Positions 1 to 40,913 of a stretch of DNA of 40,913 bases are shown here, piece by piece. How positions within the stretch are numbered: position 1 is the first letter of the stretch; each line of letters opens with the position of its first letter. The stretch is from NCBI GenBank assembly GCA_018433945.1, contig JAHDQF010000061.1, forward strand, positions 1 through 40,913, written 5' to 3'. The translations under genes and the position numbers were made by a program. Source of the DNA: Proteiniphilum sp. GTDB lineage: Bacteria; Bacteroidota; Bacteroidia; Bacteroidales; Dysgonomonadaceae. The notes under the pieces are model-generated. The model was not told the DNA's origin, did no database searches, and saw only the letters and a program-made list of their open reading frames with translations.

Positions 1-229
1 CTAATGGAACCAGTCCGCCGTTGGTTCTTCACACAAAATACAAAAAATGAGAATGATTAAAACGAATAATTAACAAGAAATCTGCATATGCGCTAAACAA
101 CTTTAGCTTTTACGCTACTGCGGAAATTAGTACAACAATATGAAACGAGCATGAACATGTTTTTCACACAAGTACATGATAATCGCGAGTTCCATACGAC
201 CTTAATGTAAATGAATAAAATATTATCGT
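1..229. other. Upstream region of the DUF1080 gene
   Basis: No convincing gene is visible here. A short inverted repeat (GAACCA at 7-12, TGGTTC at 22-27) could be the end of a transcript from outside the window, but no T-run follows it. A 14-mer AAATTAGTACAACA at 124-137 recurs upstream of the susC gene at the other end of the window, at a similar distance from the start codon. No clear TAnnTTTG promoter element is present. Confidence 0.4.
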
Positions 230-886
230 ATGAAAAAAATCATCCTGTCAGCAATCCTACCCGCCATACTTTTGATAACCGGCTGTGTGCAACAGTCCAC
301 ATCCATCTTTAATGGAGAAGATCTCTCCAACTGGCAATTCATCGTTGAGGGGAACGCGGTACCGGCCGAAGAGGTCTACAGCGTGTCAGATGGAATCATC
401 ACCGTGAAAGGAGAGCCCCTCGGCTACATGTACACCCGGGAAAAATACCGCAACTACACCCTGGAACTGGAGTATCGATGGGTCGGCGAAGAGGGCAACA
501 GCGGAATCTTTTTTCTGATCGAAGAACCGGCGAATCCTTTTCCAAAGGGAATTGAGTGCCAGCTGATGGCAGGCAAGGCAGGCGATCTGGTGCTGCTGAA
601 TGGTGCCGACCTGAAAGAATACTCGCTACCTGAAGGGGTAACGGAACGACCCGCCTTCCCGGTGATCCCGAAAAAAGAACCTTCAAGCGAGCAGCCAGTA
701 GGTGATTGGAACAAGGTCAGCATCACAGTTAACGATGGAGCGATCAGCATCCAGGTGAATGACCTGTTGCAGAACAGTGCCACCAGCGAGGTGAAGGAGG
801 GTCACATTGGCCTTCAGAGCGAGGGGAAGGCAATCCAGTTCCGTAACCTGGTGTTGCACCCTTTGAAAGATAGCGAACAACCATAA
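230..886 (+). CDS. DUF1080 (3-keto-disaccharide hydrolase fold) lipoprotein
   Basis: A 218-residue secreted lipoprotein. Residues 1-18 form a signal peptide ending in the lipobox LITGC, with Cys19 as the lipidated residue, so it is probably anchored in the periplasm or outer membrane. The body reads as one DUF1080 domain (concanavalin-like jelly roll): it begins with [11 protein letters not shown] near residue 27, has the [12 protein letters not shown] stretch near 82-95 and ends with a GHIGLQSEG...QFRNL strand pair, all typical of the family. Members are linked to carbohydrate turnover, some as 3-keto-glycoside hydrolases; substrate here is unknown. It lies 16 bp before rocD on the same strand, so the two may be cotranscribed although no functional link is obvious. 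Confidence 0.85.
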
Positions 887-902
887 AAAAACCACAACAG
901 TC

Positions 903-2132
903 ATGCATGTAACCGCAAACGCAAAGAAATTTATCGACCTGGAAGAGAAATATGGAGCACACAACTACCATCCGCTGCCGGTGGTGCTGTCGCGTGGTGA
1001 AGGATGCTACCTCTGGGATGTGGATGGAAGGAAGTATTTTGATTTCCTCTCCGCTTACTCCGCCGTCAACCAGGGACACTGCCATCCGAAAATTGTGGCT
1101 GCGCTCAAAGCACAGGCTGAGACGCTTTGTATTACCTCCCGCGCTTTTTACAATGATGCACTGGGGCCCTACGAGAAGCTTATGCACGATTATTTCGGAT
1201 ACGACAAGATACTGCCCATGAACACCGGTGCCGAGGCGGTGGAGACAGCACTCAAGTTGGCCCGCAAATGGGGTTACCTCAAGAAGGGGATTCCCGAAAA
1301 CGAATCGATCATTGTCGCGTGTGAAGGGAACTTCCACGGCCGCACCATCACCATCGTCTCCATCTCCACCGATCCTGATGCGAGAGCCGACTATGGTCCC
1401 TACACCCCCGGCATCGGGGTGATTCCCTACAACGACGCATCAGCACTTGAAAAAGTGCTGAAAGAGAAGGGCGACAGGGTTGCTGCATTTCTGGTGGAAC
1501 CCATACAGGGGGAAGCAGGCGTAAATGTACCGGACGAAGGATATCTGAAAGCGTGCTACGATCTGTGCAAAGCGCAGGATGTACTCTTTATTGCCGACGA
1601 AATACAGACCGGAATCGGGCGTACCGGCAGGATGCTCTGCTGCGATCACGAAGGCGTACGCCCCGATATCGTGATCCTGGGAAAGGCCCTCTCGGGAGGA
1701 GTATTGCCCGTTTCGGCGGTATTGGCCGATGATGAGATCATGCTGACAATACAACCGGGACAGCACGGTTCCACCTTTGGTGGGTTTCCCCTCGCCTGCC
1801 GGGTGGCAACCGCCGCGCTGGAGGTGGTGAAGGAGGAGAAGCTGGCCGAACGTGCAGAAGCGCTGGGCCGGATGTTCCGTGAAGAGATGAGCCAAATAAA
1901 GAGTCCCATGATCCGCCAGATAAGAGGCAAGGGACTGCTCAATGCAGTGGTGATAGAACCACACGAAGGCAAAAAGGCGTGGGATGTCTGCCTGAAGATG
2001 GCCGAGAACGGCTTGCTGGCTAAACCTACCCACGAACATATCATCCGTTTTGCCCCACCGCTGGTGATTACGGAGGAGGAGCTGAAGGAGGCCATCGCCA
2101 TTATCAAAGAATCGATAAAATCACTGGAATAA
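903..2132 (+). CDS. rocD: Ornithine--oxo-acid aminotransferase
   Basis: PLP-dependent class III aminotransferase of 409 residues, the usual length for ornithine delta-aminotransferase, which converts ornithine and 2-oxoglutarate to glutamate-5-semialdehyde and glutamate in the cytoplasm. Visible hallmarks: [17 protein letters not shown] near 48-64, the PLP phosphate-binding MNTGAEAVE (106-114), the FHGRT motif (144-148), ADEIQTG with Asp232, and the Schiff-base lysine Lys261 in LGKALSGG. The Y/S pattern AYSAVNQGH is that of ornithine rather than acetylornithine enzymes. The next gene encodes CtlX, so the pair would route citrulline via ornithine into glutamate or proline metabolism. Sixteen bases separate it from the preceding lipoprotein gene. 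Confidence 0.95.
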
Positions 2133-2143
2133 AAGCAATAGAT

Positions 2144-2187
2144 ATTCAGTAGTAATTCAGTGGTAATTCAGTGGTAATTCAGTGGTA
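2144..2187 (+). repeat. Four tandem copies of an 11-bp repeat
   Basis: Units start at 2144, 2155, 2166 and 2177; the first reads ATTCAGTAGTA and the other three are identical ATTCAGTGGTA. The array begins 11 bases after the rocD stop codon. A period of 11 is not codon-sized and there is no reading frame, so it is an intergenic satellite-like element. Confidence 0.9.
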
Positions 2188-2191
2188 GTTC

Positions 2192-2210
2192 AAATTTACT
2201 TTGTAAATTT
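2192..2210 (+). repeat. Perfect 8-bp inverted repeat
   Basis: Arms AAATTTAC (2192-2199) and GTAAATTT (2203-2210) around a TTT loop. It follows the 11-bp array directly. It could be a weak terminator of rocD or an operator for ctlX; the AT-rich stem and lack of a T-run leave this open. Confidence 0.5.
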
Positions 2211-2365
2211 AGATGTTTGCTGCGTTCGGCAAAGTTCAAACAAGTTTGCCTTTGCACTCTCTAATCGCAAACATTCAGTTGTAACGCGAGTGCAACGAGC
2301 GAATAACGTGCGCGAAGCGCGTGAATAATGCGAACGCAGTGAGAGACTAAACGAAGCAGAATTTT

Positions 2366-3268
2366 ATGCAAACAACCTCCAGGGTACTGATGATTCGACC
2401 TGCGCGCTTCGCATTCAACGAAGAGACGGCGCAGAACAATTTTTTTCAACAGAAAGGGGACACCGGTTCCGTGGCCGAAAAAGCACTGGAAGAGTTCGAT
2501 GCCTTTGTACAATTACTCCGGGGTAATGATGTGGACGTGATTGTCGTGCAGGATACGCCGGAGCCGTGGACACCCGATGCTGTCTTCCCCAACAACTGGT
2601 TCTCCTCGCACATCTCGGGTGAGTTGGTCCTGTACCCCCTGTTTGCCGAAAACCGCAGGAGGGAAAGAAAGCCGCAGGTGATGGAGCTGTTGCGCCGTAA
2701 AATCAACCACCGCAAAATAATTGACCTTACCCACTGGGAGAAAGAGGGTGAGTTTCTGGAAGGTACCGGCAGCATGGTTTTCGATCGCGACAAGCGGATA
2801 GCCTACTGTTGCCGTTCACCACGCACTTCTGAAAAGGTACTGGCCGATTTTTGTGCGCACATGAACTATGAAGCGATGGTTTTTGATGCAACCGATAAAG
2901 ACGGAAAGCCCATCTATCATACCAACGTAATGATGGCAGTGGGGACACAGGTAGCGGTCATCTGCCTTGAGTCTATCACCGACGCAAAGGAGCGTCAGCA
3001 AGTGGTAACACGATTAACTGCTACCGGCAAGATCATTGTAGATATATCATTGGAACAAGTCGCCCATTTTTCCGGCAACATGCTGGAAGTGAAAAGTCGC
3101 AACGGCACGCCCATCATGGTGATGTCAGCATCGGCACGCAAAGCACTCACACCCGATCAGGAGAGGGTCATCACCACCTTCACCCGTATCCTCTCCACCG
3201 ACCTGAGGACCATCGAGATAAACGGCGGGGGATCGGCGCGCTGCATGCTTGCAGAAATATTCTGCTGA
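2366..3268 (+). CDS. ctlX: Citrulline utilisation hydrolase (amidinotransferase/DDAH superfamily)
   Basis: A 300-residue guanidino-group modifying enzyme. The N-terminal SRVLMIRPARFAFNEETAQNN is characteristic of the CtlX branch in Bacteroidota. The catalytic set of the arginine deiminase/DDAH fold can be seen: PDAVFPNNW with Asp71, the EGTGSMVFDR segment around Glu132, His185 in YHTNVMM, and the nucleophile Cys293 in GGGSARCMLAE near the C terminus. The predicted reaction, based on family assignment and repeated linkage with rocD, is hydrolysis of citrulline to ornithine; ornithine is then used by the upstream rocD product. Arginine deiminase-like activity on a related substrate cannot be excluded. 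A terminator-like hairpin follows the stop codon. Confidence 0.85.
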   Translation: MQTTSRVLMIRPARFAFNEETAQNNFFQQKGDTGSVAEKALEEFDAFVQLLRGNDVDVIVVQDTPEPWTPDAVFPNNWFSSHISGELVLYPLFAENRRRERKPQVMELLRRKINHRKIIDLTHWEKEGEFLEGTGSMVFDRDKRIAYCCRSPRTSEKVLADFCAHMNYEAMVFDATDKDGKPIYHTNVMMAVGTQVAVICLESITDAKERQQVVTRLTATGKIIVDISLEQVAHFSGNMLEVKSRNGTPIMVMSASARKALTPDQERVITTFTRILSTDLRTIEINGGGSARCMLAEIFC

Positions 3269-3276
3269 TTTGGTTA

Positions 3277-3301
3277 CAATTCTTAGGAATTGGTTTTTTT
3301 T
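3277..3301 (+). terminator. Intrinsic terminator after ctlX
   Basis: CAATTC (3277-3282), loop TTAG, GAATTG (3287-3292), then a G and an uninterrupted run of eight Ts. It lies nine bases after the ctlX stop and before mscL. Confidence 0.7.
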
Positions 3302-3351
3302 ATTCTTACGTTTTAAAACTAGTGTATGAACCCTTTCAATCAAGAAGTAGT

Positions 3352-3774
3352 ATGTCATTCAAATCAGAACTGAAAGAATTTTTAATGCGCGGCAGTGTCG
3401 TAGACATGGCCGTAGGTATTGTGATTGGCGCAGCATTCGGCAAGATCGTCACCTCCTTTGTGAACGATATTTTGATGCCGCCCATTGCCCTGTTGTTCGG
3501 ACAGGGACAGTTTTCAGAACTCAAACTGGTATTGCGGGAAGCCGTGATGAACGGTGTTGATGTGGTTACACCCGCCATCACCTGGAACTATGGTGCCTTC
3601 ATCCAGTCTGTTATTGACTTTCTCATCATCGGTATTTCCATCTTCTTCGTCATCAAGGCGATGAATTCCATGAAACGCAAGAAGAAGGAAGCTCCGGCTC
3701 CCGAAGCTGCGCCTAAACCCACCAAAGAAGAATTGCTATTGACCGAGATCCGCGATTTGCTGAAAAACAAATAG
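3352..3774 (+). CDS. mscL: Large-conductance mechanosensitive channel
   Basis: 140 residues if started at the ATG at 3352, which gives the conserved beginning MSFKSELKEFLMRGSVVDMA; an in-frame GTG at 3322 would add ten unconserved residues and is less likely. MscL forms a pentameric inner-membrane channel that opens on osmotic downshock. The N-terminal amphipathic helix runs into TM1 (VVDMAVGIVIGAAFGKIVTS), followed by the DILMPPI motif, a periplasmic loop, TM2 (FIQSVIDFLIIGISIFFVI) and the cytoplasmic helix ending in KEELLLTEIRDLLKNK. The periplasmic loop and charged linker are of normal length. It appears to be a single-gene unit between a terminator and the ECF-sigma operon. Confidence 0.95.
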   Translation: MSFKSELKEFLMRGSVVDMAVGIVIGAAFGKIVTSFVNDILMPPIALLFGQGQFSELKLVLREAVMNGVDVVTPAITWNYGAFIQSVIDFLIIGISIFFVIKAMNSMKRKKKEAPAPEAAPKPTKEELLLTEIRDLLKNK

Positions 3775-3831
3775 TTCTTCTAAACATTACCCGACAATTC
3801 TACATGATTTGTCGCAGGCAGGTCTCTCTCA

Positions 3832-3852
3832 TCCGGTCAACAGCTGACCGGA
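3832..3852. terminator. Hairpin downstream of mscL
   Basis: Perfect 8-bp arms TCCGGTCA (3832-3839) and TGACCGGA (3845-3852) with loop ACAGC, 58 bases after the mscL stop. Only a short T-rich stretch follows, so it may be a weak terminator or an operator-like palindrome. Confidence 0.45.
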
Positions 3853-3967
3853 CGATTTGTTACGCAATTTACGCAAGAGCGTACATCCCGATCAGCAAAC
3901 AACCAAGTAAAGAACCCATTTTATAAAAAATCAAAAACAATGCTGGTAAAAAAATATCCTTTTTTTT

Positions 3968-3994
3968 TGTAACCGATCCGTCGAAGTGAGCGTC
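3968..3994 (+). promoter_or_regulatory. Candidate ECF-type promoter of the sigma-factor unit
   Basis: A TGTAACC hexamer-like element at 3968-3974 is followed 16 bp later by CGTC at 3991-3994. The GTAAC/CGTC pair with 16-17 bp spacing is the general layout of promoters used by ECF sigma factors. It stands about 48 bases before the first gene of a unit that encodes an ECF sigma factor, consistent with autoregulation. A normal TAnnTTTG element is not seen in this gap. Confidence 0.55.
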
Positions 3995-4041
3995 CCATGT
4001 TTGTAAACAAATGAATAATTCACTTTTAAAAGCATGCAGTT

Positions 4042-4464
4042 ATGGAAGAATTTCTGGGAGAATTAATACCGATTATTGCAATTATTTGTACCATTGGCCT
4101 GCCAATTATTGCCGGATGGATTCTGGGATTACAATGGATCAAGAGTCGCCATGCCGAAAGAATGGGCCTCATTAACCAGGGTATTATCCCACCCGACAGT
4201 CCCAAAAAGAAATCAGATCCCAACCGTTTTGTTTCACTCAGAAACGGGATTGTGCTGGTTGCACTGGGAATAGGAATTATTGTGGGTTTCCTGTGTTCCG
4301 AATACCTGGTAATTGGACAGGGAAATGAGTTCTGGGTTACGAGTGCCAGTGTGGCCTTCTTTCTGGGCGTGGGCTATCTGGTTTATTTCCTGATCGTAAA
4401 AAGAATACCGGTCAACCAGTCAAAGGAGGAAAAGGAGGAAAAGGAGGAAGCAGAACAGGGATAA
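4042..4464 (+). CDS. Small membrane protein (DUF6249-like) in ECF sigma unit
   Basis: 140 residues with three hydrophobic segments: about 8-31 (IPIIAIICTIGLPIIAGWIL), 68-91 and 97-119. After the first comes a cytoplasmic-type stretch KSRHAERMGLINQGIIPPDS, and the C terminus is a highly charged Glu/Lys tail. The N-terminal layout resembles DUF6249 proteins that often precede ECF sigma factors in Bacteroidota; I know no biochemical role. The tail is encoded by three identical 9-bp repeats (4423-4449) that each contain AGGAGG. The gene is nine bases upstream of the sigma factor gene and probably is its cotranscribed partner, perhaps in sensing envelope state. Confidence 0.7.
   Translation: MEEFLGELIPIIAIICTIGLPIIAGWILGLQWIKSRHAERMGLINQGIIPPDSPKKKSDPNRFVSLRNGIVLVALGIGIIVGFLCSEYLVIGQGNEFWVTSASVAFFLGVGYLVYFLIVKRIPVNQSKEEKEEKEEAEQG
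4423..4449 (+). repeat. Three tandem 9-bp repeats (AAGGAGGAA)
   Basis: Copies at 4423, 4432 and 4441 encode Lys-Glu-Glu three times in the tail of the preceding membrane protein. Each copy contains a consensus AGGAGG sequence 25-50 bases before the sigma factor start codon, too far for a normal ribosome binding site. Confidence 0.9.
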
Positions 4465-4473
4465 CCGCTTACG

Positions 4474-5031
4474 ATGAACGAGAATCAACGTGTGCTCCAG
4501 GTGCTTTCGGGCAACACTTCTGCATTTGCATACTTTGTCGAAACCTATCAGGATATGGCGATCACCATCGCCTACCGGATTTGCGGCAACATGCAGGATG
4601 CGGAAGATGTCGTGCAGGAAAGTTATCTCAAAGCCTACCGGAATCTGCACAGTTTTCGTTCAGAGAGCAAATTCTCCACCTGGTTGTATCGCATCGTTTA
4701 CAATACGGCTGTCACGCATACAAAGACACAAATGTGGATGAGAAGCAGAGAGGCAGAGATCGAAGATGCGTCTTATCTGGCTGACAACACACCGGAAATA
4801 GAGATGGGTGAGATGGAGCGAAAAGAGATGGTGGCCAAGGTCATGCAGAAGATGCCTGCGGGAGATGCACTTTTACTCACGCTCTATTATCTGGAGGAAA
4901 ATTCGGTCAAAGAGATTGCAAAGATCACCGGTTTAAACGAACCCAATGTGAAGGTGAAACTGTTCAGGGCAAGGAAACTTTTTAAGAAAATGGTTGTTTC
5001 AGGTTATGGCGTGCAGGTTACAAGTTCATAA
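4474..5031 (+). CDS. RNA polymerase ECF sigma factor
   Basis: 185 residues, normal for an ECF sigma-70 family member. Region 2 spans about 20-90 and contains RICGNMQDAEDVVQESYLKA and FSTWLYRIVYNTA, the -10 recognition and core-binding helices. Region 4 spans about 120-175 with the helix-turn-helix in SVKEIAKITGLNEPNVKVKL followed by FRARKLFKKM. The linker has an acidic EIEMGEMERKEM segment. There is no C-terminal extension. The gene lies between a small membrane protein and a two-TM protein that may be its anti-sigma factor, and the candidate ECF promoter at 3968-3994 suggests it transcribes its own operon. Confidence 0.95.
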   Translation: MNENQRVLQVLSGNTSAFAYFVETYQDMAITIAYRICGNMQDAEDVVQESYLKAYRNLHSFRSESKFSTWLYRIVYNTAVTHTKTQMWMRSREAEIEDASYLADNTPEIEMGEMERKEMVAKVMQKMPAGDALLLTLYYLEENSVKEIAKITGLNEPNVKVKLFRARKLFKKMVVSGYGVQVTSS

Positions 5032-5033
5032 AA

Positions 5034-5417
5034 ATGATCATCATGATGGAGAAATACAGTGAGCAGGAAGAGGACAAAAAAATTCGTCAGATGTTGGCAT
5101 CCACGAAAATAGATGCGCCGGAAAACCTGAAACATCGCATCATGCAGCAGATAGAAACGGAAAAGGCACTTGCCCCGCAAAGCATGGAGCCGAAAAAAGA
5201 ACCGGGGAATATATTAAAGGAAATGGGTGCAATCTTTGGCATTATGTATGCCGTATTGGCAGCAATGGTTGCAGGGGTATATTTCCTGGTTGGAAAAGCA
5301 TTTCTGCTCTCCGCCCAATTTTTGGGTGCAACAATCCTGGTTGGTTCCATCTTCAGCCTGTTGTGGCTGATTTCGCGCCTGGATTCCCATTTAAGGGCAA
5401 AGAAACGAACCCGCTGA
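5034..5417 (+). CDS. Putative membrane anti-sigma factor
   Basis: 127 residues starting two bases after the sigma factor stop; ATG codons at 5034, 5043 and 5046 are all possible. The first 45 residues are soluble and charged, with EDKKIRQMLASTKIDAPENL and LKHRIMQQIE, a layout seen in small anti-sigma factors of Bacteroidota. Two membrane segments follow, about 63-85 and 89-112, and the protein ends with a basic tail. No zinc-binding HxxxCxxC motif is present. Anti-sigma function is inferred from gene order and topology, not from sequence similarity that I can demonstrate. Confidence 0.6.
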   Translation: MIIMMEKYSEQEEDKKIRQMLASTKIDAPENLKHRIMQQIETEKALAPQSMEPKKEPGNILKEMGAIFGIMYAVLAAMVAGVYFLVGKAFLLSAQFLGATILVGSIFSLLWLISRLDSHLRAKKRTR

Positions 5418-5506
5418 TTGCATATCTATGGCCCCCGGGTGATGAGGATCAAAAGATCAATGGCTGCCGGCAGTACACTCTTCCAGGTCGATTTTCAGGC
5501 ATACGA

Positions 5507-6379
5507 TTACTCCATTAGCAAATCTGCTTTTGCTTTTGCAAGTATTTCAGGCGATTCGGCAGGCGGGTATCGCAGATCGAGCGATCGGAACAGCTCCAGG
5601 ATGATATCTCCCACCGCCACACGGGCAAAGAATTTCTTGTCGGCAGGGATCACATACCAGGGTGCATACGGCCTGGATGTTTTCTCCAGCATCTCCTCAA
5701 ATGCTTTGTCGTAAGCATCCCACTGTGCCCGGGCATGGAGGTCGTCCGAACTGAACTTCCAGTTCTTATCGGGCTCCTCTATTCTTGAAAGGAATCGCCC
5801 TTTCTGTTCCTCCTTTGAGACGTTCAGGAAGAACTTGAGGATCCGCATGCCATTGTGATGCAGATGTTTTTCAATGGCGTTGATCGCCTCGTAGCGATCG
5901 TCCCAGAACTGTTGATCAATCATCTCCACCGACTCGTAACCGGGGATCCGCTCATTGAGGATCCACTGTGGGTTTACCTTGGTAGCCAATACGTTCTCAT
6001 AGTGCGACCGATTGAAGATCTCAATCATGCCACGCTGCGGCAGTACCTGGTAGTGGCGCCAGAAGTAATCGTGCTCCAGTTCGTTCTTGGTAGGGGTCTT
6101 GAAGCTGTGTACACGGCATCCCTGCGGGTTGATGCCCGACATCACATGCCGGATCACGCCGTCTTTGCCGGCCGCATCGCGCGCCTGCAGGATGATCAGC
6201 AGTGAATAGCGGTCGTCGGCATAGAACATCTCCTGCAATTTCTTCAGCTCTTTGATGTTCTGCTTAATCTCCTTTTTCGCCGATTTCTTGGTGAAGCCAC
6301 CATCCTCGCAGGTGGCATAATCCTTCAGGTGAACCTTTTTAGCAGTGTCAACGCGAAGTTTGCCATAATCATAATGCAT
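5507..6379 (-). CDS. ppk2: Polyphosphate kinase 2 family protein
   Basis: 290 residues, cytoplasmic. PPK2 enzymes transfer phosphate between polyphosphate and nucleoside di- or monophosphates. Walker A is DAAGKDG at 68-74, Walker B is FNRSHYE at 122-128 with the preceding RGMIEI strand, and the lid module with Arg residues is at about 195-210 (RFLSRIEEPDKNWKFS). The one-domain length and the YPP-type C terminus match the short PPK2 form; the subclass (ADP or AMP phosphorylating) cannot be fixed by eye. It is the last gene of a tightly packed run, 12 bases behind the S41 protease gene, and converges on the sigma-factor unit. Confidence 0.92.
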   Translation of the reverse strand: MHYDYGKLRVDTAKKVHLKDYATCEDGGFTKKSAKKEIKQNIKELKKLQEMFYADDRYSLLIILQARDAAGKDGVIRHVMSGINPQGCRVHSFKTPTKNELEHDYFWRHYQVLPQRGMIEIFNRSHYENVLATKVNPQWILNERIPGYESVEMIDQQFWDDRYEAINAIEKHLHHNGMRILKFFLNVSKEEQKGRFLSRIEEPDKNWKFSSDDLHARAQWDAYDKAFEEMLEKTSRPYAPWYVIPADKKFFARVAVGDIILELFRSLDLRYPPAESPEILAKAKADLLME

Positions 6380-6391
6380 GCTATACCTGAT

Positions 6392-8011
6392 TTATTGCTG
6401 GACAGAATTGCTGCTCGCACCTTTCAGAAAACCCTGATACCGTTGTTCGTCCGATATGATCCGGAGTCCCTCGCGGAAGATCTCATTCTCCTGGTTGACA
6501 ATCCGGAAAAAGGCAGAGGAGTCGTACAGGTCGCGGGCGATCAGCGCCTTAAGCTGAAGGAGGATCAATGAACGTGACTGTTCATACTGCGCCTCATCCC
6601 ATTCCACGCTGTCGGTCACCGCCTGTTCATGAATCCTGCCGGCTAATTCATCAGAAACCTGATACCCTTGCGCGAAAGAGCGTGCATCCGGATAACTTTG
6701 CAGCAGCTCTTTTCTGTTCTTGTCCACCTCGGAAATGGCTACCTTGTTGATCACCCCATTTGCATTGAGACGGCCATGCAACATGGTTCCCGTGGTATCC
6801 ATCGGCACAAAGCAATCGGGCATGATCCCGCCGCCACCATAGACCGTTCGCTTGTTCACCAGAGTGGTATATTTGAGCGAGTCGGGAAAGTGGATGCTGT
6901 CGGCATCGAAGAGCTCACCATGTTCATATCGGTTCATGAAATCCTGTTGGTAGCCATCGGGGTCTCCAGGCTTATAGGGTTTCTGGATGCTTCTCCCGGT
7001 AGGGGTATAGTAGCGGGCCACTGTAAGCCGTATCATGGTGCCGTCGGGCAGCGGCAGCTGGCGTTGTACCAGTCCCTTACCAAAGGTTCTCCGTCCCACG
7101 ACCACGGCACGATCCCAGTCCTGCAGGGCACCTGCCAGTATCTCACTGGCCGATGCAGAGTTGCTGTTGACCAACACCACAACCCTGCCTTCAGTGAGCT
7201 GACCTTTGCCACTGGCGTGCATGGTGTATCGGGGCTGATTCTTCCCCTCGGTGTAGACGATCAGCTTTCCATCCTCCAGAAACTCACTTGCAACCTCATT
7301 GGCAGTTTGCAGGATACCACCACCATTGTCGGTAAGATCGAAGATGAGATGTTTCATCCCCTGCTTTTTGAGTGCCCGTTCAGCTTCCCGGAACTCCTCA
7401 CCGGAGCTGATGCCGAAGCGGCTGAGACGGATGTAGCCGATCTCATCGGTCACCATGTAGGTGGCATCAATACTGGTGATGGGTATCTGGTCGCGCACGA
7501 TGCGGAAAGTAATGAGTTCCGGCACACCCCGACGCAACACTTTCACCTCCACCGAGGTGCCTTTGGGGCCACGCAGGCGACGGATCACATCCTGGTTGTT
7601 CATCTTCACCCCGGCAATCAGTGTATCGTTCACGTAGATGAATTTATCTCCCGGCATGATACCCACCTTCTGCGAGGGACCGCCACCGATCACCTCCATT
7701 ACGTAAAGCGTATCGGTGACCATGTTGAAAGAGATGCCGATACCCTCGAAATTGCCCTGCAGCGGCTCATTCATCGCTTTCACCTCCTCCTCAGTGAGGT
7801 AGGTGGAGTGAGGGTCCAGCTCCCTGAGCATCGCACGGATGGCTGTCTCGGTAAGCTCTTTCGTATCCACATCATCCACGTAAAGCCCGTTGATCATCTG
7901 GAGCGTTCGCTCCAGCTTTAACCCCTCGGGAGAGGGCCTGAATTGTGAAAAAGCCACTCCCGGTAGGAGAAAGAGACTTAGCAAAAGTGTCAGGAAATAT
8001 TTTTTCTTCAT
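6392..8011 (-). CDS. S41 family C-terminal processing peptidase
   Basis: 539 residues with a signal peptide (about 1-22, cleaved after GVAFS) so it acts in the periplasm. CtpA/Prc-type proteases cut proteins at the C terminus. Order: N-terminal helical part with MLRELDPHSTYLTEEE (61-76), a PDZ domain (about 88-165, GNFEGIGISF to KVLRRG), then the S41 core with TDNGGG (227-232), the nucleophile Ser287 in NSNSASASE and the general base Lys312 in TFGKGLVQ. A C-terminal helical extension of about 150 residues is usual in Bacteroidota members. It is nine bases downstream of coaD and 12 upstream of ppk2, so it is probably cotranscribed. Confidence 0.93.
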   Translation of the reverse strand: MKKKYFLTLLLSLFLLPGVAFSQFRPSPEGLKLERTLQMINGLYVDDVDTKELTETAIRAMLRELDPHSTYLTEEEVKAMNEPLQGNFEGIGISFNMVTDTLYVMEVIGGGPSQKVGIMPGDKFIYVNDTLIAGVKMNNQDVIRRLRGPKGTSVEVKVLRRGVPELITFRIVRDQIPITSIDATYMVTDEIGYIRLSRFGISSGEEFREAERALKKQGMKHLIFDLTDNGGGILQTANEVASEFLEDGKLIVYTEGKNQPRYTMHASGKGQLTEGRVVVLVNSNSASASEILAGALQDWDRAVVVGRRTFGKGLVQRQLPLPDGTMIRLTVARYYTPTGRSIQKPYKPGDPDGYQQDFMNRYEHGELFDADSIHFPDSLKYTTLVNKRTVYGGGGIMPDCFVPMDTTGTMLHGRLNANGVINKVAISEVDKNRKELLQSYPDARSFAQGYQVSDELAGRIHEQAVTDSVEWDEAQYEQSRSLILLQLKALIARDLYDSSAFFRIVNQENEIFREGLRIISDEQRYQGFLKGASSNSVQQ

Positions 8012-8020
8012 ATTATTTTT

Positions 8021-8500
8021 CTATGGTTTGCGTTTGAGCTTCATCCCACTTGGGATGAAGAGATGCACGTCATGCCCGTATCGAAGCAGTTCTCTCACCT
8101 GAGTGGAGCTGACATGCGTGAGTGCAGGCTCTGTGAATAACAGAAACGTTTCAATTCCCGAAATGGTTCGGTTCATATCAGCAATGGTCTTCTCATACTC
8201 GAAGTCGAACACCGAGCGGATGCCCCGCAGGATGAAGCCGGCACCGACCTGTCGCGCGAAATCGATGGTGAGTGATTCGTAGCTCTCTACCCTCACGCGG
8301 GGGTCATCACGGTAGAGGTCACGGATCATCTCCAGCCGCTCCTCCAAAGTGAAGAATGATTTCTTCGATTCGTTGAAGCCGATAGCAATCACTATCTCAT
8401 CCATCAACTGCAGACCACGTCGTACCAGCGATTCGTGGCCGGTGGTGAAAGGGTCGAAGGTTCCCGGAAAGAGTGCTGTTCGCTTGTTGTTCGTCTCCAT
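8021..8500 (-). CDS. coaD: Phosphopantetheine adenylyltransferase
   Basis: 159 residues, full length for CoaD, which makes dephospho-CoA from 4'-phosphopantetheine and ATP. The nucleotidyltransferase signature TTGH (19-22) sits in [27 protein letters not shown] is the conserved mid segment that binds the pantetheine side, and [10 protein letters not shown] (about 128-137) is the ISSTxVR ATP-binding motif. Start at the ATG at 8500 leaves a short METNNKR leader. The gene is between parE and the S41 protease in one run of - strand genes. Confidence 0.96.
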
Positions 8501-8530
8501 TGTGTTCTGATTGAATGGGATTGGTACTGA

Positions 8531-8558
8531 CGGCTTGTTGCTTACCGCTTATTGCTTT
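8531..8558 (-). repeat. Heptameric tandem repeat after parE
   Basis: Four 7-bp units on the + strand: CGGCTTG, TTGCTTA, CCGCTTA, TTGCTTT. The array abuts the stop codon of the - strand parE gene (8559-8561) and reads as nAAGCnn units in its transcript. Confidence 0.6.
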
Positions 8559-10427
8559 TCATGCAATCCCCTCCTCTTCAATGACCAGGTTGTCGATGAT
8601 AAAGTTCTGCCGTTCAGGAGTGTTCTTCCCCATATAGAACTCCAACAACTCTTTCAGCAGATCCTCCTTGCGCATGGTCACCCTGTCGAGGCGGATATCC
8701 TCTCCGATAAAGTGACGGAACTCATCGGGCGAAATCTCACCCAGCCCCTTGAAACGGGTGATCTCCGGGTTGGGGCCCAACTCATCGATGGCGCTGAGAC
8801 GCTCCTCCTCTGTGTAGCAATAGAGGGTCTTCTTCTTGTTACGTACCCTGAAGAGCGGGGTCTGCAGGATATAGACATGTCCTTTTTTGACCAGGTCAGG
8901 GAAGAACTGCAGGAAAAAGGTGAGCAACAGCAGGCGTATGTGCATCCCGTCGGTATCGGCATCAGTAGCAATGATCACCTTGTTGTAGCGCAGTTCATCC
9001 ATGCTCTCTTCGATGTTGAGTGCCGCCTGTAACAGATTGAACTCCTCATTCTCATAGACAATCTTCTTGGTGAGTCCGAAGCTGTTGAGTGGCTTGCCAC
9101 GGAGGCTGAAGACCGCCTGGTAGTTGGGATCACGACTCTTGGTGATGGATCCGCTGGCAGAATCACCCTCGGTGATGAAGATGCTGCTCTTCTCCCGCTG
9201 ATCACTTCGCATATCGTTATAGTGGATGCGACAGTCGCGCAGCTTCTTATTGTGCAGGTTGGCTTTCTTGGCCCGTTCACGTGCCAGCTTGGTGACACCG
9301 GCGATCGCCTTTCGCTCTTTTTCCGAGTCGAGGATCTTCTTCTGAATGATCTCTGCCACCTCGGCATGTTTGTGAAGGAAGTTATCCAGCTCTTTCTTGA
9401 GGAAATCGTTGATATATTTGCTCACCGACACTCCTCCCGGGCTCATCTCCTTTGAACCCAGCTTGGTCTTGGTCTGCGACTCGAAGACCGGCTCCTCTAC
9501 CTTGATGCTGATGGCAGCCACAATACCATTGCGGATGTCTGAATATTCAAAGTTGCGATTGAAAAACTCCTTGATCACACGTGCCGCAGCTTCACGAAAA
9601 GCAGTGAGATGGGTCCCCCCCTGTGAGGTGTGCTGCCCGTTGACAAAAGAGTAATACTCCTCTCCATATTGGGTGGTATGGGTGATCGCCACCTCGATAT
9701 CCTCCCCATGGAGGTGAATGATGGGATAGAGCTCCTCGAGGGTGAGTTTCTCGTTGAGCAAATCCTCCAGTCCGTTTTTGGAAAAAAATTTCTTCCCGTT
9801 GAAGAGGATGGTGAGCCCGGTGTTGAGAAAGACATAGTTCTTCAGTAGTGGCTCAATATGTTCCTCGCGATAATGATACTCCCCGAAAATCTCCGGATCG
9901 GGGGTGAACTCCACCCGGGTGCCGTTTGGCTGATCTGCGGGAATCACCTCGCTCTCATTCAGCAGTATCCCCTGTTTGAAAAAGACCTCTTTGGCTTGTC
10001 GCTCGCGGTAGCTGACCATGAAAAAGCTGGAGGAGAGGGCGTTTACAGCCTTAATACCGACCCCGTTCAACCCTACTGATTTCTTGAACGCCTTGGAATC
10101 ATATTTGGCGCCGGTGTTCATCCGGGAACAGACATCCTTCACCTTGCCCAGAGGCACACCCCGACCATGGTCACGCACGGTCACCTGCCTTTCGCTGAGG
10201 GTAATCTCAATGGTTTTACCGAACCCCATCATGTACTCATCGATGGAGTTGTCAAGCACCTCCTTGAGCAGCACGTAGATGCCGTCGTCGTAAGAACTGC
10301 CGTCTCCCAGCTTGCCGATGTACATCCCCGGACGACGGCGGATATGCTCCTGCCACTCCAGCGTTACGATGTTATCTTCCTGATAGTTATCCTGTAGTAT
10401 CTGTAGTTCTTTTTCTGTTTCGTTCAC
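8559..10427 (-). CDS. parE: DNA topoisomerase IV subunit B
   Basis: Type IIA topoisomerase ATPase subunit, 622 residues from the GTG at 10427. That start is chosen because the frame could open further upstream but would overlap the previous gene, while VNETEKELQ begins the family-like part and lies 16 bases after the preceding stop. GHKL ATPase motifs are clear: [25 protein letters not shown] and [14 protein letters not shown]. The transducer domain follows, then the TOPRIM domain with [10 protein letters not shown] (Glu420) and [10 protein letters not shown]. Length favours ParE over the longer GyrB of some phyla; it could in principle be a GyrB paralogue. No parC is in the window. A heptameric repeat array follows the stop. 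Confidence 0.88.
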
Positions 10428-10443
10428 AATCTCTCTGCTCCTC

Positions 10444-11574
10444 TTACAATTTTTTGATAAAAGCTCTCCGCCGTTTGGTTTGCCGAGCTTCCAGGTCATT
10501 CCACATCGATTTCATGCGGTGGTTCAGATCCAGCTCAGGATTGCTCTCTGCATAATCAAAGCCCAGTCGGTTGGCTGCAGGTATAAATTCATTGAATATA
10601 AGCGCGTTCACTCCCTTTCCCTGATACTCCGGGTCGACTGCTACCAACAACAGGTCCAGGATATTGTTATCTTTACCTTTCAGCGCACGATAGAGATGGT
10701 ACCATCCCATGGGCATGAAGCGACCTTTGGCTTTCTGCAATGCTTTGGCGATGCTGGGCAACCCGATACCCACCCCGATCAGCTTGTTGTCTTCCTGCCG
10801 AATCACCAACGTGAGGAACTCCAGTCGCAGCATGGGGATATACATATCCACGTAATAGTCGATCTGCCGCTCAGTCAGCTCCACGAATCCGTATAGATCC
10901 TTGTAGGCACGGTTAATCAGCATGAAGATCTCCCTGGCATAGGGATAGACATCCTTCTTGCTCTGCAGGTGCTTCACTGCCAGACCGGAGCGTTTCTTCA
11001 CGATCTCGGTGGCACGCAGGAACCGTTCGGGGGTCTCCTTGGGAATGGTGATGAGGAACTCCACCCAGTCCTGATCCTTCACATATCCCATGCGGTTCAT
11101 GTGATCCACGTAATAGGGGTAGTTGTAGATGGTGGAGAGGGTACTCATCTGATCGAATCCCTCTATCAACATCCCCTCATGGTCGAGATCAGTAAAACCC
11201 AGTGGCCCATGTATCTTCTCCATGCCTCTTGAACGGGCCCAGCTTTCAGCCGCTCCGAAGAGGGCATCCACCACCTCACTGTCATCAATGAAATCAACAA
11301 ATCCAAAACGGGCGTGTTTCTCGTTCCACTTCTCGTTGGCTTTGTAGTTGATGATCGCCCCTATCCTCCCCACAATCTCCCCGTCGCGGTAGGCCATGAA
11401 ATAGTTGGCATCGCAATGGTCAAACGCCGGGTTCTTGCTCCTGCTGAGGGTAGCCCGTTCATCATAAATCAATGGTGGCACATAATATTCGTTGCCCTCA
11501 TAGAGATCGATGCCGAACTGAATGAACTTCCTCAGGTCATCTTTCGTATTGACTTTATGGATTGTGACTGACAT
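10444..11574 (-). CDS. GNAT-like N-acetyltransferase family protein
   Basis: 376 residues from the ATG at 11574; the frame extends to a TTG at 11589. The protein is a large cytoplasmic GNAT-fold protein common in Bacteroidota. A first half with [33 protein letters not shown] and [20 protein letters not shown] is conserved in the family, and a second half with [20 protein letters not shown] provides the acetyl-CoA-binding loop (Q-G-K-G-V). The C terminus is very basic. Substrate is unknown. It is the first gene of the - strand run through parE, coaD, the S41 protease and ppk2. Confidence 0.75.
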
Positions 11575-11639
11575 ATTACTCGTATTCAATAGGGTTTACT
11601 GTACTAGCCTGGGTTTGATACTCCGCATGGAGACAAACA

Positions 11640-11647
11640 CAAAGATA
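11640..11647 (-). promoter_or_regulatory. -7 promoter element of the acetyltransferase-parE run
   Basis: TATCTTTG on the - strand, a full match to the Bacteroidota TAnnTTTG element. No good -33 TTTG is at the expected spacing. It sits 66 bases before the ATG at 11574. Confidence 0.5.
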
Positions 11648-11679
11648 CAATTTTTTTTATTCACCCCATCAGCAAGACT

Positions 11680-13071
11680 CTATTCTTTCACGACCTGCTG
11701 GTAGTGCTCCCATCGGGCCATCACCTCCCTCACATAGTTGATGGTCTCATCGCCGCGGAAGTAACCGTTGCGGCAAACCGGATCTGTATAGTACTGTTCC
11801 AGCCGCTTGAGCTGTACAAAGCGCTCCACGTTACCCTCCCAGACATCCTTGTCGGCTTGATACTTTTCTGCCAGTGCACGGGCATCGGAGATATGACCGA
11901 TGCCTCCGTTATAGGCCGCCAGGGCGAACTTGATCTGCTCCCTGCTCTCCCTGACAGAGGAAAAGAAGGAGATCAGCTGATTCAGATATTGCGCACCTGC
12001 CCGTATATTCTGCTCCGGGTCATATAACTGATCGCCGGTGACTCCCAGCGAGGCTGCGGTAGCCGGCATCAACCCCATCAAGCCCACAGCACCCGACCAT
12101 GAGCTCTCCTCGGTGCGGAACGTGGACTCCTGGTAGGCCACCGCAGCCAGCAAACGCCAGTCGATCCCCAGTCGTTTCCCCTCCCGCTGAAAATAGGCGT
12201 CGAAAGGGGAGATTACCCCCGGACCCAATATCTCGCTGTAGGAGAAACGATCCTCCTCGTAAAACCCCTTCGACTCTTCAAAATAACGCTTCATGATCCG
12301 CAGAAATAACGGCTCTTCGCTCTGGCGATCAAACCAGCTGTCAAGCGAATCGGCCAGCAGGGGTGTGTTGCGGCGTACTACCCAGGATGAGCGCTGGTCG
12401 AAACTGATCTTCAGGTCGATGTTCAGATTACGGAAGTAGGTCTGGTTGAGTCGTGCCAGATCATCATCAGCAACTGTATAAGCAATCTCCCCCCGCGACA
12501 CCATTCGAATCAGGTCCTCCGGCAGGATAGAATCGCTGTCCGCAACATCTATCAGAATCCCTCCTCCCAGCTCCTGGTTGAGGTGAATCAATCGCTGGTG
12601 GTAACGCGAGCCACTGGTGACCGTCACTGTTTTGCCGATCAGTCCGGTGACATCATCTACCAACGTATCACCCCGCATGGCCCGCTGCACCAGCACCTGA
12701 TGGTTGATCTGTTGCAGGCCGCAAAAGATAACCGAATCACTCTTCTCCCGTGTCACCGGGATATGATAAGCAATCAGGTCGCCCACCTCATCCTGTAGCA
12801 TATTCATCAGGGAGACCCTTCCGGGAGCCACGATGATCTCAGGGATCAATCCGTGATAGCGACAGAATTCCCGGATCATGTCATAATGGTACCCCATCGG
12901 CTGATCGCGATAGATGAAATAGGAGGTAGAGGTGTTGAGTGTCAGGATCCGCAGGGTATCTCTCTCCAGGATACAGGGCAGGTCGCAGGCCAGATCATCC
13001 TTATTAGAGAAAAAGGTGCATGCCGGGAGCAGGCTAAACAGAAGAGAAATATAACGGGCGCTTTTCTTCAT
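11680..13071 (-). CDS. MltF-like membrane-bound lytic murein transglycosylase
   Basis: 463 residues from the ATG at 13071, which places MKKSARYISL and the lipobox LLPAC (Cys18) at the start; an upstream in-frame start would give an unconserved leader. Two domains follow: a solute-binding-protein-like domain (about 37-265, beginning TLRILTLNTSTSYFIYRDQP) and a C-terminal SLT lysozyme-like domain (about 290-430). The catalytic glutamate is Glu315 in AVAYQESTF, followed by SGAVGLMGLMP and later ALAAYNGGIGHI. The domain order is that of MltF, which cleaves peptidoglycan to anhydromuropeptides while anchored in the outer membrane. It is transcribed divergently from the helix-hairpin-helix protein gene. 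Confidence 0.9.
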   Translation of the reverse strand: MKKSARYISLLFSLLPACTFFSNKDDLACDLPCILERDTLRILTLNTSTSYFIYRDQPMGYHYDMIREFCRYHGLIPEIIVAPGRVSLMNMLQDEVGDLIAYHIPVTREKSDSVIFCGLQQINHQVLVQRAMRGDTLVDDVTGLIGKTVTVTSGSRYHQRLIHLNQELGGGILIDVADSDSILPEDLIRMVSRGEIAYTVADDDLARLNQTYFRNLNIDLKISFDQRSSWVVRRNTPLLADSLDSWFDRQSEEPLFLRIMKRYFEESKGFYEEDRFSYSEILGPGVISPFDAYFQREGKRLGIDWRLLAAVAYQESTFRTEESSWSGAVGLMGLMPATAASLGVTGDQLYDPEQNIRAGAQYLNQLISFFSSVRESREQIKFALAAYNGGIGHISDARALAEKYQADKDVWEGNVERFVQLKRLEQYYTDPVCRNGYFRGDETINYVREVMARWEHYQQVVKE

Positions 13072-13100
13072 ATGTTCTGTTCCAATAATGAGTGATGGGG

Positions 13101-13108
13101 CAAAGTTA
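13101..13108 (-). promoter_or_regulatory. -7 promoter element of the lytic transglycosylase gene
   Basis: TAACTTTG on the - strand matches TAnnTTTG; a good -33 TTTG is not evident. It would start transcription about 25 bases before the ATG at 13071. Confidence 0.45.
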
Positions 13109-13153
13109 ATAAAAATAACTGTCACATCGTTCTATCTATTTTATACTCATTTA

Positions 13154-13185
13154 TTTGAAAGATTCCGGGGAAATATTTAATTTTG
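13154..13185 (+). promoter_or_regulatory. Bacteroidota-type promoter of the helix-hairpin-helix protein gene
   Basis: TTTG at 13154-13157, 20 bp spacer, TAATTTTG at 13178-13185: a complete match to the TTTG/TAnnTTTG promoter. The start codon is at 13223, giving a leader of about 30 bases. Confidence 0.75.
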
Positions 13186-13222
13186 CTATGTAGATCAATG
13201 CCAACCGAATCAGTGCAATCTC

Positions 13223-15274
13223 ATGAAAAAGCAGTTAACAGCCTTTCTCGCGATCCTCCTGTTCGGTTTGTTCAATGGATTGTCCGCACAGGAAGCTGCA
13301 TGGCACACCTATGTAGAACAACTGGCTGAAGAGGAGGGGATGGATGAAGCTACCGTAGAGAACATCTACACGGAGCTGCTCTCTCTTGAGAGCAACCCCA
13401 TGGATCTGAACAGTGTGACCAGAGAACAGCTGGAACAATTTCCGCTGCTCTCCTCCATCCAGATTCCTTCACTTGTCGCTTTCCTTGAGAAAAACCGCCC
13501 TCTTTACACGGTATACGAACTGCGCAATGTGCCCTATCTCGATTTTCAAACGGTGGAGCTCCTCCTTCCTTTCTTCACGGTGGGAGAGCCGAAAATGAGA
13601 CCTGCAGTCTCGGCGCGGGAGATTGTGAGGAACGGGTTGCATGAGCTACAGCTACGGCTCGACAAGACCCTCACGCCGCGTGCCGGGTATGCCGCCTATC
13701 CCGACTCAGTGCTGGAGCGCTACCCGAACCGCAAGTATGTGGGTGAGGATTTCTACACCTCACTGCGCTACGCTTTCCGTTACCAGGATAAGCTACAGGC
13801 AGGATTCACTGCCGAGAAAGATGCCGGAGAGCCCTTTCTCCGGGATGGCCATCCAAAAGGATATGACCATTATGGAGTACACCTGCTGTTGCACGATATC
13901 GGCCCTCTTAAGACATTGGCTCTGGGGGACTACCGTCTTTCTTTCGGTCAGGGACTGATCCTGAACAATGACTATGGGGTAAGCAAGAGTTGGGGCAGTA
14001 ATCAGATCGCACGACGCACGCAACAACCAAAGCGCCACTTCTCTACCGCCGAAAGTGGCTACTTCCGTGGTGTGGCGGCCTTGCTGACAATTGGCAATCT
14101 GTCATTCACCCCCTTCTATTCAAACAGGAAGATCGATGCCAACCTGTCGGAAGAGGGAGAGATCACATCATTCAAGACTGATGGCCTCCACCGTACCCCA
14201 CTTGAAATAGAGAAGAAAGGGAACAGCCGGGAGCAGGTGTCCGGCGCCAACCTCAACTACAGGCGAGGAGGTCTGCAGGTAGGGATCAGCGGCCTCTACC
14301 ATTCATACAACAGAATGTATAATCCTGTACTACGGGAGTACAATCGCTACTACCTGCGCGATTCCACCCATCTGAATGGCTCTGTCGACTACTCATACCA
14401 GTTACCAGGAATCCTCTTCGCGGGAGAGACAGCTATTGCCCGCAACGGTGCGATAGCTACCCTCAACCTGGTGCAATACCGATCGTCCGGCAGCACGACC
14501 CTCACACTGCTGCACCGATACTATCCCATTTCCTACAATGCTCTCTACGGGCAGGCCTTCTCAGAACAAAGCGACCTGCGCAACGAAAGAGGTCTCTACC
14601 TGGGGGGCAGCATCTCACCTTTGCGGGGAGTGACACTCAATAGCTATATCGACCTGGTACGGCACCCCTGGCTGAGATATGGAGCAAACGCTCCCTCCTC
14701 AACGATCGATTGCTATCTCCTCACCAGTTGGCGCATCAGTCGCCACACCACACTCGACCTGCGCTACAAGTACAAACGAAAGGAGAAGAACATCACCCTA
14801 CCGGGGGAAGAGGAAAAACCTCTCTTACCCTATGCCACCCATAAGGTACGTCTCCGCTGGATGCAGTCACTTCAGGAGGGATGGGATCTGCGCACCACGG
14901 CAGATGTAGCGATCTACAAAGAGCAGCCTTACCCCGCGGAAAAAGGGGTTATGCTCTCCCAGAACATCAGCTATCGCGGAAGGGGGCCTCTCACCGGCGA
15001 TGCATTCATTGCTTTCTTTAATGCCGGGAGTTATGATGCCCGCCTCTACTCCTATGAACGCAATCTGCTCAGCACTTTCTATATGCCCTCATTCTATGGC
15101 AAAGGGTTACGGATAGCTCTTTCCGGGAAATATGCCCTATCTCCTGCTCTTACCCTTTCGCTCAAGGCTGCTCAAACCCGCTATTGGGATCGCGACACCA
15201 TCGGCAGCGGCACAGAGCAGATCAACGGAAACAGTCGCACCGATCTCTGGTGTTATCTGCGGTGGAAGTTCTGA
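13223..15274 (+). CDS. Helix-hairpin-helix domain protein with C-terminal beta-barrel-like region
   Basis: 683 residues with a signal peptide ending at LSAQ (residue 23). Residues about 40-125 hold paired helix-hairpin-helix motifs of ComEA type: SNPMDLNSVTREQLEQFPLL and RPLYTVYELRNVPYLDFQTV. The remainder (about 150-683) is rich in alternating aromatic and polar strands (for example DYRLSFGQGLILN and LHRYYPISYNALYG) and ends in WCYLRWKF, a terminal aromatic typical of outer-membrane barrels. Function is unknown; a short DNA-binding-type HhH fused to a predicted outer-membrane barrel is recurrent in Bacteroidota and has been suggested by annotation only. It has its own promoter and is followed by the ABC-F gene. 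Confidence 0.75.
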   Translation: MKKQLTAFLAILLFGLFNGLSAQEAAWHTYVEQLAEEEGMDEATVENIYTELLSLESNPMDLNSVTREQLEQFPLLSSIQIPSLVAFLEKNRPLYTVYELRNVPYLDFQTVELLLPFFTVGEPKMRPAVSAREIVRNGLHELQLRLDKTLTPRAGYAAYPDSVLERYPNRKYVGEDFYTSLRYAFRYQDKLQAGFTAEKDAGEPFLRDGHPKGYDHYGVHLLLHDIGPLKTLALGDYRLSFGQGLILNNDYGVSKSWGSNQIARRTQQPKRHFSTAESGYFRGVAALLTIGNLSFTPFYSNRKIDANLSEEGEITSFKTDGLHRTPLEIEKKGNSREQVSGANLNYRRGGLQVGISGLYHSYNRMYNPVLREYNRYYLRDSTHLNGSVDYSYQLPGILFAGETAIARNGAIATLNLVQYRSSGSTTLTLLHRYYPISYNALYGQAFSEQSDLRNERGLYLGGSISPLRGVTLNSYIDLVRHPWLRYGANAPSSTIDCYLLTSWRISRHTTLDLRYKYKRKEKNITLPGEEEKPLLPYATHKVRLRWMQSLQEGWDLRTTADVAIYKEQPYPAEKGVMLSQNISYRGRGPLTGDAFIAFFNAGSYDARLYSYERNLLSTFYMPSFYGKGLRIALSGKYALSPALTLSLKAAQTRYWDRDTIGSGTEQINGNSRTDLWCYLRWKF

Positions 15275-15294
15275 TCTATCTCGATACTTTTTTG

Positions 15295-15302
15295 TACTTT
15301 TG
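15295..15302 (+). promoter_or_regulatory. -7 promoter element of the ABC-F gene
   Basis: TACTTTTG matches TAnnTTTG, 19 bases before the ATG at 15322. The -33 position lies at the very end of the preceding gene and is a weak match (TCTG at 15270-15273). Confidence 0.55.
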
Positions 15303-15321
15303 GGCCTAAAATAAAACCACA

Positions 15322-17196
15322 ATGGCTCATCCTCTCCTGCAGATCGACACGCTGACGAAAAGCTTCGGCGACCTGCTGCTCTTCCGCGACATCTCTTTCG
15401 GCATCGCTGAGGGAGACAAGATTGGCCTGCTGGCTCCAAACGGATCTGGCAAGAGCACCCTGCTCAACATCATCGCAGGAAAGGAGGGCTATGATGACGG
15501 GAGGGTGGTATTCCGCAACGATACCCGGTTTGCCTATCTGGAGCAGTCGCCACAGTTCGACCCGGAACTGACCGTGCTGGAGGCCTGCTTCACTGCCAAC
15601 AATGAAACGGTACGACTGATTGCCCGCTATGAGGAGGTGCTCAGCTCCGGCAGTCAGGAGGGCCTCGATGAGTTGCTGATGCAGATGGAACTACTCAAGG
15701 CCTGGGATTACGAACAGCGGATCAAACAGATTCTCTCACAGCTGTCCATCAGCAACCTTCATCAAAAGATGGGAGAGCTTTCGGGGGGACAGGTAAAGCG
15801 GGTGGCACTGGCCAATGTGCTCATCAGCGAGCCGGAGCTGTTGGTACTGGATGAACCTACCAATCACCTCGATCTGGAGATGACCGAGTGGCTCGAGGAG
15901 TACCTGAGCCGCAGCCGCATGAGCCTGTTGATGGTAACACACGATCGCTATTTTCTGGATCGCATCTGCACACAGATCCTGGAGATTGACCAACACGCGC
16001 TCTACAGCTACAGGGGAAATTTCTCTTACTACCTTGAGAAGCGCGATGAGCGTCTTGCGGCACAGCAGAGCGAGGGAGATCGGGCCCGCAACCTGCTACG
16101 CAAGGAGCTGGAGTGGATGCGTCGCCAGCCGCAGGCCAGAGCCACCAAGGCCAGATCGCGCATCGATGCTTTCTATTCCCTCGAAGCGAAAGCGCAGCAG
16201 CGGCGCAATGAGGAAGGGATCCGCCTGGCGACGAAAGGGAGCTACATCGGGAAGAAGATCTTCGAGGCGAAGCATGTAAGCAAACGGTTTGGGAATGTGC
16301 GGATCACGGATGATTTCAACTACATCTTTTCCCGCTATGAGAAGATGGGGATCGTGGGCAACAACGGCACCGGCAAGTCCACCTTCGTGAAGATGCTGCT
16401 CAATGAGGTGCAGCCCGACAGCGGTTGCTTCGAGATTGGCGAGACGGTGCGCTTCGGCTATTACAGCCAGGAGGGCCTGCAGTTCGATGAGCAGATGAAG
16501 GTGCTCGATGTGGTGCAGGCAATAGCAGAGGTGATCGACCTGGGTAACGGAGAGCGGATCACCGCCTCTCAGTTCTTGCAGCACTTCCTCTTCCCACCCG
16601 AGAAACAGCATAGCTACGTCTACAAGCTGAGCGGAGGTGAACGGCGACGCCTCTACCTCTGCACGGTGCTGATCACCAACCCCAACTTTCTGGTGCTGGA
16701 CGAACCCACCAACGACCTGGATATCCTCACCCTCAACATCCTGGAGGAGTATCTTCAAGCCTTCAGCGGTTGCCTGATCGTGGTGTCACACGACCGTTTC
16801 TTCATGGACAAGGTGACGGACCATCTGCTGGTGTTCCACGGCGACGCCCATATTCAGGATTTCCCGGGTAACTACACGCAGTACCGCGAATGGAAACAGC
16901 AGGAGGAGAAGAAAGTGGCTGCGGAGGTAAAGAGCAGTCGGACAGAGGTGGAACCTCGGCGCAATCGGACGGAAGAAAAGACAAAGCTCACCTTCAGGGA
17001 GAAAAAGGAATTCGAAAGACTTGAACAGGAGATTGAACAGCTGGAAGCGGAGAAGGAGCAGCTCTCCGGATTGCTCTCTTCCGGTACCCTCACAAGTGAG
17101 GAGCTGACGGAGCGTTCTACCCGTCTGTCACAGATTATGGAGCTGATCGACGAAAAGACCCTGCGCTGGCTGAAGCTGAGTGAAAGAGCAATTTAG
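15322..17196 (+). CDS. ABC-F family ATP-binding cassette protein (Uup-like)
   Basis: 624 residues with two ABC ATPase domains and no membrane segments. Domain 1: Walker A PNGSGKST (39-46), signature LSGGQVKR (153-160), Walker B LLVLDEPTNHLD. Domain 2: Walker A GNNGTGKST (346-354), signature LSGGERRRLYL, Walker B FLVLDEPTNDLD. The linker contains WMRRQPQARATKARSRI, the basic interdomain motif of ABC-F proteins, and residues about 555-620 form a charged coiled coil as in Uup. ABC-F proteins act on the ribosome E site or in replication-linked processes; Uup-type proteins affect transposon excision and ribosome rescue. It precedes tcdA with a 121-base gap. Confidence 0.92.
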   Translation: MAHPLLQIDTLTKSFGDLLLFRDISFGIAEGDKIGLLAPNGSGKSTLLNIIAGKEGYDDGRVVFRNDTRFAYLEQSPQFDPELTVLEACFTANNETVRLIARYEEVLSSGSQEGLDELLMQMELLKAWDYEQRIKQILSQLSISNLHQKMGELSGGQVKRVALANVLISEPELLVLDEPTNHLDLEMTEWLEEYLSRSRMSLLMVTHDRYFLDRICTQILEIDQHALYSYRGNFSYYLEKRDERLAAQQSEGDRARNLLRKELEWMRRQPQARATKARSRIDAFYSLEAKAQQRRNEEGIRLATKGSYIGKKIFEAKHVSKRFGNVRITDDFNYIFSRYEKMGIVGNNGTGKSTFVKMLLNEVQPDSGCFEIGETVRFGYYSQEGLQFDEQMKVLDVVQAIAEVIDLGNGERITASQFLQHFLFPPEKQHSYVYKLSGGERRRLYLCTVLITNPNFLVLDEPTNDLDILTLNILEEYLQAFSGCLIVVSHDRFFMDKVTDHLLVFHGDAHIQDFPGNYTQYREWKQQEEKKVAAEVKSSRTEVEPRRNRTEEKTKLTFREKKEFERLEQEIEQLEAEKEQLSGLLSSGTLTSEELTERSTRLSQIMELIDEKTLRWLKLSERAI

Positions 17197-17251
17197 AAAG
17201 ATTAAATATAATGATCCCTACCCCTTTTTTTACATCGGGTGGTGAAATGAT

Positions 17252-17259
17252 TATTTTTG
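17252..17259 (+). promoter_or_regulatory. -7 promoter element of tcdA
   Basis: TATTTTTG matches TAnnTTTG, 58 bases before the ATG. The -33 region is only a T-run (17223-17231). Confidence 0.45.
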
Positions 17260-17317
17260 CATATTCAATCGGATGAGTGATCCTTCCTGCCAAGGGAAGT
17301 GATAATCAGCATAACAA

Positions 17318-18064
17318 ATGGAATACGACAACCTGTTTGCCCGAACGGAGCTGCTGATCGGCAGCGAAGCGATGGTGGCGGTCGCTTCAAAGCGGGTGAT
17401 CCTCTTTGGCGTGGGGGGTGTGGGGAGCTGGTGCGCTGAGGGCTTAATCCGCAGCGGGATCCTGCAGCTGACTCTGGTCGACCCCGACCGCGTGGCAGCG
17501 ACAAACATCAACCGGCAGCTCCCCGCCACTACAGCTACCCTGGGTGAGTTAAAGGTGGAGGTGATGAAACGACGGCTGGAGGAGATCAATCCACAGGCGG
17601 TGATCACTGCCATCCCGGAGATCTACAGTGCCGATAACACAGACTCCTTTCACCTGGAACAGTATGACTACATCATCGACGCCATCGATTCTCTCAGCCA
17701 CAAAGCGCATTTGCTGCACACCGCCGCCCGCAGCGGGGCCATCCTCTTCTCCTCCATGGGAGCCGCCCTGAAGATGGACCCGCAGCAGATCCGGGTAGCT
17801 GAGTTCCGGAAGGTGCGCGGCTGCCGGCTGGCAGCGGCGTTGCGCAAGCTGATGCGCAAAGGGGGTGAAATGCCGCACCAACCTTTCCTTTGTGTCTACA
17901 GCGAGGAATTGCAGGAAAACAGGGGCAGAACAGCCTTGCCCCAGGCAGGAGAACGGGAGAGCTTCCGCAAGTCACAGACCAACGGTAGCCTGGTGCAGGT
18001 CACCGCCGTCTTTGGCTTCACCCTGGCGGGCCTGGTGATACAGGATATTGTGAATCGTATCTGA
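17318..18064 (+). CDS. tcdA: tRNA threonylcarbamoyladenosine dehydratase
   Basis: 248 residues, E1-like ThiF/MoeB superfamily. TcdA uses ATP to cyclise t6A37 of tRNA to ct6A. The Rossmann nucleotide-binding motif GVGGVGSW is at 31-38, followed by VDPDRVAATNINRQLPA, where Asp and Arg contact ATP, and later DAIDSLSHKAHLL and SSMGAALKMDP, all typical for TcdA (formerly CsdL/YgdL). The family substitutes the catalytic cysteine of other E1 proteins. The start MEYDNLFARTELLIG fits family N termini. It lies between the ABC-F gene and argS, each with its own promoter element. Confidence 0.92.
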   Translation: MEYDNLFARTELLIGSEAMVAVASKRVILFGVGGVGSWCAEGLIRSGILQLTLVDPDRVAATNINRQLPATTATLGELKVEVMKRRLEEINPQAVITAIPEIYSADNTDSFHLEQYDYIIDAIDSLSHKAHLLHTAARSGAILFSSMGAALKMDPQQIRVAEFRKVRGCRLAAALRKLMRKGGEMPHQPFLCVYSEELQENRGRTALPQAGERESFRKSQTNGSLVQVTAVFGFTLAGLVIQDIVNRI

Positions 18065-18113
18065 TTCCAGCTTCCTGCCGTGGAACTTCTAATCGTTTAC
18101 CACCTCACAATCA

Positions 18114-18143
18114 TTGACGAAACAGACATTTTTCTTACCTTTG
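18114..18143 (+). promoter_or_regulatory. Promoter of argS
   Basis: TTG at 18114-18116, 19 bp spacer, TACCTTTG at 18136-18143. This is a full Bacteroidota -33/-7 pair and supports the argS start at 18168, about 18 bases past the predicted transcription start. Confidence 0.75.
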
Positions 18144-18167
18144 CGCGTTCAATCAGCAACTTCAGAT

Positions 18168-19961
18168 ATGCAAATCGAAAATATTCTTCAGGATGCCATT
18201 ATCGCCGCGATAAAAGCACTTTACCGGGCCGATGTGGAGCCGTCGCAGTTCACGCTGCAGAAAACAAAAAAAGAGTTCAAAGGACACTACACACTGGTAA
18301 CGTTCCCGCTGCTCAGGATCTCAGGGAAAAACCCGGAGCAGACGGCAGGAGAGATCGGTGCCTGGCTGGCTGAGAAGTCGCCCCTGATCGCCGGATACAA
18401 TGTGATCAAGGGATTCCTGAACCTCACGATCGCCTCCCGTGTGTGGGTGGAGCTTTTGCAGACGATCGATGCGGTGCCGGACTATGGCTTCACCCCGGTA
18501 GCAGCGGATGCACCCCTTTTTATGGTGGAGTACTCATCCCCCAACACCAACAAGCCGCTGCACCTGGGGCATGTGCGCAACAACCTGCTGGGTCATGCGC
18601 TGAGTGAAGTGCTGAAAGCCAATGGCAAACGTGTGGTGAAAACCAATATCGTGAATGACCGCGGCATCCACATCTGCAAATCGATGCTGGCCTGGCAAAA
18701 ATGGGGCAATGGCGAAACGCCGGAATCGACCGGTAAAAAGGGGGATCATCTGATTGGTGACTACTATGTGCTGTTCGACAGAAAATACAAAGAGGAGCTG
18801 GCTGCCCTGCAGGCAGAGGGGTTAACCAAAGAGGAGGCCGAAGCGCAGTCGCAGCTGATGCAGGAAGCACGCGAGATGCTCCGCAAGTGGGAAGCTCATG
18901 ATAGCGCGACAATGAATCTCTGGAAGATGATGAACAGTTGGGTTTATGCTGGTTTCGACGAAACCTATCGGCAAATGGGTGTCTCGTTCGATAAGATCTA
19001 TTACGAGTCGCAGACCTATCTTGCCGGTAAAGAGGAGGTGCTGCGCGGCTTAAGGGAAGGACATTTTTATCAGAAGGAGGATGGTTCGGTCTGGGCCGAT
19101 CTCACATCCTACGGACTGGATCACAAGCTGTTGCTCCGCGCCGATGGCACCTCGGTCTACATCACCCAGGATATCGGCACCGCCAGGTTGCGTTTCAACG
19201 ATTACCCCATCGACACGATGATCTATGTGGTGGGTAATGAGCAGAATTATCACTTTCAGGTACTCTCCATCCTGCTCGATATGCTGGGTTTTGAATTTGG
19301 GAAGGGATTGATCCATTTCTCCTACGGGATGGTGGAACTGCCGGAAGGAAAAATGAAATCGCGCGAGGGGACGGTGGTCGATGCCGACGACCTGATGGCA
19401 GAGATGATCGCTACCGCTCGCGAGACCTCACAGGAGCTGGGCAAGCTGGAGGGCGTCTCCGAAGAGGAAGCCGATGCCATCTCCCGCATGGTAGGACTGG
19501 GTGCTCTCAAGTACTTCATCCTGAAGGTGGATCCAAAGAAAAACATGACCTTCAACCCGAAGGAATCGATCGACTTCAACGGCAACACCGGCCCCTTCAT
19601 CCAGTACACCCATGCCCGCATTCAATCAATCCTGCGAAAGGCGGATGAGCAGGGCATCGCAGTCCCGAAAAAGCTGGAGGGTGCTGTCGCTCTCACAGAA
19701 AAAGAGGAGGGGCTGGTACAGCTGCTGAGTGAGTTTGCTGCGGTGGTACAGCAGGCAGGGGGGGAATACAACGTGTCACTGATCGCCAATTACGTGTATG
19801 AACTGGCAAAGGAGTACAACCAATTTTATCACGACTACCCCATCCTGAAAGAGGAAAACAGTGCCCTGCGCGATTTCCGTCTGGTGCTCTCCAAAAATGT
19901 GGCACTCACCATCCGGAAAGGGATGTCGCTCTTCGGCATTGAGGTGCCGGAACGGATGTAA
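18168..19961 (+). CDS. argS: Arginyl-tRNA synthetase
   Basis: 597 residues from the ATG at 18168; the frame extends upstream to a TTG but that codon is part of the promoter. Class I aminoacyl-tRNA synthetase that charges tRNA-Arg. The Arg-tRNA synthetase N domain (about 1-95) precedes the HIGH-like motif in SPNTNKPLHLGHVRNN (near 125-140); the KMSK-like site appears as GKMKSREGTVVDADD (about 400-414). The DALR anticodon-binding domain ends the protein, with YNQFYHDYPIL and FGIEVPERM. The length matches bacterial ArgS. A near-perfect 36-base palindrome lies after the stop. Confidence 0.97.
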   Translation: MQIENILQDAIIAAIKALYRADVEPSQFTLQKTKKEFKGHYTLVTFPLLRISGKNPEQTAGEIGAWLAEKSPLIAGYNVIKGFLNLTIASRVWVELLQTIDAVPDYGFTPVAADAPLFMVEYSSPNTNKPLHLGHVRNNLLGHALSEVLKANGKRVVKTNIVNDRGIHICKSMLAWQKWGNGETPESTGKKGDHLIGDYYVLFDRKYKEELAALQAEGLTKEEAEAQSQLMQEAREMLRKWEAHDSATMNLWKMMNSWVYAGFDETYRQMGVSFDKIYYESQTYLAGKEEVLRGLREGHFYQKEDGSVWADLTSYGLDHKLLLRADGTSVYITQDIGTARLRFNDYPIDTMIYVVGNEQNYHFQVLSILLDMLGFEFGKGLIHFSYGMVELPEGKMKSREGTVVDADDLMAEMIATARETSQELGKLEGVSEEEADAISRMVGLGALKYFILKVDPKKNMTFNPKESIDFNGNTGPFIQYTHARIQSILRKADEQGIAVPKKLEGAVALTEKEEGLVQLLSEFAAVVQQAGGEYNVSLIANYVYELAKEYNQFYHDYPILKEENSALRDFRLVLSKNVALTIRKGMSLFGIEVPERM

Positions 19962-20005
19962 TGCTTATTCCGTTCAACCGGATATTCAACTGCTTACAGA
20001 GAAAC

Positions 20006-20041
20006 CTGCCGAGTGGTTTCGCAAGCGAAGCCACTCGGCAG
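20006..20041. terminator. Long hairpin between convergent argS and amt
   Basis: Two 17-base arms (20006-20022 and 20025-20041) pair fully except for one G-T wobble, with a two-base loop AA. It lies 44 bases after argS and nine bases beyond the end of the - strand amt gene. No T-run follows on either strand, so it might act as a bidirectional terminator, an mRNA 3'-end stabiliser or a REP-like element. Confidence 0.65.
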
Positions 20042-20049
20042 TCATGCAT

Positions 20050-21279
20050 TTAATTATAAGCCTTCTCCCCATGTTCAAAATAGTCCAGCCCAATCTCCTC
20101 TTCCCTGCTGCTGACACGAAGGCCGATGGTATACTTGAGGGTCGCAAACAGGACACCTCCTGTGATGGCTGCCCACAGTGCGAAAGCCAATACACCGATA
20201 GCCTGACTGATCAGTACACCCCCACTGCCACCGTAGAAGAGGCCGGGCAGTGTAGCATCAGCGGAGAAGAAACCCACCATCAGGGTTCCAAAGGAGCCGG
20301 AAACACCGTGCACCGAGACAGCTCCCACCGGATCATCCACCCTCAGCTTCCTGTCAATCAGCTCCACTGAGAAGACCACCAGCACCCCTGCCATCAACCC
20401 GATAAGGACTGCTCCGCCGGGGGTAACCACATCACAGCCGGCAGTAATGGCGACCAATCCTGCCAGCACACCGTTGAGGGTCATGCTGAAAGTGGGTTTG
20501 CCATAGCGTATCCAGGTGGTGAGTAGGGTGGCGAACCCTCCTGCGGCAGCGGCCCCGTTGGTGGTCATGAAGATGCGCGCCACCAGATCGGGATCACCAA
20601 GGCTAAGTGTAGAGCCAGGGTTGAAGCCGAACCAACCCAGCCAGAGAATGAAGACGCCCAGCGCTGCAAGGGTGAGGCTGTGGCCCGGGATGGCATGTAT
20701 CTTCCCACTCTTATACTTACCAATGCGGGGCCCCAGAAAGGCCGCTCCAATAAAGGCAAGCCATCCTCCCATGGAGTGAACCACTGTAGATCCGGCAAAG
20801 TCATGGAACGGTATCTCCAGTTGCGAAAGCCATCCGCCGCCCCAGACCCAGTGACCGGAGATGGGATAAATAAAGGCTGAGATGGCCACACTATAAAGCA
20901 GATAGGACTTGAACCGGGTCCGCTCAGCCATCGCCCCGGAGACAATGGTGGCTGCGGTGGCGGCAAAGACCAGTTGAAAGAAAAAGAAAGCACTGTTGGA
21001 GATACCCAGCTCCAGTGCATGGTTCACCTTCGATAAAAACTCCAACTCACCGAAGAAGCCATTGCCTGCGCCATACATGATGCCGTAACCGATGAGCCAG
21101 AAAGCGAGGGAGCCCATGCAGAAATCCATCAGGTTTTTGAACAAGATGTTGGTGGTGTTCTTGGTGCGGGAGAAGCCGGCCTCTACCAGCGCAAACCCGG
21201 TCTGCATGAAGAAAACCAGTACTGCGGCAAAGAGTACCCAGAAAGTGTTGAGGGCATATGTGGTTGTAATTGTATCCAT
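20050..21279 (-). CDS. amt: Ammonium transporter
   Basis: 409 residues with about 11 transmembrane helices, inner membrane. The start MDTITTTYALNTFWVLFAA is followed by FMQTGFALVEAGFSRTKN, the family's first conserved block. DFAGSTVVHSMGGW (the Amt signature with the first pore histidine region), GWFGFNPGSTL and the later VSVHGVSGSFGTL (second pore histidine) are all present. The C-terminal cytoplasmic tail contains IGLDYFEHGEKAYN, the element that contacts PII proteins. It is 14 bases downstream of the PII gene, so PII very likely controls this channel. Confidence 0.96.
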   Translation of the reverse strand: MDTITTTYALNTFWVLFAAVLVFFMQTGFALVEAGFSRTKNTTNILFKNLMDFCMGSLAFWLIGYGIMYGAGNGFFGELEFLSKVNHALELGISNSAFFFFQLVFAATAATIVSGAMAERTRFKSYLLYSVAISAFIYPISGHWVWGGGWLSQLEIPFHDFAGSTVVHSMGGWLAFIGAAFLGPRIGKYKSGKIHAIPGHSLTLAALGVFILWLGWFGFNPGSTLSLGDPDLVARIFMTTNGAAAAGGFATLLTTWIRYGKPTFSMTLNGVLAGLVAITAGCDVVTPGGAVLIGLMAGVLVVFSVELIDRKLRVDDPVGAVSVHGVSGSFGTLMVGFFSADATLPGLFYGGSGGVLISQAIGVLAFALWAAITGGVLFATLKYTIGLRVSSREEEIGLDYFEHGEKAYN

Positions 21280-21293
21280 AGTGTTTTGTATGA

Positions 21294-21647
21294 TTATTCT
21301 TTGATGTACAGTGATTCGGGACCGGTTTCGCCCGTTCTGATCCGGATGGACTCCTCCACAGGAGAGACAAAGATCTTACCGTCACCCATCTCACCTGTCC
21401 GGGCCGCATTGATGATGGCCTTGCAGGAGGTGTCCACATAGATCTCACGGCATACGAAACTGATGTGTATCCGCTCAATGAGTCGTGTCTCATAAACCGT
21501 GGAACGGTAAATCGAGCTGGAGCGTTCGTTTCCGACGCCGGTAACCTCCCAGTAGGAGAGGAAATCAATTCCTATCTCATGAAGAGCTTCCACCACTTCA
21601 TCGAGTTGCGATTTGCGAATGATCGCTTCAATCTTTTTCATTTTCAT
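21294..21647 (-). CDS. P-II family nitrogen regulator
   Basis: 117 residues, typical PII trimer subunit. It begins MKMKKIEAIIRKSQLDEVVE; the second Met (21641) could also be the start. The T-loop region around 38-58 reads VGNERSSSIYRSTVYETRL, with Tyr52 at the place of the uridylylated tyrosine but without the usual YRGAEY context. The C-terminal AARTGEMGDGKIFVSPVEE and RIRTGETG are conserved nucleotide and effector binding elements. PII senses ATP/ADP and 2-oxoglutarate and plugs Amt channels, whose gene is directly downstream. An outer-membrane protein gene lies upstream in the same orientation. Confidence 0.93.
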   Translation of the reverse strand: MKMKKIEAIIRKSQLDEVVEALHEIGIDFLSYWEVTGVGNERSSSIYRSTVYETRLIERIHISFVCREIYVDTSCKAIINAARTGEMGDGKIFVSPVEESIRIRTGETGPESLYIKE

Positions 21648-21740
21648 ATTGTTGTTTATTTTAAAAGTGATGCCAGTGTCGCTTTAATCAGAGGATTGCA
21701 GGCGTTGATTCCGCTTCTGTGATCCTCAGATGGCCGCAGC

Positions 21741-22409
21741 CTAAAAACTGACTGCCGCCACCAGATAGAATTTCTCCCTATCCGGATTAAGAACGGCACT
21801 ACAGGTGAGCGGAAGCGCAAATGAGGGTGTTATCACCAACTCTTTTGTCACGCCAATCCCGATATTGGTAATGTTAAAATCGCCCTCCTCTGTTTGCAGG
21901 CCATCGCCCCCTCCGACAAAAAGGTTGACATTTCGGCAGGTATAACCCACCTCAAAATATTTGTCACCGCCTGCCGAGCCGGCACCGCCCGCTTGGTTCA
22001 GCACATAATTGGCAGAGAGAGTGAATCCCGATACTTCATAACCACCGTTCAGTTCGAAGATATGGGCTCCGCTCTCCTCACTCACCTCGAAATAATCATT
22101 CCCTCCCTCAATGGAGGGAAAATAGTAATCGGTCACCCCCAGCGATAATCCAAACCCAAAGGTGTAAGCTGCATAAAGATCAGCTTCCAGCGCACCATCA
22201 AAGCTGGCCGATCCCCACCCTCCGACCGTAAATCCGCCGGCGGAAAAACTGAGAGACGGCTGCACAGCCGCATTCGACAAATAGAGTCCCCTCCATACAT
22301 AGGAACTAACCACATCGGCACCCGCCGTCCACGGCGATTCCGAATCCTGGGCATACAAGCCCAAACCTAAAACAACCGCGAAGATTGTAACATAACATTT
22401 CTTTTTCAT
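21741..22409 (-). CDS. Outer-membrane protein, TorF-family porin-like, of the nitrogen module
   Basis: 222 residues from the ATG at 22409; a second start at 22421 adds four residues. The signal peptide is MKKKCYVTIFAVVLGLGLYAQ. The mature part is a series of short amphipathic strands beginning WTAGADVVSSYVWRGLYLSN, then FSAGGFTVGGWGSASF and AAYTFGFGLSLGVTDYY, and ends with FYLVAAVSF, a terminal Phe as expected for an outer-membrane barrel. The pattern fits small TorF-like putative porins. It is the first gene before PII and amt with a 93-base gap, so it may be the outer-membrane partner in ammonium or small nitrogen compound uptake; that role is inferred from context. Confidence 0.75.
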   Translation of the reverse strand: MKKKCYVTIFAVVLGLGLYAQDSESPWTAGADVVSSYVWRGLYLSNAAVQPSLSFSAGGFTVGGWGSASFDGALEADLYAAYTFGFGLSLGVTDYYFPSIEGGNDYFEVSEESGAHIFELNGGYEVSGFTLSANYVLNQAGGAGSAGGDKYFEVGYTCRNVNLFVGGGDGLQTEEGDFNITNIGIGVTKELVITPSFALPLTCSAVLNPDREKFYLVAAVSF

Positions 22410-22452
22410 AACCCAAAACATTTAAATTATACATATTGAAATCATATCGCTG

Positions 22453-22481
22453 CAAAGATAATCATTTTGATTTATATCAAA
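22453..22481 (-). promoter_or_regulatory. Promoter of the porin-PII-amt unit
   Basis: On the - strand, TTTG at 22481-22478, 17 bp spacer, TATCTTTG at 22460-22453. The spacer is short but within the range reported for Flavobacterium-type promoters. It is 44 bases before the ATG at 22409. Confidence 0.6.
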
Positions 22482-22482
22482 A
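22465..22482. promoter_or_regulatory. FNR/CRP-type palindrome over the nitrogen-module promoter
   Basis: TTTTGAT (22465-22471), TTAT, ATCAAAA (22476-22482) is a perfect inverted repeat and includes TTGAT-N4-ATCAA, the consensus of FNR-family regulators. It covers the -33 element and part of the spacer, a position that would favour repression. Confidence 0.5.
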
Positions 22483-22627
22483 AATATATAATACATTTTA
22501 TTGCTATAAAATCATTTTTTCGAACATTATGACTTTTCCAAAACATCCAAAGCCTGATTCGGTGAACATTTTTTTGATACGTTCACATTGCAAATTCTGT
22601 CTGAGGTTTATTGCTTATTGGCAGCGA

Positions 22628-22671
22628 AGGGATAGTGCAGGGTTAGTGTAAGGATTGCGAAGGGAAGGATG
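22628..22671. repeat. Degenerate 11-bp tandem repeat
   Basis: Successive 11-mers AGGGATAGTGC, AGGGTTAGTGT, AAGGATTGCGA and AGGGAAGGATG. The period is the same as in the array after rocD but the sequence differs. Divergence between units makes this a tentative call. Confidence 0.4.
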
Positions 22672-22865
22672 CACAGGAAGGAGGTTAAATGGACGAATGC
22701 TCGTGGATTATTGCTTATCAGTCGGGTGTGTTCGGGTTTCCCGATTGGTACAGTCGTGACATATTCAAGCGGCAAAGGGAGGAATGCCGATGCGTGCTTT
22801 TTGGAAGAGAGCAGGCAAAAAAGAAGGAATTTAAGGTTGTATGTTTCTCATGCAGGATTCATGGA

Positions 22866-23804
22866 TCAGTCATGATTGATATACCGCACAAAGGCAATGC
22901 TGTCTCCATCGGGCGACCAGCTATGCACGTTGATTGTGCCCTGGCCACCGTAAAAAACAGGTGTAAGGTCACGCACCTGTTTGGTCTCCACATCCAGTAA
23001 GCGGAGTTTTACCGCTTTACCGAAGGGATGACTGCCTTTCTGGTCCTCCATGTATGCGATATAGGCGACGCTTTTGTTATCGGGTGAAGGATGCGGAAAC
23101 CAGTTGTCGTACTCATCGAACGTGAGTTGCGTCTGTTCACTTCCATCCGGCCGCATGCGGTAAAGATGCATCCGTCCGGTACGATGGCTGTTGAAATAAA
23201 TCCATTGCCCGTCGTAGCTGTACTCCGGCCCGTCATCCAGTCCCCCGGCATCCGTCAGCCTGATCTCTTCGCCGGTAATCACGTGTGCCTTGTATACATC
23301 CCATTCGCCGTCTCGCAGGGCGCAGTAGCTAACCCATTGGTTATCGGGACTCACGCCGTGCCAGTAACTGGGGTAACCGGCCGTGATCAACCGGGGAACA
23401 CCCCCCGTTGCCGGTAAAATAAAGATCCGTGAATTTCCGCCCGATGAAGAGACCCTTGCATCGCTGTGACTGATGAAAAGCCACCGGCCATCGAAGGTAA
23501 GCCCGTGATCATTGTTGCACCTGTCTGCAAAGCCGGTATCCATCACACCCAGCTTTTTCCCGTCGACCGATACTGTTTCCAGCTTCCCGTCCGCATTGAC
23601 AATCAGAAATTTTCCGTCGCGCGACCAGTTAGGCGCTTCGAAGTGACGTTTTTCGCGGAGGATCACTTTTTCTATCCCGGTTTTTACATTCAGCAGAACC
23701 AGCTCGCTTTCAAGATTTTTTGGAACCTGAGCGACCGCCGCCATGGAAAAGAAAAGAGACAAAATAATGAAACAGATGTGTTGCTTTGTTGTACTTTTGC
23801 CCAT
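22866..23804 (-). CDS. Secreted PD40/TolB-like beta-propeller protein
   Basis: 312 residues with a signal peptide ending AAVAQ (about residue 26). The mature protein is a run of WD40-like PD40 repeats, each with the pattern PxWSxDGKxL or PDxxxVAY: APNWSRDGKFLIVNADGK, GLTFDGRWLFISHSD, HGVSPDNQWVSYCALR, GPEYSYDGQWIYFNSHRTG, HPSPDNKSVAYIAYM and SWSPDGDSIAFVRY. This is a six-bladed TolB-like fold. Such proteins are periplasmic or surface scaffolds, and some bind sugars; no enzymatic motif is visible. It is transcribed alone, divergent from the ATPase island that starts just upstream. Confidence 0.85.
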   Translation of the reverse strand: MGKSTTKQHICFIILSLFFSMAAVAQVPKNLESELVLLNVKTGIEKVILREKRHFEAPNWSRDGKFLIVNADGKLETVSVDGKKLGVMDTGFADRCNNDHGLTFDGRWLFISHSDARVSSSGGNSRIFILPATGGVPRLITAGYPSYWHGVSPDNQWVSYCALRDGEWDVYKAHVITGEEIRLTDAGGLDDGPEYSYDGQWIYFNSHRTGRMHLYRMRPDGSEQTQLTFDEYDNWFPHPSPDNKSVAYIAYMEDQKGSHPFGKAVKLRLLDVETKQVRDLTPVFYGGQGTINVHSWSPDGDSIAFVRYINHD

Positions 23805-23830
23805 GTTGTCGAGATTTTTATTTTACAGAA

Positions 23831-23838
23831 CAAACATA
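23831..23838 (-). promoter_or_regulatory. -7 promoter element of the PD40 gene
   Basis: TATGTTTG on the - strand matches TAnnTTTG, 26 bases before the ATG at 23804. No clear -33 element. Confidence 0.45.
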
Positions 23839-23886
23839 CAACATTGGGACGAAACCTTGAGGCGTTAGCCCCGTTTTTTTCTGAAT

Positions 23887-23925
23887 TTATGCAAATCATA
23901 AAATTACATTTTTATATTTGCATAA
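23887..23925. repeat. Inverted repeat upstream of the first DUF4143 ATPase gene
   Basis: Arms TTATGCAAAT (23887-23896) and ATTTGCATAA (23916-23925) match over all 10 bases with a 19-base AT-rich spacer. The same TTATGC/GCATAA half-sites make up the 34-bp elements at 25151 and 28047, so it is probably the same kind of site. Confidence 0.8.
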
Positions 23926-23931
23926 AACTTG

Positions 23932-23939
23932 TATCTTTG
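23932..23939 (+). promoter_or_regulatory. -7 promoter element of the first DUF4143 ATPase gene
   Basis: TATCTTTG matches TAnnTTTG, 18 bases before the ATG at 23958. A second possible -7, TATATTTG at 23913-23920, overlaps the right arm of the inverted repeat. Confidence 0.5.
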
Positions 23940-23957
23940 CCAAAAAATCATAGCGTT

Positions 23958-25127
23958 ATGGTTTCAAGAATAATTACAGAGAAAATCAGGTTTTTTGCAG
24001 GCAAATATCCTATCATAACACTCACAGGCACGAGGCAATGCGGAAAATCTACCCTGTTAAAATCGGCGTTCCCTGACTATCGTTATGTGAGTTTGGAAGA
24101 TTTGGACTTTCGAATGATGGCAAAAGATGACCCGCGCGGTTTTTTGCAAAACTTTGGCAGTAAAACCATTATTGACGAGGCACAGTATGTTCCTGAACTT
24201 TTTTCGTACATTCAAACAAAAGTCGATGCTGAAAACAAGGAGGGAATGTATATTTTATCGGGATCGCATAATTTTTTGCTGTTGCAAAACATATCGCAAA
24301 GTCTGGCAGGACGGACGGCCGTACTGAAACTCGCACCTTTTTCCGTTGCAGAACTACAAAACGCCTCACTTTTGCCTGATATGCTTAACGATTTCCTTTT
24401 TACAGGCTGCTACCCGCGCATTTACGACAAACAAATTGCACCCGCCGATTTTTACCCGCACTACATTCAAACTTATATCGACCGCGATATTCGCACAATT
24501 CGCGAAATCAGCAACCTCTCACAGTTCGTCCGTTTCCTCAAACTTTGCGCCGCGCGAACAGGGCAATTATTGAACATTGCCTCGCTTGCAAACGAGGCGG
24601 AAATCAGCGTACCTACTGCCAAGGCATGGCTCTCGCTTTTGGAGAGTTCTTATGTGGTTTTTTTGTTAAAACCATATCACAGTAATTTCAATAAACGGAT
24701 TGTCAAATCGCCGAAACTCTATTTTTACGATACGGGTTTGGCGGCGTCGTTGCTTGGTTTGGAAAATGCCGAACAACTTTCTACCCACTATCTGCGGGGC
24801 GAAATTTTTGAAACGATGGTAATTTCTGACATTGTAAAGCAGCATTTCTTCGCAGGGGTTGAGCCGCAAATCTATTTTTGGCGCGACAGCAATAATAAAG
24901 AAGTCGATTTACTGATTGAAAGCGGCGGTCAGTTGCAGGCAATCGAAATAAAATCTTCCGCCACAATGAAAAACGACTTCTTCGATACGCTGCAACTTTT
25001 TCACTCGTTTAGCGGAATAAGTCCTGAAAATCTGTTTGTAGTTTATGCCGGCGAAACCGATTATGCGACAAAAAAAGGCAGGTTTATATCGTGGAAAAAT
25101 CTAGTCCTTTCTAACCTCCACAGATAA
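23958..25127 (+). CDS. AAA ATPase with DUF4143 domain (1)
   Basis: 389 residues from the ATG at 23958; the frame is open far upstream, but that part is antisense to the PD40 gene and precedes the promoter. Walker A is GTRQCGKST (24-32), Walker B is TIIDEAQ (70-76), and YILSGSHNFLLL (98-109) is the sensor strand. The middle is a winged-helix-like region (ANEAEISVPTAKAWLSLL), and the C-terminal DUF4143 domain has FYDTGLAASLLG and the nuclease-like signature EVDLLIE (315-321) with AIEIKSS (328-334). These ATPases are common in archaea and Bacteroidota and have no established role. Its codons are more AT-rich than those of neighbouring genes, in line with horizontal transfer. Confidence 0.85.
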   Translation: MVSRIITEKIRFFAGKYPIITLTGTRQCGKSTLLKSAFPDYRYVSLEDLDFRMMAKDDPRGFLQNFGSKTIIDEAQYVPELFSYIQTKVDAENKEGMYILSGSHNFLLLQNISQSLAGRTAVLKLAPFSVAELQNASLLPDMLNDFLFTGCYPRIYDKQIAPADFYPHYIQTYIDRDIRTIREISNLSQFVRFLKLCAARTGQLLNIASLANEAEISVPTAKAWLSLLESSYVVFLLKPYHSNFNKRIVKSPKLYFYDTGLAASLLGLENAEQLSTHYLRGEIFETMVISDIVKQHFFAGVEPQIYFWRDSNNKEVDLLIESGGQLQAIEIKSSATMKNDFFDTLQLFHSFSGISPENLFVVYAGETDYATKKGRFISWKNLVLSNLHR

Positions 25128-25150
25128 AGTGCTGTTATTCGAACTATAAA

Positions 25151-25184
25151 TTATGCTTTTTTGCATAATGCTTTTTTGCATAAT
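25151..25184 (+). repeat. 34-bp palindromic element, copy 1
   Basis: TTATGC-TTTTTT-GCATAA followed at once by TGC-TTTTTT-GCATAAT, so two overlapping hairpins share the central GCATAATGC. It is identical to 28047-28080. The second TTTTTTG supplies the -33 TTTG of the next gene's promoter. Confidence 0.9.
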
Positions 25185-25205
25185 ATGGAAAATATCATAC
25201 CTTTG
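25175..25205 (+). promoter_or_regulatory. Promoter of the archaeal-type ATPase gene
   Basis: TTTG at 25175-25178 (inside the 34-bp element), 19 bp spacer, TACCTTTG at 25198-25205. The predicted start of transcription is only about six bases before the ATG at 25218, giving a very short leader. Confidence 0.7.
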
Positions 25206-25217
25206 TAAAAAAAGAAA

Positions 25218-26339
25218 ATGATGAATCCATTTGCTTACGGCACGGTGGTAAAAGGTGAAAACTTTTATGACAGGGAGGATGAATGTAAACGCATTGTAGA
25301 TACACTTGGAGGAGGTAACAACCTTGTGCTTTATGCCCCACGTCGTTTTGGAAAAACCTCATTGGTTTTCAATGCAATAGAAAAATTGGAAACTCAGGGT
25401 TACAGCTGCATATATTTCGATTTTATGCCTGTTTTCTCTCCGGAATCGTTTGTGCGCCTTTACACCAAAGCATTGAGTACTCAACAAAGCAACTTACAGA
25501 AATTCGCAAAAACATTTATCTCTACAGTTAAAAATATTCGCCCCGTTTTAGGATTGGGAGCGGAAGGGAAACTTGAATTTTCTATCGATTTCGCAGACGA
25601 AAAGGTAGACGAGACAATCGTTTCTCAATTAATGGACTTACCGGAAATGATGGCCGGGAAGAACAAACGTATATTGATTTTTTTTGATGAGTTTCAGGAA
25701 ATAGAGAAACTAAAAGATATACACTTTGAAGAACTTCTGCGTAGTAAAGTTCAACAGCAACAACATGTGAACTATCTTTTCTCGGGAAGTAAAACACATA
25801 TCATGCAAGCGATGTTCAACAACAAGCAAAGGGCATTTTATCATGCAGCATCTCAAATGACCATAGGTTATTTACCGGAAAAAGATACGGTCGATTATCT
25901 ACAGCGCAATTTTTCAAAGAAAAATGTCAATGCAAGCGAAGAAATTGCACACTATATTATCACGGTCGCCGCGAACATTCCTCATTATATACAACTACTG
26001 GCAGCTGAAATTTGGCAAAATGTTGAAACAGGGAGCAATATAACGCACGATATGGTGGATACCAGCGTATTACGGTCGCTTGATATGAAAAGCGATTATT
26101 ATATGGAATTGTTTGAACACCAATCCAAAAGTAAAAAACAATTATTACTTGCCCTTTGCAGCAGCGGTAAAAATATTTTTTCGGAAGCCTACATAAGAAA
26201 ATACCGTTTACCAAGTTCCGCAACACTGCAGCGTGCAGCCAGCGGATTAACCAATGACGGAATAATCGACAGGAAGGGCAATGAATTTTTTATTTCCGAT
26301 CCCTTCTTCAAGTTATTTTTAAAAAGAACCGCATTGTAA
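25218..26339 (+). CDS. Archaeal-type ATPase (ATPase_2-like) with winged helix
   Basis: 373 residues starting at the first of two adjacent ATGs (25218, 25221). It opens NPFAYGTVVKGENFYDREDE, the standard N terminus of this STAND/AAA family. Walker A is APRRFGKTS (40-48), Walker B is ILIFFDEFQE (152-161) and the sensor is NYLFSGSKT (185-193). The C-terminal third contains a winged helix: SEAYIRKYRLPSSATLQRAASGL then GIIDRKGNEFFISDPFFKLFLK. It is a different family from the two DUF4143 ATPases flanking it. Function is unknown; NTP-driven switching with DNA or protein binding by the winged helix is likely. It ends 21 bases before a helicase gene fragment. Confidence 0.82.
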   Translation: MMNPFAYGTVVKGENFYDREDECKRIVDTLGGGNNLVLYAPRRFGKTSLVFNAIEKLETQGYSCIYFDFMPVFSPESFVRLYTKALSTQQSNLQKFAKTFISTVKNIRPVLGLGAEGKLEFSIDFADEKVDETIVSQLMDLPEMMAGKNKRILIFFDEFQEIEKLKDIHFEELLRSKVQQQQHVNYLFSGSKTHIMQAMFNNKQRAFYHAASQMTIGYLPEKDTVDYLQRNFSKKNVNASEEIAHYIITVAANIPHYIQLLAAEIWQNVETGSNITHDMVDTSVLRSLDMKSDYYMELFEHQSKSKKQLLLALCSSGKNIFSEAYIRKYRLPSSATLQRAASGLTNDGIIDRKGNEFFISDPFFKLFLKRTAL

Positions 26340-26360
26340 CGAAGCGGAAATTGTTCACAG

Positions 26361-26476
26361 ATGTCAATGTATGTCTTGCCCCACGCCCTATGAATATGCA
26401 AAGGAATTTGTGACCCACACGAACAAGAATCTGTTTATCACCGAAAAAGCCGGAACAGGGAAAACAACCTTCCTGC
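26361..26476 (+). pseudogene. Decayed 5' fragment of the Pif1-like helicase gene
   Basis: These 116 bases match 28201-28315, the first 38 codons of the intact helicase, with eight substitutions and one extra C (about 92 percent identity). The added base in the CCCC run near 26380 shifts the frame and leads to a TGA after ten codons, and the Walker A glycine is changed to Glu. Similarity stops abruptly right after the Walker A codons (TTCCTGC), where the region before the next ATPase begins. It is a relic of duplication or recombination with no coding role. Confidence 0.88.
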
Positions 26477-26480
26477 TTTA

Positions 26481-26612
26481 TATAAGCTAAAATATAGGCT
26501 TCACTACAAAGATACCTATGCAATGATACCAAATATAGACTAAAATACCCCTGCAATGAAACAAATTATTTCTATTTTTACCTATGCAATGAAACAAATC
26601 AACTATATTTGC
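26481..26612 (+). repeat. 33-bp-period direct repeats before the second DUF4143 ATPase
   Basis: Three units start at 26514, 26547 and 26580 exactly 33 bp apart, with the shared core ACCyATGCAATGAAACAAAT (first copy has two changes). A weaker fourth copy can be aligned at 26481-26513. The last core lies between the -33 position and the -7 element TATATTTG (26604-26611), an operator-like placement. Confidence 0.75.
26604..26611 (+). promoter_or_regulatory. -7 promoter element of the second DUF4143 ATPase gene
   Basis: TATATTTG matches TAnnTTTG and lies 25 bases before the ATG at 26637. No TTTG is found at -33; the repeat core occupies that stretch. Confidence 0.55.
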
Positions 26613-26636
26613 AGGTAGAACATTAAAACATACAGT

Positions 26637-27974
26637 ATGTTTAAACGAAATATAGAAATTGAATTGCAAAAATGGGCTGTAAATCCTTATCGGAAACCGT
26701 TGATGTTGCGTGGTGCAAGGCAGGTTGGAAAAACCACCGTTGTAAAAAGCTTCGCAAAACAGTTCGATAATTACCTCTTCGTTAACCTCGAAAAATCATC
26801 GGCAAAACAATTAATGGAAAGTAGCGACGACGTAAAAAAACTGCTCCCGCTTCTGTTCCTCTATTGCAATACTGCACGGAAAGATGGCCGGACACTGCTT
26901 TTTATCGATGAAATCCAACAGTCACCGCACACGGTTTCACTCCTTCGTTATTTCTACGAAGAACTTCCCGAAATATACGTCATTGCTGCCGGCTCTTTAC
27001 TGGAAACTATGCTGGACAAGCATATCTCGGTGCCCGTCGGGCGAGTTGAATTCATGGCCATGCATCCATGTTCGTTTACCGAATTTCTAACTGCCACAGA
27101 TAATGGGCAATATAGAGAGGTTCTTACCGATCCTACGCTAACTATGCCATTTCATCAGGAACTCATGCAATTGTACAACATGTATGCACTCATCGGTGGA
27201 ATGCCGGAAGTTGTGGCACGTTATGCTACAGATTATGATATTGTTTCTTTGTCGGCCATATACAATCAATTACTGAATGCCTACAAAAACGATGTGGAGA
27301 AATATGTCAAAACCGGGACTCAAAGTGCTGTTATCCGATATATTCTGGAAGAAGGATGGGCTTATTCCGGCCAGAACATTACATTCGGAGGGTTTGCCGG
27401 ATCGTCGTACAAAGCGCGCGAAACGGGCGAAGCATTTCGCACATTAAGCAAAGCGATGTTATTGGAATTAGCTTATCCGGTTACACAAACCATTTTACCG
27501 GTCACTTCGGATTTGAAAAAATCACCAAAGCTATTTTGGTTTGATACCGGATTGGTAAATTATTCTGCAGGTATTCAGCGGGAATACCTACTGAGCAAGG
27601 ACCTGATGGATACATGGCGCGGCGCAGCGGCTGAACAAATTGTTGCGCAAGAGCTCTGCGCCTTATCACACGATGCAGGCTCCAAACTCAATTATTGGAT
27701 GCGAAACAAACGGGGAAGCTCTGCCGAAGTAGATTTTATATGGGTACAAGAGGGAAGGATTATTCCGATAGAAGTGAAAGGCGGGCACAACGCCCACTTG
27801 AAATCCATTCACCAGTTTATGGACGAAACCGATCATGATATTGCTGTCAGGATTTGGTCGGGACAGTATAGCATGGATAAAGTGACAACGCTTGAAAAAA
27901 AAGATTTTTGGTTAATAAATTTACCGTTTTATATGATTTCTGAATTACCGGGAATAATCGTTCACTTAACTTGA
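26637..27974 (+). CDS. AAA ATPase with DUF4143 domain (2)
   Basis: 445 residues. Walker A is GARQVGKT (26-33), Walker B is LLFIDEIQQSP (87-97), the sensor strand is YVIAAGSLLE (114-123). AMHPCSFTEFL and YALIGGMPEVV are standard for the family, and the C-terminal DUF4143 domain contains FWFDTGLVNY, then EVDFIWV (364-370) and IPIEVKGG (376-383), an E-V-D...E-x-K arrangement like PD-(D/E)xK nucleases. It is only a distant paralogue of the ATPase at 23958, about 55 residues longer. Its AT-rich composition and separate repeat-containing promoter suggest an independent acquisition, inserted between the helicase fragment and the intact helicase. Confidence 0.87.
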   Translation: MFKRNIEIELQKWAVNPYRKPLMLRGARQVGKTTVVKSFAKQFDNYLFVNLEKSSAKQLMESSDDVKKLLPLLFLYCNTARKDGRTLLFIDEIQQSPHTVSLLRYFYEELPEIYVIAAGSLLETMLDKHISVPVGRVEFMAMHPCSFTEFLTATDNGQYREVLTDPTLTMPFHQELMQLYNMYALIGGMPEVVARYATDYDIVSLSAIYNQLLNAYKNDVEKYVKTGTQSAVIRYILEEGWAYSGQNITFGGFAGSSYKARETGEAFRTLSKAMLLELAYPVTQTILPVTSDLKKSPKLFWFDTGLVNYSAGIQREYLLSKDLMDTWRGAAAEQIVAQELCALSHDAGSKLNYWMRNKRGSSAEVDFIWVQEGRIIPIEVKGGHNAHLKSIHQFMDETDHDIAVRIWSGQYSMDKVTTLEKKDFWLINLPFYMISELPGIIVHLT

Positions 27975-28046
27975 AACGAACAAAAATGACGCAAAGTATT
28001 CCGTTCCCGGGTATCAGAGATGATCAGATTGGGTGAAAAATGATGA

Positions 28047-28080
28047 TTATGCTTTTTTGCATAATGCTTTTTTGCATAAT
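28047..28080 (+). repeat. 34-bp palindromic element, copy 2
   Basis: Identical over 34 bases to 25151-25184, with the same paired TTATGC-T6-GCATAA hairpins. It lies 72 bases downstream of the second DUF4143 ATPase stop and about 70 bases upstream of the helicase promoter. Confidence 0.9.
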
Positions 28081-28150
28081 GCTGATCTCGCATAGTCTGA
28101 TAATTTTTTATATATTCCCTCTAAAAAACCCTGATTTTTATTTTCATACG

Positions 28151-28182
28151 TTTGAGAATACTTCGATTTTCATGTAATTTTG
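28151..28182 (+). promoter_or_regulatory. Promoter of the Pif1-like helicase gene
   Basis: TTTG at 28151-28154, 20 bp spacer, TAATTTTG at 28175-28182; the start codon at 28201 follows a leader of about 12 bases. Complete Bacteroidota promoter. Confidence 0.72.
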
Positions 28183-28200
28183 CTCTTTCAACATTCTCAG

Positions 28201-30360
28201 ATGTCAATGTATGCCCTGCCCACGCCCTATGAATGCGCGAAGGAATTTGTGACCCGCACGAACAGGAATCTGTTTATCACCGGAAAAGCCGGAACAGGGA
28301 AAACAACCTTCCTGCGAAAGTTTCGCGCCGAAACGATGAAACAGACAGCCGTTGTGGCACCCACGGGCGTAGCGGCGGTCAATGCCGGCGGAGCAACCAT
28401 CCATTCCTTCTTCCATCTGCCATTCACCCCCTTCACGCCGACTCCTTCCGGGCGCGAATCACTGATTGCCCGCATAAAGATGAACACGGCACGCCGCCGT
28501 GTGATCCGCGAACTGGAAGTGTTGGTGATCGATGAAATCAGCATGGTACGTGCCGATGTGCTGGATGCCATCGATACGGTGCTTCGCAGTGTGCGGCATC
28601 GGCAGTCGGAGCCTTTTGGCGGCGTGCAGATGGTTTTTATCGGCGATATGTACCAACTGTCTCCAGTAGTTAAAGCCGATGAATGGCGGATACTTTCGGA
28701 TTTTTACCAGGGTATCTATTTTTTCCACAGCAACGTCATTCAGGAACATCCACCGGTTTATGTGGAGTTCGACAAGATCTTCCGCCAGTCCGACAACCTT
28801 TTTATCGAGGTATTGAACCAGGTGCGAAACGATACGCTTACGCCGGAAGGGTTCAACCTGCTGCAAAGCCGCTACGATCCGCATTTTAACCCGTCACCCG
28901 ACGAGAATTACATCACGTTGACCACGCACAATTTCCGTGCCGATGCGATCAATGCCACCGAATTGGAAAAAATCAAAACAACCGTGCATCCATTCAAAGC
29001 GGTGGTGAAGGGTGAATTTCCGGAGAATGCTTTTCCGGTTGATCGGGTTCTCGAGCTGAAAGAAGGAGCCAAAGTGATGTTCGCAAGAAATGATACGGAA
29101 ATTCCCCGACGCTATTTTAACGGAAAAATAGGCACCATCACGCGGATCAAAGAGGAGATGATTACCGTGCTATGCCCGGACGATCCGGATGAAATTAGCG
29201 TATCTCCCGCGATCTGGGAGAATATCCGCTATACCGTCAATCCTGAGACCAACACGGTTGAGGAAGAAATCATCGGGACATACAAACAGATTCCCCTGCG
29301 GCTCGCCTGGGCCATCACCATCCACAAAAGTCAGGGGCTCACTTTCGATAAAGCGATCATCGATGCGGATAAAGCATTTTCACCCGGACAGGTATATGTG
29401 GCGCTGAGCCGTTGCCGGTCGCTCAACAGCCTGGTGCTGAAAAGCCCGATTAACCGTTACAGCATAGCAGTGGATGAACAGATTATCCGGTTTTCATCGT
29501 CAAAACCCGATGTAAACCGGGTAGCCGAAGAGCTGAAATCGGCAAAAGAGCAATTCAGGATAAATTTACTCCTGCAATTGTACAACTTCGATCCGATCCT
29601 CCAGATGGCACGTTCATGGTTCATCGATACAAAGGAAAACGAATCATCCTTTAGCGAAGAAACCGTACTCTTCGTGGGCGAAATCTGTAAGCAGTTGACG
29701 GAACTGGAACAGGTAGCAGCTAAATACAGGGCTCAATTGCAGCGTATCACCGGTCAAACACCTGTCGACAGGGCTTTTTTTGCGGAACGGCTCCATGCCT
29801 CCTCTTCCTATTTCACCGAAAAAATTGATATCTTGTTGCAGACGCTGCAGGAATCGACAGCAACCACCGACAACAGAACAAACGCACAGGCATATGACGA
29901 GGGCATTGCATCCGTTTTTACCGCGGCAGCGCTAAAAAAACACCTGATCTCCGCCACAGCCGCTAACTTCAGCGTAGAGTCTTACTACAGTGCCCGGAAC
30001 CAATTCAGGAACCCACCCTTCTCCATCACCTCATACAGCCGGGACTCATCGGGTCTACCATTAAAAACGACCCATCCCGATCTGCTCAACGAACTGGTGC
30101 AACTCCGTAACCGCATAAGTGCCGCTGCAGGTCTGCCTGTTTATCTTGTCGCCTCCATCAAAACGCTGGTGCAGATGGCAGACCACTTGCCGGAAACAGA
30201 AAAAGAGCTTTTGAAAATACATGGGTTCGGAAAAATAAAAGTGGAACGATTTGGTGCGCAGTTTCTGGAAATCATCAATCACTATTGCACGGCATACGAA
30301 ATAACATCACGCACGATTCATTTTAAGGAAAGCAAAACACAAAAAAAGAGAAAAAAATAA
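28201..30360 (+). CDS. Pif1/RecD-like DNA helicase with HRDC domain
   Basis: 719 residues from the ATG at 28201. SF1B helicase motifs: Walker A TGKAGTGKTT (27-36), VVAPTGVAA, Walker B VLVIDEISM, FIGDMYQLSPV, the UvrD-C-like segment WAITIHKSQGLTFDKAIID and YVALSRCRSLNSLVLK. An HRDC domain lies at about 626-696 (LLNELVQLRNRISAAAGLPVYLVAS ... LLKIHGFGKIKVERFG, given here in parts), and the tail is basic. Such proteins unwind DNA 5' to 3' and may act on stalled forks or G-quadruplexes; the family role in Bacteroidota is untested. A truncated copy of its 5' end lies 1.84 kb upstream. A strong bidirectional terminator overlaps its stop codon. Confidence 0.87.
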   Translation: MSMYALPTPYECAKEFVTRTNRNLFITGKAGTGKTTFLRKFRAETMKQTAVVAPTGVAAVNAGGATIHSFFHLPFTPFTPTPSGRESLIARIKMNTARRRVIRELEVLVIDEISMVRADVLDAIDTVLRSVRHRQSEPFGGVQMVFIGDMYQLSPVVKADEWRILSDFYQGIYFFHSNVIQEHPPVYVEFDKIFRQSDNLFIEVLNQVRNDTLTPEGFNLLQSRYDPHFNPSPDENYITLTTHNFRADAINATELEKIKTTVHPFKAVVKGEFPENAFPVDRVLELKEGAKVMFARNDTEIPRRYFNGKIGTITRIKEEMITVLCPDDPDEISVSPAIWENIRYTVNPETNTVEEEIIGTYKQIPLRLAWAITIHKSQGLTFDKAIIDADKAFSPGQVYVALSRCRSLNSLVLKSPINRYSIAVDEQIIRFSSSKPDVNRVAEELKSAKEQFRINLLLQLYNFDPILQMARSWFIDTKENESSFSEETVLFVGEICKQLTELEQVAAKYRAQLQRITGQTPVDRAFFAERLHASSSYFTEKIDILLQTLQESTATTDNRTNAQAYDEGIASVFTAAALKKHLISATAANFSVESYYSARNQFRNPPFSITSYSRDSSGLPLKTTHPDLLNELVQLRNRISAAAGLPVYLVASIKTLVQMADHLPETEKELLKIHGFGKIKVERFGAQFLEIINHYCTAYEITSRTIHFKESKTQKKRKK

Positions 30361-30386
30361 ACCGATCAATGCCGGTTTATTTTTTT
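30351..30386. terminator. Bidirectional intrinsic terminator between helicase and GH3 gene
   Basis: Two 14-base arms, 30351-30364 (A-rich, ending TAAACCG) and 30373-30386 (CGGTTTA plus seven Ts), pair perfectly around an 8-base loop. It includes the helicase stop codon, has a T-run on both strands and separates two convergent units. Confidence 0.88.
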
Positions 30387-30398
30387 CATTCATCCTTT

Positions 30399-32747
30399 TT
30401 ATTTGTTGGGTGTGTTCCAGATTTTTGTTTCAGTACAATGAACAGCGGCGGTCTGATTGCCCACCTGCAGCATAAAGTCGCCCTCTTCGAGGCTCCATTT
30501 GCCTTGTGCATTCACAAATGCCAGATCTTCACCCTTCAGTTCGAAAGTAACCGTTTGGGTCTCTCCCGGGTTCAGTGAGATTTTCTCAAACGCTCTCAGG
30601 CGACGCACATCGGGCGTGAGAGATGCTACAAGGTCGCTGCTGAAGAGCAACACCGCCTCTTTTCCTTCCACACTCCCACTATTGGTGACATCCACCGACA
30701 CAGTGATCACATCTTCCCAGCTGAAATCTGTTTGATCCACCTGCAGGTTGGCGTAATCAAAGGTGGTATAGCTCAGTCCGTAGCCGAACGGATATTGCAC
30801 CGAAGTCTCTGCCCCGTAATCATACGCACCCTCCATTTTATTCTCCAGGTTCTGACTCGGTTTGTGGTCGTAGGTGATCAACCCCTGTTCATATTTCGGA
30901 TAGGTATAAGGCAGTTTGCCGCTGGGGTTCACATCGCCGCTCAGGATGTCGGCCAGGGCATCTCCCCCGAAATTTCCGGGCAAATAGATCTGCACCACCG
31001 CAGCCGCACCCGGCTCGATCTTGCGGATCAGTCGCGGCCGTCCCTCGTTCAGCACCAGGATCACCGGCTTACCGGTCTGCTGCAGTGCCAGTGCGAGAGC
31101 TGTCTGATTTTCAGACAGGGACAATTCATCCAGATTTCCGGGAGTTTCGCAATAGGAGTTCTCACCCAGGCAGAGCACGATGTAGTCGGCCCCTCTTGCA
31201 GCTGCGACAGCCTTTCCAATCTCAGGCGGATTCTCCTCGAAGTAGTGTCCGTCCATCTTATAAGTAACACCTGGTTCATACTGCACGTTGGCTGCACCGA
31301 ACTTGTTTTGCAACGCCTCATAAATGGTATTGTAATCCTGTGCAAACTCCTCCACCTTCTCTCCCTGCCAGGAGTAGCTCCAGCCTCCGTTGAGCGTACG
31401 CATGGAGTGTGCATTGGGTCCTGCCACAAGAATACGTGCATCAGTAGGCAGGGGAAGGATGTTGTTTTCATTTTTCAGCAGGGTGATCGACTCATCGGCA
31501 GCAGCTTTCGCTACCGCTTTATTCTCACTGCTCCCAAAATCGGGATATTCCTCGCGCGACCAGTAAGGACGCTCAAAAAGTCCCAGTCGATATTTCAATC
31601 GCAACACCCTGCGCACCGCATCATCAATCCGCTCCATCGGCACTTCGCCCTCATCCACCAGCTGGATTAGGGTGGGACAGAAGGCAAGGTTGTAGGGCTC
31701 CATCACCATGTCGATGCCGGCATTGATCGCCCTCTTAACCGCCTCCTTGTAATCAGCAGCCACATGGTCGCGCGAAAGCAGATTCTGCACATCGGCCCAG
31801 TCGGTCAGAATAACCCCGTCGAAGCCCAGATCCTCTTTCAGCCATCCCGTGAGCAGCCGGTAATCGGCATGGGTAGGGATCCCGTTGATGATACCCGAGC
31901 TCACCATCACCGAGAGGGCTCCACCCTCGATGATTGCAGCACGAAAAGGTTCGAAGTATTTCTCGCGCAAATCACTTTCAGGGATCAGCGCAGGAGTACG
32001 ATCCTTACCCGAAACAGGTACCCCGTAACCAAGGTAATGCTTCAGGCAGGCAGCGATGTGTTGATTCCCGACACTGTTTCTATCGTCGCCCTGGAAGCCG
32101 AGAGTGGAAGCCACTGCCATCCGGGCATTGAGGTAAGCATCCTCGCCGTAGCTCTCCCACTGGCGCGGCCAGCGGGCATCCCGTCCCAGGTCCATCGTCG
32201 GTGCAAAGGTCCAGGGGATGTTGCTCGCCCGCGTCTCATAAGCTGAGATGCGAGATCCCTCTTTCATCAGAGCAGTATTAAAGGTAGCGGCCATTCCTAT
32301 CCCTTGCGGGAAGAAGGTGGCGCCGGCGGTGTAGGTGGTGCCGTGAATGGCATCGATGCCGTAGATCACCGGTATCCCCGTCTCCTGCAAGGCTCTTTCC
32401 TGAATGGCACGGATGGTCTTTTCCCACACTTCGGTCGTCCGGGCACGGTTGTTGGCCGTGTTGAGGATAGAACCCACCTTGTATTGCCCGATCACGGTGT
32501 CTAACATTGCCGGGTCCACCTCAAACGGTTCGTCACTCGCATACACGCCGCCGCCCTTTCCGATCACGTCGACTGTATATTGTGCCATCTGCCCCACCTT
32601 CTCTTCGAGGGTCATCTGCGCCATAATGCTGTCGATCTTTTTCTCGATGGCAGCGTCTGACTTCATCCCGACTTTCTCTGCGCCAGAGTTGCAAGCGGTC
32701 AGCAAGGGAATGAAGAGGAAAAAAAGAAAGAATTGTTTTTTGTTCAT
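30399..32747 (-). CDS. GH3 family beta-glucosidase lipoprotein
   Basis: 782 residues, near the usual size of BglX-type enzymes. The signal peptide ends with the lipobox LLTAC (Cys19). The N-terminal TIM barrel has GIPVIYGIDAIHG (124-136), ASNIPWTFAPTMDLGRDARW, KHYLGYG (236-242) and the nucleophile Asp316 in GVILTDWADV. The alpha/beta sandwich follows (ITLLKNENNILPLP, LVAGPNAH), then a C-terminal fibronectin type III-like domain with GYGLSYTTFDY. It would remove glucose from the non-reducing end of beta-linked gluco-oligosaccharides in the periplasm. It is the last gene of the polysaccharide locus, 149 bases after the GH16 gene. Confidence 0.94.
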   Translation of the reverse strand: MNKKQFFLFFLFIPLLTACNSGAEKVGMKSDAAIEKKIDSIMAQMTLEEKVGQMAQYTVDVIGKGGGVYASDEPFEVDPAMLDTVIGQYKVGSILNTANNRARTTEVWEKTIRAIQERALQETGIPVIYGIDAIHGTTYTAGATFFPQGIGMAATFNTALMKEGSRISAYETRASNIPWTFAPTMDLGRDARWPRQWESYGEDAYLNARMAVASTLGFQGDDRNSVGNQHIAACLKHYLGYGVPVSGKDRTPALIPESDLREKYFEPFRAAIIEGGALSVMVSSGIINGIPTHADYRLLTGWLKEDLGFDGVILTDWADVQNLLSRDHVAADYKEAVKRAINAGIDMVMEPYNLAFCPTLIQLVDEGEVPMERIDDAVRRVLRLKYRLGLFERPYWSREEYPDFGSSENKAVAKAAADESITLLKNENNILPLPTDARILVAGPNAHSMRTLNGGWSYSWQGEKVEEFAQDYNTIYEALQNKFGAANVQYEPGVTYKMDGHYFEENPPEIGKAVAAARGADYIVLCLGENSYCETPGNLDELSLSENQTALALALQQTGKPVILVLNEGRPRLIRKIEPGAAAVVQIYLPGNFGGDALADILSGDVNPSGKLPYTYPKYEQGLITYDHKPSQNLENKMEGAYDYGAETSVQYPFGYGLSYTTFDYANLQVDQTDFSWEDVITVSVDVTNSGSVEGKEAVLLFSSDLVASLTPDVRRLRAFEKISLNPGETQTVTFELKGEDLAFVNAQGKWSLEEGDFMLQVGNQTAAVHCTETKIWNTPNK

Positions 32748-32762
32748 AAGATAATTTTTTAG

Positions 32763-32783
32763 CTTTCAGCTATCAGCTGTCAG
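32763..32783 (-). repeat. Heptameric tandem repeat between GH16 and GH3 genes (a)
   Basis: Three 7-bp units on the + strand: CTTTCAG, CTATCAG, CTGTCAG. It lies 15 bases before the GH3 start codon on the - strand transcript. Confidence 0.65.
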
Positions 32784-32838
32784 CTTTATTAATTGGATAT
32801 TGTCACTTATGTCTTTTATTTATTATCTATTAACTTTA

Positions 32839-32894
32839 TTTTCAGCTGTCAGTTTAGAGCTTTGGTTCTTTACTCTTTTGTCTTGGCTCTTTTA
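32839..32894 (-). repeat. Heptameric tandem repeat after the GH16 gene (b)
   Basis: Eight 7-bp units can be read on the + strand: TTTTCAG, CTGTCAG, TTTAGAG, CTTTGGT, TCTTTAC, TCTTTTG, TCTTGGC, TCTTTTA. The array ends two bases from the GH16 stop codon (32897-32899) and is purine-rich in the transcript. Confidence 0.65.
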
Positions 32895-32896
32895 TC

Positions 32897-34015
32897 CTAC
32901 TTCTGATAGACCCGCACATAATCGATCTCGTAGGTGGCGGGAAGCTTCGACTCGTCGACACCCTGCGCACCGCCCCAGTCGCCGCCCCATGCCAGGTTCA
33001 GCTTCAGGTAGAAAGGCATATTGAAAGGCCAGGTCGCCTTGTTGCCGGTACCGTCGTTATCGAACTGAAAATACTCCTCTCCGTCGACGAACCCCCTGAT
33101 GTAATCGGCGCTCCACTCCACAGCGTAGATATGGAAGTCGGTCTCTGCACCGGAAATGGTCTTCTGTGCTCCCTTTTGGGTACCGATCATGTGATTGTAG
33201 GCACCGGTGTGCACCGTGCAGTGTACCACATCGGGCTGGTACCCCACATACTCCATGATATCGATCTCTCCGTCGAGCGGCCAGTTGAGCGGCTCCTTCT
33301 TCGGCAGCATCCAGAATGCAGGCCAGGTACCTTTACCGCCCGGCACCCGCAGTCGTGCTTCGAAATAACCATAGGTCCAGCTATCATTGCTGTTGATGCG
33401 TGCCGAGATGACATCGTTCCCGCTTTTCCTGGCAATGATCTTCAGCGTCCCGTCGTAGATGGCTGCCACCGTGTCGGTGCCGCGAAAGCCGCCCACATAG
33501 GTCTGCAACTCATTGTTGACCGCTCCCTTGGGGAGGTTCTCGTACCACCACTTCCCGCCGTTTGGCAGGGCAGGCTTGCCGTCGCTTAACCGTTCCTCGT
33601 TAAATTCATCCTGCCACACCAGCGAATAACCCTCCGGTACATGGTTCTCCAGGGTGGCTGCAGCCTGAGAAACCATGAACTTGTGGCTGTATTTGCCGGA
33701 TATGAAAGTGAGCACTACCGTGCGGGCGGTGGCGTGCGGGTTAGCGGTGACCGTGATCCTGAGGCTGGTCTGCCCGTTGTGTCCGGAACTGGGTTCGGCA
33801 CTGCACCATGACTCACTGGAGGTGACGCTCCAATCACCATTGGCTGTAACAATCACACTCCTGGTCTCTCCCTTGGAGGTGAATTCCAGTGTGGTGGGAT
33901 TAAAACTCCATTTCACCTCAACCTCGGGCATGGGCAGATTGGCTTCAGGAGTCTCCTTCTCACCACAGGCGAGCAGAAGCGCCATAAACGTAAATAGTAA
34001 ACTGTACATTTTCAT
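32897..34015 (-). CDS. GH16 family endo-beta-glucanase (laminarinase type) lipoprotein with BACON domain
   Basis: 372 residues. Lipobox LLAC with Cys17. A BACON domain (about 38-118, TLEFTSKGETRSVIV to KFMVSQAA) is followed by the GH16 catalytic domain (about 132-372). The active-site motif is GEIDIMEYVG: nucleophile Glu250, Asp252 and acid/base Glu255. The EIDIME spacing with the extra Met is that of laminarinase-type GH16 enzymes rather than lichenase-type EIDIE. WPAFWMLPKK and the NMPFYLKLNLAWGG strand are family-typical. It would cut beta-1,3- or mixed-linkage glucan at the cell surface or in the periplasm, feeding the SusC/D transporter and the GH3 enzyme encoded downstream. Confidence 0.94.
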   Translation of the reverse strand: MKMYSLLFTFMALLLACGEKETPEANLPMPEVEVKWSFNPTTLEFTSKGETRSVIVTANGDWSVTSSESWCSAEPSSGHNGQTSLRITVTANPHATARTVVLTFISGKYSHKFMVSQAAATLENHVPEGYSLVWQDEFNEERLSDGKPALPNGGKWWYENLPKGAVNNELQTYVGGFRGTDTVAAIYDGTLKIIARKSGNDVISARINSNDSWTYGYFEARLRVPGGKGTWPAFWMLPKKEPLNWPLDGEIDIMEYVGYQPDVVHCTVHTGAYNHMIGTQKGAQKTISGAETDFHIYAVEWSADYIRGFVDGEEYFQFDNDGTGNKATWPFNMPFYLKLNLAWGGDWGGAQGVDESKLPATYEIDYVRVYQK

Positions 34016-34027
34016 TTTCTCTGCTGA

Positions 34028-34056
34028 AAAGGCTGCCAGAAAATATGGCAGCCTTT
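34028..34056 (-). terminator. Hairpin between the PKD-lipoprotein and GH16 genes
   Basis: Perfect 11-bp arms AAAGGCTGCCA (34028-34038) and TGGCAGCCTTT (34046-34056), 7-base loop, with a short T-run in the - strand transcript (CCTTTTC). It may attenuate transcription so that the glycan-binding genes are expressed more than the enzyme genes, or stabilise the 3' end of the upstream mRNA. Confidence 0.65.
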
Positions 34057-34075
34057 AGTTACAATCTTTCCTTAA

Positions 34076-35575
34076 TTACTCATCAAATATAAAATCATCG
34101 AAGAAGAAGAAGCCGGCTCCGGCATGTCCCTCCCCACCAAACTGAATCACGATCTTGTCGTAATCGGTTCGGTCTGCCACGCCGCTGAAGTCGAACTCCA
34201 GTTCCAGCCACCTGTTCATCTCAAGATTCGCCTTCACGATTTCCGTCTGCGTCTGCCAGGCGTTGCCGCCCATCTCACTGTTCTGCAGCTTCACTGCCAG
34301 CTGAGGCAGCAGCTTTTTGTTGGTGATCCAGTCGCCGGCAACAGCATACTCGGTCGTGTAATCATTGAAGGAGGGAATGAAAACCTTCACCCTCACCTTA
34401 TTCTGTGTTGTGAGGTCGAATTTATAATCCGGAGCGGTAAAGGAGAGGTTGCTGTAAAAGCCTCCCGACTTCCAGTAGCGATATACTTTCTCCGAAGTGT
34501 TGATGGGTAGAGGCAGAGGGTTATCGACCACCCCACTCACTGTACCCATATCTTCCTGTACGAAGCTGAGAAAAGAGTCTCCTTCAAAATTTTCTGTGAG
34601 GGGGATTGCCTTCGGCTCCTTCACCAGCGGTGGTTCGCTAATGTTCAACTCCTCGAGACAGTATACAAACACCCAATCCTGGCTTTCAACCGTATTGTTT
34701 ACACGCAAAGCCATCACCTCCTCTGTCTGATAAATGATCTCATAGGTCTGAGTGCCACAATAATACCCCATAAAGGCATTGCCCGACAACGTAAGGGTGG
34801 GAAACTCACCTCCTTCGTCGATGGAGAAGTTATATGCTCCGCCGTCGTAGGGGAAGGTCGCATCATCACCATCCACCGAGCTCACGTTGAAGCCCCCCAC
34901 GCTGGCTGCCGATGCCTTACGGCCGTAGCCTTCTCCCTGGGTCTCAATCAACAGCTGCACACCATTCTGGATAAAGGTGAACTTCATCGCATAGAGGCTC
35001 CAGACACTCTTTTCGTTGGGTCCGGCACCCCACCATTCCTGACTGTATGACCCTTGAGGTCCGAGCCCCATATGACCTTTGATGTTAAAGCCGGTAGCCG
35101 CACTAACTTCTGCTGCATAGTTGTTGTACTGGTCAAGTACCCATGTCTTGCCGTCGGCATCCCCGGCGCCGCCGGTCAGGTTCCTGTAAACAGGCGTATC
35201 CACCAGGCTGTAGTCATCCTCCGCTATCGTCACCACCACGCTTTTGGCTGCTGATGAGCCGTCAGGGGTGTAGATCGTAAGTGTCACGGTATACTCGCCG
35301 GCGAAAGGATAGGCAGCGGTAACAGCATTGCTCCTGGCGGAGGAGCCGTTGCCGAGGTCCCACACCAAGGTGTGGAGACCGTCAACCTGCGAGGTGTTGG
35401 TAAAGGTGATCACGTTGTCACTCTCAGCAGAGGGTGTCTGGGTAAACGATATCTGATCGCTGGTGATGGTGGTCATTCCTTCCAGCGCATAATCGTCCAT
35501 CTCCTGCGGGTTGCAAGCTGCGACGAGAAGGAGGAGCAGCAGCATCCAGGATAGTTGTTTTATTTTATTCTTCAT
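34076..35575 (-). CDS. PKD-domain surface lipoprotein, candidate glycan-binding protein
   Basis: 499 residues. Signal peptide with lipobox VAAC (Cys21). A PKD domain spans about 40-118 (ISFTQTPSAESDNVITF, LVWDLGNGSSA, FAGEYTVTLTIYTPDG). The middle region (about 130-310) has YRNLTGGAGDADGKTWVLDQ and is rich in Trp, Tyr and Gly, and the C-terminal region (about 330-499) looks like a beta-sandwich carbohydrate-binding domain that ends GAGFFFFDDFIFDE. Proteins with this layout follow susD in beta-glucan loci and act as surface glycan-binding proteins. No catalytic motif is seen. Its position after susC/susD supports surface capture of the glucan; binding itself is inferred. Confidence 0.82.
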   Translation of the reverse strand: MKNKIKQLSWMLLLLLLVAACNPQEMDDYALEGMTTITSDQISFTQTPSAESDNVITFTNTSQVDGLHTLVWDLGNGSSARSNAVTAAYPFAGEYTVTLTIYTPDGSSAAKSVVVTIAEDDYSLVDTPVYRNLTGGAGDADGKTWVLDQYNNYAAEVSAATGFNIKGHMGLGPQGSYSQEWWGAGPNEKSVWSLYAMKFTFIQNGVQLLIETQGEGYGRKASAASVGGFNVSSVDGDDATFPYDGGAYNFSIDEGGEFPTLTLSGNAFMGYYCGTQTYEIIYQTEEVMALRVNNTVESQDWVFVYCLEELNISEPPLVKEPKAIPLTENFEGDSFLSFVQEDMGTVSGVVDNPLPLPINTSEKVYRYWKSGGFYSNLSFTAPDYKFDLTTQNKVRVKVFIPSFNDYTTEYAVAGDWITNKKLLPQLAVKLQNSEMGGNAWQTQTEIVKANLEMNRWLELEFDFSGVADRTDYDKIVIQFGGEGHAGAGFFFFDDFIFDE

Positions 35576-35684
35576 ACGGTTGTCTTGTTACAAAATTATA
35601 TCAATCAATTGAAAAAATCAGGAGCAAAGCGAAAGAATATACTTAGCTATCTAATCGCTAATTATGTATTGTTGATTTGCTGTA

Positions 35685-35726
35685 TCTTGGCTCCTGGTTC
35701 TTGGTTCTTGACTCTTGTGTCTAAAC
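35685..35726 (-). repeat. Heptameric tandem repeat after susD
   Basis: Six 7-bp units on the + strand: TCTTGGC, TCCTGGT, TCTTGGT, TCTTGAC, TCTTGTG, TCTAAAC. The array abuts the susD stop codon (35727-35729), and its transcript reads as nnCAAGA-like units. Confidence 0.8.
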
Positions 35727-37265
35727 TCAATTATATCCCAGGTTCTGCTCCAGAGCAAATTCGGTACCTGCAGTTCTGTCGATCTCCGACTGCGGGATGG
35801 GCAGCAGCTTGTTGTAGTCGTTCCAGGTGCGCACGCTGTTGAATTCGGGAATGTTCTCGGTCAGCAGCGCTGTATCACCCCAGCGGACGATATCCCAGAA
35901 ACGCATCCCTTCGCCTACAAATTCGCGTCGACGTTCCAGCTTGATGTTGTCAGCTGTTGCAGGAATGGAGCTTTCCGATCCGAAGGCACGCTGACGCACC
36001 TGGTCGAGCACTGACTGGGCGGTGATGCCCTGCTGCTCCGACTGTCCATGCATGACGATCATCTCTGCGTAATTGAGCAAGGTCTCGGCGTAGCGGAAGA
36101 TACGCAGGTTGTTGCAGTAGTTCAGGTCCACGTCCCCCTGCGGGTTGTAACCCACGCGGGCGGCATACTTGGCCATGAACAAACCCGTATTCTGGAAGCG
36201 GGCGATATACTGATCCGGCTCCCATTTGTTGATAGAACCTTCACGGCGGGTGTCTCCCACTTCATAGATATCCCATGTGGACTGACGCACCGGACCAAAT
36301 CCCCAGCCCCCTTTGAAGTCACCGGTTTTGTTACCTGCTTTCAGTTCATTGGGCGAAATAAATGCCGGGAGATTGGTTCCATAACCCTGCCAGCCATTGG
36401 CCCATGTTTTACCTTCAGGGAGGTGGTTTGCCTCAAAGATCGATTCCTGGCAAAATTCATTTTCATCCAGCCACATGGCTACAAAATCATCAAACAAGGT
36501 ATACTCACCGCTGTTAATGATCTCCGCCATATCGGCCGTCACCTCAGCATAACGGGTCTCATCTTTCTGATACATGACTACCCGCGCTTTCAGCATCAGG
36601 GCTGCTGCCTTGTTAATTCTCCCGGTATTCGCTCCTCGTGTACTCATTGGCAACCAGCCATCCGTTGTCGCCACATCAATATCCTGCATAATTTCAGCAT
36701 AAACCTCATCGGCAGTATATTGCCTTGTCATATAAGGCGGTTCTGTGAGTGGTTCCTCGAAATAGGGAATGTTGCCCCAGAATTTCCAGAGCCAGTGGGT
36801 ATAGTAGGCACGCAGGAAGTGAGCTTCTGCCTTGTACTGGTTCAGTCTGTTGACATCCGCATCGGTCTCAAATCCCACCGCGTTTTCACAGGCAGTGATT
36901 ACATTGTTGGCTCTTGCCAGACCGGCAAAATAGATGTTCCAGAGCCCGTTGATATTCTCCTGCGCGGTGCTGGTAAAGAGGGAGAGCAGGTAGAGCTGGT
37001 GCTGGTCACCGGCGTCGCCGCCCCCTTTGAAGATATCATCGGAACGGAGGTCCGACATCAGCACAAGGCTGTTGTAGTTGTTATCGGCATAGCTGTCGAA
37101 AAGCAGGATCTGATATGCCGCAGCCAGGTTGGAGAGGATAGCCCCCTCGGTGGCGGGTTCACCGGCTGCCTGCTGTTCGGTGGTCGAGTTGGTCAGGAAG
37201 TCGTCGCTACAGGAAAAGAATCCTGCCAAAACAGCAATGATCAATAGGTTGATATATCGTTTCAT
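35727..37265 (-). CDS. susD: SusD/RagB family nutrient-binding outer-membrane lipoprotein
   Basis: 512 residues, normal for SusD. The signal peptide ends GFFSC with Cys19 lipidated, followed by SDDFLTNST. The helical TPR-like core contains NRLNQYKAEAHFLRAYYTHWLWKFWGNIPYF, given here because the LRAxxxxxLxxxFG-like segment is the family hallmark, though quoted in shortened form: AHFLRAYYTHWLWKFWG. The C-terminal RRREFVGEGMRFWDIVRWG and NKLLPIPQSEID motifs are also standard. It forms the lid over the SusC pore and binds the glycan at the cell surface. It starts 16 bases after susC and was likely transcribed with it; the name denotes family, not starch specificity. Confidence 0.95.
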   Translation of the reverse strand: MKRYINLLIIAVLAGFFSCSDDFLTNSTTEQQAAGEPATEGAILSNLAAAYQILLFDSYADNNYNSLVLMSDLRSDDIFKGGGDAGDQHQLYLLSLFTSTAQENINGLWNIYFAGLARANNVITACENAVGFETDADVNRLNQYKAEAHFLRAYYTHWLWKFWGNIPYFEEPLTEPPYMTRQYTADEVYAEIMQDIDVATTDGWLPMSTRGANTGRINKAAALMLKARVVMYQKDETRYAEVTADMAEIINSGEYTLFDDFVAMWLDENEFCQESIFEANHLPEGKTWANGWQGYGTNLPAFISPNELKAGNKTGDFKGGWGFGPVRQSTWDIYEVGDTRREGSINKWEPDQYIARFQNTGLFMAKYAARVGYNPQGDVDLNYCNNLRIFRYAETLLNYAEMIVMHGQSEQQGITAQSVLDQVRQRAFGSESSIPATADNIKLERRREFVGEGMRFWDIVRWGDTALLTENIPEFNSVRTWNDYNKLLPIPQSEIDRTAGTEFALEQNLGYN

Positions 37266-37281
37266 AGTGATTACAAATTAT

Positions 37282-40200
37282 TTAAAATGAGAGATTGGCA
37301 CCCAGTGAGATGGTTCTGGCCTGCGGATAGATTCCGCGGTCGATGCCGATGGTGGTATATCCGCCGGAAGCAATTTCAGGGTCGAAGCCATCGTAGCTGG
37401 TGAAGGTAAGCAGGTTTTCGGCCGAGATGTAGATACGAAGGCGCTGAATAGAGATCTTTTTCGTCAGCGCATCAGGCAAGGTATAACCCAGTTGTGCCGA
37501 TTTCAGTCGCATGTAGGAGCCATCCTTGATGTAGAGATCGGAGGAGCGCCAATTGCCGTTGGGGTTGGCCGAGGTCATGCGGGGGATCCGGTTGGAGGTT
37601 CCTTCGCCGTGCCAGCGATCGAGTATCCATGCAGGACGGTTGGCCGCCGGGATGTCGCCGCGTTGCGCAAAGTCGAAGATATCGTTGCCATAGGTTCCCT
37701 GGAAGAAGAGGTTCAGGTCGAGCCCTTTCCAGTCGGCACCAACGGTAAGACCATAGGTCCAGTCGGGCGCACCCTTGCCGATCTTGGTCTTGTCATCGTC
37801 GCTGATGATGCCATCGCCGTTGAAATCAACAAAACGGACATCACCCGGCCTGGCTGTCGGTTGCAGTTTGGCTCCCTCACTATTCACGTAACCGTCCACC
37901 TCAGCCTGATTTTGGAAGAGGCCGTCGGTCTTGAAACCGTAGAAAAATGGGAACACTTCGCCGTTCATCCCTTTCACGTAACTGCCCACACCCGAGGCAC
38001 CCGCACTTTCATAGATCTGTTCACCTGTCTCGTTGCCCAGGTTGATCAGCTTGTTCTGCAGATAAGAGGCGTTGGCCGAGATGAAGTAGTTGAAGTCGCC
38101 CGCACTGTTCTTCCATCCCAGTTCGAACTCAACACCCCGGTTCTCCATGTCGCCCACGTTGGCGATGGGTGCGCCCAGTCCCACGTAGGATGGGATAGGC
38201 TGGTACATCAACATGTCGATGGTAGATTTCACGAAGTAGTCGAAGCCGAACGTGAGGCGACTGTTGAGGAAGCGCGCCTCGAGACCCAGGTCGGTCTGTT
38301 CGGACTCCTCCCATTTTACGTTGGGGTTGGGGATATAGCCGGGAGAGCTGCCGTACTGCATAGAGCCGGTGATCTCACCCACCTTGGTAGGGTCAGCCTG
38401 GTTCACCTGATAGCCGCCGCCGAAGTAGTAGTTCTGCCCACCATTCATCAGCGAGGTGTAGAGGAAGTTACCAATGCGGTCGTTACCGTTCTTGCCCCAG
38501 CTAAAGCGCAGCTTCATGTAGTCGAACCATTCGGGACGGTTTGCCATGAACTCTTCGTTGGTCAGGTTCCATCCCACCGAGAAAGAGGGAAAGACACCCC
38601 ACTTGTTGTTGGGGCCGAAGCTGGTGGAGCCGTCACGGCGCACAGTGGCCTGCAGCATATAACGTTCGTCGTAATTATAATCGACACGCCCGAAGTATGA
38701 TGCGGTACCGGTAAAGTCGTAGCCGCCGGTGCCGCCCCAGGTGCGTTCCAGCTGCCTGTCGGCGATGGCTGAATTGATGTTGGCCTTAGAGGGGTTGGTC
38801 TCCAGCAGGTCCCGGTCGTTGCCGCCCAGGTTGCGGTAACGGTAGCGCGATGCCGAAACACCGGCAACGGCAGAGAGGTTATGCACCTCATTGAAAGTCT
38901 TGGCGTAGGAGAAATAGTTCTCCAGCTGCCAGTTGTAACCTCTGTTCATCTCGCTCTGCACGGTGCTGAACTGTTGATCCTTGCCCTGCGTGGCGAGGAA
39001 ATAAGGAAAGGTATAGCCATCGTATCCCCAGAAAGCTAGGTCGGCGCCGTAGCTGGTTCTGAACTTGAGCTCAGGCAAGATCTGCAACTCACCCCAGAAA
39101 GAGGCGACAAACTTGTCGGAGTTGTTGAGTCCTGCGGAGGGCTGATGCAACATCCCCACCGGGTTGGCAATTTCCTGGAAACCGGCTGGCGGCAGGGAAA
39201 AAACGCGGTCGCCGTCTTTCACGGCATGGGGGTACTGTGCCAGGATGTTGGCGGCAGTCTCCTCATCGGCATATACCGGCACCAGGGGAGAGAAGGTGAG
39301 GGCGCTACCCAAGATGGAGCCATATTCCGAGTTGGTCTCGATACCGGTCGACTTATCCCTCGAGTAGCCCACATTGGCACCCACGGTCACCTTGTTCAGG
39401 AAGCCGCGGTCGTCCGCCTCGAAGATAGTATAGGTGGAGTTGGAACGGAGGCTGTAGCGCTCGTAGTTCGATTTGTCGTAGTTTCCTCCCACGATACCGG
39501 CCTGGTTGAAGTAACCGAAGGAGAGAAAGTAAAGTAGTTTATCCGATCCGCCGGAAACGCTCACCTGGTGGCTCTGCACCGGCGCGTCGTAGTAGAAAGT
39601 CTCATCCTGCCAGTCGGTGCCAACGCCTGCAGCCCTCATCTGCTCGTTGTTGTAGCGGGGCAGGTTGCCGTCGTTGAGTTGCATCTCGTTCATGATCACC
39701 ATGTACTCCTGAGCGTTGAGAATCTCCCGTTTCTTCCAGGGGTTCTGCCAGCCGTAGCTAACGTCGTAGTTGACACTGACCTTGCCTTTCGATCCTTTCT
39801 TGGTGGTAACCAGGATTACACCGTTGGCGGCACGTGCCCCGTAGATGGCTGCCGAAGCGGCATCCTTCAGGATCTCCACCGACTCAATATCAACGGGGTT
39901 GAGGTAATTGATGCCTCCTCCCACAATCATGCCGTCCACAATATAAAGTGGCTCACTGTTGTTAATGGTACCGATACCGCGGATGCGTACCTTGGAGTCG
40001 GAACCGGGCTGACCGGAGCTCTGGGTGATCTGCACACCGGAGACCTTGCCCTTGAGGGCATCCTCCACACGCGAAGGACGGGTTACGTTGAGCTCGTCGG
40101 CGGTCACCCTGCTGATGGCAGCTGTCACCACGCTCTTGCGCTGCACGCCATAGCCCACCACCACCAGCTCATCCAGCACTTCTGTATCCTCGAGTAGTTG

Positions 40201-40755
40201 TACGTTAAGTTGTGTCTGGTTGGTAATGGTATACTCCCTGTCGAGATAACCGATGTAAGAGAAGCGGAGGGTGGATCCTTTCGGCACTGTAAGAGCGTAA
40301 TAGCCGTCGTAGTCAGTGACGGTACCTGTAGTGGTTCCAGGAATGGAGATGTTGACTCCGATCAACGGCTCACCGTTCTGGTCGGTCACCCTTCCAGTAA
40401 GGTTCACCTGCTGTGGGGCAGGTTGTCCGGTCTGTGTTTCTGCGAGAGCCTGGTCGAAGATGAAGATCTTGTTATCTCTGATCTCATAACCAATCTGCCG
40501 GGGTGTGAGCAGCCGCTGCAACACGTCGGCTAGTTCTACGTTCTGTTCCCTGACGGTCACTTCGTCGTTCAGGTTGACCACTTCCTTGCTGAATGCCAGG
40601 GTGTGGCCGGTCTGTTCGGTAATGCTTTCAAGCACTGTTCTCAGTGTTGCCTTGCTGTAGTTGAGGTTCACCTTTTGCGCGGAGAGCATCGCGGTGCCCA
40701 GCACAAAGAGGGAAATCAGCAGCATCAGGCGCCTTTTCATTGGAATTTTTCCCAT
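37282..40755 (-). CDS. susC: SusC/RagA TonB-linked outer-membrane transporter with STN domain
   Basis: 1157 residues; an internal ATG at 40740 is an alternative start that leaves a shorter signal peptide. The signal peptide (to LSAQ, residue 27) is followed by an STN domain (28-100, secretin/TonB N-terminal), a carboxypeptidase-like regulatory domain (117-190, GRVTDQNGEPLIGVNISIPG), the TonB-box-like DELVVVGYG (195-203), a plug domain (about 205-320 with DALKGKVSGVQITQSSGQPG and IYGARAANGVILVTTKKG) and a 22-strand barrel ending in SLGANLSF. It imports glucan oligosaccharides with SusD. The STN domain usually signals control through a FecR-type anti-sigma factor and ECF sigma factor; none lies beside it inside the window. 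Confidence 0.95.
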   Translation of the reverse strand: MGKIPMKRRLMLLISLFVLGTAMLSAQKVNLNYSKATLRTVLESITEQTGHTLAFSKEVVNLNDEVTVREQNVELADVLQRLLTPRQIGYEIRDNKIFIFDQALAETQTGQPAPQQVNLTGRVTDQNGEPLIGVNISIPGTTTGTVTDYDGYYALTVPKGSTLRFSYIGYLDREYTITNQTQLNVQLLEDTEVLDELVVVGYGVQRKSVVTAAISRVTADELNVTRPSRVEDALKGKVSGVQITQSSGQPGSDSKVRIRGIGTINNSEPLYIVDGMIVGGGINYLNPVDIESVEILKDAASAAIYGARAANGVILVTTKKGSKGKVSVNYDVSYGWQNPWKKREILNAQEYMVIMNEMQLNDGNLPRYNNEQMRAAGVGTDWQDETFYYDAPVQSHQVSVSGGSDKLLYFLSFGYFNQAGIVGGNYDKSNYERYSLRSNSTYTIFEADDRGFLNKVTVGANVGYSRDKSTGIETNSEYGSILGSALTFSPLVPVYADEETAANILAQYPHAVKDGDRVFSLPPAGFQEIANPVGMLHQPSAGLNNSDKFVASFWGELQILPELKFRTSYGADLAFWGYDGYTFPYFLATQGKDQQFSTVQSEMNRGYNWQLENYFSYAKTFNEVHNLSAVAGVSASRYRYRNLGGNDRDLLETNPSKANINSAIADRQLERTWGGTGGYDFTGTASYFGRVDYNYDERYMLQATVRRDGSTSFGPNNKWGVFPSFSVGWNLTNEEFMANRPEWFDYMKLRFSWGKNGNDRIGNFLYTSLMNGGQNYYFGGGYQVNQADPTKVGEITGSMQYGSSPGYIPNPNVKWEESEQTDLGLEARFLNSRLTFGFDYFVKSTIDMLMYQPIPSYVGLGAPIANVGDMENRGVEFELGWKNSAGDFNYFISANASYLQNKLINLGNETGEQIYESAGASGVGSYVKGMNGEVFPFFYGFKTDGLFQNQAEVDGYVNSEGAKLQPTARPGDVRFVDFNGDGIISDDDKTKIGKGAPDWTYGLTVGADWKGLDLNLFFQGTYGNDIFDFAQRGDIPAANRPAWILDRWHGEGTSNRIPRMTSANPNGNWRSSDLYIKDGSYMRLKSAQLGYTLPDALTKKISIQRLRIYISAENLLTFTSYDGFDPEIASGGYTTIGIDRGIYPQARTISLGANLSF

Positions 40756-40913
40756 GGTTTGTTTTTCATATTAAAAATTAAACTAAATAGGTCTTCGTGT
40801 GACCGTCAGGTCATATGAAGAACGTGTTGTACTAATTTTGTACTAATTTTGAAGTTGGTAAACTTATGGGTTTTGTGCCTTGATTTAAGTGTTTGTCATG
40901 GTTTTGTTCGGTA
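40756..40913 (-). promoter_or_regulatory. Upstream region of the polysaccharide locus
   Basis: 158 bases before susC. It contains two tandem 11-bp repeats AAAATTAGTAC (40829-40850, - strand), the 14-mer AAATTAGTACAACA shared with 124-137, and a 14-bp palindrome TGACC-GTCA-GGTCA at 40800-40813. No TAnnTTTG element is present, which suits control by an alternative sigma factor. Confidence 0.5.

What the first reader, a model, noticed from the sequence alone, without database searches (positions are those of the whole stretch)
23880..30390. ATPase-helicase island: two DUF4143 ATPases, an archaeal-type ATPase and a Pif1-HRDC helicase linked by shared palindromes
Four nucleotide-driven proteins of three families follow each other on one strand, each with its own promoter, and three of the four upstream regions carry TTATGC/GCATAA elements. 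Both DUF4143 proteins keep an E-V-D...E-x-K signature that resembles PD-(D/E)xK nucleases. The genes are more AT-rich than the surrounding chromosome, and a helicase relic marks past rearrangement. Together this looks like a mobile or conflict-type module (defence, anti-plasmid or genome maintenance) that has not been described; the function is inference.
Basis: partly seen in the sequence, partly recalled or inferred. Interest (0 to 1): 0.72.

Follow-up and report, generated by a model that had tools for sequence, protein, structure and literature searches.

The report
Three stand-alone ATPase genes crowding helicase
A housekeeping helicase gene has had three separate ATPase genes land beside it, and the two of the widespread but unexplained DUF4143 kind belong to a family whose genes tend to carry a private switch, a repeated DNA motif in front of each gene, which makes their unknown job testable.

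Summary
The four genes and the TTATGC/GCATAA elements are there, but they are not one module. TolB-like | Pif1-HRDC helicase | GH3 is the genus background; of 18 related helicase loci 3 carry gene B, none A or C. A, B and C arrived independently. New here: DUF4143 genes often carry private operator-like repeats at their own promoters, direct iterons of 22-23 or 31-33 bp pitch or ~35-bp palindromes (67 of 96 versus 14 of 90 control promoters). Pitch follows protein family while the letters change, which suggests that each protein reads its own repeats. Gene A is 94% identical to a copy in a distant congener from the operator edge to just before the stop codon and nowhere beyond; another unit (97%) occupies two different sites in one otherwise collinear region of two genomes. 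So operator plus ORF moves. C lies between an intact helicase and a 123-bp copy of its 5' end; a few other DUF4143 genes show similar duplications. Self-regulation, nuclease action and defence are inferred.

The parts
22866..23804 (-). TolB-like beta-propeller protein; ancestral left neighbour of the helicase
   Evidence: Pfam PD40; adjacent to D without ATPase genes in 7 related loci
23886..23926 (+). Operator-like inverted pair TTTATGCAAAT...ATTTGCATAAA in front of A; left edge of the mobile unit
   Evidence: I7; homology to L145 begins at 23888
23932..23939 (+). TATCTTTG, promoter -7-like box of A
   Evidence: consensus recalled
23958..25127 (+). Gene A: AAA_14-DUF4143 ATPase (PDC-S01 type): STAND-like AAA+ / winged helix / PD-(D/E)xK
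25150..25184 (+). 35-bp palindromic direct repeat (15-bp pitch), operator-like element of B
25198..25205 (+). TACCTTTG, promoter -7-like box of B
25218..26339 (+). Gene B: archaeal-type ATPase (ATPase_2); no nuclease domain found by Pfam
   Evidence: resembles 2fna by sequence
26354..26476 (+). Relic: 123-bp copy of the helicase start region, directly after B
26513..26598 (+). Three iterons (26513-26532, 26546-26565, 26579-26598), 33-bp pitch, private to C
26604..26611 (+). TATATTTG, promoter -7-like box of C
26637..27974 (+). Gene C: AAA_14-DUF4143 ATPase (PDC-S01 type)
28046..28080 (+). Second, identical copy of the 35-bp element, upstream of D without a B gene; probably a duplicated or orphaned B operator
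   Evidence: decayed counterpart upstream of D in G027
28175..28182 (+). TAATTTTG, promoter -7-like box of D
28201..30360 (+). Gene D: Pif1 helicase with C-terminal HRDC; resident gene
30399..32747 (-). Glycoside hydrolase family 3; ancestral right neighbour

Best explanation
The stretch is an insertion hot spot at the promoter of an ordinary Pif1-HRDC helicase, filled by three separately acquired, self-contained ATPase genes. A and C are PDC-S01-type proteins: a STAND-like AAA+ domain, a winged helix and a PD-(D/E)xK nuclease-like domain (A modelled well; C by family). Such genes travel with a short private operator at their own promoter. Most likely the protein binds its own repeats through the winged helix and holds its own expression down; loss of that binding, or recognition of invading or replicating DNA, would raise expression or let it oligomerise with ATP and cut DNA. 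C entered next to the helicase with duplication of about 120 bp or more of the helicase 5' end, as described for restriction-modification genes. Shown by sequence: gene identities, independent occurrence, operator enrichment, pitch conservation, unit boundaries, a changed position of one unit between two genomes, the duplication. Inferred: self-binding, repression, nuclease activity, defence role, the insertion mechanism.
Against: 29 of 96 promoters have no significant repeat. In the second, phylum-wide sample only 3 of 28 have direct repeats in the expected bands, though 20 of 28 pass the inverted-repeat test. Of 12 viral-contig relatives 3 have direct and 1 inverted repeats. L033, closest relative of C (85%), shows no iterons in its 83 bp of upstream DNA (by eye). 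Related genes were counted singly, so Fisher values are too small; the bands and the inverted-repeat settings were chosen after looking. Target duplications are few (raw 9 of 92, about 5 judged real by eye; none in 22 further, partly overlapping rows) and controls give 4 usable rows. In G015 the moved unit is accompanied by about 156 and 84 extra bp, so its exact ends are not fixed. The winged helix rests on the model; the Pfam HTH hit is only E=0.26. No binding, nuclease or phage data exist.
Confidence: 0.62

Rival explanations
1. The four genes form one co-functional ATPase-helicase module (defence, anti-plasmid or genome maintenance) held together by shared elements.
For: Same strand, adjacent, A-C AT-rich; B lies directly upstream of D in 3 of 18 related loci and the 35-bp element is shared by B and D.
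Against: A and C absent from all 18 related helicase loci; no ATPase gene A, B or C found beside D in 15 of the 18; B beside an alaS-like gene in G001 and kept in G028 where D is reduced to a fragment; C has unrelated iterons.
Confidence: 0.05
2. The repeats are not mainly operators but recognition ends: the DUF4143 protein is its own mobility enzyme, cutting DNA with its nuclease domain and moving operator plus ORF, in the manner of a homing or transposase gene.
For: The mobile unit of A starts at the outer edge of the repeats and contains no other gene; a unit occupies two sites in one collinear region of two genomes; target duplications of 94-229 bp at a few loci; repeats on both sides of the gene in L077 and L171; catalytic residues conserved.
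Against: No consistent right end, no fixed target duplication length, no target consensus seen; most units have no duplication; the repeats lie at the promoter, which fits regulation.
Confidence: 0.2
3. The repeats are operators for another, host-encoded regulator, and the genes spread passively (plasmids, transformation, illegitimate joining); the helicase relic is a crossover between two alleles rather than target duplication.
For: The right half of the locus (35-bp element, then D) resembles the B-less allele of the closest relative G027, so joining of two alleles would explain the relic; no protein-DNA binding is shown.
Against: Operators are private to one or two genes in the genome and pitch tracks protein family, which a shared host regulator would not produce; the relic / gene / intact target layout recurs at L175.
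Confidence: 0.2

Closest known systems
PDC-S01 (PADLOC candidate defence; AAA_14 + DUF4143; ATPase fused to PD-(D/E)xK)
   Same: A and C match its models over almost the whole length (E 2e-102 and 4e-180); single gene, broad and patchy distribution. PMC12988326 (passages) calls it the fourth most common defence across prokaryotes and says that validation is pending for most of these candidates.
   Different: None of my literature searches brought up the iteron or palindrome operators, the unit boundaries or the target duplications; the original paper that defined PDCs was not seen.
Restriction-modification genes inserting with long, variable target duplication (PMC3031569, passages, citing Nobusato 2000, not read)
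   Same: Gene between a target gene and a partial copy of it; duplication length varies (94-229 bp here).
   Different: No methyltransferase; seen at only about 5 of 92 DUF4143 genes; exact insert ends not obtained for C.
Archaeal-type ATPases (ATPase_2; 2qen, 2fna)
   Same: B belongs by Pfam score; the AAA+ and winged-helix part of A has this fold.
   Different: A and C add the nuclease-like domain; B has no such domain detected.
Orc1/Cdc6 and iteron-binding initiators
   Same: AAA+ with winged helix; repeated sites at helical spacing (2qby_B in the Foldseek list; the iteron analogy is recalled).
   Different: Sites sit at the gene's own promoter and no replication role is indicated.
Bacteroides-type Pif1 helicases (5fhd, 8bnv; the organism label is recalled)
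   Same: D aligns over residues 5-434 with 8bnv (E 1.6e-103).
   Different: Carries a C-terminal HRDC domain.

Membership tests
PDC-S01 / AAA_14-DUF4143 (genes A, C) | AAA_14 and DUF4143 domains over Pfam cut-offs | tested here: met
   A 95.2 and 173.7 bits, C 92.3 and 74.4 bits
PDC-S01 / AAA_14-DUF4143 (genes A, C) | PADLOC PDC-S01 model over most of the protein | tested here: met
PDC-S01 / AAA_14-DUF4143 (genes A, C) | Walker A/B and PD-(D/E)xK residues kept | tested here: met
   98 proteins
PDC-S01 / AAA_14-DUF4143 (genes A, C) | Embedded among defence genes | tested here: inconclusive
   139 neighbour ORFs: single hits to Type III (and II) methyltransferase, AbiEi, AbiEii, SoFic, RtcR-like and RT models, five to mad3; 141 random ORFs: two RT / homing-endonuclease-like (25 of 41 and 25 of 34 matched families shown)
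PDC-S01 / AAA_14-DUF4143 (genes A, C) | Protects against phage | not testable with these tools
   needs an infection assay
Self-regulated gene with private operator | Repeats at the gene's own promoter beyond shuffles and control genes | tested here: met
   as a family 67 of 96 versus 14 of 90; C itself p 0.01; A itself only p 0.06-0.08
Self-regulated gene with private operator | Operator confined to the gene | tested here: met
   C iterons only at 26514-26598 in the genome; the B element also lies before D; A's not searched genome-wide
Self-regulated gene with private operator | Own protein binds it | not testable with these tools
   indirect only: pitch follows family, winged helix in the model
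Insertion with long target duplication | Gene flanked by a target gene and a direct partial copy | tested here: met
   26354-26476 versus 28194-28315, 91.9%
Insertion with long target duplication | Locus with a single copy and no insert in relatives | tested here: met
   no C beside D in 18 of 18 related loci; junctions read in G027, G017 and others
Insertion with long target duplication | Exact insert ends definable | tested here: inconclusive
   left end 26477 clear; right end lies between 27974 and 28046, complicated by the second 35-bp element
ATPase_2 (gene B) | PF01637 over cut-off | tested here: met
   51.5 versus 33.2 bits
Pif1 helicase with HRDC (gene D) | PIF1 and HRDC domains over cut-off | tested here: met

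The most novel reading that the evidence does not exclude
DUF4143 genes are the smallest self-mobilising units known to me: one ORF whose ATPase-nuclease product reads iterons in front of its own gene, uses them both as operator and as self-recognition end, and inserts operator plus ORF into new sites with long, variable target duplication, while doubling as a defence or exclusion factor.
Probability: 0.18. Interest if true: 0.88.

Novelty: new variant of a known kind. Interest (0 to 1): 0.6.

Why it matters
PDC-S01 is reported as the fourth most common defence system of prokaryotes (PMC12988326, passages), and nothing found here tells what its proteins recognise. If such a gene carries the DNA sequence that its own protein reads, the recognition code of many of these proteins can be read from their promoters, and binding, regulation and nuclease triggering become straightforward bench tests. 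It also gives a simple reason for the patchy, single-gene spread of the family.

Tried and rejected
Co-functional module: rejected, see rival 1. Fixed short target-site duplication: exact flank repeats of 13 bp or more in 4 of 93 units versus 1 of 461 shuffled partners, but one is self-palindromic (L176), one is simple sequence (L050), one is iterons (L077) and one is part of a long duplication (L175); no constant size. L146 has an inexact ~18-bp flank repeat (seen), not followed up.

Empty sites by joined flanks: for L145 no relative held both flanks side by side. For L146 the flanking genes are adjacent in G021 and G010, but some extra DNA beside the unit is missing there too; reading both regions side by side showed the change of position told in the report but not the exact ends. 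Model of C: pLDDT 61, unreliable for residues 212-324, not used. Close relatives of A and C in viral contigs by single sequence: none; with an alignment 12 A-type relatives.

Weaknesses of my counts: of 101 control promoters found, 90 were used (random draw). In one search one gene (C) is listed twice. In one search, 7 of 11 control rows are artefacts of a negative slice in my script and were dropped; the other 4 (L140, L142, L143, L153) are mostly simple repeats; the 185 controls may still include badly cut rows without a hit. L135 has a misplaced start. Which duplications are real was judged by eye: of the 9 rows, 3 (L050, L056, L143) were set aside as simple or dispersed repeats and 1 (L165) as flanking transposase-like fragments. 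The orthologous genes L079 and L142 and other close relatives were not thinned out.

Neighbourhood test: of 149 neighbour ORFs 139 were scanned (10 long ones dropped) and of 169 random ORFs 141 (11 long ones and the 17 others of two loci dropped); only the first 25 matched families of each scan are shown.
Full report
What is there. Four + strand genes lie between a TolB-like gene and a family 3 glycoside hydrolase, both on the - strand. A (23958-25127) and C (26637-27974) are AAA_14-DUF4143 proteins, B (25218-26339) an ATPase_2 protein, D (28201-30360) a Pif1 helicase with an HRDC domain. PADLOC assigns A and C to PDC-S01. D is close to solved Pif1 helicases. A, B and C have 38-43% GC; D has 50% against 53% in the flanks.

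The background locus. D was found at E below 1e-200 in 25 of 60 relatives. In the 18 loci with D at 62% identity or more (L004-L021, at most 1.5 kb of flank each and less where contigs end), tblastn with the window's proteins found B in 3 (L006, L007, L010) and A or C in none. The TolB-like gene and D are direct neighbours without any of the three ATPase genes in 7 of them: L004, L009, L012, L013, L019, L020 and L021 (in L004 only the start of the TolB-like gene is on the contig, read by eye). In the closest relative, G027 (L004, D 90%), the interval holds only a decayed copy of the 35-bp element. So D is a resident gene, and A, B and C came in one by one.

The helicase relic. 26354-26476 is a 123-bp, 91.9% copy of the D start. 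It directly follows B, as the D start does in B-only relatives, and it ends at 26476, where DNA not found at D begins. C therefore sits between a partial and a complete D. The same layout, partial copy / DUF4143 gene / intact target, occurs at L175 with an oxidoreductase-like gene (151 bp, 78%); a copy of the end of an argB-like gene flanks L077 (94 bp, 86%), a 5' copy of an mmcQ-like gene flanks L060 (229 bp, 69%), and in L171 150 bp including the operator are repeated (98%) (these gene names are by eye). In all, 9 of 92 units gave a flank-to-flank repeat, about 5 of them convincing; controls gave 11 of 185, of which 7 are script artefacts. A further set of 22 rows, partly overlapping, gave none. 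So this is a recurring but minority pattern. It resembles the 'long and variable target duplications' described for restriction-modification systems (PMC3031569, passages).

Private operators. Upstream of C lie three iterons (TACCTATGCAATGAAACAAA type) 33 bp apart, ending next to a TAnnTTTG box. They match nowhere else in the genome at up to one mismatch. Relatives of C at 68-74% carry near-identical arrays, and relatives at 47-55% arrays of about the same pitch with other letters (L041 at p 0.05, those judged by eye); L033, at 85%, shows none in the 83 bp available. Over 68 distinct DUF4143 promoters, 29 have a direct repeat at p<=0.02 against dinucleotide shuffles, versus 12 of 90 control promoters from the same loci. 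The lags of the DUF4143 hits are 22-23 (7), 31-33 (20), 44 (1) and 14 (1); control lags are scattered. A phylum-wide second sample gave only 3 of 28 in these bands, but most of its members have a palindrome of about 35 bp at the promoter: 20 of 28 pass the inverted-repeat test, against 2 of 90 controls; in the first sample 16 of 68 pass it. Taken together 67 of 96 DUF4143 promoters versus 14 of 90 controls have one or the other (Fisher p 3e-14, too small because relatives were not thinned out). Gene A's own inverted pair is only marginal (p 0.06-0.08). A TAnnTTTG box lies within 80 bp of the start in 61 of 68 versus 29 of 90.

The unit that moves. A is 94.3% identical in DNA to L145 (G015) over 1214 bp, in genomes whose helicases are only 53% identical. 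The match starts at the outer edge of the operator and stops 23 nt before the end of the coding sequence; the last codons and the stop then come from different flanking DNA, and no other similarity was found within 2.5 kb on either side. L065/L146 (97%) behave alike, ending 7 nt before the end; L036/L037 (99%), L178/L182 (92%) and L142/L149 (90%) end 14-111 nt after it. For the L065/L146 unit the surroundings could be compared: in G021 contig 10 it lies at 3300-4530; in G015 it lies on the far side of a 3.7-kb block that follows it in G021, between that block (85%) and the next (98%), which are 9 bp apart in G021. In G015 about 84 and 156 bp of extra DNA come with it. So the same unit occupies two sites of one otherwise collinear region. 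G000 has 12 DUF4143 matches and the other genomes of the genus 0 to 20. B also keeps its 35-bp element when it stands beside an alaS-like gene in G001.

The 35-bp element. It stands before B in all six B loci seen at 65% identity or more, as a variant in G001. Its second copy before D (28046-28080) has no B; G029, G024 and G027 also have such an element before D without B. I take these as left-over B operators; the perfect state of the window copy could mean recent duplication with C or use by D, which I cannot decide.

Function. A defence or exclusion role is plausible from the family label and the nuclease fold. Neighbouring genes gave few defence hits: among 139 ORFs single matches to Type III/II methyltransferase, AbiEi, AbiEii, SoFic, RtcR-like and RT models and five to mad3, against two RT / homing-endonuclease-like ORFs in 141 random ORFs (lists capped at 25 families), which is weak. 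In the library searched, DUF4143 is named in one paper only, which lists an AAA 14-DUF4143 gene, TT_P0211, downstream of a CRISPR locus of Thermus thermophilus (passage). None of my searches brought up a report of the operators.

Verdict. The new and testable part lies in the DUF4143 genes themselves: private, helically spaced operators that travel with the gene.

Noticed in passing
L077 (G054), 861-922 and 2074-2135; 729-818 and 2227-2318: Iterons stand both before and directly after the DUF4143 gene (first pair), next to a duplicated end of an argB-like gene (second pair).
   Followed up: partly
L171 (G120): A stretch of about 160 bp with the whole operator palindrome is repeated at 98% after the gene, diverging right at the operator's edge.
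   Followed up: partly
L165 (G075): DUF4143 gene flanked by two fragments resembling REP-associated transposases (TNHAHLL motif, recalled).
   Followed up: no
L285 = G208 contig 23, 203039-204361 and 204989-206131: A C-type and an A-type DUF4143 gene lie next to each other, converging.
   Followed up: no
L047 (G028), 2660-2760: B and its 35-bp element persist although the helicase behind it is reduced to a short fragment.
   Followed up: partly
Helicase loci of G023, G004, G022, G031, G009: The Pif1-HRDC gene is split (G023), has one in-frame stop (G004, G022, G031) or matches only in part (G009), so it may be dispensable; draft assemblies could be at fault.
   Followed up: no
L142 and L157: A 368-codon frame near the DUF4143 gene is flanked by a 60-bp direct repeat in L142 (a control hit).
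   Followed up: no
L146 (G015): An inexact repeat of about 18 bp (CAATAGNATTTACCTNAA) flanks the unit; it may be a short target duplication.
   Followed up: partly
L220 (G021 contig 6, 270-1153): DNA like the extra stretches beside the L146 unit stands here around about 550 bp of other sequence without a convincing DUF4143 match.
   Followed up: partly
L140, L143, L158 and other loci of the genus: Arrays of GCTGATAGCTGA/CTGATTCCTGA simple repeats stand upstream of several genes and inflate repeat tests.
   Followed up: no
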